Shown piece by piece: positions 1 to 56,069 of a stretch of 56,069 nucleotides of DNA. The notes under the pieces were generated by a model. That model was not told where the DNA came from, did no database searches, and saw nothing but the letters and a program-made list of their open reading frames with translations. Each line of letters begins with the position of its first letter. The stretch's first letter is position 1. The stretch is from Deltaproteobacteria bacterium (GTDB lineage Bacteria > Myxococcota_A > Polyangia > Polyangiales > JADJMO01). Where the stretch lies: contig JALHOE010000032.1 of assembly GCA_022843175.1 (NCBI GenBank), positions 1 to 56,069 of the forward strand. The letters are read 5' to 3'. The translations under genes were made by a program, and so were the position numbers.

Positions 1-288
1 TGCGCCGACGACGCGGACGCCGGCCGGGGCCGCCGGAGTGGATCCGGCGCCGCGCATCCGGCGCGCCAAGGGGATGGCAGCGACGAGCAGCGCCGCCGCG
101 GCCAGGGTGACCGCCGTCACGATCCCAGCGCGCCGCCTGCGACGCAAAACGGCGTTGGCAACGATCGAGTCGCCGATGACCTCGAGCATCGCGTCCACTT
201 CCTGGTCGCTACGGCCGGGTACCGCGACGGGGTTGTCCCTGAGGACTCTCGTCGCGGTCTCGCTGAGGCGCTCGCGCGGCTCGGTCAT
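1..288 (-). CDS. FecR-like anti-sigma factor, module A (3' part missing)
   Basis: Only the first 96 codons lie in the window; the gene continues beyond the left edge. The start ATG at 288 overlaps the stop of the sigma-factor gene by four bases (ATGA), the same junction seen in modules B and C. The visible part has a cytoplasmic head (MTEPRERLSETATRVLR), an Arg-rich stretch and one membrane segment (about residues 54-72, TAVTLAAAALLVAAIPLA). Its head resembles the module B protein at 3699-4805 (VAVP...RS, a run of Arg before the membrane segment) and likewise lacks a Cys/His zinc motif. By analogy the missing part should be a periplasmic FecR domain that restrains the partner sigma factor. 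The role is inferred from the paralogue and operon position. Confidence 0.7.
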   Translation of the reverse strand, partial: MTEPRERLSETATRVLRDNPVAVPGRSDQEVDAMLEVIGDSIVANAVLRRRRRAGIVTAVTLAAAALLVAAIPLARRMRGAGSTPAAPAGVRVVGA

Positions 289-1001
289 CGCGTCCTCCGT
301 TCATTCGAGGAATCCGAGAGCAGGGCGCGGAGCTCCCCATCTCGTTCGATGCGCTCATGCAACTCCGCTCGACCGCGGACGAGCCGGCTCTGAGCTGCCG
401 CGACGGTGACCTCGGTGATCTCGGCGATCTCTCGGAGATCGTACCCACACACGTCGTGCAGCACGACGGTGAAGGCCTTGACCGGATCCAGCCGCTCGAG
501 GTGGGTGCGAACCCGCCGGAGGAGGCTCCTTCGCACCGCGTCGGCTTCCGGATCGCCGCTCGGGACCTCGAGCCGATCCTCGCCGTCCATCACCAAGAAC
601 ATGCTGTCACGGCGCCGTCGCTTCAGCTCCCCATAGACGACGTGCGCGGTGACACGCGAGGTCCACGTATCGAGTGAGCACTCACCGCGGAACGTTGCGA
701 TCGAACGGATGGTCTCGATGAACGAGAGCTGCGCGAGCTCCTCGTGCTCGCGATCGTCACGTCCGAGGAGCCGCACGATGGTGCGATCAATCACCGGCGC
801 CAAACGCAGGTACACGGCCCGCGCCGCGCTGCGATCGCCGCGGCCGAGTGAGGCGAGCAGCTCGGTGTCGTCGAGGACGGGGTTCTCGCTCCCGCCCCCC
901 GGAGAGGGGGCGGAGGGGAGGGAAACCGAACCTCGCTCGAATACGGCGCTCGAGACCAGCTGCAGGGCAGGTCGAGTGTGCGGGCGCCTCGCCTCTGACA
1001 T
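285..1001 (-). CDS. ECF-type RNA polymerase sigma factor, module A
   Basis: A 238-residue sigma-70-family factor of the extracytoplasmic-function type. Region 2 is visible as DREHEELAQLSFIETIRSIATFRGECSLDTWTSRVTAH in pieces (the ELAQ.. and FRGECSLDTW stretches), and region 4 as DLREIAEITEVTVAAAQSRL followed by a basic helix (RGRAELHERI), the usual -35-binding helix-turn-helix. It is a clear paralogue of the factor at 3019-3702 (shared CGYDLREI/EGYDLREI and AAAQSRLVRGR). The start at 1001 is chosen because upstream in-frame codons lack sigma-factor similarity and because a promoter-like motif lies immediately before it; an mRNA starting there would be nearly leaderless. The stop overlaps the FecR-like gene by ATGA. 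Its target genes are unknown; the divergent barrel gene is an obvious candidate. Confidence 0.85.
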   Translation of the reverse strand: MSEARRPHTRPALQLVSSAVFERGSVSLPSAPSPGGGSENPVLDDTELLASLGRGDRSAARAVYLRLAPVIDRTIVRLLGRDDREHEELAQLSFIETIRSIATFRGECSLDTWTSRVTAHVVYGELKRRRRDSMFLVMDGEDRLEVPSGDPEADAVRRSLLRRVRTHLERLDPVKAFTVVLHDVCGYDLREIAEITEVTVAAAQSRLVRGRAELHERIERDGELRALLSDSSNERRTR

Positions 1002-1006
1002 CGCAA

Positions 1007-1039
1007 AGGATAGTAGCGATCTCGAGGTCGTAGCAGGCA
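1007..1039 (-). promoter_or_regulatory. Putative ECF autoregulatory promoter, module A
   Basis: On the minus strand TGCCTGCT (1039-1032) is followed after 17 bases by ACTATCCT (1014-1007), six bases before the sigma-factor ATG. The module B sigma gene has TGCCTGCT, 17 bases, ACTATTCT in the same place. Two paralogous genes keeping both boxes at one spacing, with unrelated spacers, is what a self-activated ECF promoter would look like. This is inference from two sites only. Confidence 0.5.
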
Positions 1040-1241
1040 CCGCCGGAGCGCGCGACGCCCGAGAAGTGGCAGGTGTGGGCACGACGTGCGCCTCGAGCCG
1101 AACCGTGCTGTTTCCAGGCTCCAGTGCCGTTCCCTCTGCGGTATCTTGATGCGGGGCCAGCGCTGCACCCGCGTCGCCGGCGTCCGGTACGGGTGCACGA
1201 ACCGGGTTTGACCTTGGACTGTCCAGGGGGTCAGCGTTCTC

Positions 1242-2204
1242 TTGTCCGCGTCGCTCGTCATCGTCTTCCTCGTCGCGAGCAGCGAAGCGCACGATCCGGA
1301 AACGGTCAGCGCGACCAGCGTTACGCGCGAAGGTCTTGGTCCGAGCGCGGTAGTGGTGGTGCGCGAGGTCGACATCGTGCCGCCCGATCCCGATGCGATG
1401 GCGCTGGCGACGAAGCTTTCGGCGGATGCGCTCGTCGAGATCCGCTGGTCGGGCAACGACCACAGTCACGTCACTGTGCACGTGCTCGTCCGCCGCGACG
1501 CGCGCTGGGAAGACCGGGAGCTTGATTTCGCGCCGACGGATGCGCCTTCGGAGCGCGGTCGGACGGTGGGCTTGGCGGTCATCGCGATGTCGCCGGAAGC
1601 CGTGCCGGATCTACCCCCGATTGCGTCCAAGCCTGCAGCGCCGCCGATTGTGCCGCCGATTGTGCCGACAGGTCACCCGGAGCTTCGGCCGCCGCAGCCG
1701 AGCGCTCGGATCCGCGCTTTCCTCGACTCATCGCTAGGAGTAGCAGGGAGCGGCGGGGGCGTTGCCGTCAGTGCCTATGGCGTCGCTCTGGGATTCGGCG
1801 TCCTCCTCGACCGCTTGGTCCTTCGCGCCGGCGCTGCGACCCGTTTGGGGAACCTCACGTCGATCGGAGTCTCGACGTCGACCACGACGCTCGTCGCCGG
1901 GGTTGGGATCGAGGGCGCACCACTCGGCCGACAAGCCTCCCTGTTCCGTGCGCGTCTGCGCGTCGATGCGCTGGCGTCGCGCGACAGCTTCTCTCACAAC
2001 GCTGTTTCTATCGTGACCTGGTCGCCGGGTCTTTCTCTCGCGACGGACGCCGGCTACGAGCTCGGTCGCGGAGCCGCCGCGATGATGGGCGTGGGCGTCG
2101 AGTGGATCGCCCGACGCACGACCGTCTACATCGACAACGTCCCGGCTGCCCGTCCCGGCGCGCTCCGCGTCGTGTTCTCAGCTGGCCTCCGTCTCCAGTT
2201 CTGA
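1242..2204 (+). CDS. Predicted outer-membrane beta-barrel protein, module A
   Basis: A 320-residue protein starting at TTG with a GGGGG ribosome-binding stretch about 12 bases upstream. It begins with a short hydrophobic signal (SASLVIVFLVASSEA). The N-terminal half has a small alpha/beta-looking domain (GLGPSAVVVVREV, EIRWSGND, DRELDF, ERGRTVGLAV), then a Pro-rich linker (about residues 125-150), then a C-terminal half of alternating polar/hydrophobic strands rich in Gly and Ser that ends in LQF, as outer-membrane barrels typically end in an aromatic residue. Paralogues are at 5474-6445 (same domain signatures, also a TTG start) and, more distantly, 53215-54189. Divergent from the sigma gene and 37 bases upstream of the Cys-rich lipoprotein gene. 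No known family name is recognised; the barrel assignment is from sequence pattern. Confidence 0.7.
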   Translation: MSASLVIVFLVASSEAHDPETVSATSVTREGLGPSAVVVVREVDIVPPDPDAMALATKLSADALVEIRWSGNDHSHVTVHVLVRRDARWEDRELDFAPTDAPSERGRTVGLAVIAMSPEAVPDLPPIASKPAAPPIVPPIVPTGHPELRPPQPSARIRAFLDSSLGVAGSGGGVAVSAYGVALGFGVLLDRLVLRAGAATRLGNLTSIGVSTSTTTLVAGVGIEGAPLGRQASLFRARLRVDALASRDSFSHNAVSIVTWSPGLSLATDAGYELGRGAAAMMGVGVEWIARRTTVYIDNVPAARPGALRVVFSAGLRLQF

Positions 2205-2241
2205 CCGGCATTGCCTGCCTGATTCGAGCTACGCTGTACAT

Positions 2242-2934
2242 GTGAGTGCACGAACTCTTTCGATCGCGTTGCTCACGCTCGGTGCGTGCGCCGACGCGGA
2301 GGCGCGCTTCGCGACGCTCGCCGCGCCCCCCCGCGACGCCTCGTCGCCTGGTGACGCCGCAGTCGATGCCTCAGCGCTCGATGACGCAGTCGATGGCGAC
2401 ACCGGGGACGCCTTTCGTCCACCACCACCACCTCCGTCGACTTGCAAGGACGACGCGCTGTGCGTGCCGCTCGGTCTCGTGTGCGATGCTGCGTCCGGGA
2501 CATGCGTCGAGTGCCGAGACGACGCGCAATGCGGTGGAATGCGTCGGTGCGATCTCGCGCTCCACCGCTGTGTCGAGTGCGGGCTGGCAGCCGACTGCGC
2601 GGCCGGCGAGATCTGCGAGGCGACGACGCGACGTTGCGTCAAGAGCTGCCCGAGCGGGGATCCCTCTGTGTGCCCCGCCAGCTCGCCGATCTGCGATCCG
2701 GCGCGTCGGATTTGCGTGTGCGACGCGGTGAGCTGCCCAGCAATGGGCGAGGTCTGCGACGCCGCGAGCGGTCGCTGCGTCGGCTGCACCAGCGACGCGC
2801 ATTGCATGTCGACGACCAACCCGCGCTGCGACCGCGTCCGTGGTGAATGCGTACGGTGCCTATCGGCGCTCGATTGTCCGGCTGACTTGCCACGCTGTGA
2901 CGTGTCCGCTTCGGAGTGCGTGAAGGCGAGCTGA
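2242..2934 (+). CDS. Cysteine-rich repeat lipoprotein, module A
   Basis: A 230-residue exported protein. It starts at GTG with a signal ending in the lipobox LTLGAC, followed by an Asp/Ala-rich linker and a Pro run (about residues 60-66). The rest is a tandem array of units of roughly 22-26 residues with the pattern C-x5-C-x6-CD-x5-C-x-x-C (for example VECRDDAQCGGMRRCDL), with 28 Cys in the mature region. Such dickkopf/EB-like cysteine arrays are common in predicted surface lipoproteins of Myxococcota; their function is not established. Paralogues in this window are at 4812-5474 and 55058-55822, each next to a barrel gene and a sigma/FecR pair. Probably anchored in the outer membrane and disulfide-bonded. 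Confidence 0.75.
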   Translation: MSARTLSIALLTLGACADAEARFATLAAPPRDASSPGDAAVDASALDDAVDGDTGDAFRPPPPPPSTCKDDALCVPLGLVCDAASGTCVECRDDAQCGGMRRCDLALHRCVECGLAADCAAGEICEATTRRCVKSCPSGDPSVCPASSPICDPARRICVCDAVSCPAMGEVCDAASGRCVGCTSDAHCMSTTNPRCDRVRGECVRCLSALDCPADLPRCDVSASECVKAS

Positions 2935-2972
2935 GCAAGCCGCACGCAAGAAATCTGTGCGCGCGGACCGTT

Positions 2973-3005
2973 TGCCTGCTGGGGGCGGATGCAAGGCACT
3001 ATTCT
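2973..3005 (+). promoter_or_regulatory. Putative ECF autoregulatory promoter, module B
   Basis: TGCCTGCT (2973-2980), 17 bases, then ACTATTCT (2998-3005). It matches the module A site in both boxes (one C/T difference) and in spacer length. An ATG at 2989 falls between the two boxes and is therefore an unlikely start for the sigma gene if this is the promoter. Confidence 0.5.
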
Positions 3006-3018
3006 AAAGGTGCCAACC

Positions 3019-3702
3019 GTGCGCGGCTCTCCCCTCCGAAGACTTCGGCTCGTTGCGGGTGAGCGCGAGCCATCGGCCGCTGTTTCCCCCCCTACATTGG
3101 GCCGGCCGGGGCCCTGCACCGACGAGATCGAGCTCCTGACGGCGGTTCGGCACGGCGATCGGGGCGCGGCCACCGAGCTGCATGATCGCGTGCGCTCGGT
3201 CGTTGACCGTACGATCGGAGGCCTGCTCGGGCGCTACGACGCCCAGCATGAGGAGCTCGCTCAGATCACGATGATCGAGCTCGTTCGGTCGCTTGCCCGA
3301 TTTCGTGGCGATTGCTCACTGGATGTTTGGACGATGCGCATCGCCGCGCGCACCGTCTACCGGGAGCTTCGAACGAGAACGCGACGAAAGCGCATCTTCT
3401 CGCTTGAGAACGTCAACGAGGACACCGCGTCGTTCCACGATCTCGAGGCAGATACCGCGCACCGGCAGCTCATCGGTCGCGTCCGCGCGCACCTCGACGA
3501 TCTCGACCCGAACAAGGCGTGGACCTTCGTGCTCCACGACGTCGAGGGTTACGATTTGCGCGAGATCAGTGAGATCACCGGTGTGTCGATAGCCGCCGCG
3601 CAGAGCAGGCTGGTGCGCGGGCGCAAGGAGCTCCATGCGCGAATCGCCAGCGACCCCGAGCTTGCATCGCTTGTAATTGCCGCCGCGGAGAAGACGCCAT
3701 GA
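3019..3702 (+). CDS. ECF-type RNA polymerase sigma factor, module B
   Basis: A 227-residue ECF sigma factor, paralogous to 285-1001. Region 2 carries HEELAQITMIELVRSLARF and FRGDCSLDVWTMRIAA; region 4 carries EGYDLREISEITGVSIAAAQ followed by RLVRGRKELHARI. GTG at 3019 is preferred over ATG at 2989 because the latter sits inside the putative promoter and 3019 has AAAGG eight bases upstream; if 2989 is used the protein is ten residues longer. The stop overlaps the FecR-like gene by ATGA, as in module A. The pair is transcribed convergently toward the module B Cys-rich and barrel genes. Confidence 0.85.
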   Translation: MRGSPLRRLRLVAGEREPSAAVSPPTLGRPGPCTDEIELLTAVRHGDRGAATELHDRVRSVVDRTIGGLLGRYDAQHEELAQITMIELVRSLARFRGDCSLDVWTMRIAARTVYRELRTRTRRKRIFSLENVNEDTASFHDLEADTAHRQLIGRVRAHLDDLDPNKAWTFVLHDVEGYDLREISEITGVSIAAAQSRLVRGRKELHARIASDPELASLVIAAAEKTP

Positions 3703-4805
3703 CCGAACTACAAACCCCTCCGGCAAGCGATGCCGCTCGTTTACTTCGGGCGGCTGCCGTCGTAGCCGTCCCCGCTCCCTCCCGCGACGATCGCGCGCGC
3801 GCGATCGAGAGGCTCGCCGATGAGATCGGGCGTGCCGCCTGGCGAAGGCGTGCGCGGACAGCGGTGGTGGTGGTGCTCGCCTCCGCCGCTGCGGTGACGC
3901 TGTTGTTCTTTGGCGCTCGCGGTCTCCGACCAGCGCCGCGCTCGCCGATCGCGCAGCCCGCCGCACCGGCCCTACCGGTGCACGTTGCCGTGGCCGAGGG
4001 CGGCGGCGGCGTGTCGCTGCTTCGAGGTACCGGAGAGATCGCGCTGCCGGCGGTCCTGGAGCAGGGCGACCGCCTGTTCCGTACCGGTTCGACCGAGCCA
4101 ATCGCTGCGGCGGCGCTCTCTCTCTCCACCGGCACCACGCTGCAGCTGGGAAGCGCCACTGAGGCTCGAGTCGATCTCGCTGATGCGATGCAGCAGGTGC
4201 TCCATCTCTCGAAGGGCACGCTCGAATCTCACGTCGCGCCCTTGCCAGCGGGCGGGCGGTTCGTGGTTCGCACAATCGACGCCGAGGTCGAGGTGCATGG
4301 CACTCGATTCCGTGTCGATGTGCTCGACGAGCCGCTCGCCGGGTGTACTCCTCGCGCTCGCACGCGCGTGATCGTCTCGGAGGGCGTCGTTGTCGTGCGA
4401 TACGGTGCGACGTCCACAACCCTGGTTGCGGGTGAGGAGCTTCCGCGATGCCACCCTGCCGCGATCGGGCCGAGCGCCATCGCCCCTTCCGGCTCCTTGC
4501 CGGTCACACCGCACAAAGCGGATCCGGCGTCATCCACCGTGGGCAGCGCGCTGTCGATCCAGAACGCGCTCTACGCCGAGGCAATGGACGCCAAGAAGCG
4601 CGGCGACCGCGGCGCGGCGCGACGTCTCCTCGAGAAGCTCGCCGCCGACTATCCGACCGGGCCTCACGCCGAGAGCGCGCTGGTCGAGCGGATGCGGCTC
4701 CTCGATGGAGATGCGGCGCGTGTCGCTGCGAAAGATTACCTCGTGCGGTTTCCCAGTGGGTTCGCGCGCGACGAGGCGCGCACGCTCATCGGCCCGACAC
4801 CGTAG
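3699..4805 (+). CDS. FecR-domain anti-sigma factor, module B
   Basis: A 368-residue single-pass membrane protein. The cytoplasmic head (residues 1-50) is followed by an Arg-rich stop and a membrane helix at about 52-72 (AVVVVLASAAAVTLLFFGAR). The periplasmic FecR domain spans about residues 105-250: LLRGTGEIALPAVLEQGDRL, LQLGSATEARVDL, FVVRTIDAEVEVHGTRFRV and VIVSEGVVVVRYG in order. The C-terminal part (about 285-368) looks like a TPR/YfiO-like helical repeat ending RVAAKDYLVRFPSGFARDEA; the module C FecR protein ends with the same type of motif (AAKDYLDRFPNGFRRREVEQ). FecR proteins normally pass an outer-membrane signal to an ECF sigma factor; here the sensed partner could be the adjacent barrel. 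Confidence 0.8.
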   Translation: MTELQTPPASDAARLLRAAAVVAVPAPSRDDRARAIERLADEIGRAAWRRRARTAVVVVLASAAAVTLLFFGARGLRPAPRSPIAQPAAPALPVHVAVAEGGGGVSLLRGTGEIALPAVLEQGDRLFRTGSTEPIAAAALSLSTGTTLQLGSATEARVDLADAMQQVLHLSKGTLESHVAPLPAGGRFVVRTIDAEVEVHGTRFRVDVLDEPLAGCTPRARTRVIVSEGVVVVRYGATSTTLVAGEELPRCHPAAIGPSAIAPSGSLPVTPHKADPASSTVGSALSIQNALYAEAMDAKKRGDRGAARRLLEKLAADYPTGPHAESALVERMRLLDGDAARVAAKDYLVRFPSGFARDEARTLIGPTP

Positions 4806-4811
4806 CGCGCA

Positions 4812-5474
4812 TCACTTGCATTCCCCCTCGACCGGCTCGCACACCAGATCACTCGCGCCGCAGTCGTACGAGCCCCGGCATTGCGTGCACCGACCTCGCT
4901 TCGTATCGCAGAACGGTTTGTCGGCGGTGCAGGCCGCATCGTTGGTGCAAGCCACGCAGGTCCCGGTCGCGATGTCGCATCGCGTCCGCTCCGAACTGGT
5001 ACAGTCCGGATCACCGAGGCACTCGGCGCAGTACTTCGTACGCGGGTCGCAAATCGGAGCCTCCGAGGAGCAGGTCCCGGCGTCGCCGGGGACGCAGGGG
5101 CGTACGCATCGTCGCGTCGTCGGTTGGCAGCTCTCTTCTGACTCGCAATCGGCGGCAGTGCCGCACTGTACGCAGACGTGCGCCGCGAGGTCGCACCGTC
5201 GCATGTCGTCGGTGCAGTGGGCGTCAGTGAGGCAGGGGACACAGCGGCCGCTGGGAACGTCGCAGTGAAGGGTCGCGACCCGACAATCGTCGTTACGTCG
5301 GCATTGGGTCGCGGAATCGCGGTCGACCGGCACGGCGTCCGAGTGGTCGGGCTCGAGACGCACGGCGCCATCGCACCCTAGCTGGATGCATAAGAACGCG
5401 AGTATGGCGAGCACGACGCGCACGGGGCCCAAGTACTGAGAGTACCCTCCCGACCCGATCGCAAGGCAGCGCAT
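4812..5474 (-). CDS. Cysteine-rich repeat lipoprotein, module B
   Basis: A 220-residue paralogue of the protein at 2242-2934. The ATG at 5474 overlaps the barrel gene stop (TGATG), so the two are translationally coupled; an internal GTG at 5423 would give a tidier signal peptide (RVVLAILAFLCIQLGC, lipobox QLGC). After a short acidic linker come tandem CD-containing units (CRRNDDCRVATLHCDVPSGR, CLTDAHCTDDMRRCDLAAH and so on) that align unit by unit with module A, including the DDMRRCDLA/GGMRRCDLA and ATTRRCV/PTTRRCV segments. It ends seven bases from the convergent FecR gene. No catalytic motif is visible. Confidence 0.75.
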   Translation of the reverse strand: MRCLAIGSGGYSQYLGPVRVVLAILAFLCIQLGCDGAVRLEPDHSDAVPVDRDSATQCRRNDDCRVATLHCDVPSGRCVPCLTDAHCTDDMRRCDLAAHVCVQCGTAADCESEESCQPTTRRCVRPCVPGDAGTCSSEAPICDPRTKYCAECLGDPDCTSSERTRCDIATGTCVACTNDAACTADKPFCDTKRGRCTQCRGSYDCGASDLVCEPVEGECK

Positions 5475-6445
5475 CAGAATCGCGCCCGCAGGCCGAGTTC
5501 GAAGACGAAGCGCAGGCGGGGTACGGTGGCGACCGCCGAATCGCCGACGAACACGCGGGTCGCACCGAACGCGTACTCCGCCCCCACCGCGCCGACCACG
5601 GCCGCGTCGCGCGCTACAGCGAGGGTGCCCTCGGCCATCAGATCAACGCCGGGTATCCAGCGGCTGTCCCGCGAGACGGTATCGGGGCCGCGCGCGCTCC
5701 TCGCGAACGCGTGGCGGAGCAGGAGGAGATCGGCTCGCAGACCCAGCTCGAACGTCGCCGCGCCGTCGGTCGCGATGCGGGAGAGCAGTGGGACGCTGAA
5801 GCCGAGACCCGCCCAAGTCGTCAGCGCGGAGGCACGGGCCGGCGCGATCTCACCCAGACGTGCGCCGACGGCGAGCCGCGCCGACAGCCCCGCCGGGTTG
5901 AACGCACGCGTCGCGAGCTCGCCACCGAGCCCACCTGCGTAACCCGCGACACCGGAGCTCGCCTTGACGACGAGGTCGACAGCAAAGAACGATCGGGGAG
6001 CCACCCGCGGGCTCGGCCGCGGCGCGGGGTTGACCCAAGCGGGCGGCGGCCCCGGCGTGTGCGAGGGTTCGGATTTTCCCTCGGGCTTCTGCGGGGGCAC
6101 CAGTGCCGCCACGGCGAAGCCGACCGCGTACCCCCGTTCGGCCGCCGGGTCGCCGGGATCAAACGTGAGCTCCCTGTCCCGCCATCCGATCCGAACGTGA
6201 GCGTGGAGTCGAGCTCTTCGTCGCATCGCGAAATCGGACCAACTCAGCTCGACGATCGCGGTCGCCGAGAGCACCTCTTCGAGTTGCTCGGCGTCGGCGT
6301 CGGACGGCAGCTGCGCGACCTCGCGAACGATGACCGATGCGTTCGGACCGAGCGCCTCGGCTGCAGATGCGGCGACCGTCGCCATCTCCGGCGCGCGCGC
6401 GTCCGCGGCGCTGACGAGGATGATGACCAGCGCCGGTGTTAGCAA
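5474..6445 (-). CDS. Predicted outer-membrane beta-barrel protein, module B
   Basis: A 323-residue paralogue of 1242-2204. TTG at 6445 is chosen by alignment with the TTG start of module A: both give a short hydrophobic signal (LLTPALVIILVSAADARA). An upstream in-frame GTG at 6568 would add 41 Arg-rich residues with no counterpart. Shared features are ALGPNASVIVREV, VELSWSD, DRELTFDPGDPAAERGYAVG, a Pro-rich linker (about 110-145) and a C-terminal barrel-like half ending RARF. The signature before the linker may be a periplasmic domain. It is coupled by TGATG to the Cys-rich lipoprotein gene, suggesting the two products work together in the outer membrane. Confidence 0.7.
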   Translation of the reverse strand: MLTPALVIILVSAADARAPEMATVAASAAEALGPNASVIVREVAQLPSDADAEQLEEVLSATAIVELSWSDFAMRRRARLHAHVRIGWRDRELTFDPGDPAAERGYAVGFAVAALVPPQKPEGKSEPSHTPGPPPAWVNPAPRPSPRVAPRSFFAVDLVVKASSGVAGYAGGLGGELATRAFNPAGLSARLAVGARLGEIAPARASALTTWAGLGFSVPLLSRIATDGAATFELGLRADLLLLRHAFARSARGPDTVSRDSRWIPGVDLMAEGTLAVARDAAVVGAVGAEYAFGATRVFVGDSAVATVPRLRFVFELGLRARF

Positions 6446-7209
6446 GCGTCGTGTTCCAAATCTTGGGCGGCGGGCGCGGAGGCGTGGTCCGGTCTCATCC
6501 AGCGCATCATGACACGCGCGCCTGAACAACAGCACGCGCTCGCAGGGAGGTACAGACGACGCCCGCACGGAACTTCCGCATCAGGTTGCGGAGGATGCTT
6601 TAGTTAGGTCCCTCGGGCGCATCGGCAGCGAGTGGCGCTCGGGCGAACTTCCCCGGGGTGGCCCGAGACGAGCCGCCGCATTCCTAGACCCAACGGGGGA
6701 CCGATCGGGGGCAGTCTCTCGTGTGGCCGCTCCATCGGCGGGGCGTTCGGCGATAGGCGGCTTGGCAGCCCTCGTCGGCTTCGCGAGGAGCCGAGATGCA
6801 GCGGCTTGGGTGGCTCGTCCGCGAGGAGCCGTATCGCGGCGCACCGACCGAAAGCCGTTGGGACGGTCGCGCTACCACCAATCGGACTCAGAGTCGGTAT
6901 ACGAGGAGCGCGAGTCGGCCGACTTCGAGCATCAGTTTCCTGCCCGGCCCCGCGGGTGGCGCCACTCTCTGCCTTCGCGCGGAGCACGCTCGCGGTCTCG
7001 TTGCCCAGCCTCGACTGAACAGCCCACTGTTGGCGGCGCCGGGTGCGCACGATGGGTTGGCGCGGTGCTGTCGGGAGCGGAACGCCCCTTGCTCGCTTCG
7101 ATCATCGACGAACACAACGACGCGAAATTGCCACTGATAGACGGGGTCACCCTATGCTGAACCATCGCGAGCCTCATCTGCGTCCTCACCGCACCGAGCG
7201 CAGGTTTCC
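6446..7209. other. Intergenic region with no convincing gene
   Basis: A 764-base stretch between the module B barrel and the 52-residue micro-protein gene. Open frames exist in several phases on both strands but none shows a ribosome-binding site with protein-like composition; all read as Arg/Ser/Ala-rich, the usual appearance of non-coding high-GC DNA. The one recognisable element is the hairpin repeat at 6611-6668. GC-rich inverted repeats around 6770-6830 (CGAGGAGCC-type) may be structured RNA or chance. Confidence 0.5.
6611..6668. repeat. 58-bp conserved hairpin repeat, copy R1
   Basis: Matches 14411-14468 at all but five of 58 positions over the block (all differences are transitions), including an uninterrupted run CGGGCGAACTTCCCCGGGG and beyond. 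It contains a perfect stem CTCGGGC (6638-6644) / GCCCGAG (6661-6667) enclosing a loop with CCCCGGGG. Differences do not fall on one codon position, so it is unlikely to be a shared coding segment. It lies about 600 bases before the first 52-residue micro-protein gene. Confidence 0.65.
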
Positions 7210-7368
7210 ATGAACCCCGCAGGCACGCTGCGCCCCGCGATGCCCGAGCGACTCGGCAGACCAAGCTCGGATATTGGCGCGGACATGTACCGAGCCGTCA
7301 AGCGCATCGTTTTGGTAACGATGCTCTTCTTGGTGCCCGCCCTCGCGATTTGGTGGCACAACGGATAA
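7210..7368 (+). CDS. 52-residue membrane micro-protein, copy 1
   Basis: A short gene (ATG 7210 to TAA 7366-7368). The product has a polar N-terminus (PERLGRPSSDIGADMYRAVK) and one C-terminal membrane helix (about residues 32-49), ending AIWWHNG. A second gene at 15180-15338 encodes a protein of exactly the same length that aligns without gaps: PERxGRPS, ADMYRAV and AIWWHNG are invariant. Two stretches of 20 and 22 bases are identical in the DNA (around the ADMYRAV and AIWWHNG codons) while the rest has diverged, including within the helix. That argues for real coding and selection on both ends. The C-terminal Trp-Trp-His could bind a cofactor or partner, but nothing is known. The next gene is 40 bases downstream. 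Confidence 0.75.
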   Translation: MNPAGTLRPAMPERLGRPSSDIGADMYRAVKRIVLVTMLFLVPALAIWWHNG

Positions 7369-7408
7369 CCAACCCACTGGGCTCAAGCTCTTCAGCGGCT
7401 ACAAGTTT

Positions 7409-7822
7409 GTGAGGGGCATCGCCCAACTGCTCCTCGCCGGCGCAGCTCTGCTCGCCACTACCGACAGCACAGCGCCTATCGTCCGCGCCGCGGCTTTCCT
7501 GAAACATCACGTGGTTGGAGCGTGGAGCTTGTGGTTGGCCGACAAGCTGATGGCGCTCAACACCAGGCACCGACTATGGCTCGTCGCGGTCGCTCTCGGA
7601 CTCGATGGGATCCTGGAGATTGCGGAGGGCTGGGCTCTTCTGAGAAGGCGCTGGTGGGGGCCGTGGCTGATTGTGGCGTTCACGACAGCGCTCCTCCCCA
7701 TTGAGCTCCTCGAAGTTGCTCGCCATCTCAGCATCGGCCGCGTGCTCACTATCCTGACCAACAGTGTTATCGTGCTGTACTTGGTTCGACTCGCTCGCCG
7801 TAGGCCTGAGGGGCCGGCTTGA
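7409..7822 (+). CDS. DUF2127-family membrane protein
   Basis: About 137 residues with four predicted membrane segments; the pattern (GAWSLWLADKLM, DGILEIAEGWALLRRRWWG, LPIELLEVARH, ILTNSVIVLYLV) is that of the DUF2127 family, whose function is unknown. GTG at 7409 is the first usable start. However, family members usually begin a few residues earlier with a motif like LKLFSGYKFVRGI, and exactly this is encoded in frame just upstream (7382-7420) with no ATG, GTG or TTG before the stop at 7316. The true start may be a rare codon, or translation may enter from the overlapping 3' end of the micro-protein gene. Probably one transcript with its neighbours. Confidence 0.7.
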   Translation: MRGIAQLLLAGAALLATTDSTAPIVRAAAFLKHHVVGAWSLWLADKLMALNTRHRLWLVAVALGLDGILEIAEGWALLRRRWWGPWLIVAFTTALLPIELLEVARHLSIGRVLTILTNSVIVLYLVRLARRRPEGPA

Positions 7823-7910
7823 CGCAACCGGCTCTCTTCTTCGCATGACCCTCCACCAATCTGGTGTCCTTCCGAAGCGGCTCCTCACGAGGAGTCACGA
7901 GACTCGGTCG

Positions 7911-10532
<2,622 letters not shown>

Positions 10533-10533
10533 T

Positions 10534-10560
10534 CGGCGTGATCAGAACCACGTCACGCCG
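10534..10560 (+). terminator. Hairpin after the Mg2+ ATPase gene
   Basis: CGGCGTGA (10534-10541) and TCACGCCG (10553-10560) form a perfect 8-bp stem with an 11-base loop, starting two bases after the stop codon. There is no T-run, so it may be a 3' mRNA-protecting or factor-dependent signal rather than an intrinsic terminator. The rest of the gap to 10824 shows nothing recognisable. Confidence 0.4.
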
Positions 10561-10824
10561 CCCACGCCGCCCCGAGCGGCCTCCGTTCTGCCGCTGCGTG
10601 CTCGTCACAGTCACCTACGCGCCGGTCGTCGTGTCGGTAGCGACACCGTTCTTGGAGTCCAGGTTCGCGTCGAGCGCGCGCGTGGGTTGCTCGAGGTCGC
10701 GCCGTGCCTGCCACGGATGTAACGAGGCTCGCTCCGCATTGCGCGCTCACCGACCAACCGGCGCTCGGGGCTTCATCACGACCAAGTGGAGCGTGACACG
10801 AGAGATCTCACGAGATCGCACGGC

Positions 10825-11898
10825 TCAGGTGTCGGGGGCGCGGGCTTTAGCCTGAAGGAGCCTATCCACAGCGCCTGCGAGGATCTGCTGCACCAGGTTG
10901 TAGACAACGATCGTGAGGAGCACGCTCGGGTGATCTGCGATGGCACTGGCGGCGAGAACGAGCCCGGACCCATTGTTGTTCATCCCGAGCGCGAACATCA
11001 ACGACACGCGCTCTGGTGTCTCCGCCTTCGCGAGACCACCGACCCCCCAACCGACGGCGAAGGCCGTCAGGCAAAGCAGCGTCGTCGCTAAGAACAGGAG
11101 CCCCAAGAAGTCGGGGTCAGGATGCCTGAGCACCTCCGGGAGGGCTGCCGACGCGTTGGCGTACGTGAGCACCAGGAGCACGACGAGGTTGGTCAGCTTG
11201 ACCCACGGCATCAGCCTCTTCAGCCGCTCGTCACCTGCCGTCGCGCGGACGGCCAATCCGAGAAACGAGGGAACGACGACGCCCGCCACGAGGAAAAGTT
11301 GGGTTCCGCCACCCCCGAGTTCCAGGAGATCCTCGGCGTAGTCCCTCGTCGTCACGTGGGCAATGGCGTGGAAGATGATCGGGGTGAGGACAGGGCTCAG
11401 CGCCGTCGAGGCCAGGACAAGCCCCAGGCTCAGGGCAACGTTCCCGGATGCGTTCTGCGACCAGGCCGTCGACGATCCCGCGATCGGCATGGCGCCGACG
11501 ATGGCGAGTCCGACGAGTAGGTTCTGCGCTTCGTTCGCATCGTGCCATAGGGCGAGCGCGACCGCGGCGCCGAGCGCATAGACAAGTGGGACAGCCGTGT
11601 TCGCAAAGAGGCCAAGGACCGCCAGGCGTGGTCGCTCGACGATCTGATGAAGTTCCCGCGCGTTGACCCCGAGGGACGCGTTGAAGAGCAGCAGACCCAA
11701 GAGGAGCGTCGGCCCGTTCAGCACGAGTACGGCGCCACCGATGCTCGGGCGCGAAAGGCACCAGGCTCGGAGGGCGAGCCCCGGGCGCGGGAACACGGCG
11801 GCTACGGCGTAGGTTGCCAGCAGCGCGATGACCAGCCGTTGGTGGACCGCGTGGACGGCTCCCTCGATGCGGTTGTCGGCTCTCTCCGCGGTCGTCAT
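10825..11898 (-). CDS. Bile acid:sodium symporter (BASS) family transporter
   Basis: A 357-residue protein with about ten membrane segments. The family layout is visible: FNASLGVNARELHQIVERPR early on, then VGLAIVGAMPIAGSSTAWSQ and ASGNVALSLGLVLASTALSP (the crossing helix region), and near the end LMFALGMNNNGSGLVLAASA, the second crossing motif. Substrates in this superfamily range from bile acids to pantoate and other organic anions, so the substrate here is unknown. ATG 11898 is chosen over 11916 because the residues before it add nothing. It is transcribed toward the Mg2+ ATPase gene. Confidence 0.75.
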   Translation of the reverse strand: MTTAERADNRIEGAVHAVHQRLVIALLATYAVAAVFPRPGLALRAWCLSRPSIGGAVLVLNGPTLLLGLLLFNASLGVNARELHQIVERPRLAVLGLFANTAVPLVYALGAAVALALWHDANEAQNLLVGLAIVGAMPIAGSSTAWSQNASGNVALSLGLVLASTALSPVLTPIIFHAIAHVTTRDYAEDLLELGGGGTQLFLVAGVVVPSFLGLAVRATAGDERLKRLMPWVKLTNLVVLLVLTYANASAALPEVLRHPDPDFLGLLFLATTLLCLTAFAVGWGVGGLAKAETPERVSLMFALGMNNNGSGLVLAASAIADHPSVLLTIVVYNLVQQILAGAVDRLLQAKARAPDT

Positions 11899-11991
11899 TC
11901 TCGCTCCCGACTCCAAGGTGTCCTATTGGATCTCCCCCCGGTACTGGACGCATGCCAACCACGACGTCGACGACGTATCCATCGGGGTCGG

Positions 11992-13701
11992 TCACTTCTC
12001 CGAATCGAGTACATCGCGAACCTTCCGCAGCAGTCCGCTCGCGGTGAGAGGCTTCTCCAGGAACGCGATTCCAGCGTCGGGAACTCCGTGATGCACCACG
12101 AAATTATCCGCGTAGCCCGACATGTAGAGCACCCTCATGCCCGGTCTTAATGCCGCCAGTCGCTCAGACAACTTCCGGCCGGTCATCATCGGCATCACCA
12201 CGTCGGTGAGGAGAAGATGGATCGTGGCCGTGTAGCTCTCGCACAGAAGGAACGCCTCGCCGCCGTTCCGAGCCTCGAGAACGTTGTATCCGTTTCGTCG
12301 GAGGATGTTGCGGGCCAGCACTCGAACCTGCTCCTCGTCTTGAACGAGCAACACGGTCTCGTGCCCTCCTTCGACCGCAGAGGCCGAACGGAAGCGAGGT
12401 AAGATGGAGCGGACCCCATCAGCGCTTGCCGCGCTACGTGGGAGATACACCTTGAAAGTACTTCCCTTGCCCAGTTCCGAGTATACCCAGACGCTTCCCC
12501 CACTCTGCTTGACGATACCGAACACGGTCGCGAGCCCAAGTCCGGTGCCGCGCCCTTCCTCCTTCGTCGTGAAGAACGGCTCGAAAATCCTTGCACGGAC
12601 CGCATTGCTCATCCCTACGCCAGTGTCCGTGACCGCGAGCAGCACGTACGGCCCGGGCTCGACATCAACGTGGCTACTTGCGTAGGCGTCGTCGAGCTCG
12701 ACGTTCGCCGTTTCGATTGTTAAGGTACCGCCCTCGGGCATCGCGTGACGCGCATTGACAACGAGGTTGATGACAACTCGTTCGACCTCGCCGGGATCGA
12801 CAAGTACTGGCCAAACTCCACGCTCGGGCAGAATAGTAAGCTCAATCCGCTCGCCGAGGATTCGGCGGATCATCGTCTCGATGTTCGCTACAACGCTGTT
12901 CAGGTCGATGATCTGAGGTTGCAGGATCTGCTTGCGGCTGAACGCGAGAAGCTGGCGGGTCAGCTCCGCGGCACGCTTCCCAGCACGACCGATCTCCTCG
13001 ATCTCCGCGCGGAGCGGGTCGTCGCGATTGAGATTCGCGATGATCACTTCCGTGTACCCCAGGATGACCGACAGGAGGTTGTTGAAGTCGTGGGTCACAC
13101 CTCCTGCCAGTGCCCCTAGCGCTTCCATATTTTGCGCATGGCGCAGTTGCTCCTCGAGCCTTTTGCGTTCGGTCACATCGCGAACAATGGAAATGCTCAG
13201 GCCAGGTAGGATGTTCGCTTGGGCCGAAAACTCCACTACTCGTACCGCACCGTCTGCGCGTCGTAGCGGGAAATTGCTGACGAGGCGCCCCTCGCGGCGG
13301 AAGGTCTGCCGAGTCTTGGTGGCGTCGTAGCCCGGCGTAGCGAAGTCGGCGCCGGTTTTGCCGATCAAACTCTTCTTCGGGAGGCCGTAAATTCTGGCGG
13401 CTGCAGCGTTTAAATCGACGAAGCGGTGCTCATCGTCCGTCAGCACGACGCCATCCAGAGAACCTTCGAAGATCGCGAAGATCATCTGCTCGCTCTTCGC
13501 GAGCTGTCGCTGGAGGTCTGCCACGAGCTCGACGGCCTCCTTCAAAGTGGAGGCAAGATGGGGCGTGCTGGCGTCTTCAATCCTGTCGAGATTGTGGCGG
13601 GCACGTGCCGCTCTTGCTTGCAGCGCGGCAGTTCTCAGGCGGAACTCGTCCAAATTACGCACGATGCGCCCCCAGACGTCCCAACGCTTGCACGCGACCA
13701 C
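11992..13701 (-). CDS. PAS-domain hybrid histidine kinase with C-terminal receiver
   Basis: A 569-residue soluble kinase. A coiled N-terminus (about 20-75) leads to a PAS domain (about 75-180), then the HisKA domain with phospho-acceptor H204 in GGVTHDFNNLLSVILGY, and an HATPase domain (NLVVNARHAMPEGG N-box, DTGVGM, FFTTKEEGRGTGLGL). The receiver at about 449-567 has D500 in LLTDVVMP and a conserved Lys in FLEKPL. One oddity: the acidic pair near the start of the receiver reads VQDEE instead of VEDE, so one Mg2+-binding acidic residue is Gln454. There is no membrane segment, so the input is probably cytoplasmic. The start overlaps the gene at 13655-14029 by 47 bases. Confidence 0.85.
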   Translation of the reverse strand: MVACKRWDVWGRIVRNLDEFRLRTAALQARAARARHNLDRIEDASTPHLASTLKEAVELVADLQRQLAKSEQMIFAIFEGSLDGVVLTDDEHRFVDLNAAAARIYGLPKKSLIGKTGADFATPGYDATKTRQTFRREGRLVSNFPLRRADGAVRVVEFSAQANILPGLSISIVRDVTERKRLEEQLRHAQNMEALGALAGGVTHDFNNLLSVILGYTEVIIANLNRDDPLRAEIEEIGRAGKRAAELTRQLLAFSRKQILQPQIIDLNSVVANIETMIRRILGERIELTILPERGVWPVLVDPGEVERVVINLVVNARHAMPEGGTLTIETANVELDDAYASSHVDVEPGPYVLLAVTDTGVGMSNAVRARIFEPFFTTKEEGRGTGLGLATVFGIVKQSGGSVWVYSELGKGSTFKVYLPRSAASADGVRSILPRFRSASAVEGGHETVLLVQDEEQVRVLARNILRRNGYNVLEARNGGEAFLLCESYTATIHLLLTDVVMPMMTGRKLSERLAALRPGMRVLYMSGYADNFVVHHGVPDAGIAFLEKPLTASGLLRKVRDVLDSEK

Positions 13702-14029
13702 GGGGTTGCTCTGCGGGTGAAGTTCGCCCTATTCGAGCCGGCGCTGGCGAGTCCGCGTCGGCCGCGAACGCGAGAAACGGCGCACCAATTTCCTCACCGA
13801 CGAACTCGTTCCCTGAGTCCTCGCGACTCCCTCCTGCGGAGGTAATCGAAGCGATGAACTCCTCGGCGTCCGCCTCGGAGTCGCCCGAGAGGAAACCCTC
13901 GCCTCGCACGACGTCTGCGACGAACGCGTCACCCGCGTCCGTCTTCCCGACGACATTGCGCCGGCGCCGGCGCCGCGCTTGTCGGGCAGCGGTACGTGAC
14001 GGCGTCTTCGATATTGTCTTCGTTCCCAT
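13655..14029 (-). CDS. Small acidic protein of unknown function
   Basis: A 124-residue reading frame whose ATG at 14029 has a strong GGAGG eight bases upstream, the main reason to accept it. The product starts with a basic stretch (RQARRRRRRNVVGK), then is acidic from about residue 30 to 80 (DAGDAFVADVV, GDSEADAEEFIASI, REDSGNEFVGEEIG) and ends in a Pro/Arg tail that overlaps the start of the hybrid kinase gene in another frame. No family is recognised. The overlap and ribosome-binding site suggest co-translation with the kinase, so it may be a partner of that signalling protein. The C-terminal tail after about residue 95 may be neutral sequence. Confidence 0.5.
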   Translation of the reverse strand: MGTKTISKTPSRTAARQARRRRRRNVVGKTDAGDAFVADVVRGEGFLSGDSEADAEEFIASITSAGGSREDSGNEFVGEEIGAPFLAFAADADSPAPARIGRTSPAEQPRGRVQALGRLGAHRA

Positions 14030-14625
14030 GTTCTCGCCTCCGTTTCAAGCAGCGCTCCTCGCGACGCTCCCTCCGCTGGGCAACGGCCGTTGGCCCTCGA
14101 CCGGCACCGACCACCACGTTGGCGGTGCCTGCCGTAGGAACACGCGGCAACTTCATCCATTGCCGTTCGAGGAATCGTGAACCTCTGCCCCGCGACGCGC
14201 GTGTTGGAGCGAGAAGCGTGCCGCGCGGCTTCAAGGGTCGGCGAGGAGTCATGCGCGAAGTTCAACTGAGGCGGCGAGTCGCTGACCCGTCCGCGACGAA
14301 GGTGGCTGGGACTTGCGGCTATGGGGCGGCGTAGGCTCGCTCACCTCTCTGCGCCGCGGTACGTGTGGAGGATGCTTCCTCCGGTCCGCGGGCCCGCGCG
14401 TGAGGAGAACCCTTGGGCACATCGGTAGCGAGTGGCACCCGGGCGAACTTCCCCGGGGTGGCCCGAGGCGCCCCGGTGGTCGACTCCGACAACCGCCGCA
14501 CGCGCGGTTTCGAGGTCGTTCGGCGCGGAACACTCCTTGCTCTCACTCCTGTCGTTCGACGATTCCAAGAAGACGCGGGCCTCGCCGCCCGCTGCCGATC
14601 GCAGGCGGAAAGACCAAGGCACCCA
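14030..14625. other. Intergenic region holding repeat R2
   Basis: Nearly 600 bases between divergent genes. No frame has both a ribosome-binding site and protein-like composition. It contains the repeat at 14411-14468 and, 34 bases before it, GAGGATGCTT (14368-14377), which also precedes R1 by ten bases (6591-6600). Promoters for the acidic protein/kinase (leftward) and for the response regulator (rightward) must lie here; none is obvious. Confidence 0.5.
14411..14468. repeat. 58-bp conserved hairpin repeat, copy R2
   Basis: Second copy of the repeat at 6611-6668. The inner stem is CCCGGGC (14438-14444) / GCCCGAG (14461-14467), one pair weaker than in R1, with the same loop GAACTTCCCCGGGGTG. 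It lies about 770 bases before the second 52-residue micro-protein gene, with a response regulator gene in between. Confidence 0.65.
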
Positions 14626-15183
14626 ATGACCACTACTCGCGAACCCAACCGTCGTGATTCCCGCATCGAGCGCAGGCTTGCCCACGAGCGGCTTCGCCGC
14701 TCATCGTTTCCCGACGAATCGATGGATACTGAGACGTCGGCTATGCGGCACCGTGCGCTTCGCGCGTCTCTGTCACCTTCGCGTCCACCGTTCGTCCTCC
14801 TCGCAGAAGACGATCCCGGGATGCGTGATCTCGTCGCGAGCTCGCTGAGGAAGGATGGATGCGTCGTGCGAGAGCTCTCGTCGGGGGTCGAGCTCTTGCT
14901 CGAGATCGAGACGCTGGTCATGGACCTGCCATCGCTCATCCCGGTCGACCTCATCGTCTCCGACGTTTGCATGCCCGGCTTCTCGGGCCTCGAGCTACTC
15001 GAGGACGTGCGAGGCGCCGAACTGCATACCCCATTCATCCTGATGACCGCGTTCGGCAGCGACGAGGTTCGAGAGGCCGCGCGGGCTCTTGGCGCGGGCT
15101 ACCTAGAGAAGCCGTTCCGGCTCGCAGCGCTGCGAACGACGGTCGCAGCGCGGATTCGCGAGGGCCGGGGGGGCGACTCGTGA
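14626..15183 (+). CDS. Single-domain response regulator
   Basis: A 185-residue protein: an Arg-rich leader of about 45 residues, then a receiver domain. FVLLAEDDPGMRDLV gives the acidic pair, DLIVSDVCMPGFSGLELL the phospho-acceptor Asp, FILMTAFG the conserved Thr, and YLEKPFRL the Lys. There is no output domain. ATG 14626 has a GGCGGAAAG purine stretch upstream; a later ATG at 14722 is also possible. The stop overlaps the GTG of the micro-protein gene (GTGA), so the two are likely translated together. It is related to the IS-interrupted regulator at 18298-21271. Likely partner: the kinase at 15388. Confidence 0.8.
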   Translation: MTTTREPNRRDSRIERRLAHERLRRSSFPDESMDTETSAMRHRALRASLSPSRPPFVLLAEDDPGMRDLVASSLRKDGCVVRELSSGVELLLEIETLVMDLPSLIPVDLIVSDVCMPGFSGLELLEDVRGAELHTPFILMTAFGSDEVREAARALGAGYLEKPFRLAALRTTVAARIREGRGGDS

Positions 15184-15338
15184 TCACTGCAGGCCCGATG
15201 CTCCCTGGCGCGCCCGAGCGGATCGGCCGACCGAGCCAGGATCCTTCCGCGGACATGTACCGAGCCGTGACGCACGTTCTCGTGTTGGCGTTGTCGGTCT
15301 TCGCGGTCCTCATCGCGATTTGGTGGCACAACGGGTAG
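15180..15338 (+). CDS. 52-residue membrane micro-protein, copy 2
   Basis: GTG at 15180 overlaps the response-regulator stop (GTGA); the frame ends with TAG at 15336-15338, giving 52 residues, the same as the copy at 7210-7368. Aligned residues are PERIGRPSQDPSADMYRAV, then a single membrane helix (about 31-49) and AIWWHNG. An internal ATG at 15198 would remove six residues outside the conserved part. The linkage differs from copy 1 (here between a response regulator and a sensor kinase), so the product is not tied to one transport or signalling gene. Function unknown; a small regulatory or assembly subunit at the inner membrane is one possibility. Confidence 0.75.
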   Translation: MITAGPMLPGAPERIGRPSQDPSADMYRAVTHVLVLALSVFAVLIAIWWHNG

Positions 15339-15387
15339 TCGTTTGCCATTCGCAAGGCTGCTTGCGGGATAGATCGGGGTTTGAATC

Positions 15388-16832
15388 ATGCGTGTTGCGC
15401 GCCGGCTTGCGTTCTTCCTCATCACTGCGATGTGTGCCGTGCTCGCACTCGCAGGGGTGTATCGCGTCCAGCGCGAAGTGGAGTGGTTCGACTCGGATAT
15501 GCGTCGCGATCACGAGCTCGTGGCGAGGGTCGTCGCGGACGCGATCGTCGCACTTTGGACCCGGCATGGCCCAGCGGCGGCGCGTGAGCTTGTGGCCGGT
15601 GCGAACGAGCCGCGCACCGGAGTATTGATTCGCTTGGTGGCCATCTCGCCCGGGGCGCCCGGAGAACCCGCACCTCGCGCTGTCCCCGAGATCGCACAGC
15701 TGCGCGCGGGGGGTCCAAGCTTTCATCGAGAATCGGCGGACGGAAGGGAGCTATGGACGTTCTATCCGCTCCCCGCCGTGAACGGCGGCCGAACGGCACT
15801 CTGGATCAGCGAGCCCCTCTCCGAGAAGGCAGCCTACGTGCGGACGACCGTGGTCCAGGCGGTGACCGCGACCCTGGCGATCATGCTGATCTGTGCCGTG
15901 ATCGCTTCCCGGCTCGGACATCGGCTCGTCGGCGCCCCGATGGAGTCGCTCGTCCTCCAGGCGCGGCGTATCGGCGCGGGGCAGCTCGACGCGCGGCTGC
16001 AGCTCGATCGCCCTGACGAGCTCGGTCTGCTCGCTCGCGAGATGAATGCGATGGGCGACGCGCTCCTGTCCTCCCGCGATCGGATTGCGGCCGAACACGA
16101 TGCGCGTCTCGATGCGCTCGAGCAGCTACGTCAGGCTGATCGGCTGTTGACGGTCGGTCGCCTCGCCGCGGGCGTCGCACACGAGCTCGGCACGCCACTC
16201 AACGTCGTCCAGGGCCGCGCGGGTCTCGTCGCCGATGGGGAGGTCGAGGGGGAGGAGGCTCGCGCGTACTGCCGCATCATCGTCGCAGAGGTCGATCGGA
16301 TGTCGGTCATCATCCGGCAGCTCCTCGATTTCGCCCGACACAAGAAGCCGGAGCGCAACCCCTGCGATCCGGCTTCGCTCGTGGACGGCGCGTGCGCACT
16401 GCTTCGGCCACTCGCCGAGAAGGGCAAGGTAGTGTTCGACGTAGACCGCGCTGGTGCGCGCGAACTCTCGGCCGACGCCGCGCAGCTGCAGCAGGTGCTG
16501 GTGAACATCATGGTCAACGGGGTCCATGCCATGCCACACGGTGGCACCCTGCACATCTCCTTCGAGTCGGTCACCCGAAAAATTCCTACCGCCGACGTGA
16601 GCGCTCCGTTTCTCGCGATCGTCATCCGTGACGAGGGCACTGGGATGGACGACGCGGTGCTTGCTCGCGTCTTCGAGCCCTTCTTCACGACGAAGGACGT
16701 CGGCAAGGGCACCGGCCTCGGCCTTTCGGTGTCGTATGGGATCGTGCAGGAGCACGGCGGCACCATCGAAGTCGAGAGCGAGCTCGAACGCGGCAGCTGC
16801 TTCCGCGTGCTTCTTCCGCTACCTTTCGCCCC

Positions 16833-16836
<4 letters not shown>
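15388..16836 (+). CDS. HAMP-domain sensor histidine kinase
   Basis: A 482-residue membrane kinase. Helix 1 (about residues 5-25, RLAFFLITAMCAVLALAGVY), a periplasmic sensor of about 120 residues, helix 2 (about 155-175), a HAMP segment (GHRLVGAPMESLVLQARRIG), then HisKA with H265 in AAGVAHELGTPLNVVQGRA and an HATPase domain with the N-box (NIMVNGVHAMPHGG), DEGTGMDD and GKGTGLGLSV. The last codons overlap the start of the NtrC-type gene (GTGA), so the two form a cognate pair. The stimulus is unknown. Confidence 0.85.
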
Positions 16837-18227
<1,391 letters not shown>

Positions 18228-18297
18228 CTCACACTGAGCCGAATGGTGCTGCGCAAGTTCGCCCTTCAGATTTGGCAGCAAGAGGTGACCGGCGTTC

Positions 18298-18629
18298 TCA
18301 GAGCGTGAAGTGGCGTCCGCGCACCACGCACTCCGAGCGCGCGAGGAGCAGTCCGAGCGCGACCTGGCTGAGCTCCCGGAGCGAAAACGGCTTTGCGAGG
18401 AGCGTAACGCCGAGGCGTGCGGCCTCGTCCCGGAGACTTTGATCGGGGAACGCCGTGATCATTATGGTCGGAATCCACCACCGCGCCGCGTACAGTCTAC
18501 GAACGGCTTCCAATCCACTGAGTCCCGGCATCCGTACGTCGGTGACCAGGATGTCGATACCGTCCGAGGGAAAGGCGTCGAGGTAGATGGTCTGTACCGT
18601 CTCGAGTAACGCCCGTCCCGAGCTCGCCA
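18298..18629 (-). pseudogene. Response regulator, 3' part, split by the IS66 element
   Basis: C-terminal part of a receiver protein: SSGRALLETVQ, then DILVTDVRMPGLSGLEAV with the phospho-acceptor Asp, IMITAFPD and LLAKPFSL. The frame has no start of its own and joins exactly to the 5' part at 21103-21271 if the IS element and one copy of the 8-bp duplication are removed: the junction reads GYEVHVASSGRALLET and the total is 501 bases, a 166-residue receiver protein. The gene was therefore intact before insertion. Confidence 0.85.
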
Positions 18630-18637
18630 CGTGCACC
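18630..18637. repeat. IS66 target-site duplication, left copy
   Basis: CGTGCACC, repeated exactly at 21103-21110 on the other side of the element. Eight bases is the size generated by IS66-family transposases. Confidence 0.9.
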
Positions 18638-18677
18638 GTAAGCGCTGCACGGACCCCACGTCGACGTTGCGACCGGG

Positions 18678-20384
18678 CTATGCCGCCGCCGCACCGAGGA
18701 GCGTGGGCACCGTGATCGGGCCGATCGGCAAGTCGAGCTCCTTTGGATCGAGCGCCGCACGCGTCGCGCGCCAGCGGTTCGGCGCGAGCTCGATGTATCG
18801 CTCGCGCGGCCAGTACGGCAACACGCGCATGACCTCGTCGAGGTAGATCTCTGGATCGAGTCGGTGGAGTCGGCACGAAGCGACGAGACTGAAGATCGCG
18901 GCCGCCGCCTCGGCGTGCACGTCGGAGCCGTAGAACATCCAGTTCTTGCGACCCACGACGACTTTTCTCAGCGCGCGCTCGCTCCGCGTGTTGTCGAGCG
19001 GCAGGCGACCATCGAGGAAGACACGACGTAGCTCGTGCTCCTGGTTCTTCGCGTAGCCGAGTGCGCGAGCGGCGAGCGTGCGTCCCGGTGTGATCGCTTC
19101 CATCGACGCCACCCACGCGAAGAAGTCGTCGACGAGCGGCAGCACGCGCACGAGGCGCTCGCGCTTGCGAGCGATCGGCGGGAGGTCGGCGAGTGCGTTG
19201 TCGGCGGCGTAGACCGCACGAATGCGCATCAGGCCCTGGACGCCGACTTCGTATTTGCAGACCGCTGCATCAAAGAAATACCGGCGACAATGTGCCCAGC
19301 AGCCGACGAGCACGACGCCGAGCTCCGAGTCTGACGGTGGTCCTCGTTCGAGGATGTCGTACACCGAGCTCGCGTCCGACTGGAGGAAGCCGCGGAAGCC
19401 GTGAAAGAGCTTCGCCACCGCCTCACTCGTGTGCCGCTCGACGTAGCTGAAGAGCACATGCGCGCAGTCGGCGACGATGGTGAAGAAGTGACCGTTCTTG
19501 CACGCCTGCTTCGCGCCGCCGTTGCGCGGACCGGGCTGGATCGCCGCGCCGGTCGCATCGGTGGAGAGCACGCTGCAGTTGTCAATCGCATCGCGATACA
19601 TCGCATGCACAATCGTCGCGCCGAGCGCGTTACCCACCTCTTCGGCGTTGCGGCACATCGTTCCCCGATCGAGGCACTCGCCCTGCGCGGCGAGGTGTTG
19701 CTCGAGGCGATGATGCGGCACGCCGAGCGCAAACTTCTGCACGACGAGCCATGCGAGCGTCGACGTGTGCAACATCGAGCGGCGAAGGAGCTTCGGGGGC
19801 GCCTCGACGCCGAGCACCGTCTTGTTACCGGCGACCTCGAGCTCATACTTCGCGGTCCGCTTCTCGAGCACCTTCCACGCGGCTTGCTGCCGCATCAGCT
19901 CGTGGCTCGTGTCCCAACCGATCAGCCGGCCGCCGCGGGCCTCGATGTCGCCGTCGCGCAAGTCCACGCGTACGCGCGGCAACGACGACTCCGCGAGATT
20001 GCGTCGACCCTTTGGCGTCGGGCGCGCGGTCTTCTCCTTCGGCGTCGCCGCGTTGTCGTCACCGCCGGTCGGCGCCGACGCAGCATCCGCTTCGCGGCTC
20101 TTGCGCACCGCATCATCGAGCTTCTTCTGCAGCGCCTCTTGCTGCTTGAGCAGATCGCCGAGCGACAGCTGAAGCTCGCTCGTGCCCGAGCGCTCGGTGC
20201 GCGGCCCGAACAGCCGGCGCTTGAGGATCTCGTTCTCGTTCGCGTGGTTGACGAGCGCGCTCTCGAGCGCGGCCATCCGACCCTCGAGGCTCACGATGAG
20301 TCCGCGGAGCGAGCTGACCAACGCCTCGCGGTCTGCGATCGCCGCGCGCAGCATCTCGATGTCGTCGTGCGCTGCGCCGCTCAT
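18678..20384 (-). CDS. tnpC: IS66 family transposase TnpC
   Basis: A 568-residue transposase. An N-terminal coiled coil (about 10-60) and a leucine-zipper-like region precede the linker; the catalytic core follows with STDATGAA, the CWAHCRRYFFDA segment and DNTRSERALRKVVVGRKNW, the conserved family block carrying the final acidic residue. The C-terminus (HRLDPEIYLDEVMRVLPYWP) matches the family tail. ATG 20384 is chosen as the family-like start (MSGAAHDDIEML); in-frame codons up to 20456 add a leader lacking similarity. Confidence 0.9.
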   Translation of the reverse strand: MSGAAHDDIEMLRAAIADREALVSSLRGLIVSLEGRMAALESALVNHANENEILKRRLFGPRTERSGTSELQLSLGDLLKQQEALQKKLDDAVRKSREADAASAPTGGDDNAATPKEKTARPTPKGRRNLAESSLPRVRVDLRDGDIEARGGRLIGWDTSHELMRQQAAWKVLEKRTAKYELEVAGNKTVLGVEAPPKLLRRSMLHTSTLAWLVVQKFALGVPHHRLEQHLAAQGECLDRGTMCRNAEEVGNALGATIVHAMYRDAIDNCSVLSTDATGAAIQPGPRNGGAKQACKNGHFFTIVADCAHVLFSYVERHTSEAVAKLFHGFRGFLQSDASSVYDILERGPPSDSELGVVLVGCWAHCRRYFFDAAVCKYEVGVQGLMRIRAVYAADNALADLPPIARKRERLVRVLPLVDDFFAWVASMEAITPGRTLAARALGYAKNQEHELRRVFLDGRLPLDNTRSERALRKVVVGRKNWMFYGSDVHAEAAAAIFSLVASCRLHRLDPEIYLDEVMRVLPYWPRERYIELAPNRWRATRAALDPKELDLPIGPITVPTLLGAAAA

Positions 20385-20445
20385 CGCTGATGCGTTTGTC
20401 GCGCGAGCGCGCAGAATATTCAAGACCGTTGTTTGCTTTTTTTCT

Positions 20446-20772
20446 TCAGTGCACAACCTGCGTGCGCAACCCCGTGAACAACGCCTCGAACGTCGCTTCG
20501 CTCACGACGACGCTCGTCGCACCCTTCTCGCGCGGCTGCGGGATCTCGAACGTCGAGCGATCGAGCCGCTTGCATAGAACGACCGTGCCGGTGCCGTCCC
20601 ACCAGAGCACCTTCATGGTCTGTCCGCGCTTGCCGACGAACACGAAGAGGGCGTTCTTCGAGCGCGGCTCGCGCCGCATCCGCTCGCGCACGATGCCCCC
20701 GAGCCGCTCGAACCCGTAGCGCATGTCCACCGCCTCCGTCGCGACGAACACCTCGACGCCGCGCGGGATCAC
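20446..20772 (-). CDS. tnpB: IS66 accessory protein TnpB
   Basis: A 108-residue protein beginning IPRGVEVFVATEAVDMRYGF and containing NALFVFVGKRGQTMKVLWWD, the hallmark of the TnpB (Orf2) family needed for IS66 transposition. GTG 20772 overlaps the tnpA stop (GTGA). It is slightly shorter than the usual ~115 residues but complete. Confidence 0.9.
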   Translation of the reverse strand: MIPRGVEVFVATEAVDMRYGFERLGGIVRERMRREPRSKNALFVFVGKRGQTMKVLWWDGTGTVVLCKRLDRSTFEIPQPREKGATSVVVSEATFEALFTGLRTQVVH

Positions 20773-21044
20773 GAGAGCGCCTCCACCACCGCGCGAAGCA
20801 GCGCGCGGTCGAACCCCTTCTCGACGACGACTCGCGCGCCGCCGATCTGCACCGCGATCGTGGCTGCCGCCGGCGCGACCTCGAGACGGACAAATCGCTG
20901 CGCCTCGGGCACCGCGTCCGCCCATCGCTTCAGGCTGTTGAGCGCGACCCCGTTCGCCCGCGCGAACCGAAATGCGCTCTCGCCGCTCGCACGCCACGCC
21001 TGAACCACTCGCGCTCGCTCTTCCGTCGATCGATGTCTCGGCAT
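20769..21044 (-). CDS. tnpA: IS66 accessory protein TnpA
   Basis: A 91-residue protein with an N-terminal helix-turn-helix (STEERARVVQAWRASGESAF, FARANGVALNSLKRW) and a C-terminal part (FVRLEVAPAAATIAVQIGGA) of the IS66 Orf1 type. It is the first gene of the element, starting 33 bases inside the right inverted repeat. Confidence 0.85.
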   Translation of the reverse strand: MPRHRSTEERARVVQAWRASGESAFRFARANGVALNSLKRWADAVPEAQRFVRLEVAPAAATIAVQIGGARVVVEKGFDRALLRAVVEALS

Positions 21045-21102
21045 CCCGGCTTCGTCGCACGCGCGCGCGCGACCCGCGATGTGGGGTTCATGCAGCGGTT
21101 AC

Positions 21103-21110
21103 CGTGCACC
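21103..21110. repeat. IS66 target-site duplication, right copy
   Basis: CGTGCACC, identical to 18630-18637. Confidence 0.9.
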
Positions 21111-21271
21111 TCGTATCCCTCGCGCGCGAGGGTCAGCTCAAGGAGCGAACGCATCTCGAGATCGTCTTCGGCGAGCAGAAGCCTCGCCCCGGTTTGGACC
21201 GCGTAGCGGTCCGTCGGATCGTCGTCGGGCTGGTCGTTGCTCGACATTGCGTTATTGGGCTCGGCATTCAT
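21103..21271 (-). pseudogene. Response regulator, 5' part, split by the IS66 element
   Basis: Begins at ATG 21271, with GGAGG upstream (AGGAGGCGGAGGTGTCC before the ATG). The product starts MNAEPNNAMSSNDQPDDDP, an acidic leader, followed by the first receiver strand and helix (LLLAEDDLEMRSLLELTLAR, EGYEVH). The frame then runs into the IS end. Its continuation is 18298-18629. No promoter directed outward from the element is obvious. Confidence 0.85.
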
Positions 21272-21414
21272 GGACACCTCCGCCTCCTCACCAAGCATGG
21301 CGCATGCCGGGCGACGCCTCTCGCCCGACGACACGACGCGCTGGAGTCCGGAGCGCCTCCAGCGCGTCCGACAGAGAAACGGGCAGGCCAACTTCGGCGA
21401 CCTCCGCTGTGCCC

Positions 21415-21692
21415 GGCGTCAACCGACATCCCGCCATCGTGTTCAGCGCTCAGAAGACGGGTCAGATCGCATTCGTCGCCAGCGCGCCGATCGTGAGCCC
21501 GGACCGTCCGGACGAGCTGTTGGTAGCGGTCATCGACGCAACGTCCAATCCGCATGGCGTCGCCGATACGCGGTTCTCGAGTCGCGGAGATTCGAAATCA
21601 AGCGGGCCGAGGAGAAGGGAAAAGTCATCAGGGAGGTCAACGTCAGCGCGGGCGCGGGAAAGATCGTCGGGGTAGAAACGGAAACGGACTGA
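21415..21692 (+). pseudogene. Chimeric remnant: NlpC-like fragment joined to a PepSY-like tail
   Basis: In one frame 21415-21577 reads TGQIAFVASAPIVSPDRPDE, LLVAVIDATSNPHGVADTR, which closely matches the C-terminal half of the NlpC-like lipoprotein at 45846-46586 (TGHIVIVAGTPTRSADRADE, LLVPIVDATSRLHGAADTR). The likely catalytic His (GH) is Gln (GQ) here. The frame then gives way to another, 21581-21692, reading RFEIKRAEEKGKVIREVNVS and GAGKIVGVETETD before a stop, which looks like the last strands of a PepSY domain. Neither piece has a start. It looks like a deletion fusing two decayed genes. Confidence 0.55.
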
Positions 21693-21722
21693 GTGCAGCC
21701 ACGCGCCTTCATAGTCGAGGCG

Positions 21723-22682
21723 TCAGAGGACGACTTCGACGGCGATCACAGCGGTGTTCTTGTCGACTCTCGGAAGTATGCGAACCGGACTGTCGTGAAG
21801 CGCCGGAACGACAACGCCCATCGCGGCGCCCACGAGCGCACCGAGAACAACGTCGGTGACGAAGTGGCGACCGGCCATGACACGCGCCGCGGCCACCGTG
21901 CTCGCAACCGGAACGCCGAAGCCGAGTACGAGCCACTTCGTCACGGCGTCGGGATGACGTCGTTTCATCGCCATGTACGTGGATGTCACGATCGCGAAGG
22001 AAACCGAGGTGTGACTGCTGATGAACGACAGCCCGGCGTCCGCGCCTGTGCGAACGTCCGCCGGCGCCGCGTCGCCGTACAGGAACGGCCGTGGCCGCCC
22101 AGCCGCGATCGTGAGCATCGTGGGGCCTGCTGTCGCGAGCAGAGCCGACTGCGCGACGACAACGGCGTCATTCAAACCGACGAGCACTCCCTCATCGGCG
22201 GCAAGCACCGTCGCCGACCCGGCCATTAGACTCAGCGCGCCGACGTCCGACAGCAGCGCCCACGATGGGTTCCAGAAACCGGCAGTCTGCCGGTCCAAGC
22301 CATTGAGCTCGGCGGGATCGCACCGGGGCGCGCAGTAAGCTTGCTGAGTGCGAAGCAGACGTGCACTCGCGAACGCGGCGCTGATGACGAGAACGGGGAT
22401 GTCGATCTCGGAGTAGAGCTGAAATGCGGGTCTGTGCGGGTCACTCGGTGTCGGGACGATGGGAGTCAGCTCCGCCTCTTTCGCCTTCTTGACGTCCTTC
22501 GTTTCCGGCGGAGCAGCATTCGTTATCGCCGCCGATGTGGAAGGGGAGGCCGAAGCTGCTGGCGTCGACGATATCGATGCCGAGGGCGCGGGACCCATCC
22601 CGCCTTCCTGCGCGCGAACGGACCCGAACGAGAGGAGGCATCCAACAAGAACCACGACGCAAACGGCATAAGGGCGCATCAC
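21723..22682 (-). CDS. PAP2-superfamily membrane phosphatase
   Basis: A 319-residue protein with a signal peptide (cleavage after SVRA), a Ser/Ala/Pro-rich periplasmic linker (about 25-75), and five membrane helices. The PAP2 catalytic motifs are AAGRPRPF (motif 1), SFISSHTS (motif 2, catalytic His) and AARVMAGRHFVTDVVLG (motif 3). Such enzymes remove phosphate from lipid pyrophosphates or lipid phosphates at the periplasmic face. A second PAP2 protein with the same layout is at 46816-47832. Two adjacent ATGs (22682, 22679) are possible starts; AGGA lies upstream. It is divergent from the two-component operon. Confidence 0.8.
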   Translation of the reverse strand: MMRPYAVCVVVLVGCLLSFGSVRAQEGGMGPAPSASISSTPAASASPSTSAAITNAAPPETKDVKKAKEAELTPIVPTPSDPHRPAFQLYSEIDIPVLVISAAFASARLLRTQQAYCAPRCDPAELNGLDRQTAGFWNPSWALLSDVGALSLMAGSATVLAADEGVLVGLNDAVVVAQSALLATAGPTMLTIAAGRPRPFLYGDAAPADVRTGADAGLSFISSHTSVSFAIVTSTYMAMKRRHPDAVTKWLVLGFGVPVASTVAAARVMAGRHFVTDVVLGALVGAAMGVVVPALHDSPVRILPRVDKNTAVIAVEVVL

Positions 22683-22763
22683 TGCGCATTGTCCTGCACG
22701 CCCCTGAACGTGAGCCTAACAGCGACGAAGGCGACGCGACCACGGGTGCTACGATCGTTCACG

Positions 22764-23420
22764 ATGCGAGTGCTGGTGGTCGATGACCATCCTGACGTCC
22801 GTGACGTGGTCACCCGCGCTCTCACCCGCGATGGGCACGACGTCGCGACCGCCGCATCGGTAGCGGAGGCGCTCTCCACGCTCGCTTGCACAACCAGCGA
22901 TCTGATCGTGCTCGACCTCGCTTTACCTGATGGGTCGGGCCTCGACGTGTGTCGCCAGCTGCGGCGCACCGGCGTGAATACGCCCATCTTGATGCTGACA
23001 GCGCTTCGATCGGTCGAGCAGCGCGTCGAGGGGCTCGACGCGGGTGCAGATGACTTTCTTGGAAAGCCGTTCGCCATCGCCGAGCTGCGTGCAAGGGTCC
23101 GCGCCCTAGGACGGCGCGGCGCGCTACCGAAGGACCTCTATGTTCAGCGCGGCGAGGTCGCCCTCGACTTCCTCGCCCGTCGGGCGACCTTACGCGGCTC
23201 CGAGGTTCCCTTGACCGCGAAGGAGTGGGCTGTGCTCGACCTGTTTGCTTCGCGCGGTGGCCGGCCCGTATCACGGTCCGAGATCCTCGAGATGTTGTGG
23301 GGTGACGCCGATCGCGGCGGCGCCAGTTTAGAGGTGCTGATCGCGCGCATCCGGAGGAAGCTCGACGAGGCACTCGTGGTGACCCATCGAGGATTTGGTT
23401 ATGCGCTCGCGCCAGCCTGA
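22764..23420 (+). CDS. OmpR/PhoB-family response regulator
   Basis: A 218-residue transcription factor. Receiver (1-115): VLVVDDHPDV, phospho-acceptor Asp in LIVLDLALPDGSG, Thr in LMLTALRS, Lys in FLGKPFAI. Winged-helix domain (about 125-215): VPLTAKEWAVLDLFASRGGR, SRSEILEMLWGD, LIARIRRKLDEALVVTHRGF. It overlaps the kinase gene by 20 bases, so the two form a cognate pair. Confidence 0.9.
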   Translation: MRVLVVDDHPDVRDVVTRALTRDGHDVATAASVAEALSTLACTTSDLIVLDLALPDGSGLDVCRQLRRTGVNTPILMLTALRSVEQRVEGLDAGADDFLGKPFAIAELRARVRALGRRGALPKDLYVQRGEVALDFLARRATLRGSEVPLTAKEWAVLDLFASRGGRPVSRSEILEMLWGDADRGGASLEVLIARIRRKLDEALVVTHRGFGYALAPA

Positions 23421-24660
23421 GCTGCAGCGGCGCGTCGCGCGTGTCGCCACCACATCCGCGGTCGTGGCTGCCTTCGTCGCAGCTCTCTGCGCAGCGTTGG
23501 TTGCCGACCAGACCATTTCGGCCGCGGAGGAGCGCCGACTGACTGCGCAGGCACATGCGATCCTGGCGGAGCTCGCGCCGCTTTCTCGTTCGGAGGCGGC
23601 GGTCGAGGCGGCATCCGAGGCGGACGAGGTCGCCGCGTTGGGGCTGCGTATTGCGGTATTCGAGGGCGCTGACCTTCTCGCTGGTGACGCAAACTTGCGG
23701 GGAACCATCGGGTGTTCAACGGCGGCAGGTTCGCGTCGCTGCGCGGTGGCGCGGCAGGGGCGCACCTGCGTGGTCGCTGCGCCCGAGTTGATCGCCGGCC
23801 GCCTCGCGACCTTTGGTACCGCTGCACTCACCGCCCTTGTGCTCGCCGCCGTCCTCGGTGCCGCGGCTGGGCGGCGTGCAGCCCAATGGGCTGTTCGACC
23901 GATCGTCCGGCTGGCCGCCGCTGCGCGGGGTTCGGGCAGTCCGGTTCCCGACCTTGGCGAGGACGACGGGATACGGGAGGTCGACGAGCTTCGACAGGCA
24001 TTGAAAGAGACCTGGGCGCGACTTGCCGATGCGCTTGCGGCGGCTCGCCGGTTCTCTGCTGACGCAGCGCATGAGCTCCGAACGCCGCTCACCACGCTGT
24101 CCGCGGAGCTCGAGCTCATGCAGGAGAGCGCGGGTGACGACGCCACCTTACAGCGCGCACGTGCGAGCGTCGCAAAGCTCACCAAGCTCACCGAGCAGCT
24201 CCTCGCTCTGTCACGAGCAGGTGAACGCATGCCAGATGGTGATGCGGTTCTTCTGAGAGAGCTGTTCGACACGTTCGCAGCGGACGACGTGACCATCACC
24301 GGATCCGCCGATGTGACGATCCGCGGTGACGAGAGTCTCATTGTCGCGTTGGCGGAGAATGCCATCGCCAACGCGCGCCAGCATGGCGGCGGCAGGGTGC
24401 GGGTCGACGTCGGCGAGGAGGGGGCAGAGGTCACGGTCGACATTCGCGACGACGGACAGGGCGTGCGGGAGCAAGACCGCGAGCGGCTGTTCGAACCATT
24501 CGTCCGCGGGTCCCAGCTCCGAGGGGGCCATGGGATCGGCCTCGCGCTCATCGCTCACGTTGCCCGGGCGCATGGTGGTAGTGCGCGCTTCCTTGCCGCC
24601 GACCGCGGCGCGCACCTCCGCATCACGTTTCCCGCGTGGCAGCCCAGGGAACGCGTGTAG
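23401..24660 (+). CDS. Sensor histidine kinase paired with the OmpR-type regulator
   Basis: A 419-residue membrane kinase. Helix 1 (about 15-37), a short periplasmic domain (about 38-115) containing three Cys (TIGCSTAAGSRRC, GRTCVVAAP), helix 2 (about 125-148), a HAMP-like linker, HisKA with ADAAHELRTPLTTLSAELEL, then HATPase with ENAIANARQHGG, DDGQGV and GGHGIGLALIAH. ATG 23401 lies within the end of the regulator gene. The periplasmic Cys residues could sense redox or metals, which is speculation. Confidence 0.85.
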   Translation: MRSRQPELQRRVARVATTSAVVAAFVAALCAALVADQTISAAEERRLTAQAHAILAELAPLSRSEAAVEAASEADEVAALGLRIAVFEGADLLAGDANLRGTIGCSTAAGSRRCAVARQGRTCVVAAPELIAGRLATFGTAALTALVLAAVLGAAAGRRAAQWAVRPIVRLAAAARGSGSPVPDLGEDDGIREVDELRQALKETWARLADALAAARRFSADAAHELRTPLTTLSAELELMQESAGDDATLQRARASVAKLTKLTEQLLALSRAGERMPDGDAVLLRELFDTFAADDVTITGSADVTIRGDESLIVALAENAIANARQHGGGRVRVDVGEEGAEVTVDIRDDGQGVREQDRERLFEPFVRGSQLRGGHGIGLALIAHVARAHGGSARFLAADRGAHLRITFPAWQPRERV

Positions 24661-24884
24661 GCGATGACTTGCGCGGCCCAGCCTGACACGCGTCCGAGGA
24701 TCCTAGCCTGGGCTGTCACCGACGACGTCGGAACAGGGCACGCGTGGTCAGGCGCGCTGCGCCGTCGCATTGTGGCGCTCGCCCGGATGCTGATTGTGCT
24801 CGTTCGAGAGAGTCGCGACCGCATCAGGCGCTCGACTCACCGCCACTCTGACATCTCGTAGCGCCCTCCGTCGCGCTCGTCGCA

Positions 24885-25651
24885 TCAATACAGCCGGTTC
24901 GACACAACGCGAATCCCCGACGACACCCAAGCGGCCATCCTCGCGTCCCCACCCCAAAGCCCGGTTCCGCCTGTCAGATCGAGCTGCACGTTCTGACTCA
25001 TGGAAAAGCGCATCCCTCCCTGCATCGCGCCGCCAGAGACCTCGGCATAAGGATCACCGGAGTACACCTCGAGGACAGCGTTCACGATCGACGCGACGTG
25101 GACCTGCGATCCGACACCCCACGGGATCCTGAATCGGTCGCGGCGCACGATGCCCGGACCATCGCCGCGCCTTTCGTCAATTCGCGCGCCCGCGATTCCC
25201 ACGTTCGCGTGGAGCAGAACGGCGTCGTCGCCGAAGACCTGCGTCGCCGCGAGGTAGACATACGCTGCCGGCGGCGATCGGAATCCGCCGCTACCGAACG
25301 GGAGAAACGCTCCACCAATTACGGCGACGCCGGGCGCTCCGTCAGGTCTGGCGGCGTGGAGGAGCAGCTTTGCCTGCAGCAGCGGCGCAGCGAACGAGTA
25401 GTGGCGCGGTGCCGGCTGCGCCGACGAGCCGTGCAGACCGCCCATTGTGAGCTCGAGAGGCGCGATCGGTCCCCACGCAGGAACGACCCAATGCTGGACC
25501 GACACCTTGTCCCACCGCACCCAGCTCTCGACCTGCGCCTGGTGCTTCCCGACAACGCGGGCGTCGTCGGTGATGAAGGGCGCACTGCTCTCGCCGAGGG
25601 AGCGGCCACAAGGCACGCGGTGACCACGAATGCTGAAAGAAGGCGCTTCAC
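24885..25651 (-). CDS. Outer-membrane barrel-type protein with a frameshift after its signal peptide
   Basis: GTG 25651 opens a frame encoding a textbook signal peptide (KRLLSAFVVTACLVAAPSA, then RA). The following mature-looking sequence (APFITDDARVVGKHQAQVES, WVRWDKVSVQHWV) is in another frame that runs to the stop at 24885. One missing base near 25588 would rejoin them as ...SARA-x-APFITDDA. The mature part has alternating strands, Gly-rich turns and ends NRLY, in the manner of outer-membrane transporters annotated as phenol-degradation meta-pathway-like proteins. In-frame starts upstream (to 25751) give a non-signal, Arg-rich N-terminus. Either a recent pseudogene or a sequencing error. 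Confidence 0.55.
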
Positions 25652-25755
25652 GGCTCGATCGGAGCGCGCCTAGCACGGCCGCACACGCGCGTGCCATGTT
25701 ACGCCTCGACGGCATAGTCAGGCTGGTGCCGCAGAGCAACTGACCCGCCAACGGC

Positions 25756-26031
25756 CTACTTCACGTAGGCCCGCACGACCTCGATCAGCTCCTCTGCTGC
25801 ACGCGCCTGCTTGGACGTCGATTTGACGTGAGGATCCATCACGTGAAAGCGCACATGGTCCTCAACGATCTCGGCGACCAGTCCGTTCAAGGCGCCCCGG
25901 GCAGCCGCTAGGGTTTGCAAGACCTCAAAGCAGCCGCGATCGGCCTCGATGGCTCTTTCGACCGCATCCATTTGTCCGCGAATACGCCTCACGCGGCTCA
26001 GTAACTTTTTTCTCTCCCGAACCGTATGCAT
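25756..26031 (-). CDS. RcnR-type nickel/cobalt-responsive repressor
   Basis: A 91-residue all-helical protein of the CsoR/RcnR/FrmR family (RERKKLLSRVRRIRGQMDAV, ADRGCFEVLQTLAAARGALN). Counting from MHTV, the potential ligands are H2, C34, H59 and H63, equivalent to the His-Cys-His-His Ni/Co set of E. coli RcnR (H3, C35, H60, H64) rather than the C-H-C of copper CsoR. Start 26031 is chosen because it places His at position 2. It is divergent from the MFS exporter with a perfect palindrome between them, implying repression released by metal. Confidence 0.85.
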   Translation of the reverse strand: MHTVRERKKLLSRVRRIRGQMDAVERAIEADRGCFEVLQTLAAARGALNGLVAEIVEDHVRFHVMDPHVKSTSKQARAAEELIEVVRAYVK

Positions 26032-26060
26032 CGAGCACCTCCCCAACGTTTGCTCCAACT

Positions 26061-26083
26061 AATATACTGGGGTACAGTATATT
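26061..26083. promoter_or_regulatory. Palindromic operator between repressor and exporter
   Basis: AATATACTG (26061-26069), GGGTA spacer, CAGTATATT (26075-26083): a perfect 9-bp inverted repeat around a G-tract. TACTG-G-tract-AGTA is the type of site bound by RcnR/CsoR proteins. It is strikingly AT-rich for this DNA and ends five bases before the exporter ATG, so it must overlap the promoter or the ribosome-binding region of the exporter gene. Confidence 0.75.
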
Positions 26084-26087
26084 GTCG

Positions 26088-27380
26088 ATGCAGCTGCGGG
26101 TCGAAAGCGAGAACAGCTCTCTGTGGAGCAACCGCAGCTTCTTGCTGCTGTTCGGCGCGCAGATCATCTCGCTCCTCGGCAGCGGTGCGACGACCATCGG
26201 CCTGGCCCTCTTTGCGTACCGGCTAGTGGGCGCCGATTCAGCAACCGTGGTGCTGGCCAACGCCCTGACACTACGCATCGTCGCCTTCCTTCTGTTCTCC
26301 CAACCAGCAGGCGTCCTCGCCGACCGAGCAAACCGCAAGGTCATCCTGGTCGCGGCCGATGTGGTTCGCGCAGCGCTTCTCACGACGCTGCCGTTCGCGA
26401 CGTCGGTGTTCCACGTCTACCTCCTCATCTTCGCGATCAACGGCGTCACCGCCTTCTTCACTCCGACGTATGAGGCGAGCCTGCCGGCGATCGTCGGCGA
26501 GCGGCACATCGTCGGAGCGTTGTCGCTCTCGCGCGTTGCCGTAGATGTCGAGGCGGTCGCTGCTCCCGCCGTCGCAGGCCTCATCGTTCTCCTGATGGGA
26601 GCGCGATGGATTTTTTGGTTTGACGCCGGCACGTATCTCGTCTCGGCTGCGCTCGTCGTCGGCGCCACCGTCCCGCATGTTGCGAAGCCGCCGCAGCGCC
26701 CTTCGGTCCGACAGTTTTTTTCGGAGATTACGTACGGTTCCCGCACCATCCTGCGCGTGCCGGCGCTTCGCCAAGCGATTGTCCTCAGCTTTGTCGAGGC
26801 CATCGCGGGAGCTGCCGCGATTGTCGGCACCGTCGCCTACGTACGTACCGTCCTTGGGCGTGGCGAGACCGCGGTTGCAGTCGCGATGGCCGCGCTCGGG
26901 CTTGGCTCAGCAGCAGCGGCGCTTGTCCTCGGGCGGCTGACCGGTCGCTACGAGTCCGGCATCGTCGACCGTGCCGCGTTGCATGGATTGCGTCACGGAT
27001 GGACGCGTCGAGCGTTGCTGGCGGGTGGGTTCGCGCTCGGCGTCGTGCTCCTGCCCGGCGTGCTTGTCCCCCCGCTGGCGATTCTCGTCGTGCTCTGGGC
27101 CCTGAATGGTGGGGGGCAAGCGTTGATCGCGATAGGATCGGCGACGCTCCTCGCCGAGCACACGCTGCCTCACGAACGAGGCCGAGTCTACGCTGCTCAC
27201 TTCGCCCTCACCCATGCCTGCTGGTTATTCAGCTACCCCCTCGTGGGTTATGCGTCTGCCCTCTGGGGCACTGCCGTGACGTTCACCGTCGCGGGCGTCG
27301 CTTGTGTGTTGATCGCCAGCGCTGCGTCGTTCGGCAAGAGTCCTTCGGAAGCCCACCTTCATGATGCGCCGACTTCATGA
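26088..27380 (+). CDS. MFS exporter, probably nickel/cobalt efflux (NreB-like)
   Basis: A 430-residue 12-helix major facilitator. It begins SLWSNRSFLLLFGAQIISLL, a start typical of the MFS_3 (enterobactin exporter/NreB) group; the loop 2-3 motif reads PAGVLADRANRKVI. ATG 26088 is used; TTG two codons earlier is possible. The product ends SEAHLHDAPTS, where a duplicated 16-bp unit changes the last residues. The metal role is inferred from the adjoining RcnR-type repressor, the shared operator and the RND system downstream. Confidence 0.75.
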   Translation: MQLRVESENSSLWSNRSFLLLFGAQIISLLGSGATTIGLALFAYRLVGADSATVVLANALTLRIVAFLLFSQPAGVLADRANRKVILVAADVVRAALLTTLPFATSVFHVYLLIFAINGVTAFFTPTYEASLPAIVGERHIVGALSLSRVAVDVEAVAAPAVAGLIVLLMGARWIFWFDAGTYLVSAALVVGATVPHVAKPPQRPSVRQFFSEITYGSRTILRVPALRQAIVLSFVEAIAGAAAIVGTVAYVRTVLGRGETAVAVAMAALGLGSAAAALVLGRLTGRYESGIVDRAALHGLRHGWTRRALLAGGFALGVVLLPGVLVPPLAILVVLWALNGGGQALIAIGSATLLAEHTLPHERGRVYAAHFALTHACWLFSYPLVGYASALWGTAVTFTVAGVACVLIASAASFGKSPSEAHLHDAPTS

Positions 27381-27388
27381 TGCGCCGA
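27357..27388. repeat. 16-bp tandem duplication at an overlapping gene junction
   Basis: CTTCATGATGCGCCGA occurs twice in tandem (27357-27372, 27373-27388). It spans the end of the MFS gene and the start of the next gene. Because 16 is not a multiple of three, it shifts the end of the MFS frame (a single-copy version would read on to TAG at 27394-27396). Confidence 0.8.
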
Positions 27389-27775
27389 CGCGATAGAAGG
27401 CGGCCAACAGCGCGTCGACCGCACCTCCGTGGTGTCACGTCGGTCATGCTCGCGCTGATCCGCACGATCGTCTTGATCGCAGCTTTCCAGGTCTCTGGGG
27501 CGGTCAACGGCGCGACCGAGTTTCTCGAAGTCGTCGGTGTCGGCCATCACGCGGAGGCCACCGCCAACGATGAAGACGATCCGAACCATGAGTGCCCCCC
27601 CGGGTGCCCTTCTTGCCATCACGTCCACTACAGCGGCGCGTCGCTGCCTCCGGGCATCGCGGTTGCCGTCGCATCCGTCGCGCTGAATGAGGCGCTGCCT
27701 GCCGAGTGGCAGCCCCGAGACGAGGTGCCGCCGGAACCGCCGCTTCCCGGTCTCTATCGGCCACCGGAAGCCTAG
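27377..27775 (+). CDS. Small His/Cys-rich exported protein of the metal-efflux operon
   Basis: 132 residues from ATG 27377, which overlaps the MFS stop; ATG 27446 is an alternative that would start right at the hydrophobic segment (LALIRTIVLIAAFQVSGAV). After that segment comes a metal-binding-looking stretch: GHHAEATANDEDDPNHECP, PGCPSCHHVHYSG, with five His, three Cys and several acids within about 35 residues. The C-terminus is Pro/Glu-rich. Position between a Ni/Co-type exporter and an RND adaptor suggests a periplasmic metal-binding or sensing factor comparable in role to CzcI/CnrX-like small proteins; no clear homology is claimed. Confidence 0.6.
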   Translation: MMRRRDRRRPTARRPHLRGVTSVMLALIRTIVLIAAFQVSGAVNGATEFLEVVGVGHHAEATANDEDDPNHECPPGCPSCHHVHYSGASLPPGIAVAVASVALNEALPAEWQPRDEVPPEPPLPGLYRPPEA

Positions 27776-27931
27776 CCCCGCCCATTTCGGGTCGGGGCTC
27801 CGCGACCACCCACGCTCTTCTCGTTCAGCCCCTGCTGCGGCGAGAGCGTTGCTTCGTGGTGCGTGCGCAGCCCGCCTCCTCGGTTTTGGATGCGCCTCCC
27901 GCTCTTGAGCGGGTGGGCGGGGAGCACGGAC

Positions 27932-29098
27932 ATGGCTTGGAACAGATACTGGTGCTGCGGCATTTTTCTCGTGGGGTGTCTCGTGGGGTGCCACAAGCCG
28001 GAGAACCCCGGGAGCGGTTCGGGCTCAGCATCGCCGTCGGCGTCGACGCGTGGGCCCGTGAAGACCGTTCGCTTGCCCGTGCAGGTGGAAGCGGACGCCA
28101 AGATCAGAACCGCAGCGGCGACGAGAGAGGTCGTCGTCGGCTCGGTCGATGTTCCCGGCGACCTCTCTCCCGATCCGAACAAAGTCGCCCGCATCGCATC
28201 GCCGGTTGCGGGCCGCGTCGAGAAGGTCTCCTTCGACGAGGGCACCGCGGTCTCGAAGGGTTCCGTGCTCGCCGTGCTTCGGGTTCCGGAGCTCGGAAAA
28301 GTCCGGTCCGCGTACGCCGCGACGACCGCGAAAGCCAAAGCCGCGCGAGCGCAGGCCGACCGACAGCGCTCCCTCTTCAACGAGGGTCTCGCGATCGAAC
28401 AAGTCGCCCTCGATGCGGAAGCGGCGGCCAAGGCGCTCGACGCGGAAGCCACCGCACTCCGCGAGCAACTCAGCGCAATGGACATGACGGCCGGAGGCTC
28501 CGGTGCGTTTCTCACGCTACGTGCACCGTTCAGCGGCGTAGTCACCGCGCGTGCAGCCGTGGTTGGCCAACCCGTCGCGGCCGACGATGTCCTCGGGACG
28601 ATCACCGACCTCTCCGAGGTCTGGTTCATCGGCCGGATTTACGAACGAGATCTCCCCCTGGTGCACCTTGGTGCGAGGGCAAGCGTCCGGCTCGATGCCT
28701 TCCCGAGCGATTTGTTCGAGGGGAACGTGACCCACGTCGGTAAACAGGTCGACCCCGCGACCCGAACGCTCCTGGCGCGAATCCCGCTGGTGAACGTCAA
28801 GGGTCTACTGGGCATCGGCCTCTTCGGCGGGGCGCGCGTCTTCGCGGGTGATGCGAAAACGAAGGCAGCGTCCATCGTCGTCCTGCGCACGGCGATCACT
28901 GATCTCGGTGACCGGCGCGTCGTCTTCGTGCGCAAGGGCCCGGGGGAGTACGAGATCCGTGACGTCGTCCTCGGCGACGCAACGCACGATCGCGTGGAGG
29001 TCAGGAGCGGTGTCACCGAAGGTGAGCCGGTCGTCGTCGAGGGGGGGTTCACGCTGAGGAGCGTGGCCTTGAAGGCGACGTTCTCGGAGGAGGAGTAG
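27932..29098 (+). CDS. RND efflux periplasmic adaptor (CzcB/CnrB-like lipoprotein)
   Basis: A 388-residue membrane-fusion protein. It starts at ATG 27932 with a lipoprotein signal (FLVGCLVGC, lipobox LVGC). Barrel-sandwich halves are at about 70-100 (ARIASPVAGRVEKVSFDEGT, VSKGSVLAVL) and 190-225 (LRAPFSGVVTARAAVVGQPV), with a helical hairpin between (about 105-180). The beta-barrel domain (IYERDLPLVHLGARASVRLD) and a C-terminal membrane-proximal domain follow. Four bases separate it from the pump gene. It links the inner-membrane pump to an outer-membrane channel that is not encoded nearby. Confidence 0.85.
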   Translation: MAWNRYWCCGIFLVGCLVGCHKPENPGSGSGSASPSASTRGPVKTVRLPVQVEADAKIRTAAATREVVVGSVDVPGDLSPDPNKVARIASPVAGRVEKVSFDEGTAVSKGSVLAVLRVPELGKVRSAYAATTAKAKAARAQADRQRSLFNEGLAIEQVALDAEAAAKALDAEATALREQLSAMDMTAGGSGAFLTLRAPFSGVVTARAAVVGQPVAADDVLGTITDLSEVWFIGRIYERDLPLVHLGARASVRLDAFPSDLFEGNVTHVGKQVDPATRTLLARIPLVNVKGLLGIGLFGGARVFAGDAKTKAASIVVLRTAITDLGDRRVVFVRKGPGEYEIRDVVLGDATHDRVEVRSGVTEGEPVVVEGGFTLRSVALKATFSEEE

Positions 29099-29102
29099 GC
29101 CG

Positions 29103-32100
29103 ATGAAGTTCCTCTCCGCGATCGTCGCTTGGTCACTTCGAAATCGTGTCTTCGTGTTGCTCGCAGCGGCGCTATTCATGTTCTTCGGCGTCCGTGCAGC
29201 GCGGTCGTTGACCATCGATGCAGCGCCCGACATCACGAGCGTTCAGGTCCAGGTCATCACCTCGGCACCTGCGCTCTCTCCGGTCGAGGTCGAGCAATAC
29301 GTCACCGTTCCCGTCGAACGCGCGATGGCGGGCATTCCTCGCACGACCGAGGTGCGCTCTATCTCGAAATACGGGATCTCGCTGGTGACTGTCGTCTTCA
29401 CCGACGGGACCGACCTCTACTTTGCGCGTCAAATGGTCGGCGAAAGGCTGAAGCAGGCGCAGGCCTCGATCCCCACGCAGTACGGCACGCCGGTACTCGG
29501 TCCCATCTCCTCGGGACTGGGCGAGATCTTTCAATTCGTCGTTCGCAACGACGCGCTGACGGTGATGAAGACCACCGAGCTCTTGCAATGGGTGGTTGCG
29601 CCACAGCTGCGCACCGTTCCCGGCGTCGTAGACGTCAACACCTTCGGCGGCGAGACGAAGCAGTACCAAGTCGCCCTCGATCCGCGGCGGCTCCGCGCTG
29701 CCGGAGTCTCCGTCGAGGAGGTGGCGGATGCTGTGCGGAAGTCGAACTCCAACGGAGGTGGCGGATACATCGAGCACAACCGCGAGCAGTTCGTGATCGG
29801 GACCAATGGGTTGGTCGGGAGCCTGGACGACCTGAAGCAAATCGTCCTGCGCTCGCCGCCCGGGGGCGTGCCCGTCACGATCGAGTCCCTCGGGGAGGTG
29901 CGCTTCGGACCACGCCTCCGTGTCGGAGCGGCGTCGATGGACGAGAAGGGCGAGGTCGTGGTCGGCGTCGTCTTGATGCTGATTGGGGAAAACCCCCGCA
30001 CGGTGACCGAGGCGGTGAAGGCGCGCCTTGCGGCGATCCAGTCGACCCTCCCACCGGGCACGCGGATCGAACCCTTCTATGACCGATCGGTCTTGGTGAA
30101 GCGGACGACCCGCACGATCGCCACCAACCTGCTCGAGGGCGCCGCGCTGGTCATCGTCGTGCTTCTTCTCCTTCTCGGAGACGTCCGCGCGGGTCTGGTC
30201 GTTGCCATGACGATCCCCCTCGCACTGCTCTTCGCGATCATGGTGATGAACGCGGGCGGCATCTCGGGGAACCTGATGAGCCTCGGTGCGCTCGATTTTG
30301 GGCTGCTGGTCGATGGGGCGGTGATCATCGTCGAAAACGCGGTCCGCCGGCTCTCCGACAGACAGCGAGAGCTGGGGCGGGCGCTGACTCACGACGAACG
30401 CTTAACCACGATCGAAGCCGCCACTGTCGAGGTGCGCTCCGCCAGCGTGTTCGGCGAGGCAATCATCGCGATCGTGTACGTGCCGATCCTCGCGCTCGTG
30501 GGGGTCGAGGGGAAGCTCTTCCGGCCCATGGCCGTCACCGTGTTGCTCGCGCTGGCGGGCGCGTTTGTGTTCACCCTCACGGTCATCCCCGTGCTCACGA
30601 GCTACTTCGTGCGACCCGGCGCCGCCCACCGCGATACCTGGGTGCTACGTCAGGTGCACCGCGCGTATGTTCCGGCACTCGACGCCGCGTTGAGGAGGCG
30701 CTGGCTGACCATCGCCGCCGGCGTCGCGCTACTGGTCCTCGGTATCATGGCGTTCTCCCGACTCGGCGCCGAGTTCGTGCCGCAGCTGGATGAGGGAGAC
30801 ATTCTCGTGGAGGTCCGACGACTGCCCGGTGTTGCTCTGGGTGAGTCGGTCGCGACGGATCGTCGGATCCAGGCGGCGCTCCTGAAGATTCCGGAGATCA
30901 CCCATGTCGTGAACAAGACCGGCGCTCCTGCGCTGGCGACCGACCCCATGGGGATGGAGCAAACCGACGTCTACATCAGCTTGAAGGAGCGAGCCCAGTG
31001 GCGGCCGGGACTCTCGAAGGAAGCACTCGCGAAGGAGGTGTCCGACGCCCTCGCCATCGCCGTTCCGGAGGTGGCCGGCGGCATATCGCAGCCGATTCAG
31101 ATGCGAACCAACGAGCTCGTTGCCGGCATTCGCTCCGATGTCGCCGCGATCATCTATGGAGGCGACCTCGATGCGCTTGCGGCTCTCGGAGAGCGCGTGG
31201 CGACGGTCCTGCGACGGATTCCCGGCGCGGTCGACGTCCGTGTCGAGCAGGTCGCCGGCTTGAGATACCTCCGCATCATTCCGGATCGACGCAAGCTCGC
31301 GCGGTACGGACTCAAGATCGAGGACGTCAACAAGATCGCCGAAACGATGGCCGTCGGGTATGGCGTCGGCGAGGTTCTCGAGGGCGAGCGGCGGTTCGAG
31401 ATCGCAGTCAAGAACGATCACGACTTTGCCGGGGACCTTGCGCCGTTGCGCGCTCTGCCGCTCAAGAGCGCCGATGGCGGCGCGATGATTTCTCTCGGCG
31501 ACGTCGCCGAGCTGCGGTTCGAGTCGGGGCCCGCGGCCGTGAATCGCGAGAGTCAATCGAGACGCGTGCTCATCGAGTTCAACGTGCGAGGGAGAGACTT
31601 GATCTCGGTCGTCGAGGAAGCACAGGCGGCGATCGGACAGCAGATCAAGCTGCCGACGACCTACCGACTGCAGTGGGGCGGGCAGTTCGAGCACTTCAGC
31701 GAGGCACGCGCCCGCCTCGCGGTGGTCGTTCCGCTCGCTGTCACCCTGATCTTGTTCATGCTGTGGCTCGCGTTCGGCTCACTGCGAGCGTCCCTCTTGA
31801 TCTTCATGAACGTTCCCTTCGCGATCGTCGGCGGAGCTGTCGCGCTGTGGGTGCGTCACATCCCGTTCTCGATCTCGGCCGGTGTCGGCTTTATCGCACT
31901 GTTCGGAGTGGCTGTGCTCAACGGACTGGTGTTGGTCTCGTTCTGCAGGCATCTCGAAGAAGAGGGAAGATCTCACGTCGAGGCGATCCGGGAGGCTGCG
32001 CAACTGCGTCTCCGTCCGGTGCTCATGACGGCGCTCGTTGCCGCCCTCGGGTTCATTCCAATGGCACTCTCGACCGCCCCGGGCAGTGAGGTGCAGCGCC

Positions 32101-32210
32101 CGCTGGCGACCGTCGTCATCGGCGGCCTGCTCTCCGCGACGACGCTCACGATGCTGCTGTTGCCCGTCCTGTACGCGTGGCTCGGTCGGTCACCGGCGCC
32201 TCGGAACTGA
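29103..32210 (+). CDS. Heavy-metal RND pump, CzcA/CnrA family
   Basis: A 1035-residue inner-membrane proton/metal antiporter with 12 helices and two large periplasmic loops. Family marks: APDITSVQVQV near the N-terminus (CzcA-type, not AcrB-type) and, in helix 4, LDFGLLVDGAVIIVENAVRR, carrying the Asp, Asp and Glu of the DFG-DGAVxxVEN motif for proton relay in CzcA. It ends soon after helix 12 without a His tail. The context (RcnR-type repressor, NreB-like exporter) favours Ni2+/Co2+ over Cu+/Ag+. Confidence 0.9.
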   Translation: MKFLSAIVAWSLRNRVFVLLAAALFMFFGVRAARSLTIDAAPDITSVQVQVITSAPALSPVEVEQYVTVPVERAMAGIPRTTEVRSISKYGISLVTVVFTDGTDLYFARQMVGERLKQAQASIPTQYGTPVLGPISSGLGEIFQFVVRNDALTVMKTTELLQWVVAPQLRTVPGVVDVNTFGGETKQYQVALDPRRLRAAGVSVEEVADAVRKSNSNGGGGYIEHNREQFVIGTNGLVGSLDDLKQIVLRSPPGGVPVTIESLGEVRFGPRLRVGAASMDEKGEVVVGVVLMLIGENPRTVTEAVKARLAAIQSTLPPGTRIEPFYDRSVLVKRTTRTIATNLLEGAALVIVVLLLLLGDVRAGLVVAMTIPLALLFAIMVMNAGGISGNLMSLGALDFGLLVDGAVIIVENAVRRLSDRQRELGRALTHDERLTTIEAATVEVRSASVFGEAIIAIVYVPILALVGVEGKLFRPMAVTVLLALAGAFVFTLTVIPVLTSYFVRPGAAHRDTWVLRQVHRAYVPALDAALRRRWLTIAAGVALLVLGIMAFSRLGAEFVPQLDEGDILVEVRRLPGVALGESVATDRRIQAALLKIPEITHVVNKTGAPALATDPMGMEQTDVYISLKERAQWRPGLSKEALAKEVSDALAIAVPEVAGGISQPIQMRTNELVAGIRSDVAAIIYGGDLDALAALGERVATVLRRIPGAVDVRVEQVAGLRYLRIIPDRRKLARYGLKIEDVNKIAETMAVGYGVGEVLEGERRFEIAVKNDHDFAGDLAPLRALPLKSADGGAMISLGDVAELRFESGPAAVNRESQSRRVLIEFNVRGRDLISVVEEAQAAIGQQIKLPTTYRLQWGGQFEHFSEARARLAVVVPLAVTLILFMLWLAFGSLRASLLIFMNVPFAIVGGAVALWVRHIPFSISAGVGFIALFGVAVLNGLVLVSFCRHLEEEGRSHVEAIREAAQLRLRPVLMTALVAALGFIPMALSTAPGSEVQRPLATVVIGGLLSATTLTMLLLPVLYAWLGRSPAPRN

Positions 32211-32252
32211 AGAAAATGTCGCCAGGTCATTTTGCGAAGGAGAAGAACCGCC

Positions 32253-32948
32253 ATGCCCCGAATTCATCGCGAGCAACACCGCACAGAACACATCGGTGGG
32301 CTGCGCGCAGCCGTGCTCGGTGCAAATGACGGCATCGTTTCGATCTCCAGCCTGATGGTTGGCGTCGCGGCGTCAAACGCGGGTCGCGGCGCGCTGTTGG
32401 TCGCTGGGGTCGCGGGGCTCGTCGCAGGTGCACTCTCGATGGCCGCCGGTGAGTATGTTTCGGTGAGCTCCCAGTCGGATACCGAGCGGGCAGACATGGC
32501 TCGCGAACGAGGCGAGCTTGCTGCACAACCCGAGAACGAGCACCAGGAGCTGGCGATGATCTACGAAGGTCGCGGTTTGGCCCCCGACCTCGCAAGCCAG
32601 GTCGCCCAACAGTTGATGGCGCACGACGCCCTGGGTGCTCACGCGCGCGATGAGCTCGGCATGTCGGAGGTCGTGAGCGCGCGTCCGGTTCAAGCAGCGT
32701 TGATCTCGGCCGCCAGCTTTGCGATTGGGGCCGCACTTCCCTTGTTGACCTCGCTGCTCGCGCCAACTGCCAAGGCGGTGCCGTGGGTGGTGGCCACCTC
32801 ACTGCTATTTCTTACTGCGCTCGGGGCTCTGGCAGCGCGAACGGGTGGGGCACCGGTGCTCAAGGCGTCGCTGCGGGTCGCGTTGCTGGGCGCTCTCGCG
32901 ATGGGCATCACTGCCGGAGTCGGCAGGCTGTTCGGCGCTGTCGTGTGA
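32253..32948 (+). CDS. VIT1/CCC1-family transporter
   Basis: A 231-residue membrane protein. ATG 32253 has AAGGAG twelve bases upstream. Helices 1-2 carry LRAAVLGANDGIVSISSLMV and AGALSMAAGEYVSVSSQSDT, the family signatures for Fe2+/Mn2+ transporters; a cytoplasmic acidic/His loop (RGELAAQPENEHQELAMIYE) and three more helices follow. Members move Fe2+ or Mn2+ out of the cytosol. Forty-two bases downstream of the RND pump, so probably in the same operon and part of the metal-resistance block. Confidence 0.85.
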   Translation: MPRIHREQHRTEHIGGLRAAVLGANDGIVSISSLMVGVAASNAGRGALLVAGVAGLVAGALSMAAGEYVSVSSQSDTERADMARERGELAAQPENEHQELAMIYEGRGLAPDLASQVAQQLMAHDALGAHARDELGMSEVVSARPVQAALISAASFAIGAALPLLTSLLAPTAKAVPWVVATSLLFLTALGALAARTGGAPVLKASLRVALLGALAMGITAGVGRLFGAVV

Positions 32949-33005
32949 CCAATCAACCCGGACACCGACTGCGTCGTGGCGACCATGGTCATCGAACGCC
33001 TCGCG

Positions 33006-34580
33006 CTAACGCCTCGCCCACTGGGAAAAGACGTGCGCCGGAAGATCCTCCGCTACGATGTGCCCGAGCTTCGGCGCCGACACGGGATCGTGCGCGGCGA
33101 GCCATTCGCGGAGCACGCTGTGCACGTCGATGTCGAGCGCGTTGGCGTCGGTCGCGTGCTTGATGCGGCACATCGTGTCGGGCGCGTCGCCCTCGCGTAC
33201 GCAGGAGGCGACGGAGTACACCGTGGCGTCCTCGACCGGTTTGCCGTTCACCTCGAGCGAGAGCACGTGCTTGCCGAGTGGTGCGTCGGCGCGGAAGCGG
33301 ACGTTCATGCCCGCCACCCGCGGTAGCCATCCGCCGAATAGCTTCGTCGGATCCTGCGGGAAAACATGATCGATCTCTGACTCCCAGAAGGCGCGGAGCT
33401 GTGCGCCGGTGACCTTACCAACCTTCACCAGCCCATTGACGGGGTAGAGCCGGAAGAGGTCGGACTCGGTGATCGGTCCTGCGACGACGGGGTGACCGAA
33501 GCGGAAGCCGTTGGACAGCGCGATGTCGGCGCCGGTGCGCTCCTTGAGGGCCTGCACCATGATCGAGTCGACGGAGTTCTCCAGCACGCCGTAACGCTCG
33601 AGCGAAGTGGCTGCGTGTCCGATGACCGCCTCCATTTTTTCTCGATGGGGCGCGAGGCTCTCGGCGACGACTTTCGCGACGTCGGGATCCTCCGAATAGC
33701 GATCCGCACGCAGCTCGAGGAGCTTCCACGAGAGCTTCGGCCGACTACCCGCGACCAACTGCACGTCGAGCCTACCGAGGAACGAGGCGAAGGCGCCGGG
33801 CTCGACGATGATGGTGTCCTTGCGCACGATCGGCTCGTAGATCCGCTCGTGCGTGTCGCCAGAGAGGACGATGTCGATGCCGGGGACGGTCTCCGCAACG
33901 GCGACCGAACGCGCGAGGCCCAGATGGGTAACCAGGATCACCACGTCGACTCGCCCGCGGAGCGCATCGATGTGCGGCTTGATCGACTCGACGCCGAGGA
34001 ACCGCAAGCCCTTGCTGTAGGAGGGCGCCTGGCGGAGCGGCACATCGGGATCGGTGAAGCCGACGAAGCCGAATCGGACGCCCGAAACCTCGCGCTCGAG
34101 CGTGGGGGGGAACACCAGCTTGCCGGTCGCTTCATCGACGACGTTGGTAGCGAGCCAGGGATAACCGGTGCCCTTCGCGAGAGACTCCATCTGCGGTGGG
34201 CCGTAAACGACCTCCCAATTGCCGGGCACCGCCAGATCCACTCCGAGCGCCTTCTGGGGAGCGAGCACGGCCTCGCCGCGCGACCACGTCGCAGCCGCCG
34301 ATCCCTGGAAGGTGTCACCGCCGTCGACCAGGAGCGCGCCCGGGCTCTCCTTCCGAATCGAACGAACGACGTGCGAAAGCCGCGCGTATCCGCCGGCGGA
34401 CGCGACCTCGATGGTGCCATCCGCGCGCGGGAACTGCTCGGGATGGGGCTCGAGATCGGCGTGCGCGTCGGAAAAAAACATAATCGTGGCCCGGCGCTCG
34501 CCACCGGCGGCCGGGTGCGACGGCGATGGCGTACAGGAGACGAGGGCGACGAGCGCACCGAGGGCAACGAGCGCGCGCAT
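33006..34580 (-). CDS. SoxB-like 5'-nucleotidase-family metallohydrolase 1 (lipoprotein)
   Basis: 524 residues with a lipoprotein signal (ALVALVSC). Metallophosphatase motifs in order: FFSDAHADL (D-x-H), DGGDTFQGS, PGNWEVVYG, VTHLGLARS, and SGDTHERIYEP. GNWE in place of GNHE is a SoxB-like feature. In the last motif the usual GHTH is GDTH, so one metal ligand is Asp instead of His. The C-terminal 5'-nucleotidase domain (about 290-515) has ISLSNGF-type and NGLVKVGKVTG segments. SoxB releases sulfate from SoxYZ-bound sulfane; no SoxYZ is present here, so the substrate is open. The paralogue at 38363-39958 keeps GHTH. Confidence 0.7.
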   Translation of the reverse strand: MRALVALGALVALVSCTPSPSHPAAGGERRATIMFFSDAHADLEPHPEQFPRADGTIEVASAGGYARLSHVVRSIRKESPGALLVDGGDTFQGSAAATWSRGEAVLAPQKALGVDLAVPGNWEVVYGPPQMESLAKGTGYPWLATNVVDEATGKLVFPPTLEREVSGVRFGFVGFTDPDVPLRQAPSYSKGLRFLGVESIKPHIDALRGRVDVVILVTHLGLARSVAVAETVPGIDIVLSGDTHERIYEPIVRKDTIIVEPGAFASFLGRLDVQLVAGSRPKLSWKLLELRADRYSEDPDVAKVVAESLAPHREKMEAVIGHAATSLERYGVLENSVDSIMVQALKERTGADIALSNGFRFGHPVVAGPITESDLFRLYPVNGLVKVGKVTGAQLRAFWESEIDHVFPQDPTKLFGGWLPRVAGMNVRFRADAPLGKHVLSLEVNGKPVEDATVYSVASCVREGDAPDTMCRIKHATDANALDIDVHSVLREWLAAHDPVSAPKLGHIVAEDLPAHVFSQWARR

Positions 34581-34581
34581 C

Positions 34582-35076
34582 TCAGTACCTCACCACGGCG
34601 CCGCCGCGTGCGACGTGATCCACGATGGTGGCCATACCGACCGGAACCACCTCGACGTTCGCCGGGAGGAGCTTGTCCTTCTGCACGCCGAACTGCTCCA
34701 TCGAGTGCGCGCAGACCTGCACCTTCACGCCGGCCGCCATTGCCTCTTCGATCATCTTGGTCACCTGCGGTGGCCGCACGGCGAGCGCGCCGTCGACGGC
34801 CTGGATACCGCGCCCATAGATCACCACCACCACCTCTTCGAGCTTCTTCTGTTCGGCAGCGATGCGCGCGTGACGGAAGATGGATGTCATGGTCTGGATG
34901 TCTTCGACCCCGGTCGCGAGTGCGAGCACCAGCGTTCGTTTGGCGACCGGCGGAGGCGAGGCTGCGACGGGTGCCGCGACCGCACTGCGCGTGAGCGGCG
35001 CGTTGCACGCGTAGCCAGCGAGCGCGCTGGTGGCAGCGACGGCGGAGATGACGACGAGGGATCGAAGCGATTGCAT
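34582..35076 (-). CDS. Exported DsrE-family sulfur-relay-like protein
   Basis: A 164-residue protein with a signal sequence (VVISAVAATSALAGYAC, either Sec or lipoprotein) and a DsrE/DsrF-like fold: LVLALATGVEDIQTMTSIFR, VVVVIYGRGIQAVDGAL, MAAGVKVQVCAHSMEQFGVQ, VVPVGMATIVDHVARG. The Cys in VQVCAHSME is at the place where family members carry sulfane sulfur as persulfide. The stop is followed at once by the SoxB-like 1 gene, so the pair is likely co-translated. It may deliver or receive sulfane sulfur in the periplasm. Confidence 0.75.
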   Translation of the reverse strand: MQSLRSLVVISAVAATSALAGYACNAPLTRSAVAAPVAASPPPVAKRTLVLALATGVEDIQTMTSIFRHARIAAEQKKLEEVVVVIYGRGIQAVDGALAVRPPQVTKMIEEAMAAGVKVQVCAHSMEQFGVQKDKLLPANVEVVPVGMATIVDHVARGGAVVRY

Positions 35077-35094
35077 GAAAAGAGTCCTTTCGGT

Positions 35095-35982
35095 TCAGTA
35101 CCTGGCATCCGCCGGCTTATCGCCCTTCGGCCAGTCCTCGGCCTTGCGCGCGAAGTCGGGACGCTGCTGGCGGATGAAATACTCGGCGACGTCGTAGGCG
35201 TCCTGATCAGACAGCACACCGCCCTGACCGAGCGGCATGTTCCAACGAACGAACGCCGCCGCTGTGTTGAGCCGCGCCATCCCAGCACCGATATTGAAGG
35301 AGCGATCGCCCCACAGCGCCGGGAACTGATATCCGCCATCGGGCAGATCGAGACCAGCGCCGGTGGCGCCATGGCAACTCGCGCAGCGCACGAGGTAGAT
35401 CTCCTTGCCGTGCTCGGGGTTCGGTGCCGGCGCGGGCTTGATCCTCTTGAACCCCCGCCCCTCCACGTCGCGCCCCGCGGGAACGCCGCGCGAGAGCCAT
35501 GACATATACGCGACGATCGCATTCATCTCGGGGCTCCCGAACGAGAGGGGCTTGCCGTTCATGCTTCGCTCGAAGCAGTCGTTGATGCGCTCCTCGATGA
35601 CGTTGACCTTCGCGTTCCGCGAGCGGTACTCGGGAAAGACGCCGGGGATGCCCACCCACGGACCGGCGTTGGCGCGCGCGCCGCCCTCGAGGTGACAGCT
35701 CGTGCAGTGGAGGCCGTTGCCAACGTGATCGGGAAGCTCTTCGCGCGTGCGGGTGACCAGCGTCTTGCCGCGCCGGATCGCGTCGCCGATCGATCCGGCG
35801 GGGATCGATCGTTCGTCGGGCGCTTTGATCGGGATGGGTTGGTCCGCGACTCCCGATGAAGCGACTGGTGACGACGTCGTCGTCCGTTCGCTGCCGCGAT
35901 GGCACCCCGGGGAGGCGATCGTCGCGATGCTCAGGAGCGCGCTCGAAAGAGCGAGCGGAGCGAAGCGATGTCCGTGGCGCAT
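35095..35982 (-). CDS. TsdA-like dihaem c-type cytochrome
   Basis: A 295-residue protein from ATG 35982 (35 bases short of another possible start at 36006) with a lipoprotein-like signal (TIASPGC). Two CxxCH haem sites: LHCTSCHLEGG and VRCASCHGATG. The first domain has VGIPGVFPEYRSR and ERINDCFERSMNGKPL, segments like those in thiosulfate dehydrogenase TsdA and SoxA-type cytochromes; the Cys in INDCFERS could be the axial thiolate ligand reported for TsdA. The second domain has a Met (NMPLGQGG) as a likely sixth ligand. It would oxidise thiosulfate or a related sulfur compound in the periplasm. Confidence 0.8.
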   Translation of the reverse strand: MRHGHRFAPLALSSALLSIATIASPGCHRGSERTTTSSPVASSGVADQPIPIKAPDERSIPAGSIGDAIRRGKTLVTRTREELPDHVGNGLHCTSCHLEGGARANAGPWVGIPGVFPEYRSRNAKVNVIEERINDCFERSMNGKPLSFGSPEMNAIVAYMSWLSRGVPAGRDVEGRGFKRIKPAPAPNPEHGKEIYLVRCASCHGATGAGLDLPDGGYQFPALWGDRSFNIGAGMARLNTAAAFVRWNMPLGQGGVLSDQDAYDVAEYFIRQQRPDFARKAEDWPKGDKPADARY

Positions 35983-36100
35983 GCCGCGGGGAACTGCAGT
36001 CCGCATGCCCGCGAGTCTTCGCTATCGAATCGCGCGATTCTTCGAGGGATCTGGACGCACGCGCCCGGGCTTGAAACGCGATGAAACGGTTTGCAGCGAA

Positions 36101-37450
36101 TCACTGCCGCTCGTCGACGCCGTCCTCGTCCTCCACACGCGTCACCGTGATCGCCCAACGAACCCCTCGTCGCTCGAGCTCCTCGGTGTAGATCGACGTC
36201 CGGCGCAACGCTCGCGCGACGGCGGTCGCCGCGCTGGTCGCGAGGAGGAGCGGCAGCACGATCGCGTAATCGCCGGTCACCTCGAACACGAGCACTGCGG
36301 CCATCAGAGGCGCGTGCGTCGTAGCCGCGACCACCGCGGCCATTCCGACGAGCGCATATCCGCCCGCGGGCCCGAGGCTTCCGGCCGGCGCGACCTTGGC
36401 GGCGACAGCTGCGGTGAGCGCGCCGAGCGCTGCTCCGAGGAAGAGGGACGGGGCGAACACGCCACCGGGACTGCCCGATCCCACCGAGGACGACGTGGCG
36501 ATCGGTTTTGCGATGAGAAGCAGCGCAACGATCGGCAACGTGAGGCCGCCGCCGAGAAGGAGGGCGATCGCCTCGTATCCATTGCCGGTGACCTCGGGGA
36601 GCGCGCACGCGATCGCCCCGACGATGGCGCCTCCGAGCGCAGCTCGAAGCGCACGCGCTTGGATGCGCGCGAAGAGGCGTTCCGCCCGCGAGAGCAGCAG
36701 CATGAAGGCAACACCGATGATCCCCGCCGCGAGGCCCAGCGCCAGATGCACGCCGAGCTCGCCGGTCGACCGCATGGCGAATGCATGCGAGCCATAGAGT
36801 GGGCCCTCGCCCATCGTGGCACGCGTGAGCGCAGTGGCGATCGCAGCCGCGCAAATCGCAGGGAGCACGAGCTCGAGCGCGACCGCACCGGTGACAACCT
36901 CAACCACGAAGAGGACCGCGGCAAACGGCGTGTTGTACGCCGCGGCAAACCCTGCCGCGGTACCTGCAGCGATCAACGCCCGGCGCCTGCGAACGCGAAG
37001 GATCCCACCGACCGCCGAGCCGAAGGCGCCGCCGAACTGGATGAGCGGCCCCTCGCGTCCGAGCGATCCGCCGGCGACGATCGCGAAGTACGATCCGAGC
37101 GCCTTCCACAGCGTGCCGCGGAGGGAGATCCGCCGTTCGCCGACGACGACCGCTTCCATCACGTCGGCGACGCTGTGTCCGGCCGGTGCGCGTGCCGCTT
37201 GGCCGCTCGCGAGGCCTGCGAGGCACCCGCCGGCCGCGGGCATGAGGATCCGCGCCCACCACGGGAGCGCACGAAACGCCGTGAGGACGTTGTTCGCCTG
37301 GTGCACGTGCACGAAGAAGCGCTCGACGGCTGCGCGGAACACGATGGCAAAGAGCGCGGCGCCGCACGCAACGAGGATCAAGCCAAAGAAGAAGCGCGGT
37401 CGCGGCAGGGAGTGCCGCTGCGAGAGCTCGGGAGCGCCGTCGTTATCCAC
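36101..37450 (-). CDS. ClC-family chloride channel or antiporter
   Basis: A 449-residue membrane protein with the ClC selectivity segments: GSLGREGPLIQFGGAFGS (GxxGREGP with the gating Glu), FAAAYNTPFAAVLFVVEV, and GSGSPGGVFAPSLFLGAALG. GTG 37450 is the start. The C-terminal extension (RALRRTSIYTEELERRGV) resembles the linker to CBS domains, which are absent. The gene sits inside the sulfur cluster between DUF302 and the cytochrome, so a role in charge or anion (possibly sulfate) balance is conceivable but unproven. Confidence 0.85.
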   Translation of the reverse strand: MDNDGAPELSQRHSLPRPRFFFGLILVACGAALFAIVFRAAVERFFVHVHQANNVLTAFRALPWWARILMPAAGGCLAGLASGQAARAPAGHSVADVMEAVVVGERRISLRGTLWKALGSYFAIVAGGSLGREGPLIQFGGAFGSAVGGILRVRRRRALIAAGTAAGFAAAYNTPFAAVLFVVEVVTGAVALELVLPAICAAAIATALTRATMGEGPLYGSHAFAMRSTGELGVHLALGLAAGIIGVAFMLLLSRAERLFARIQARALRAALGGAIVGAIACALPEVTGNGYEAIALLLGGGLTLPIVALLLIAKPIATSSSVGSGSPGGVFAPSLFLGAALGALTAAVAAKVAPAGSLGPAGGYALVGMAAVVAATTHAPLMAAVLVFEVTGDYAIVLPLLLATSAATAVARALRRTSIYTEELERRGVRWAITVTRVEDEDGVDERQ

Positions 37451-37491
37451 GTCGACGCAACGTTACGCGGAGAAGCGGCGGGAGTGCAGGT

Positions 37492-37896
37492 TCACGTCAC
37501 TTGGTCGAGCGCGCGGCGCAGTCGCGTCTCGGCCTCGTCGGCGATCGCCGCGATCTTCTCATTCGGAACGATGGCACCGAACATCGCGCGGGGCGACGCG
37601 ATGGAGACGACCGCGTCCTCTCCGTCGGCGGTGAGCACGACGTTGCAGGGCAAAAGCAGCCCGATCCCGGGATCTGCGTCGAGCGCGCGATGCGCCAGCT
37701 GGGGATTGCACGCGCCGAGGATGAGATACGGATCGATGTGGAGACCGAGCTTCTTCTCGAGGGTTGCCTGGACATCGATCTCGGTGAGGATCCCGAAGCC
37801 CTCCTCCTTGAGGGCGTCCGTGACGCGCGCGCGCGCTTCGCTGAGGGACACTTTGTTCAAACGCTTGGTGATGCCGTAGGGCACGTCGATGTTCAT
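37492..37896 (-). CDS. DUF302-domain protein
   Basis: 134 residues, ATG 37896 with AGGAG eight bases upstream and a 4-base overlap (ATGA) with the preceding gene. The family pattern is clear: EEGFGILTEIDVQATLEKKL, DPYLILGACNPQLAHRALD, IGLLLPCNVVLTADG. The two Cys (GACNP, LPCNV) are conserved positions in many members. DUF302 proteins often accompany sulfur-oxidation and rhodanese genes; their biochemical role is unknown. Cytoplasmic, no signal. Confidence 0.85.
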   Translation of the reverse strand: MNIDVPYGITKRLNKVSLSEARARVTDALKEEGFGILTEIDVQATLEKKLGLHIDPYLILGACNPQLAHRALDADPGIGLLLPCNVVLTADGEDAVVSIASPRAMFGAIVPNEKIAAIADEAETRLRRALDQVT

Positions 37897-38363
37897 GATT
37901 GGATCTCCTCTTCGGCCGCGTGATGCGCCGAGTGTTCGACAGAAAGGCTGGCTGGTCCTCGAGCGATGAACAGAGCGGTCGCTATGCCGTACACCAGATG
38001 GACCAGGAGGCTCGGCCAGATCGCCTCCCATCCGAGCTGCCACGGAGTGGCCCGCCCAAAGGCAAGCGGTAGCGCGAACGAGTTGACAGCAACCCACATC
38101 GCAGCCCCATACGCGAGACCGAGCGGCAACGGTGCCGCGCGCGTGCGGCGGAGCAGGAACGCCAGTGGCACCGCCGACGCACCACCGATCGCAAGGTGTT
38201 GCACGAACATCGCCACGGGTGACGGATGCCCGAGCAACGTCTGGATGAGGAGCTCACCATAGACGTTGACCCGATGCCCGGTTGCGCGAAGGAGGATCCC
38301 GAACGGGACCATCGCGAGCGAGCCAACCATCCCCGCGATCAGCGCGCGCCAAATCGACTTCAT
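37893..38363 (-). CDS. Small integral membrane protein of the sulfur cluster
   Basis: A 156-residue protein with four predicted membrane helices (ALIAGMVGSLAMVPFGILL at the N-terminus, then FVQHLAIGGASAVPLAFLL, LGLAYGAAMWVAVNSFALPL, LLVHLVYGIATALFIARG). It looks like the YagU/DUF6789-type group but this is tentative. The C-terminus is His/Glu-rich (SVEHSAHHAAEEEIQS). ATG 38363 overlaps the SoxB-like 2 stop (TGATG) and the stop overlaps DUF302 (ATGA), so it is locked into the operon. Function unknown. Confidence 0.7.
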   Translation of the reverse strand: MKSIWRALIAGMVGSLAMVPFGILLRATGHRVNVYGELLIQTLLGHPSPVAMFVQHLAIGGASAVPLAFLLRRTRAAPLPLGLAYGAAMWVAVNSFALPLAFGRATPWQLGWEAIWPSLLVHLVYGIATALFIARGPASLSVEHSAHHAAEEEIQS

Positions 38364-39958
38364 CACTTTCCCTCCCCCAGGATTGCGTCCTGGCTGAACA
38401 CGCTCCCCGGCAAGTCGACCGCAATCGCGCGTCCTTCACGCTTCGGTGCGATGACCGGGTGCTTCTGCAGGTACGCGCGGAGCGCCTCGTGGACCGTCAT
38501 CGGCAACACCTTTACGTCGTGCACGCCGCGCATTCGACAGACCACGTCGAGCGGCTCGCCGTCGCGCTCGCAGCCGGCGATCGAGTAGGTGGCGGAGTCG
38601 ACCATCGGTCCGCTCGCGAGGCGGAGCTCGCGCAGCCGCGAACCCGGCTGCGCCTTGGCAGCAAAGGTCATCGAGAGCCCGGAAATCCGCGGCCCCCAGC
38701 CGCCCGAGAGCTTCCATGGATCGCGCGAGAACACCAGCTCGAGCTCATTCTCCAAATACGCACGGAGCTCTTTGCCAGTGGTGGTGCCCGCCTTCATTCG
38801 CGCGTCGAGCGGGAGGAGCGTCCAGAGATCGCCCTCGGTGATCGCTCCCGCGGGGATCGGAGGGGCGAAGCGAAAGCCGTTGCTCATGCCGATGTCGACG
38901 TTGGCGGTCTCGCGCACCGCGTCGGCGATGAAGTCGTCGGCTGAGGTCTCGAGCACGTCGTAGCGAAGGAGGGGCGTCTCGGTTCGGCCCACGACCTCGT
39001 TCATGCGCGCGCGGTGGGGCGCGAGGGCTGCGTCAACAATCGCTTTGGTCTTCGCGTCTTCCGGGAACGTCGCGGCGTCGATCGGCACCAAGCGGAACGC
39101 GTGACGCGCGATGTGACCATCGGCCCCGAGCGTCACCTCGAGCTTGCCGAGGAAGGAGCCCATCGACCCGGGCTCGACGACGATCACCTTGCCCTCGAGG
39201 ATCGGCTTCTCGGTACGCTCGTGGGTGTGTCCCGAGAAGATGATGTCGAGCTCGGGGATCTCCCGCGCGAGCTGACGTGAGATCGACAGACCGGTGTGGG
39301 TGACGGCGACGACCAGATCGGCCGACGATCGAAGCGAGCGGACGAAGTCGCGGAGCCCCGTCATTCGTGTGGAGTCGAGGCCCACAACCGTGGCAGGCGG
39401 CTGACGTGTCGTCGTGGTCGGATCGGTGATTCCGACGAACGCGACGCGGACGCCATCGCGCTCTACCGTCACCGCCGGGACGAACAAGCGCTCGCCTGTC
39501 TTTGCGTCGTGGAAGTTGTAGGCGACGACCTTGCACGCGAGCTTGCCCATCAGCTCGCGGAACCGCGGAGCGCCGTACACGACTTCCCAGTTGCCGGGCA
39601 CGCATACGTCGAGACCGAGCGCGTTGAGCGGGCCCACCACGACCTCGCCGCGTGACCACGCCGCGGGACCGGACCCCTGGAACGTGTCGCCACCATCCAT
39701 CGTGAACGTCGGTCCGTTGGATGAGCGCAGTCGATCGATCGCGGTGCGCAGACGCGCGTAGCCCCCCATCATGGGGAAGTCCTTTGCGCCCGGCATGAGC
39801 TCCGGATGCGTCTCGAGCTGCGCGTGGGTGTCTGCGACGTGAAGGAAGGTGATGTTCCGTTCACCGGAGGGCGTCGCGGGTGTGACGTTCGATCCGCGCG
39901 TCGGAGTGCAGCCGACCGCCGCGATGGCGAGAGCCGCGGTGCCGATCCACCGGGTCAT
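38363..39958 (-). CDS. SoxB-like 5'-nucleotidase-family metallohydrolase 2 (lipoprotein)
   Basis: 531 residues, lipoprotein signal (ALAIAAVGC). Motifs: LHVADTHAQLETHPELMPG, DGGDTFQGSGPAAWSRGE, PGNWEVVYG, VTHTGLSISR, SGHTHERTEKP. The full GHTH set of metal ligands is kept, unlike copy 1. The C-terminal domain spans about 300-520 (MSNGFRFAPPIPAGAITEGD, SGGWGPRISGLSM). It is about as long as copy 1 and aligns along its whole length. It starts by ATGA overlap with the rhodanese gene. SoxB-like, but SoxYZ is missing, so it may act on another sulfane carrier or on nucleotides. Confidence 0.75.
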   Translation of the reverse strand: MTRWIGTAALAIAAVGCTPTRGSNVTPATPSGERNITFLHVADTHAQLETHPELMPGAKDFPMMGGYARLRTAIDRLRSSNGPTFTMDGGDTFQGSGPAAWSRGEVVVGPLNALGLDVCVPGNWEVVYGAPRFRELMGKLACKVVAYNFHDAKTGERLFVPAVTVERDGVRVAFVGITDPTTTTRQPPATVVGLDSTRMTGLRDFVRSLRSSADLVVAVTHTGLSISRQLAREIPELDIIFSGHTHERTEKPILEGKVIVVEPGSMGSFLGKLEVTLGADGHIARHAFRLVPIDAATFPEDAKTKAIVDAALAPHRARMNEVVGRTETPLLRYDVLETSADDFIADAVRETANVDIGMSNGFRFAPPIPAGAITEGDLWTLLPLDARMKAGTTTGKELRAYLENELELVFSRDPWKLSGGWGPRISGLSMTFAAKAQPGSRLRELRLASGPMVDSATYSIAGCERDGEPLDVVCRMRGVHDVKVLPMTVHEALRAYLQKHPVIAPKREGRAIAVDLPGSVFSQDAILGEGK

Positions 39959-40284
39959 CGCTTCTCGGTCGGCAAACCCGCCGCGTTGTACGCGGTCATG
40001 CCGCCGCGAAGGTTCTTGAGCTCAGCGAAACCGAGCTTGGCGAGGGCGTCCGCGGCGCGGGAGGATCGACCGCCGGTGCGGCAAACAAGGAGGAGACCGA
40101 CGTTGCGATCCCACGCCTTCGCCGCTTCGGGCAGCGTACCGAGCGGGACGAGCTCTGCGCCCGGGATGTGTCCGAACTCCCCGGTGAACTCACTCGGCTC
40201 GCGCACGTCGATGATGCGCAGCTTCTCTCGCCCGATCTCGGTGGGATCGAGATCGACATAGCCCCTGTTGTTGCTCGTGGTCAT
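39955..40284 (-). CDS. Rhodanese-like sulfurtransferase
   Basis: A 109-residue single rhodanese domain. ATG 40284 has AGGAGC eight bases upstream. The CDC25-like pattern IIDVREPSEFTGEFGHIPGA and the active-site loop LLVCRTGGRSSRAA (six-residue loop after the catalytic Cys) are intact, as is the tail LKNLRGGMTAYNAAGLP. It carries persulfide on the Cys and transfers sulfane sulfur. It is followed by the SoxB-like 2 gene (ATGA overlap) and preceded by persulfide dioxygenase, a pairing seen in known sulfide-oxidising operons. Confidence 0.9.
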   Translation of the reverse strand: MTTSNNRGYVDLDPTEIGREKLRIIDVREPSEFTGEFGHIPGAELVPLGTLPEAAKAWDRNVGLLLVCRTGGRSSRAADALAKLGFAELKNLRGGMTAYNAAGLPTEKR

Positions 40285-40305
40285 CAAAGTGCTCCTGGTG
40301 GTGTT

Positions 40306-41004
40306 TCAACCCTGTTGCGGAACGGGCGTCGCGCCGCATGCGCGATTGGCCGGCACGGCCACGTCGATCTGCTTCGGCGCAGGCAGGTGGAGCGATCCCA
40401 TCACCTGCACGAACTCGTCGTGCGAGCGGTTGGCGATGCGCACGTTCCACTGCTTCTCCTCGGCGACGGTGGTGACCATCATCCCCTTGTAATCGTGCGC
40501 CGGGTACACCAGCGTCTCGTCGGGGAGCGCGAAGAGGACCTTCGTCAGCGACTCGTAGAGAGCGTGCGCGCTACCGTTTTGGAAGTCGGTGCGGCCGGCG
40601 GCGCGGATGAGGAGCGCGTCGCCCGTGAAGACCATCCCGCGCGCGTAGTAGCTGACGCTGTCGTCGGTATGCCCGGGCGTCTCGAGGACCTTGATCTCGA
40701 TCGCGCCGAACTTGAGCGTCTCGCCGTGCCGCATGTGTACGTCGGCGCATGGAGCCGCCGACCGTCCGGCAACGGTGCGCGCGCCAGTGCGCTCGCGGAT
40801 CGTCCCGGCCGCGGTGATGTGGTCGGCGTGCGTGTGCGTGTCGAGTACGTAGACCAGCTTGAGCCCGAGCTCGTTGACGAGCTTCAGATCGCGATCGACC
40901 TGCTCGCGCACCGTGTCGATGAGCACGGCCTCGCGGGTCTGCTCGTCGGCAAGCAAGTACGTGTAGGTCGAGCTCTCGGCGTCGAACAGCTGACGGAAAA
41001 TCAT
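40306..41004 (-). CDS. Persulfide dioxygenase (ETHE1-like metallo-beta-lactamase fold)
   Basis: 232 residues, ATG 41004 with GGAGG five bases upstream. Motifs: DTHTHADHITAAGTIRERTG (HxHxDH), LETPGHTDDSVSYY, FTGDALLIRAAGRTDFQNGS and VYPAHDYKGMMVTTV. RTDFQ-GS and the AHDYKG His are typical of ETHE1-type persulfide dioxygenases, which use one Fe2+ to oxidise glutathione persulfide to sulfite. The C-terminus is extended by about 25 residues (KQIDVAVPANRACGATPVPQ). It is the likely head of the sulfur operon. Confidence 0.88.
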   Translation of the reverse strand: MIFRQLFDAESSTYTYLLADEQTREAVLIDTVREQVDRDLKLVNELGLKLVYVLDTHTHADHITAAGTIRERTGARTVAGRSAAPCADVHMRHGETLKFGAIEIKVLETPGHTDDSVSYYARGMVFTGDALLIRAAGRTDFQNGSAHALYESLTKVLFALPDETLVYPAHDYKGMMVTTVAEEKQWNVRIANRSHDEFVQVMGSLHLPAPKQIDVAVPANRACGATPVPQQG

Positions 41005-41025
41005 GGTACCTCCAAGCCACCACTC

Positions 41026-41041
41026 AGCGAGCGCCGTGCCA
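41026..41041 (-). promoter_or_regulatory. Weak sigma-54 promoter candidate before persulfide dioxygenase
   Basis: On the minus strand TGGCACGGCGCTCGCT gives a perfect -24 TGGCAC, GG-N10-GC spacing, and TCGCT against the -12 TTGCT. The predicted transcript would start near 41015, just upstream of the GGAGG at 41009-41013, which is tight. It fits the presence of a sigma-54 activator gene nearby but may be chance in GC-rich DNA. Confidence 0.25.
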
Positions 41042-41120
41042 CCTCCGGAGAGCGCTGAACGCGCCTGAAGTCCGGCGTTCCTGGCCAGGGGTGAAACAGA
41101 ACGAAGCGTCCTTGTTTCGC

Positions 41121-42206
41121 TCAGAATCCCGCCTGCACCTGAACCATGAGGTAGGTGTCCCACGCGCGAGCGGCGTGGAGTCGCGCGCGCCCGACGTTCA
41201 TGACGAGCTTCAGGTCGTGCTGCGCTGGATAGATACCCCCGTCGAGCTCGACCTCGGTGCGGGAGACCGCGGCTTCATCCACGCCGTGAATACGCACCGC
41301 GCGCGCTCCCAGGCTCGCCTTCCACGCCGGAATGTACTGATCGGCACGGATATACCCGCCGACGACGCGATCGCGCCGCCCCTCCACCGTTCGGGTTCGC
41401 GCCATCGCCTCTGCAGTCACGTCGAAGCCGTGCGCGCGAAACGCGACCTCGACACCTCCGAGCTCCTCGCGCACCTGGACACCGGGGACCGACGAGTCCA
41501 GCGGCCTGGAGGTTGTCATCGCCGATGCGCCCACTGCAATCCGCGGGGCGCTGCCCTCGAAGTCGACCTCGCCGTCGATCGGAACGCCGTGGAGATTCCA
41601 CACCACGCGCGCGGCCAGTGCTGGCGTGCGATTGGACTCGCGCACCGCGTTGACGCCTGCGCCGTTGAAGACGCCGACCGCGTACTCGACGTCGGCGATC
41701 TCTCCGCTGAGCATGAGGCCGTAATCGCGGCCCGGTAGAAGGAGCTGCACGATGGTGGAGCGCTCGACCGATGCGAGGAAGGCGGCGCCCTCGACCCATT
41801 CACGCATCACCGGGATCTTGAAGCGCCCGCCGCGAAGCCGGAGAGCGCGCGCGATCTTGTACTCGACATACGCGTCGAGCACCTGCGCCTGCTGCGCCGA
41901 AACCGGCGTTCCGACCATCAAGCGGTAGCGCACGTCGGGTGAGTGCACGTGCCCAAAGAAGTAGAGCCGGGTGCGCGGCGTCGTGAACTCCGACTGCTCG
42001 ACATCACGATCGCGAGCCGACGCCGCATAGCGCGCCTGGAGGAACCCGCCGAGCGCCAACGAGAACCGATCATCGCGGGAGCGCACCTCGAGGCGCGGGT
42101 GCCGCGCGCGCTCCTTCATCGCCGGGGGATCCGCGCGAGCGACTGCAGGCGCGAGCACGGCAGCGAGCGCGAACAGCATCGCGACACGTACCAGAGGCTG
42201 TTTCAT
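41121..42206 (-). CDS. Porin (phosphate-selective porin O/P-like)
   Basis: 361 residues from ATG 42206 (GGCGAGGC upstream); a further upstream in-frame start is rejected because the signal peptide (LVRVAMLFALAAVLAPAVAR) begins here. The mature part has repeated amphipathic strands and the OprO/P-type segments (FSLALGGFLQARYAA, TRLYFFGHVHSPDVRYRLMV, GGRFKIPVMREWVEG, LLLPGRDYGLMLSG), ending VQVQAGF with a terminal Phe. It would be a 16-strand outer-membrane channel for anions; in this setting possibly thiosulfate or another oxyanion. Confidence 0.8.
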   Translation of the reverse strand: MKQPLVRVAMLFALAAVLAPAVARADPPAMKERARHPRLEVRSRDDRFSLALGGFLQARYAASARDRDVEQSEFTTPRTRLYFFGHVHSPDVRYRLMVGTPVSAQQAQVLDAYVEYKIARALRLRGGRFKIPVMREWVEGAAFLASVERSTIVQLLLPGRDYGLMLSGEIADVEYAVGVFNGAGVNAVRESNRTPALAARVVWNLHGVPIDGEVDFEGSAPRIAVGASAMTTSRPLDSSVPGVQVREELGGVEVAFRAHGFDVTAEAMARTRTVEGRRDRVVGGYIRADQYIPAWKASLGARAVRIHGVDEAAVSRTEVELDGGIYPAQHDLKLVMNVGRARLHAARAWDTYLMVQVQAGF

Positions 42207-42311
42207 GGGAGCCTCGCCGAGCACGCGCGATGCCACTCGTACGGCTCGCGGCTTCACCGCGGTCTTCCGACGCGAGTGCTCACAATTGCAACAGAGTGAA
42301 ACGTGCCGAGA

Positions 42312-43637
42312 TCACTTGGGCGATGGCGCGAGCCCGAGCGCGCGCATCCGGCGCCAGAGCGTCACTCGACTGAGGCCGAGGATCTTGGCGGCGCGATCGC
42401 GGTTGCCGCCGGTGCGCTCGAGGACGGCAACGATTCGCCGCGCCTCCGGATCGGCCGGCATCGCCATCTCAGGAGGCCCAGCTACGACCTCGGGCGCGTG
42501 CGGATCGAGCTCCGGAGACACGAGCTCCGGCGGGAGCTCGGTCGGCCTCAGCACCGGTCCGTCGCCGACGACGAACGCGTAGGTGATCGCGTTGTACAGC
42601 TCCCGCACGTTGCCCGGCCAGGTATGACGAGTCAGCACCGCCATCGCGGCGCCGGAGATCAGCTCGATGTGACGGCGGCTCCGACCATTGAGCTCGTCGA
42701 CGATCTTCTCTGCGAGCAGCGCGACATCGCTCGGTCGATCCCGGAGCGACGGGAGAAAGACGGGGATGACGCGCAGGCGGTACATGAGATCGGCGCGAAA
42801 GCGCCCCTCGGCGACCTCGGTTCGCAACGAGCGATGCGTCGCCGAGATCACGCGGATGTTCACCGGCACCGCGTCGCGACCGCCGACGGGCAACACGCTA
42901 TGTGTCTCGAGCACGCGGAGGAGCTTGGCCTGCAGCTCGAGCGGCAACTCGGCCACCTCGTCGAGGAAGAGCGTTCCGCCATCCGCGAGCAACACATGCC
43001 CCGGCGCATCGCGCACCGCACCGGTGAACGCGCCGCGCACGTGCCCGAAGAGCTCGCTCTCCAGCAAGTGTGGTGGCAGCGCGGCGCAGTTGATCGCCCG
43101 GAACGGCCCGCCATGCCGTGGGGAAAGGGCGTGAATCGCCTTGGCGACGAGCTCTTTGCCGGCACCGGTCTCACCGCGAACGAGCACCGTCACGTCATCG
43201 GCAGCAATCCGGCCGAGGATGCGAAACAGCTCTTTCATCCGCGCGTCTCGTGTCCACATGCCGTGGAAGTGGATTGGGCCGTCGGCTGCGCCGGTCGCGT
43301 CCTCGAGGAACAGCAGCCAGCCGTGGTTCACTCCGTCGCGCGTGATCGGAACCGATCGCACCCGCAACGCGCGCGCGCCGGTGCCTGTCGTCGGTCGATG
43401 AAGCAGCGCCTGCACCGGCCGGCCCTCGGCCAGCGCCTCGGCCAGCGGACGCTTGATCGCTTGGCCGCAGAGGAGCTTCGGCGCCGATGCACCGACCGGG
43501 ACGTCGAAGCCAAGGAGCTTGCTGACGCCGGGCGTAGCGAGCCGCACCCTGAGCTCACGATCGAGGACCAGCGCCGTCCCGGCGGCGAGGCCGAGCGCGT
43601 CTTCGAGGATGCGATCGTCGCTGCTCACCCGCGGCAT
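42312..43637 (-). CDS. Sigma-54 activator with PAS-like sensor, likely local regulator
   Basis: 441 residues: a PAS-like N-terminal domain (about 1-115, containing LLCGQAIKRPL with a Cys), an AAA+ domain (about 125-355) with Walker A GETGAGKE, GAFTGA loop and Walker B TLFLDEVAEL, and a Fis-type helix-turn-helix (NRDRAAKILGLSRVTLWRRM). No receiver domain, so it is not phosphorelay-controlled; the sensor likely binds a small molecule or redox signal. It lies within the minus-strand sulfur cluster and is the obvious candidate regulator. Confidence 0.85.
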   Translation of the reverse strand: MPRVSSDDRILEDALGLAAGTALVLDRELRVRLATPGVSKLLGFDVPVGASAPKLLCGQAIKRPLAEALAEGRPVQALLHRPTTGTGARALRVRSVPITRDGVNHGWLLFLEDATGAADGPIHFHGMWTRDARMKELFRILGRIAADDVTVLVRGETGAGKELVAKAIHALSPRHGGPFRAINCAALPPHLLESELFGHVRGAFTGAVRDAPGHVLLADGGTLFLDEVAELPLELQAKLLRVLETHSVLPVGGRDAVPVNIRVISATHRSLRTEVAEGRFRADLMYRLRVIPVFLPSLRDRPSDVALLAEKIVDELNGRSRRHIELISGAAMAVLTRHTWPGNVRELYNAITYAFVVGDGPVLRPTELPPELVSPELDPHAPEVVAGPPEMAMPADPEARRIVAVLERTGGNRDRAAKILGLSRVTLWRRMRALGLAPSPK

Positions 43638-43686
43638 CCCTTCTTCCTACCATCTCCTGCCCGGGGACAAGTCCTGGGCGACGCGG

Positions 43687-44139
43687 TCAGCCACCGCCGC
43701 TCGGCGCCGGATCGCCGCTCGCTGGCCCCGCGATCCTCGTGGTCGCGCGCTGCAGGGCCATGCCGGCTGCCATCGAGAGGACGAAGAGGATGACCCTCGG
43801 CCCGGTCACAATGCTGACGATCGCGGGACCGGGGCAATAGCCGGCGAGCCCCCACCCGACACCGAACATCGCCGAGCCGGCGACGATCCGCGTATCGATC
43901 GCCGCGCTCTTCGGAACGTCGAACGTATCTGCGAACACGGGCGCCGAGCGACGATGCAGAAGCCGCCGAAGGATTGCGTGCACCGCGATGGCGCCGATCA
44001 TGACGAACGCGAGGCTCGCATCCCACGCGCCGGCGAAGTCGAGGAACCCGATCACCTTTGCCGGCGAGGTCATGCCCGAAACTCCGAGCCCTACTCCGAA
44101 CAGAAGTCCGGCTCCCAACGCGGCGACGTTCGGCCTCAT
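43687..44139 (-). CDS. YeeE/YedE-family half-transporter 2
   Basis: A 150-residue membrane protein of about four helices. Family marks: [20 protein letters not shown] and [20 protein letters not shown], with a Cys in GYCPGP matching the conserved Cys of YeeE thiosulfate importers. ATG 44139 overlaps the partner gene stop (ATGA). Bacterial YeeE is a single chain with repeated halves; here two shorter genes appear to encode the halves. Predicted to take up thiosulfate or another sulfur species through the inner membrane. Confidence 0.85.
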
Positions 44140-44567
44140 TGCGCACCTCCTGCGAGAACATGCCGTACGACGAAGACCGTGATCGCCCCGGTGGCCATGA
44201 AGGTGAGCGTCGCAGCGAGCGAGCGCACCGACAGGCGGCTCAGCCCGCACACGCCGTGACCGCTGGTGCACCCGTTCGCGAGACGCGTCCCGAACCCGAC
44301 GAGCAGCCCGGCCACGACGATCATGCCCATCGTCACGGGAGCCGCGGTGAAGCTCTGCGGCCTTGTGACGCGAAGCAGCGTGCCAGCGAGCACGAGCCCC
44401 GCGAGGAACCACGCGCGGTACCCGCGCTCACCAGAGTTCGGGAGGAAGATCCCACCGAACATCCCGCTGATACCTGCGACCTTTCCGTGCGTGAGCAGGA
44501 GCAGCGAGGCGCTCAGGCCTATCATCGCGCCGCCGAGCAGCGCCGAGAACGGTGTGAAGTCGTGCAT
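44136..44567 (-). CDS. YeeE/YedE-family half-transporter 1
   Basis: A 143-residue membrane protein. The start is decided by the ribosome-binding site: AGAGGA lies six bases before ATG 44567 but directly abuts the alternative ATG at 44573. Family motifs are [16 protein letters not shown] near the N-terminus and [20 protein letters not shown], with the conserved NGCTSGHG Cys plus a second Cys. It forms the other half of the split transporter with the gene at 43687-44139. Confidence 0.85.
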
Positions 44568-44599
44568 GTGCATTCCTCTACTCGAGTTTGCCAGTATGA

Positions 44600-45514
44600 C
44601 TATCGCGAGACGGAATGAGCGGCGCCATCGACGCGAGCAGCTCTGTCACCGGCGAACAGGCGCGGAACAGTTGTGACGAGCAGCGTCGCGACCGCCGCGA
44701 CCACCCACGGCCAGAACGGGGCGATGTGCACTCCGAGCAACGGCGGCACCTCCTGCGCGAGCATGTAGAGCGCCATCACGATGACGAACCAGCCGAACGC
44801 GCGGCGAAGCTTGGACTGATCGACCTTCCCGGCGAGATGACCTCCGACCGCGCTGCCGATGATCGCGAAGAAGGTCAAAGAGAGCAGCAACTTCCAGTCG
44901 ATCGTCGTCGTATAGACGTAGCCCGCGAACCCGGCGAACGACTTCATCGCAATCACCAGCAGCGAGGTTCCCACCGCGACGTCCATCGGCAACCCGCCGA
45001 GCAGCACGAGCGCGGGGACTACGAGGAACCCGCCTCCGGCGCCGACGAGGCCGGTCACCGCTCCCACCACGAGGCCCTCGGCGACCACCTTTGCGATCGG
45101 GAGCTCGCGTTCGACGGCTGCCGCGCCGTCTGCGGTCTTCCTCCCGCGCAGCATCGCCACCGCGGTGACGAACATCATCACCGCGAAGAGCACGAGGAGT
45201 AGGCCGGCCGGAACATACTTCGCGAGCCGTCCCGCGAAGAACGCGCCGACCATCCCGGCGAGCCCGAAGATGATGCCGGTGCGAAAGCGCACGCGGCCAC
45301 GCCTCGCATGCGGGATGAGCGCGCTCGCACTGGTCGCACCGACCACGAACAGCGACGCGGCGACGGCCTGATGCGCCTCGAGGCCGATCACGTACTTCAG
45401 GATCGGAACCGTGAGGATCGATCCGCCACCGCCGAGCATACCGAGGGACACGCCCACCAGCACGGCGAGGAACATCGCGAGGACGAACATGGGCGACCGC
45501 ACTGCACCGGCCAT
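44600..45514 (-). CDS. TauE/SafE-family permease
   Basis: A 304-residue membrane protein with about eight helices and the duplicated family motifs: [20 protein letters not shown] in the first half and [20 protein letters not shown] in the second. Members export or import sulfur compounds (sulfite, sulfoacetate, sulfonates). It is the first gene of the minus-strand sulfur block; in this setting sulfite export is plausible. ATG 45514 has no clear ribosome-binding site; an internal ATG (MFVLAMFL) is possible. Confidence 0.85.
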
Positions 45515-45845
45515 GCCCGTGAATATCTCGGCGAATACTCGGACTTCCCGCGGCTTCGCGAAGCGGAAGTTGTTTCAACCCGCCTTCCTCGCGGGTTTCA
45601 TCGCGTTGCATTCGGAGGGCCGCTGGGTGGCCGGTAACAGCCTCTGCTTTGGTCAGCGTCTCGCGCATCCGGACGGCGACGACAAGGCCGGAAAGCCAGC
45701 GGACGCGCGTCGCGACGCCAATCCGTTATCCGCCGGCGCCGCGGGAATCCTTCATTCATTCGAGCACACAAACACTTTCGTTCGGCCAATGTCGCATCTC
45801 AATCTCCGTTGAGAACGAGCGATGACCGCGAGCATCGCAATTCGC
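45515..45845. other. Intergenic region with two hairpins upstream of the TauE/SafE gene
   Basis: No gene is visible. Two stems lie in what would be the 5' leader of the permease gene: 45544-45569, built round the palindrome GCTTCGCGAAGC and flanked by CTTCC and GGAAG, and 45577-45597, AACCCGC and GCGGGTT with a seven-base loop. No T-run follows on either strand. They could be leader structures or part of a bidirectional terminator; neither matches a known riboswitch. The promoter for the NlpC-like gene to the right is not evident. Confidence 0.35.
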
Positions 45846-46586
45846 ATGAACTTCCGCAGGCCCCTCGTCCTCGCTCTCTTGGTCACCACCGCTAATTGCG
45901 GCAGCGACAAGACCAGCTCCAGCTCGTACACGTGTGAGAATATTTCCCCCGGCATTGCCAGGACCGCCGCGACGGCGCTGATGACGAATGCGGTGAAGGG
46001 CAGCACCCCCGGCGCGACGACACTCATCCGCGAGGCGGCACGGGAGCTCAGAGCGCTCAAGTCGACGCGCTACACGCACGCGGCATCGGTCGACGAGAGC
46101 TCGGGGCGCTTCGACTTCGACTGCTCCAGCTTCCTCGCGTACGCCCTGAAGCAATCGTTGCCGCGCGCCATCGACGAGATTCTCGCGGCGCATCCCGCGC
46201 CCAAGACGCGGGATTTCGTGCAGAACTTCATGAATCTTGCCGACCCCGATCCAGAGTTCATCCGAGTTCAACTAGGCATCGACCTACAGCCAGGAGACAT
46301 CGTCGCTTGGCTACTACCACCCGGCTCGCAGGACACAGGGCACATCGTCATCGTTGCGGGCACTCCGACACGGAGCGCGGATCGCGCCGACGAGCTCCTC
46401 GTGCCGATAGTCGACGCAACTTCGCGGCTGCACGGTGCCGCCGACACCCGCGGGCCAGCCGGTGGTCTGGGGGTCGGCACGATCGGATTGCTTATCGACG
46501 AAGAGGGGAGGCTGATCGGCCATCGCTGGACTGGCGGGTGCGGCGACGGGAAGGCCGAAACGACGGTCGCGGTCCGACCACGCTGA
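45846..46586 (+). CDS. NlpC/P60-like cysteine peptidase lipoprotein
   Basis: A 246-residue protein from ATG 45846 (RRPLVLALLVTTANCG, lipobox TANC). The papain-like core has the catalytic Cys in FDFDCSSFLAYALKQ, His in DTGHIVIVAGTP and a third polar residue in IVDATSRLHG. LQPGDIVAWLLPPG is the usual strand before the His. It may cleave peptidoglycan peptides. A decayed copy of its C-terminal half is at 21415-21577. ATG 45822 is an alternative upstream start. Confidence 0.7.
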   Translation: MNFRRPLVLALLVTTANCGSDKTSSSSYTCENISPGIARTAATALMTNAVKGSTPGATTLIREAARELRALKSTRYTHAASVDESSGRFDFDCSSFLAYALKQSLPRAIDEILAAHPAPKTRDFVQNFMNLADPDPEFIRVQLGIDLQPGDIVAWLLPPGSQDTGHIVIVAGTPTRSADRADELLVPIVDATSRLHGAADTRGPAGGLGVGTIGLLIDEEGRLIGHRWTGGCGDGKAETTVAVRPR

Positions 46587-46657
46587 CTGGCGTTTTCGGC
46601 GGTGTACTGCTCGAGATCGGTGAGGCCCCGATGTTGACCGACCCCACTACCGATATG

Positions 46658-46681
46658 TCGGCTTTCGGAGCGGGAAGCCGA
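46658..46681 (+). terminator. Possible terminator hairpin
   Basis: TCGGCTT (46658-46664) and AAGCCGA (46675-46681), seven pairs with a ten-base loop, followed by TCTGTGTCT. It is 70 bases after the NlpC-like gene. The remainder of the gap to 46815 shows no gene. Confidence 0.3.
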
Positions 46682-46815
46682 TCTGTGTCTCGGGCGGCGA
46701 ACTGAAAGAGTGCCGATTCGGATGAAGGTTTCGCTTCCCCCCCGGCGGGGCGATGTTTCTTTCCCAGCAGGAAGTCCGATCGCGATGCATTCGAGGGACA
46801 TAGCATCGATGCAGG

Positions 46816-47832
46816 ATGATCCGCGCACGTCACGTCGCCGCCGTTTTCTCTGTGGGCATTCCGCTCGTCGGATTGGCGTTGCGCGCGACCGCGGAGCCCC
46901 CCAGCGAAGGACCGCCGGCCGCATCTTCGGCACCGGCCCCGAAATGGGCGAGCGCAATCGCATCGGCTTCGGAGGACTCCCCTCCGATCGCCGCAGGGAG
47001 TGCCGAGGAGCGTAAGACCTCACTTGCGCCGAAACCGGCGATGGCCCCAACGACGAAAATGCGCTTCGTGGCCGATCCGCTCTCCGATGGCGCGATCATC
47101 GTCGTCGCGTTCGGATTCGTCGGTCTCACACAGGTCATCATCTCGAGTGGTGAGCTGAAGCCGCAGCAACCCGTGTCGAGCTCGAAGCTCACCGGGGTCG
47201 ATCGCTTGGCGATCACACAAACCGTTGATCGCAACGCAGGGATGCTCTCGAATTTTGGTCTCTATGGCGCGATAGCCTACGCAATCGTGGACCCCATCGT
47301 CACCGGCGTTCGCGAAGAGAGCACGCAGGCTTTCCTCGTCGACGCCATCTTGTACGCCCAGAGCGCGGCGATCGCGGGGGGCCTCACCAACCTCGCGAAG
47401 ATTGCCGTTCGTCGCCCCCGGCCGCGGGCGTACATCGAACAGCAGAGGCAGATGCAGCTCTACGGCGACAAGGCGGCCGACATCGCCGAGACCGATTCGG
47501 CGCTCTCCTTTCCGTCGGGCCATGCCTCGACGACCGCGGCGATCGCCGCGACCGCGGCGTATCTCGCCTTCGCTCGCGCACCGAAGGGCAGCCCTCGGCC
47601 GTGGATCACTCTCGCGGTGGGGTTGTTGGTGACCGCCTTCACTTCCTACGAGCGGGTGCGTGCAGGCGCCCACTTTCCTACTGACGTAATCGGCGGCGCG
47701 TTGATCGGCGGTGGCGTCGGCGTGTTGGTGCCGCACATCCATCGCGAACAGTCGCTGAAGGAGCGACCGGTGTGGATTGGTTTTCAACCGCAGCTCGGCG
47801 GCGGTGTGGCCTCGCTATCGATTGGACTCTGA
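46816..47832 (+). CDS. PAP2-superfamily membrane phosphatase
   Basis: A 338-residue paralogue of 21723-22682 with the same plan: signal peptide (FSVGIPLVGLALRATA), Pro/Ala/Ser-rich linker (about 27-70), then the PAP2 core. Motifs: LAKIAVRRPRPRAY, SFPSGHASTTAAI (catalytic His), SYERVRAGAHFPTDVIGGAL. Motif 1 has the full KxxxxxxRP form. The C-terminus is extended (VWIGFQPQLGGGVASLSIGL) and could form a beta strand. The substrate would be a lipid phosphate or pyrophosphate at the periplasmic side. Confidence 0.85.
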   Translation: MIRARHVAAVFSVGIPLVGLALRATAEPPSEGPPAASSAPAPKWASAIASASEDSPPIAAGSAEERKTSLAPKPAMAPTTKMRFVADPLSDGAIIVVAFGFVGLTQVIISSGELKPQQPVSSSKLTGVDRLAITQTVDRNAGMLSNFGLYGAIAYAIVDPIVTGVREESTQAFLVDAILYAQSAAIAGGLTNLAKIAVRRPRPRAYIEQQRQMQLYGDKAADIAETDSALSFPSGHASTTAAIAATAAYLAFARAPKGSPRPWITLAVGLLVTAFTSYERVRAGAHFPTDVIGGALIGGGVGVLVPHIHREQSLKERPVWIGFQPQLGGGVASLSIGL

Positions 47833-47849
47833 TGAGCGCACCACCTGCA

Positions 47850-49091
47850 TCACCGCACCGTTTTGAGAATGTTGTGAAACTGATTGCTCGCGGTCTGAGC
47901 TCCCGTGCACAGCGCGAGATCGACGGCGCCGCGACATACCTCGTCACGTTGAAGGGCCCAGAACGACACGAGGCCGAGCCTTTTCGCTTTGGCGAACGCA
48001 ACGAGCGCGGTCGCATCCGCGAGCGTGAAGACTTCGCCTGCGACGTCGTTCTGTCCGATCATCGGGGTGGCTCCAATCATCGCGTAGGCAGCGGCGTCCG
48101 AGAGCGTGGGGAGGATCGTCTTGAGTTGGGCGGCACACGCGTCGACAGATGCGATCGCGAGATCGCTCATCTTTCGACCGGCGCTGACGCTCGACCCGTA
48201 GTCCATTACCATCAGATTCACGTGTGAGATGGCAATCCCCGCTGCGACAGCAGAGCCCACGACCGCGGTCGCTTCCGGGGTTAGTCCTGACGGCATCGCC
48301 GGCAGGGTGAAGGAGATCTTGATGCCGCGGCTGGCTTGAACCGTGGCCAGCGCGGTGCTGCGACGCGCGTTCGCGGTCGGATTCATCGCCACGCTCTGCT
48401 CGACGTCGAAGTCGAGGTCCTTGATTCCCGTCTCGTCGACGAAGGCCGTGATGGCCGACGCGAGAGAAGGCGCATCGGTGCACCCGTTCTCGAGGTACGT
48501 GCCGCCAGCACCTCCGAAAGAGGCCTTCACCTGTCCGCCGAGCGCCTTGTAGGCCACGATGTCAGCAGCGTGGGACTGGATCGAACGTGTGGGGCTGCAA
48601 CCACCGTTCGCGAGCACAAAGGCGAGCGTCACCGCGGGCACCGCCGTCTGCTTGTGCATGCCGACGAGAGAGGTAAACCGATACGCGGAATTCTCCCAAC
48701 CCCAGGTGTAGAAGTACGGCGCGTACTCCGTCGTCACTCCCGCCGGAGGACTGGGCGCCGGAGATGGAGCCGCGTCCGCCGCGGGAGACGAGGGCAGCGG
48801 CGCTACGGGGTCGACTGGAGTCGGAGGAGGCGCGGAATCAACCGGGAGCGCAACGGCGTCGCTCTCGGTGAGACCAGCGTCGGTGTTTGGCGGATTGTCG
48901 CTCGCAGGTGGGCGAGTCTCCTGCGGCGTGGCGACCGTCGGGGGTGAGGCCGGAGGCTGCGCCGGCGCGCTGTCGTCGGTCGTATTCCCCGGGATCTCCC
49001 GCACGCCCTCGGGTGCGGGAGCGCTACCGCCACCCGCGCAAGAAGAAAGCACGACGAACGCGAGAGCCGTGAGGCTGTTGTGGATACGCAT
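47850..49091 (-). CDS. GH18-like (chitinase-type) lipoprotein
   Basis: 413 residues. Lipoprotein signal (AFVVLSSC), then a long Pro/Ala/Asp-rich linker (about 22-120), then a TIM-barrel domain similar to bacterial GH18 enzymes: YAPYFYTWGWENSA, AVTLAFVLANGGC, GGQVKASFGGAGGTYLENGC, GIKDLDFDVEQ (the DxxDxDxE-type site with final Glu), and VNLMVMDYG. The acid Glu of LDFDVEQ is present. Substrate could be chitin, peptidoglycan or other GlcNAc polymers. Convergent with the PAP2 gene (17 bases apart). Confidence 0.75.
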   Translation of the reverse strand: MRIHNSLTALAFVVLSSCAGGGSAPAPEGVREIPGNTTDDSAPAQPPASPPTVATPQETRPPASDNPPNTDAGLTESDAVALPVDSAPPPTPVDPVAPLPSSPAADAAPSPAPSPPAGVTTEYAPYFYTWGWENSAYRFTSLVGMHKQTAVPAVTLAFVLANGGCSPTRSIQSHAADIVAYKALGGQVKASFGGAGGTYLENGCTDAPSLASAITAFVDETGIKDLDFDVEQSVAMNPTANARRSTALATVQASRGIKISFTLPAMPSGLTPEATAVVGSAVAAGIAISHVNLMVMDYGSSVSAGRKMSDLAIASVDACAAQLKTILPTLSDAAAYAMIGATPMIGQNDVAGEVFTLADATALVAFAKAKRLGLVSFWALQRDEVCRGAVDLALCTGAQTASNQFHNILKTVR

Positions 49092-49287
49092 GGGAGCGTG
49101 GCATCAGCAACCTCGAGTCCGCATAGCCACTCGCAGAGTTTCGCGGACTTCGCTCGATACCGATGACGTCTACAAGGAGAAGCGTCTCTCGCGGGAGACG
49201 GTGTACGAGGTGCTACAGTCGGCGCCTCTGCCGCAGAAAAGGCGTCGTTCACTGCCGATGGAGCGATCAAGGTGCCATGCTTCACGC

Positions 49288-50190
49288 ATGTCCACGATGA
49301 CCTTCAATCGAGACGACGAGTCATGCACCCCAGACCTGCCCTCGCCGATGTTGCCCGGGTCCTGGCTCGGGCGCTACGAGCTGATCCGACCGATCGGTCG
49401 CGGAGGAATGGGCGAGGTCTGGCTCGCACGCCAGAACGGCGGCCACGGGTTTCGTCGTTTGGTGGCGATGAAGACGATCCGCACCGAGCACGCCCTCAAA
49501 CCGTTGTACCGCCGCATGTTCCTGCGCGAGGCTCACATCGCGGCGTCCATCCGTCACACCAACGTGGTCGAGGTGTTGGACCTCGCCGAGGATCACGGCG
49601 TCGTCTACCAGGTGATGCCACTCATCGAGGGCGCTTCATTGCGCGATCTCATGTTCGCAAAGCGCGAGGGATTGAGCGTCGAAATCGTGGCTCGGATTGG
49701 AACTCACATCGCCCGCGGGTTGCACGCTGCCCATACCGCGATAGACGACCGGGGACACCCTCTCGGGCTCGTGCACCGCGACGTCTCTCCTCACAACGTG
49801 CTCTGCGGGATCGACGGCTTCGCGAAGATCAGCGACTTTGGGATCGCGCGCACGTCCAGGGAGGGCAGCAGCGCCCGATTCGGCGGAGGCAAGCGCGGGT
49901 ACATGGCGCCGGAGCAACTCGCCGGCGGGCACGTCGATGCGCGCACCGACGTCTACGCGCTGGGCATCGTGATGCGTCAAGCGCTCTGCCCCGCGACCGC
50001 GCCTCCCTCGCTCGCGCGCGCGATCACCCGCGCCACGAGGATGGAGCCGGAGCGCCGCTTCAGCACGACGGCTGAGCTCGCAGATGCCATCGAGGAGGCC
50101 GTCGCGCTCGCCTCGGCCAAAGCGCTCGGCGAGCTCGTCAGCGACCTGTGCCCTCCGTCATGGTCGCGCTCGACATACCACGCGGCGTGA
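49288..50190 (+). CDS. Soluble Hanks-type Ser/Thr kinase
   Basis: 300 residues, essentially only a kinase domain: Gly-rich loop [13 protein letters not shown], Lys in VAMKTI, catalytic loop [18 protein letters not shown] and [21 protein letters not shown] is the variant common in Myxococcota. No membrane segment or sensor domain. ATG 49288 is used; 49297 is possible, and upstream in-frame codons back to 48868 run through the divergent gene and are rejected. The FHA-sigma-54 activator begins 22 bases downstream, so kinase and phosphothreonine reader are probably a pair. Confidence 0.88.
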
Positions 50191-50212
50191 CTCGTGCTTC
50201 GTTCGGACGCGA

Positions 50213-51517
50213 ATGGTCACCCAGGTTTTCACGGCCGACGCAACCGTCTATCCCGTGCGCGCTGCCCTGCTCGAGGTGCGCGAGGGTCCCGACGCAGGGA
50301 TAGCGATACGTGTCGAGGTGCCGAACTTCGTTGTCGGAACCGGCCCACTCGCGGATCTTCGCCTCAGCGACTCAACCGTGTCCCGCGAGCATGTTCGGCT
50401 CACTTTGGAGTCCGCCGGCATTCGAGTCCGCGATGAGGGCAGCCGCAACGGCACTGCAATTGGGGGAATCCAGGTCCGCGACGCGCTGCTGACGTCTTCG
50501 ACTACCCTCACGCTCGGCGCCACCACGCTGGTGGTGCAGCTCGACAAGGACACCACCGACCTCGTTGTTACGCCAGGCGCGCAGTTCGGTGAAGCCATCG
50601 GTGTATCGCCGGCGATGCGCCACCTGTTTGCGCTCCTCGAGCGAGCGGCGCAAAGCGACGTGACGGTCGTGCTAGAAGGCGAGAGTGGCGTCGGGAAGGA
50701 GATCCTCGCGCGGGCGGTCCACTCCAGCTCGGCGCGCGGGCGTGGCCCGTTCATCGCGGTGAACTGCGGAGCGTTCGCAGCAAACCTCATCGAGAGTGAG
50801 CTGTTCGGTCACGAACGCGGCGCCTTCACCGGCGCCCATGCGTCGCGACGTGGTCTCTTCGAAGAGGCGGCCGGAGGCACCCTCTTCCTCGACGAGATTG
50901 GCGAGCTACCGCTCGAGCTGCAGCCGAAGCTGCTCCGCGTGCTCGAGGAGCGGGAAGTACGGCCCCTCGGTTCGAGGGTGGTTAAACCCGTCGACGTTCG
51001 CATCGTCGCAGCGACCAATCGACATCTCGCCGACGCCGTCGAGAATGGGACCTTCCGGCGTGATCTCTTCTATCGGCTGGCCGTCGCGCTGTTCACGATT
51101 CCGCCCCTCCGCGATCGGCCCGAGGACATCGAGCCCCTCGCCCGTGTGTTCCAATTTCGCAACGATCCGGACGCCGAGCTACCGCAGGACTTCGTCGCCT
51201 TGCTCCGCTCCTTCGCCTGGCCGGGGAACGCGCGCGAGCTCCGCAACGTCATCGATCGCTACGCGATCTTCGGCGAGAGCGACACGCTCTTTCTGCCCAG
51301 CCGCGCCACGCTCCCCGCGGGCGAGGATCTCTCGAACCTGCCCTTCCACGAGGCGCGTCGGATCGCGATGGACCGCTTCGAGCAGTCGTATTTTCCGCGA
51401 GTCCTCGATAGGGCAAGAGGGGTAGTGAGTCGCGCCGCAGAGCTCGCGGAGGTTGCGCGCCCCAGCTTCTATCGGATGCTCGAACGCGTCCGAGGCGCGC
51501 GGGACTCCAGCGCGTAG
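50213..51517 (+). CDS. FHA-domain sigma-54 activator
   Basis: 434 residues. N-terminal FHA domain (about 25-105): [41 protein letters not shown]; the Ser-Arg-x-His and Asn of FHA are present while the first Arg of the usual GR is Thr. AAA+ domain (about 130-370): [31 protein letters not shown]-terminal Fis-like helix-turn-helix ([18 protein letters not shown]). ATG 50213 is chosen for the first FHA strand; codons before it overlap the kinase gene. Regulated by phosphothreonine binding rather than by a receiver. Confidence 0.88.
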
Positions 51518-51710
51518 CGCAGCGGACCACCTCTGCTAGCTCAGCTCGGCTCCACCGCCCTGCTCCGGTGATGATCGCTCCCAAATGCTCTCAGCCTGAG
51601 GCGGAGTGTTTTGCGATCCGCTCCGAGAATGCGCGTGGCGCGCGATCGCCTTGCACCGCGAATACACTCAAGACGTCGCGGCGCTCAAACGTCGTCGAGC
51701 TCTGCGGTCG

Positions 51711-52646
51711 CTATTTCGCGATCTGCTCGACCTCGCGACGACGGAAGCCGTTCGGAAAGCGATCGAGATAGTCTTTGGCTGCGAGTCGCGCTTCGACCCG
51801 CTTGCCATCGCGCAGCAAGCCCAGAACGCGGAGGTATGACAGATCCTCTTCAGCTGGCGTGACCGACGCAGACACAGGGGCCGAAGTAGCAGCGACGGCA
51901 ACGTTCGCGAGCGAGCCGTGCGGGCCGGTGATCGGCACAACGTTCAACGAAGCGATCGGTTGTGCTGTCGTCGACGGCACTGCGTCGACCGGCCCGAAGG
52001 AGTGACCTGCAGCAACCCGCACTTCCGAGAGCCCACTGCGATGAAAAATGATCTCGCCCTCTTCGACGGCCAGCTCGACGGTCCTGCCGTTGCGCACAGT
52101 GACCCGAAAGGCGGTACCGACGTCCTCGATAATGCCATCGGGCACGTTCACGAAGACTCGGGGGTCCTCGACACGCCGTCGGACGAGGAGCCGCAGGGTT
52201 CCTTCGTTCAGCGTGATCACATCTCGGCCTTCGCTCTGTCTCCGGTGCCACCTGGCCGTGCCGCCGGGGGTCGACACAGTCAGGTATGCCTCGGGCCTTG
52301 CTGTGTTCGCGGGCTGTGCCCTCGGCCACCACACGGTCGCACTCAACCCTGCGACGATTGCGATGATCGGCACAAGCCACTTCGGGGGACGACGCGGCGG
52401 ACGTCCGGACGCCACGCGGTCGGCGTGTTCGAGCGTCTCCCTCCGCAGCCGTCGCAGCGCAAGATCGTCGCGCGTGGCCTCGATCTCGCGAAGCTGACGC
52501 CCCAGCTGCTCCATGAAGCGACGCTCTCGGCCGCACTCGACGCACGCTTCAGCATGCTCCTCGGCGCTCTCTCGCGCGCGGCCCTGCAGGCGGCCGTCAC
52601 GACCCGCCTCGATCTCCCAGGCTCGCGCGCACTTCGACGACTTCAT
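51711..52646 (-). CDS. FecR-domain anti-sigma factor with zinc-finger head, module C
   Basis: 311 residues. The cytoplasmic head has EEHAEACVECGRER, the HxxxCxxC zinc-anti-sigma motif absent from modules A and B. A membrane helix (about 85-105, WLVPIIAIVAGLSATVWWP), a FecR domain (about 120-235: VSTPGGTARW, LLVRRRVEDPRVFVNVPDGI, VGTAFRVTVRNGRTVELAVE) and a C-terminal helical tail ending AAKDYLDRFPNGFRRREVEQ follow. ATG 52646 overlaps the sigma stop (ATGA). The tail matches that of module B, tying the modules together. Confidence 0.83.
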   Translation of the reverse strand: MKSSKCARAWEIEAGRDGRLQGRARESAEEHAEACVECGRERRFMEQLGRQLREIEATRDDLALRRLRRETLEHADRVASGRPPRRPPKWLVPIIAIVAGLSATVWWPRAQPANTARPEAYLTVSTPGGTARWHRRQSEGRDVITLNEGTLRLLVRRRVEDPRVFVNVPDGIIEDVGTAFRVTVRNGRTVELAVEEGEIIFHRSGLSEVRVAAGHSFGPVDAVPSTTAQPIASLNVVPITGPHGSLANVAVAATSAPVSASVTPAEEDLSYLRVLGLLRDGKRVEARLAAKDYLDRFPNGFRRREVEQIAK

Positions 52647-53218
52647 GGCCCCTCCTCGAAGAAGCGACGCATCTCGCGTCGCGCGTGATGAAGCCGCGTC
52701 CACACCGTGCCGACTGGGATGGAGAGCATTGCCGCTATCTCCTCCGCGGTGAAGCCTTCCGCTTCCGAGAGCAGGAGCACTATCCGCTTGGCGTGCGAGA
52801 GCTTCGCCAGCCCTCGCTCAAGATCGGTACGGGACTCCGGCGGCTCGACGGTTGCCGTGCGCCCCTGCCCCGCGAAGGCGAGCAGCGCGGCGGCGAAGCG
52901 ACGGAGGGAACGGCGTCTCTCCTGGATCACCCGCGCAGCGATCGCGAAGAGCCACGGCCGTGCCGACTCCGCGTCAGCATGGAACGTTCCGGCGATGCGA
53001 ACGACGCGAACGAAGGTGGCCTGCACGACATCCTCGGCCTCGACAGCCGAGAGCGCGCGCGTGGCGAAGCCAAGCAACGCAAGCGCGTGCCGATCGTACA
53101 GCGCGCCGAGCGCACCGATGTCGCCGCGCGCCACGCGCGCGATGTCTCGCGCATCATCGGCCGCACTACCTGTGGACGGTGACGGCAAGCCGCGCAGCTT
53201 GCGGATCGCAGCCTTCAT
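52643..53218 (-). CDS. ECF-type RNA polymerase sigma factor, module C
   Basis: 191 residues from ATG 53218, which overlaps the barrel stop (ATGA). Region 2: ALGALYDRHALALLGFATRA, EDVVQATFVRVVRIA; region 4: LSHAKRIVLLLSEAEGFTAE, EIAAMLSIPVGTVWTRLHHA. It belongs to a different ECF subgroup from the A and B factors, which are closer to each other. It is in one operon with its barrel and lipoprotein genes rather than divergent from them. Confidence 0.88.
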   Translation of the reverse strand: MKAAIRKLRGLPSPSTGSAADDARDIARVARGDIGALGALYDRHALALLGFATRALSAVEAEDVVQATFVRVVRIAGTFHADAESARPWLFAIAARVIQERRRSLRRFAAALLAFAGQGRTATVEPPESRTDLERGLAKLSHAKRIVLLLSEAEGFTAEEIAAMLSIPVGTVWTRLHHARREMRRFFEEGP

Positions 53219-54189
53219 CGCCCGCCCCACGTGGCGCCGAGCCCGAGACCGATGCTCCAAGCGGGAAGCGGCGGCAACGCTTCGTCGATACGGATCGTGC
53301 GTCGGGTGCGGGAGGGCGAGATCTCGGCGTCGACGGCGACAGTGAAACGGAGCGCGCGCGGACCGAGGTGCACGCGCCCCACGACGCCGAGTCGCACGTC
53401 GGTCGCCGAGCCGGCACGATCATCGCCGTCCTTGACGTGACTCTGCGACTCGACGAGCAGGAGCGTGGTCGCTCCGACGTCGAGGGCAACCGCATTGGAA
53501 CCCGCGACTCGGCCGGCGACCAAGAAGCCGGTCCCGAAACTATCCATCGCGAGCCCCTCCAGTGTCGAGCGACGTGCGGGCCGTTGCACCGCGTCCCAGC
53601 GCGCGCTCACCCCGACCAGCCAACGACCAACACGCAGTCCGGCGTACGCTGACGATCCCAGCGACAGATACGTCGGCCGGTTGGCGAGCCGCCCCGAAAC
53701 GGCGACGCCGATCTCCATGGTCGTTGTCGCCGGGGCAGCGGCCGCGGACGCCGGCTCTTGCGCGGGCAGCGTCGTCCGGGGCGGCTCGGGGATCGCGACG
53801 GGCGGCGCCTCTACCTCCGGCTTCGGCGATGGAGGCACCGTCATCAGCGCCTCGACGGTCGTGCGCAGATCAGCTCCCGCTTGCAGCCGTCGAACCGCCG
53901 TCCGTCCGTCCTCGAGCGTGACGATCACGATGATCTGATCTCCGCTGGCAATGATGCGCAGGCGCGCCGCGGAGTCGACGCCCGGCATCTTTGCGAGATC
54001 TTCACAGACCCGCACGATGGGCTCGATCCACTTCGAATCGATCTCCCCCTCCAGCCGAACACGCGGATCGACGCAAGCTCCGGCCAGAGCGCGCGCGGGC
54101 CGAGCGCCGATCGAGAACGCAGCAACGCCCGCGAGCATCCAGGAAAGCTCGCGCTCGCGACGGGGCGTTGGGACGGCGGCTCCCCCCAT
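53215..54189 (-). CDS. Predicted outer-membrane barrel protein, module C
   Basis: 324 residues, ATG 54189, sharing one base with the upstream stop (TGATG). The signal (WMLAGVAAFSIGARPARA) is preceded by a basic head. The N-domain (VDPRVRLEGEIDSKWIEPIV, IVIVTLEDGRTAVRRL) plays the part of the small domain of the A/B barrels, followed by a Pro-rich linker (about 135-165) and a C-terminal strand-rich half (YLSLGSSAYAGLRVGRWLVG to SIGLGLGATWGGR). Sequence similarity to A and B is weak, but the layout and gene context match. Confidence 0.65.
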   Translation of the reverse strand: MGGAAVPTPRRERELSWMLAGVAAFSIGARPARALAGACVDPRVRLEGEIDSKWIEPIVRVCEDLAKMPGVDSAARLRIIASGDQIIVIVTLEDGRTAVRRLQAGADLRTTVEALMTVPPSPKPEVEAPPVAIPEPPRTTLPAQEPASAAAAPATTTMEIGVAVSGRLANRPTYLSLGSSAYAGLRVGRWLVGVSARWDAVQRPARRSTLEGLAMDSFGTGFLVAGRVAGSNAVALDVGATTLLLVESQSHVKDGDDRAGSATDVRLGVVGRVHLGPRALRFTVAVDAEISPSRTRRTIRIDEALPPLPAWSIGLGLGATWGGR

Positions 54190-54914
54190 CAATCCTCGTG
54201 CTCGCCTTCCTGCTCTCCATCGAAGCCGTCGTTGCAGCCGTCCACCTGATCGGGTGCATTGTGCTCGGCAACGGCCATCGACTTCGTGGGATCGGCGTCG
54301 GTCGCTTCGGGCGCATCGCCCCCGGCTTCACTCTCGCTCTCGAGCTCAGTCTCGTTTTCGCCCTCGACGCCCTCATCGCAGGATGCTTTCGCATCATCAT
54401 CGGCGCAGGGGGCGCCGGTCCCCTTGACGTTGCCGTCGACGCACTCACCCGCCGCGCCCTCGCCAGCCGCCATGGCACCCGAGGTTCTTGTCGTGAGCGT
54501 GACAGCCAGGGTTGTCTTCGCAGACATCACGAAGCCACCGCTCGGAGCTGCGGTGAGGTGCCGGACCGCCCCGAGCGAGACGAGTGCCCCGCCGGTCTTG
54601 ATCCGGAAGGTGGTGTCGAGGCGCTTGCTTCCGGCTCGCGGAAAGACAACCGGATCGGCCCCCGAAGTGAGCAGTACCGCGAGCGCATAGGTGTGGCCCC
54701 GAAGGAGCTCGAGCCGGAAGCTCCCATCGGGGGCGACTGCGGACCGAACGCGCTTGCCGCGCTCATCCGTCGCCTCCACCGCGCGGGGCGCCGAGGGAAA
54801 CGACGACGCGGCGAGCGTCCCCTGCACCCTGGAGGTCTCGATGGTGGCCTTGCGTGCGCAAGCCGTGGTGAGCGTCGTCGCGACGGCGGCGATGAAGAGC
54901 ATATGGTTCGTCAT
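54189..54914 (-). CDS. Acidic-tailed lipoprotein of module C
   Basis: A 241-residue lipoprotein (signal LFIAAVATTLTTAC). Residues about 25-110 look like a small beta-sandwich of the carboxypeptidase-regulatory/surface type (VEATDERGKRVRSAVAPDGS, FRLELLRGHTYALAVLL). The C-terminal 80 residues are extremely acidic with four Cys (CVDGN, APCADD, ASCDEG, DGCNDG), like a Ca2+- or metal-binding tail. It is the first gene of the module C operon and has no counterpart in A or B. Confidence 0.65.
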   Translation of the reverse strand: MTNHMLFIAAVATTLTTACARKATIETSRVQGTLAASSFPSAPRAVEATDERGKRVRSAVAPDGSFRLELLRGHTYALAVLLTSGADPVVFPRAGSKRLDTTFRIKTGGALVSLGAVRHLTAAPSGGFVMSAKTTLAVTLTTRTSGAMAAGEGAAGECVDGNVKGTGAPCADDDAKASCDEGVEGENETELESESEAGGDAPEATDADPTKSMAVAEHNAPDQVDGCNDGFDGEQEGEHED

Positions 54915-55057
54915 GGGATTCTCCCTCGGGCGTGACGGTCTATTCTGAATCTCTGCCGGCTGCCTCCGAAGCCTTCATTCGGCCACACGTAGCGGCGAGG
55001 AGCACGCATTCTCTGACCGATGAAGGTTTTGCCCCCGAGCGGCAGATACGCCTGAAG

Positions 55058-55822
55058 ATGATCTACCGGAGCGCATTCTGGGGTTGCGGTTGGCTGTTGG
55101 CGGCGGCTGCCGGATGTGGCGGAGCTGTGATCGCTAGCGATGGCTCGGGGGACGCCGCTGCTGACGGCACAGACCTCGACTCGGCCGCTTCTGATTCTCC
55201 GACCGCCGACTCTCCAGCCTCCGACTCGCTGTCCTCTGACGACACCGGCACCCCAGTGGCGGACACCGGGGGCCCCTGCAAGAGCGACGACACCTGCGGC
55301 GGTGCGACTCCTCGCTGTGACACCACAACCGGCCTGTGTCGCGGCTGCACGAGCAACGCGCACTGCTCCGCGTTTGGCCTGTTGTGCGATAGCGCCTCGG
55401 GAACGTGCGTCTCGTGCGTCACGAGCGCGGATTGTCCCGGACCCGGCGCGGTCTGCGACGCCGTGCACGAGTGCACGAGGGCGTGCAGCGCGACGTTGAA
55501 ATGCATGGCGCCGCTGGTTTGCGATCCCGCGACGAGTACCTGCGTCGAGTGCACGACCGACAGCGTGTGTAAGGGCGGGCGCTGCGATCCGATGAGCAAG
55601 ACGTGCGTCGAGTGCCTCACGTCCGCGGACTGCCCGAGTGACGCACCCGCATGCGATCCGCTCGGCCACGTATGCACCACGAAGTGCTCCAAAGAGAGCG
55701 ACTGCACGGCGCTGTCGTTGCACTGCGATGTTGCGAGCGGCGTTTGCCAGGAGTGCACCCGAAACGATCACTGCGGTCCGAAGGGCTACTGCCAGCCGGA
55801 CCGTACCTGTGGCGGCGGCTGA
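55058..55822 (+). CDS. Cysteine-rich repeat lipoprotein, module C
   Basis: A 254-residue protein from ATG 55058, with signal (WLLAAAAGC lipobox) and a long Asp/Ser linker (about 27-72), then tandem Cys units (CKSDDTCGGATPRCDTTTGL, CRGCTSNAHC and so on, some with an extra Cys pair). Aligns in unit pattern with 2242-2934 and 4812-5474. Divergent from the lipoprotein/barrel/sigma operon. Likely a surface-exposed disulfide-rich protein. Confidence 0.75.
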   Translation: MIYRSAFWGCGWLLAAAAGCGGAVIASDGSGDAAADGTDLDSAASDSPTADSPASDSLSSDDTGTPVADTGGPCKSDDTCGGATPRCDTTTGLCRGCTSNAHCSAFGLLCDSASGTCVSCVTSADCPGPGAVCDAVHECTRACSATLKCMAPLVCDPATSTCVECTTDSVCKGGRCDPMSKTCVECLTSADCPSDAPACDPLGHVCTTKCSKESDCTALSLHCDVASGVCQECTRNDHCGPKGYCQPDRTCGGG

Positions 55823-55920
55823 GGTTCTTCGCCGGGCTTCATGCTCTCTTAACGAGCGCTTCTCGCGCTTGATCCTATGGTCGCTGTGGGTGCGATCGGC
55901 CCGCAAACCAGGAGAGAGTC

Positions 55921-56069
55921 ATGACGAAGAAGCACATCATCGGCGGCGGTCTCGGAGCCCTTGGGCTCGCGACCGCGCTGTTCATTGGCAGCACCGTGCG
56001 AGCCGAGCCGTCCAAGCCCAAGGTCACGCTCGAGGCGGCGCGCGCCACCGCGCTCGCCGCAGTCCCCGG
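55921..56069 (+). CDS. PepSY-domain protein (3' part missing)
   Basis: The first 49 codons before the right edge. ATG 55921 has AGGAGAGAG just upstream. Signal peptide (GGLGALGLATALFIGSTVRA) followed by KPKVTLEAARATALAAVPR, the first helix of a PepSY domain. The remnant at 21581-21692 looks like the end of a similar domain. PepSY proteins are thought to inhibit proteases or bind metals/oxidants in the periplasm; the role here is unknown. Confidence 0.7.
   Translation, partial: MTKKHIIGGGLGALGLATALFIGSTVRAEPSKPKVTLEAARATALAAVP

Follow-up and report, generated by a model that had tools for sequence, protein, structure and literature searches.

The window analyzed here, a stretch of 56,069 nucleotides, carries two modules built around ECF-type sigma factors in a rearranged gene order, with fecR-sigma A on the reverse strand, OMP1-cys1-sigma B-fecR on the forward strand and then cys2 and OMP2 on the reverse strand (Table 1). 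Both sigma proteins matched the Pfam domains Sigma70_r2 and r4_2 above the cut-off and no other sigma domain type. Their sequences share 51% identity across 216 aligned positions, and the path between them on the sigma tree amounts to 1.39 changes per site. The FecR-like gene of module A is truncated, because window base 1 is also the first base of the contig. Hydropathy and a structural model of FecR B indicate cytosolic helices, a single membrane span (residues ~55 to 73), the FecR domain and C-terminal TPR-like helices, and Foldseek related it to the solved FecR-type anti-sigma factors 4m0n (1.8e-06) and PupR (6ovk; 7.3e-05). A single tryptophan, W48, precedes its membrane span, and no tryptophan appears in the consensus of 20 aligned FecR N termini. 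OMP1 gave no match in Pfam; in a Foldseek search with its AlphaFold2 model (mean pLDDT of 82.4), NspA was the best match (6e-07), followed by OmpA, OmpW and OmpX. Cys1 scored 23.5 bits against TIGR04201, under the cut-off of 25.

The neighborhood is conserved beyond the window. Among 55 loci outside it, a FecR-like gene lies directly 3' of the sigma gene in 53 (in the remaining two the contig ends first), a barrel-protein gene is found 5' of it on the same strand in 44, and a Cys-rich gene is located downstream in 30. A search for related loci among genome contigs found none.

Table 1. Features of the sigma-fecR modules and their predicted promoters (positions in the window)
Feature	Coordinates	Strand	Basis
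FecR-like putative anti-sigma of module A, N-terminal part	1..300	-	FecR B profile, 4e-08
Sigma A, ECF-type sigma factor	285..1001	-	TIGR02937, 48.7 bits (cut-off 42.9)
Predicted sigma A promoter, TGCCTGCT-N14-GCTAC (-35/-10)	1013..1039	-	Exact pattern match
OMP1, periplasmic alpha/beta domain and predicted 8-stranded outer-membrane barrel	1242..2204	+	AlphaFold2, Foldseek
Cys1, Cys-rich predicted lipoprotein	2242..2934	+	LGAC lipobox (by eye), 29 Cys
Predicted sigma B promoter, TGCCTGCT-N14-GGCAC	2973..2999	+	Exact pattern match
Sigma B, ECF-type sigma factor	3010..3702	+	TIGR02937, 60.8 bits; start analysis
FecR B	3699..4805	+	Pfam FecR PF04773, 41.3 bits (cut-off 24)
Cys2, Cys-rich predicted lipoprotein, LGC lipobox	4812..5423	-	Sequence reading; profile match
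Third window site, before cys2, TGCCTTGC-N14-GGTACTCTC	5438..5468	-	15.7 bits (other-loci matrix)
OMP2, paralogue of OMP1 (start uncertain)	5474..6568	-	Profile match; 33% identical to OMP1

A sequence-only reading of this DNA had claimed that both sigma genes are preceded by the same two boxes, 17 bases apart and with unlike spacers, and had suggested a genome-wide scan for the motif and its comparison in orthologous loci. The claim was confirmed by a pattern scan, in which TGCCTGCT-N17-ACTATYCT occurred exactly twice in the window, at positions 1007 to 1039 (reverse strand) and 2973 to 3005 (forward strand), while two copies never appeared together in 100 dinucleotide-shuffled versions of the window. 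Throughout the genome (9,753,182 bases in 470 contigs), the exact pair had no further copy, and the slightly looser TGCCTGCN-N17-ACTATNCT returned the same two sites only, with no match for the reversed control. A looser genome scan with one mismatch gave 11 sites versus 13 in the control. The pair of boxes therefore stands as claimed and is unique in 9.75 Mb, but the limits given to the second box do not: since relatives conserve only GG[T/C]AC, this box is better described as a -10 core plus a tail, TATYCT, that is common mainly to the two window copies.

For the comparison across relatives, sigma proteins were searched in 183 genomes of the order, with matches at an E value of ≤1e-15 in 137 of them. 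Upstream regions were taken from 49 sigma loci first and later from 60 sigma rows, and a two-block matrix was trained without the window sequences. The conserved element that emerged from comparison with 58 other sigma upstream regions is TGCCTG[C/A/G][T/C]-N14-GG[T/C]AC, with N13 in some relatives, and the A and C of GG[T/C]AC are nearly invariant. It was found upstream of, and oriented toward, the sigma gene in 50 of the 60 rows (35 with N14 and 15 with N13, the label of sigma A having been assigned by hand from the window scan because the profile anchor was misplaced). With two outgroup rows set aside, the element precedes at least 50 of the 58 in-clade sigma genes, in most cases a few bases 5' of the start codon. 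Two rows counted as siteless, L044 and L072 (the same as L013), gave weaker sites with another anchor, and several in-clade loci, such as L040 and L082, had no good site. A sigma paralogue of 33% identity in the same genome lacks the element (2.9 bits, or 0.4 bits with the family-excluded matrix). The N13 spacer is found upstream of the sigma genes of L045, L047, L087, L088 and others; on the sigma tree this label is clustered, yet with several changes.

With the matrix built from other loci only, the sigma A and sigma B promoters scored 21.9 and 22.3 bits, respectively. When the window's own family was left out (training on 46 of 48 rows outside it), the site before sigma B ranked first in the window (22.3 bits), followed by those of sigma A (21.8 bits) and cys2 (16.6 bits), and the next one scored 14.6 bits. 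Using the window-excluded matrix, the two sigma sites reached 22.9 and 24.0 bits, compared to 16.0 for the best among 294 shuffled upstream regions. The consensus, TGCCTG and GG[T/C]AC, does not contain the -35 AAC or -10 CGT boxes, and a -35 without the AAC usual for ECF promoters counts against reading the element as the promoter of an ECF clade.

The position of the element also informs the gene starts. For the 46 sigma genes whose site scored at least 15 bits, the first in-frame start lies at a median of 10.5 nt past GGTAC, and in 45 of them it falls within 20 nt; in sigma A, the ATG (999 to 1001) is located 11 nt past the -10 core. ECF promoters usually start transcription 6 to 9 nt after the -10 core, and if this applies here, the short distance to the start codon would make the sigma mRNAs leaderless or nearly so. 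The earlier suggestion that module A is nearly leaderless is thus supported and seems to extend to the clade in general. For module B, the same reading had moved the sigma start to GTG 3019. Abandoning ATG 2989 was justified, as this codon falls within the promoter; the proposed replacement, 19 nt past GGCAC, is a possible start, but GTG 3010, the first in-frame start, appears to be the better one, being 10 nt past GGCAC and at the family norm.

The element is not confined to sigma genes. The third site in the window, placed before cys2, and the lipoprotein targets described below were absent from the earlier reading. On a single strand of random sequence, a site with this spacer and a score of at least 15 bits would be expected once in 4 Mb. 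Since ATG 5474 would lie upstream of the predicted promoter, we propose GTG 5423 as the start of cys2. Translation from GTG 5423 gives Cys2 a clean lipoprotein signal peptide. A candidate promoter for cys1 at 2212 to 2239 (spacing one longer, 12.8 bits) was rejected, as its transcript would begin within the gene from GTG 2242, and scores of this size arise by chance fairly often.

Within this genome (G000), a looser pattern gave 42 sites, 10 of them at ≥15.5 bits; the sigma A and cys2 sites, at 21.9 and 15.7 bits, come from the window scan and not from this list. These ten comprise the site before sigma B, four before lipoproteins recognized by rule (on contigs C208, C4, C5 and C12), one before a lipoprotein recognized by eye (C74) and four others, and among the remaining 32 sites only one passed the lipoprotein rule. 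The products of the C74 and C208 genes contain Stig1 repeats above the Pfam cut-off. The motif-headed lipoprotein at C74:33467 (L091) has 576 amino acids, with the Stig1 repeats joined to DUF7305. At C4:63584-63636 (L213), two divergent copies of the motif stand back to back, 1 base apart, one of them heading a 333-amino-acid Cys-rich lipoprotein and the other without a clear gene nearby. Another divergent pair, on contig C206 of genome G050, heads two Cys-rich lipoproteins, and two sites in genome G106 (L143 and L144) head lipoproteins of 70 to 72 amino acids; the one tested matches DUF4266, an uncharacterized family.

We then considered the scan of several genomes with the pattern TGCCTGVY-N14-GKTAC, using the reversed pattern as the control (Mb totals were summed from the listed genome sizes). 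In 20 sigma-bearing genomes (~184 Mb) there were 63 sites versus 67 in the control, and in 20 further ones (~158 Mb) 59 versus 49. The 25 genomes from this order that lack the clade (~164 Mb; 9 have only weak sigma matches and 16 none at 1e-15) had 7 sites versus 51, although they belong partly to other families and composition may add to the contrast. In three clade-lacking genomes from the same family as most of the sigma-bearing ones, the figures were 4 and 21. Because the raw counts in sigma-bearing genomes are not clearly above the control, the argument rests on the clade-lacking genomes and on the genes found downstream. In the first set, 62 of the 63 sites were classified, 12 as heading sigma genes, 24 as heading predicted lipoproteins (17 of these with at least eight cysteines) and 26 as neither. 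Of the 50 non-sigma sites, 24 thus had a predicted lipoprotein downstream, compared with 2 of the 67 controls (Fisher P = 4e-09), by a rule that was written after the first set had been read and that missed two lipoproteins judged by eye (G000 C74 and G051 C112), both kept as neither. The second set, with 45 of 59 sites classified (5 sigma, 7 lipoproteins and 33 neither), gave 7 of 40 non-sigma sites versus 2 of 67 controls (P = 0.013, with the controls of the first set). Two of the seven sites in the clade-lacking genomes passed the rule, and they are the same orthologous site, apparently inside coding sequence.

A large regulon was discarded, as raw site counts stay at the level of the reversed control and few sites in this genome score high; since the 63 sites of the first set are close to the 67 of its control, the regulon would be small. 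TIGR04201 was also rejected as a target family, with no site of at least 15 bits in any of 30 loci, although the 1,500-base flanks may miss gene starts; taken in its entirety, the broad Cys-repeat family is an improbable candidate for the regulon. Exported proteins with Stig1-type Cys repeats form a large family (38 matched stretches in this genome and 85 in G050). Only a minority of the Stig1-type lipoproteins retrieved carried the motif.

From in silico evidence, we consider it very likely that the motif serves as the -35/-10 promoter for a clade of ECF sigma factors and that these same sigmas recognize it, so that they would control their own sigma-fecR operon and a small lipoprotein regulon. 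The autoregulation suspected in the sequence-only reading is supported in silico by the presence of the element before 50 of the 58 in-clade sigma genes, its near absence from genomes without the clade and its absence from the 33%-identical paralogue. These facts also bear on the alternative of an ECF-type promoter read mainly by another sigma, with the sigma genes arranged in a hierarchy and no self-regulation. There are many sigma candidates in this genome (60 at first look), but motif abundance tracks the presence of this particular clade, and we regard such a hierarchy as improbable. The boxes might instead be an operator for a separate transcription factor, as half-sites about two turns apart could suit a dimer and back-to-back divergent copies do exist, such as that on C4. 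However, the boxes are neither inverted nor direct repeats of each other, their orientation and their distance from the start codon vary little, the gap between them suits an ECF promoter, and no other promoter-like element was found between positions 950 and 3100, where a sigma-70-type promoter was also sought and not found. All of this makes an operator highly unlikely.

Sigma A and sigma B are paralogues grouped with moderate support (87/85), so that the shared boxes could be a functionless relic of their duplication. Against it, A and B have diverged from each other as much as from the copies of other species, and the same boxes are retained in dozens of other species. Given their sequence identity, their distance on the tree and the different spacers, shared ancestry alone is insufficient to account for the boxes, and a relic seems extremely unlikely. 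Chance resemblance is practically negligible in view of the unique pair, the shuffled windows and the matrix scores obtained with the window or its family left out.

Under the autoregulated promoter that we favor, an envelope signal would free the sigma factor from its membrane-bound FecR-like partner, and the freed sigma, with RNA polymerase, would transcribe its own sigma-fecR operon from TGCCTG-N16-GGTAC, a positive feedback exerted via leaderless or nearly leaderless mRNA. It would also turn on a small set of scattered genes, mostly for Cys-rich exported lipoproteins; candidate targets are cys2 in the window and the C74, C208, C4, C5 and probably C12 genes of this genome. We infer that the site is recognized by sigma A and sigma B, that the FecR-like protein is the anti-sigma factor and that the small barrel, OMP1 or OMP2, acts as the sensor. 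Sigma A and B probably cross-activate each other, as their promoters are nearly identical. More tentatively, and with somewhat less than even confidence, the system might represent a TonB-independent form of surface signaling, in which FecA is replaced by a small 8-stranded barrel that carries a periplasmic alpha/beta domain and senses the outer surface, a self-amplifying sigma is set free through an anti-sigma of the FecR-TPR type whose cytosolic part is unusual, and Cys-rich lipoproteins (Stig1-type and related) remodel the surface, in many species of the order and often in two or more nonidentical copies.

The arrangement resembles the FecI-FecR-FecA system of Escherichia coli in having an ECF sigma beside an anti-sigma that crosses the membrane once and bears its FecR domain in the periplasm, and in having an adjacent gene for an outer-membrane barrel. 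It differs in several respects. The fecIR genes are transcribed by sigma-70 and are not autoregulated (PMC9249621), whereas the sigma operon described here carries, in silico, its own motif. The barrel is small, with eight predicted strands and no Pfam match, and is not a TonB receptor like FecA, although a distant gene for a TonB-dependent receptor is a possible partner. In addition, W19, W39 and W50 are highly conserved in FecR-like proteins (PMC9249621), while FecR B has a single tryptophan in its cytosolic part. Among published autoregulated ECFs that have a FecR-like partner, the nearest one we found is the Leptospira pair LIC_12757/LIC_12756, an ECF sigma and a FecR-like single-span regulator under positive autoregulation (PMC12155086). 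Its promoter, unlike ours, has a CGT -10 motif, and the accessible part of that source mentions neither a lipoprotein regulon nor a small-barrel partner (PMC12155086).

Genome sizes and Cys-repeat families named after myxobacteria suggest that this genome belongs to a myxobacterium of the Polyangiales type. Myxobacterial ECF sigma factors include CarQ and CorE of Myxococcus. CorE differs from the sigmas described here in being governed by copper and a Cys-rich domain of its own (PMC3107203). AAC and CGT boxes and autoregulation were early hallmarks of ECFs, with the FecI-like ones as exceptions to autoregulation; the boxes are no longer considered defining, and 102 of 157 ECF groups are unstudied (PMC8103513). 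Titles and abstract openings in the open literature on the motif, on FecR in myxobacteria and on myxobacterial ECF regulons gave no description of this motif, although this clade may already have been assigned an ECF group and a predicted motif. With the canonical autoregulated ECFs, the system shares a two-domain sigma, an adjacent anti-sigma, a self promoter and similar spacing, and it departs from them in the TGCCTG and GG[T/C]AC boxes, the near-leaderless sigma mRNA and the dispersed Cys-rich lipoprotein targets. A motif known from two copies thereby becomes a testable promoter code, TGCCTG-N16-GGTAC, with predicted targets, covering a sigma clade across one order of probable myxobacteria and providing a lead on the regulation of part of a large family of Cys-rich surface lipoproteins. 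It would also represent FecR-type signaling with self-amplification and no adjacent TonB receptor, in contrast to classical FecIR, which lacks self-amplification.

Follow-up and report, generated by a model that had tools for sequence, protein, structure and literature searches.

We propose that module C, a gene group close to one end of the window (the whole 56,069-nucleotide stretch of DNA analyzed), encodes an autoregulated sigma factor switch akin to cell-surface signaling systems, in which an outer membrane barrel the size of OmpA takes the place of the TonB-dependent transducer; we put the probability of this reading at about 0.6. Conservation of the cassette, the domain make-up of its products, and the fold of the barrel were computed here, and a promoter-like motif is conserved and stands before both transcription units of the module. 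On its minus strand, the genes for a lipoprotein (lipC, 241 aa, 54189..54914), an outer membrane barrel protein (barC, 324 aa, 53215..54189), an ECF sigma factor (ecfC, 191 aa, 52643..53218, with Sigma70_r2 and Sigma70_r4_2 domains), and an anti-sigma factor (asC, 311 aa, 51711..52646) form a single operon, and a Cys-rich lipoprotein gene (cysC, 254 aa, 55058..55822, plus strand) diverges from it across a gap of 143 bp (54915-55057). The genes described in the original prediction are all present, with two start codons corrected; cysC begins at the ATG at 55058 rather than at 54932. The leftward genes do overlap by one or four bases, as had been reported: the barC ATG at 54189 and the lipC stop have 1 base in common (TGATG), and the barC/ecfC and ecfC/asC overlaps are each of 4 bases (ATGA).

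The barC product consists of a signal peptide, a periplasmic alpha/beta N-domain containing C39 and C62, a Pro/Ala linker, and an 8-stranded OmpA-like barrel. In the AlphaFold2 model, the N-domain (about residues 40-118; 53836..54072, minus strand) has a beta-alpha-beta-beta-beta-alpha order with pLDDT of about 81-87, and the barrel domain (residues 153-324; 53218..53733, minus strand) resembles NspA, OmpA, and the N-domain of OprF with Z scores of 16-17, these structural matches covering the barrel only. A sequence-profile search of the PDB with the barC barrel profile matched no chain. Exactly two cysteines are found in the N-domain of all 44 aligned barrels, and these 44 barC-family proteins gave neither a Pfam match to the STN domain nor any match to a Plug or TonB-receptor domain. 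Being only OmpA-sized, the barrel is too small for a TonB-dependent transporter. Its N-domain occupies the place of a signaling domain, and we infer that barC may be the sensor of an envelope signal.

The anti-sigma factor was delineated from profile matches and an alignment of 28 homologues as a cytoplasmic ZAS-type zinc-motif head, one transmembrane helix (about residues 89-107), a periplasmic FecR domain (residues 138-199; 52050..52235, minus strand), and a C-terminal TPR-like tail. The predicted HxxxCxxC motif of the head is indeed present (H31, C35, and C38) and, together with C6, invariant in the 28 homologues; more broadly, HxxxCxxC occurs in 55 of 59 C-type anti-sigma factors. As a ZAS zinc motif, the head would be expected to bind both zinc and the partner ECF factor. 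Pfam matched FecR in 28/28 aligned homologues (the score of asC alone falling slightly below the cutoff), zf-HC2 in 21/28, and TPR_6/YfiO in 16/28, the last at the C-terminal part, where an STN-like subdomain would be. Profile matches of asC in the PDB were to PupR (6ovk), DdvA (8rlz), ChrR (2q1z), CpoB, and BamD. The FecR tails of modules B and C match as claimed, but since the consensus AxxYLxRYPxGxRRxEA is the family-wide end of the TPR-like C terminus of these anti-sigma factors, the match is no mark of special kinship between the two.

Homologues of barC were identified in 40 of the 318 genomes of the class, and the core trio of barrel, ECF factor, and anti-sigma factor recurs at about 60 loci across it. 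The ECF and anti-sigma genes adjoin the barrel gene at nearly all loci uncut by contig ends; at 50 loci the genes run barrel-ECF-anti-sigma, and the barrel and ECF reading frames overlap in 53 of 53 pairs. When loci were fetched with the ECF factor only, the three matches with scores of >190 among the 80 listed all had a barrel and a matching anti-sigma factor, and none of the remaining 77 had a barrel; a genome-wide ECF scan, in which the matches listed were mostly unrelated ECFs, served as a negative control. We found no paper describing the barrel-ECF-anti-sigma cassette in a literature search. With this recurrence and a promoter element common to cysC and the operon, the association is far above chance, in line with the original prediction.

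The C-type cassettes share a promoter-like motif, TGAAGG-N14-GGCnAAgA, which is a new finding. In held-out tests, 37 of 58 upstream regions contained a site above 99% of the null (about 0.6 expected), and TGAAGG itself occurs in 35 of the 58 C-type upstream regions versus 4.8 in shuffles. At a score of at least 22, the motif matched 34 times in 710 kb of C-type loci, and no match was obtained in the A/B-type loci (205 kb), in unrelated loci (805 kb), or elsewhere in the source genome (133 kb); several C-type loci have no recognizable site. The divergent gap of module C holds two sites, one facing each side. By a matrix whose training set excluded the window, the site of the lipC operon, TGAAGG-N14-GGCAGAGA (54948..54977, minus strand), scores 15.4, below the 22.8 of the cysC site, TGAAGG-N14-GGCAGATA (55021..55050, plus strand). 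The latter is the best plus-strand site in the whole window by the same matrix (next, 11.6) and ends 7 nt before the ATG, which would make a transcript near-leaderless. Matrix scoring was applied to the window and the sets of fetched loci, and genome-wide searches used IUPAC patterns; by such a search, the exact form TGAAGG-N14-GGCAGA occurs in 9.75 Mb only as the two sites in the gap. A third strong site, TGAAGG-N14-GGCGGATA (45725..45754, minus strand; score, 25.5), lies 210 nt before a TauE/SafE-family permease gene (44600..45514, minus strand; PF01925, E = 1.5e-52), downstream of which a sulfur-transport (YeeE/YedE-like) protein is encoded (44136..44573, minus strand; PF04143). The permease is a candidate regulon member, to be taken with caution given the long leader, and no TauE/YeeE homologues were found when looked for near other C-type cassettes.

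Based on these features, we hypothesize that ecfC would be held at the inner membrane by the ZAS-TM-FecR-TPR anti-sigma factor asC, that an envelope signal would be received by the small barrel barC, and that the barC N-domain, with its conserved cysteine pair, would contact the FecR/TPR part of asC. Once asC is inactivated, ecfC would read TGAAGG-N14-GGCnAAgA promoters, of which one would drive the lipC-barC-ecfC-asC operon in positive autoregulation, the facing one would drive cysC, and the third may drive the TauE/sulfur-transport pair. The output of such a switch may serve envelope redox or disulfide upkeep.

FecR-type cell-surface signaling is known with TonB-dependent transducers. Module C resembles the FecA-FecR-FecI system (as well as PupB-PupR-PupI and FoxA-FoxR-FoxI) in having adjoining genes for an ECF factor, a single-pass anti-sigma factor with a periplasmic FecR domain, and a barrel with an N-terminal periplasmic domain. 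However, FecA-type receptors are 22-stranded TonB-dependent barrels with a plug, whereas barC is 8-stranded and OmpA-like, no STN domain is recognized in module C, and asC adds a ZAS head and a TPR-like tail. PupR is a FecR-type regulator that has been solved together with the signaling domain of its transducer (PMC9249621). The fecIR genes are under sigma70 (PMC9249621), whereas the sigma operon of module C has its own candidate promoter. With the ZAS anti-sigma factors ChrR and DdvA (the latter from Myxococcus), asC shares a C...HxxxCxxC head encoded beside an ECF gene, reflected in the 2q1z and 8rlz profile matches, but asC combines this head with a FecR-TPR periplasmic part and has an outer membrane barrel as partner. 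As an OmpA-sized barrel is paired with a zinc-motif anti-sigma factor of the FecR type at about sixty loci in one class, the cassette offers a compact, testable case of outer membrane signaling without TonB-dependent uptake, and the predicted promoter allows targets to be listed across many genomes.

The barrel could instead be an output of the switch, with asC sensing envelope trouble directly through its FecR/TPR part and the ECF factor boosting the barrel, lipoproteins, and Cys-rich complex for repair or remodeling. This alternative, which we consider possible though somewhat unlikely, would explain why the barrel and lipoproteins share a promoter with the sigma factor; TPR tails matching BamD and CpoB could bind envelope proteins directly, and the site-linked genes vary between genomes, including those for Rieske and other lipoproteins, TonB-dependent receptors, and Cys-rich proteins. 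However, the lipoprotein and Cys-rich outputs come and go, whereas the barrel and the ECF factor are almost never apart, and the barrel N-domain, in the position of a signaling domain, is conserved with its fixed cysteine pair. We are a shade more doubtful of a metal response, in which the acidic or His-rich lipC tail and the Cys-rich protein would bind divalent metals and the switch would control surface metal capture or detoxification. The lipC product, described earlier as an acidic, Cys-containing lipoprotein, has a lipobox (Cys19), a beta-sandwich-like domain, and a tail that is acidic and contains Cys; tails of its family contain 15-40% Asp plus Glu, two of them being His-rich, and at three related loci the site accompanies genes for large proteins, of which one was scanned as a TonB-dependent receptor. 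Against this, no known metal-binding family is found among the parts, the even number of cysteines in mature cysC (32 besides the lipid Cys) suits disulfides, and further cassette-linked genes encode redox proteins (Rieske, cytochrome c, ApbE, and YceI). A sharper version of the switch we propose, to which we give rather little credence, would make it redox sensing: the cysteine pair of the barC N-domain would form or break with the disulfide or electron supply of the envelope, and the ECF factor would then induce disulfide-rich and electron-carrying surface lipoproteins (Cys-rich, and Rieske at related loci) along with sulfur transport.

The original prediction regarded module C as a third, diverged copy of modules A and B, whose cassettes (barrel-ECF-FecR-Cys-rich) lie at 0.3-6.6 kb of the window and whose barrels have family members in 44 genomes of the class. 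The same four gene types, the FecR domain with TPR tail, and the Cys-rich repeat family recur in module C, with cysC homologous to cysA and cysB (35-36% identity, E values down to 1e-19), and yet descent by duplication is very improbable. As had been noticed, the ECF factor belongs to another subgroup: in the tree, ecfC is a separate lineage, and one clade with the A/B ECFs is rejected (AU p = 0.0098). There is no convincing barrel homology, the C and A/B barrel profiles giving hhalign probabilities of 0.5% and 37%, the 37% over barrel strands only (the model of the B barrel has a pLDDT of 35), and the A/B barrels mostly lack cysteines, whereas C-type N-domains always have two. Further, the A/B anti-sigma factors tested have no ZAS head, the gene order differs, the A/B candidate promoter before the ECF gene is TGCCTG-N16-GGTAC, A/B loci lack the C motif, and cysC shares more identity with the Cys-rich genes found at other C-type cassettes (50%) than with cysA and cysB. 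Module C belongs to another widespread cassette, and the predicted recurrence of similar gene types around two different ECF lineages is supported.

A/B cassettes have a Cys-rich gene as a core component, usually directly after FecR, whereas C-type cassettes have one only occasionally, and there it belongs to its own subfamily. That cysC is a chance neighbor would agree with the abundance of Cys-rich ORFs in these genomes and with a test that found no general enrichment near C-type cassettes (0.058 versus 0.044 per kb), and no strong site precedes three remoter Cys-rich homologues that are not linked to a cassette. We nevertheless hold it to be hardly credible, as the common promoter element, in a form found nowhere else in the genome, faces cysC, and two independent cassette-linked relatives also have the site. 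The repeats of cysC have a spacing similar to those in the Cys-rich stalk of the outer membrane exchange receptor TraA (E = 2e-11), but the match of cysC, a short lipoprotein, spans only some of the repeat region, and TraA kinship was rejected (43 bits versus a cutoff of 750). Myxobacteria have many Cys-rich surface lipoproteins, and if ecfC does control cysC, one of these would have a predicted regulator for the first time. Homologues of lipC occur at 17 other loci with a module-C-type ECF/anti-sigma pair, and one found independently adjoins an ECF/anti-sigma pair in G021 (L128). The closest relatives of cysC (about 50% identity), those with the TGAAGG-N14 site, are at C-type cassettes in two other genera (G232 and G252), and of the five motif sites in the whole G252 genome, four fall within one 6-kb cluster, at the Cys-rich gene, another lipoprotein gene, a lipC homologue, and the barrel operon.

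Module C is best read as an autoregulated switch resembling cell-surface signaling, in which a small barrel would stand in place of the TonB-dependent transducer. On the minus strand, its operon begins with the lipoprotein gene lipC (54914-54189), followed by the barrel gene barC (54189-53215), the ECF sigma factor gene ecfC (53218-52643), and the anti-sigma factor gene asC (52646-51711); successive genes overlap by 1, 4, and 4 bases, as originally predicted. The start of the plus-strand Cys-rich gene cysC, previously placed at 54932, was corrected to the ATG at 55058; therefore, a 143-bp divergent promoter gap (54915-55057) separates two transcription units. All five predicted genes (sigma, FecR anti-sigma, barrel, Cys-rich, and added lipoprotein) are real. 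The window is an entire contig of a 9.75-Mb draft genome, and the contig ends 247 bp past cysC.

A profile search (A1) identified C-type barrel relatives in 40 of the 318 class genomes. In the DNA read around about 60 of these barrels, an ECF gene and an anti-sigma gene adjoin the barrel at nearly all loci uncut by a contig end, the exact order barrel-ECF-anti-sigma occurs at 50 loci, and the barrel and ECF reading frames overlap in 53/53 pairs. Among the 80 matches listed by ECF similarity alone, three loci scored above 190, each with a barrel and a matching anti-sigma gene, and the barrel was absent from the other 77. As barrel-first and ECF-first searches both recover these genes together, the trio is one unit, and the earlier view that the recurring association is not accidental holds. 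No paper describing this cassette was found in a literature search that covered few subscription journals.

The anti-sigma factor asC is a mosaic of a zinc-motif head, a transmembrane helix, a FecR domain, and a TPR-like tail, in that order, with profile matches in the PDB to DdvA and ChrR, PupR, and CpoB/BamD. The predicted HxxxCxxC head was borne out: C6, H31, C35, and C38 are invariant in 28 aligned homologs, and the motif is present in 55 of 59 C-type anti-sigmas versus 0 of 18 A/B anti-sigmas. At one locus (L133, 6438-7379), an anti-sigma adjoining a C-type barrel and ECF retains the zinc head, transmembrane helix, and TPR-like tail but apparently no longer has a FecR domain, which suggests that the tail may serve as the receiver part that stays constant. 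The window's own genome also contains the remnant of another cassette (L127, 2301-2956): a second C-type anti-sigma reduced to a broken fragment (identity, 46%; one in-frame stop), beside which no ECF gene was found.

The barC model (mean pLDDT 72.7, built from four sequences) combines an N-domain of beta-alpha-beta-beta-beta-alpha topology with a C-terminal eight-stranded barrel that aligns structurally with NspA, the OprF N-domain, and OmpA (Z 16-17). All 44 aligned barrels carry exactly two cysteines in the N-domain, C39 and a second at either residue 62 or the alignment column that corresponds to residue 74, and none or one in the barrel part, a sequence pattern suggestive of a disulfide within the domain. 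A fourth member, the lipoprotein, is optional; its family (n = 18) combines a CarboxypepD_reg-like N-part (weak match) with an acidic, Cys-containing tail. Its homologs mostly lie directly before the barrel gene, and lipC, searched independently as the only query, also pointed to an ECF/anti-sigma pair from another family (L128).

The original prediction regarded module C as a third, diverged copy of modules A and B, with matching FecR tails in B and C. The tail is indeed shared, but it is a common TPR end and does not indicate special kinship. We rejected the copy reading: a single clade of C and A/B ECFs is rejected (lnL difference, 55.7; AU p 0.0098; outgroups picked by similarity to C), the barrel profiles match with a probability of only 37%, and A/B anti-sigmas lack the zinc motif. 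The different ECF subgroup claimed for C was thus upheld, with C-type and A/B-type ECFs in separate parts of the tree. The A/B barrels form their own family, found in 44/318 class genomes, and the cassette barrel-ECF-FecR-Cys-rich is present at most of 20 loci read. Upstream of A/B-type ECF genes, the gapped word TGCCTG-N16-GGTAC occurs in 10/21 regions (shuffles, at most 7) and is a candidate promoter of that cassette (window 1-6568).

Upstream of C-type operons, the gapped word TGAAGG-N13-CGGC occurs in 10/61 regions versus 0.05 expected, and expectation-maximization gave TGAAGGtTtc-N10-GGcgAAgA. TGAAGG is present in 35/58 regions versus 4.8 in shuffles, and 37/58 exceeded the 99% null in six-fold hold-out. 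With its TGAA-type -35 and short -10, the motif has the geometry of ECF promoters. Scored with a matrix trained without the window, the cysC site outscores every other plus-strand site in the window (22.8; next, 11.6), the best minus-strand site lies at 45754 (25.5), and the lipC operon site scores 15.4. A score of 22 or more was reached 34 times across 710 kb of C-type loci and not once in the A/B loci (205 kb), other parts of the window's genome (133 kb), or unrelated loci (805 kb). Genome-wide, TGAAGG-N14-GGCAGA occurs only at the two divergent lipC/cysC sites; the widened ending GGCRGAKA adds 45754 alone. Because this pattern was drawn from the three sites themselves, its informative result is just the lack of further matches. 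TGAAGG-N14-GGCCAA occurs 23 times in ten cassette-bearing genomes versus 5 in ten cassette-free genomes (reversed control, 3 and 0), and in one cassette-bearing genome (G252) 4/5 sites lie within ~6 kb of one another; the regulon looks local. Since sites at many C-type loci (e.g., window 55021-55060) end 1 to 20 nt before the start codon, many transcripts may have little or no leader. In one genus (g79; three loci, L120, L123, and L124), a variant site, CGAAGG..., lies between the cassette and a gene downstream of the anti-sigma that reads like an inositol-phosphate synthase.

The cassette, its domains, and its promoter are computed results. The transducers of known systems have a signaling domain that binds the anti-sigma factor at its periplasmic part (PMC9249621; PMC11637429). 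In the proposed switch, the barrel would be the sensor of a putative signal, and its N-domain would contact the anti-sigma factor. We propose a working similar to that of cell-surface signaling; however, the TonB-dependent receptor of the FecA type was tested for and is absent from module C, and we therefore do not file module C as a member of that type.

The closest relatives of cysC, with 50% and 49% identity, occur at C-type cassettes of two genomes (G232 and G252), both with the promoter site; cysA and cysB are 35 to 36% identical to cysC. As a class, Cys-rich genes are not enriched at C-type cassettes and are therefore an optional output. At other loci, the site precedes lipoproteins, Rieske proteins, and TonB-dependent receptors, and at a few loci the neighbors include ApbE, YceI, and cytochrome c genes.

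In the window (44136-45754), a TauE/SafE gene and the Sulf_transp protein after it are preceded, at a distance of 210 nt, by a strong C-type promoter site; they may be the third target within this genome, or the match may be due to chance. One cassette (L016, 8904-13739) is flanked by a divergent Rieske lipoprotein and a downstream ApbE FMN transferase, and at another (L093) a Rieske protein is likewise divergent, there accompanied by the promoter site. In a further group (f6; L129, 3166-4110; L131, 2998-4077; L125, 4075-5940), Cys-rich proteins of a subfamily other than cysC immediately precede C-type barrels; one that was scanned matched DUF7107/Dickkopf_N/EB. Related large proteins, each with its own promoter site, directly precede C-type barrels at three loci (L109, 3800-6199; L111, 5400-8003; L118, 7063-9465), and the one scanned is a TonB-dependent receptor fused to a TonB_C domain.
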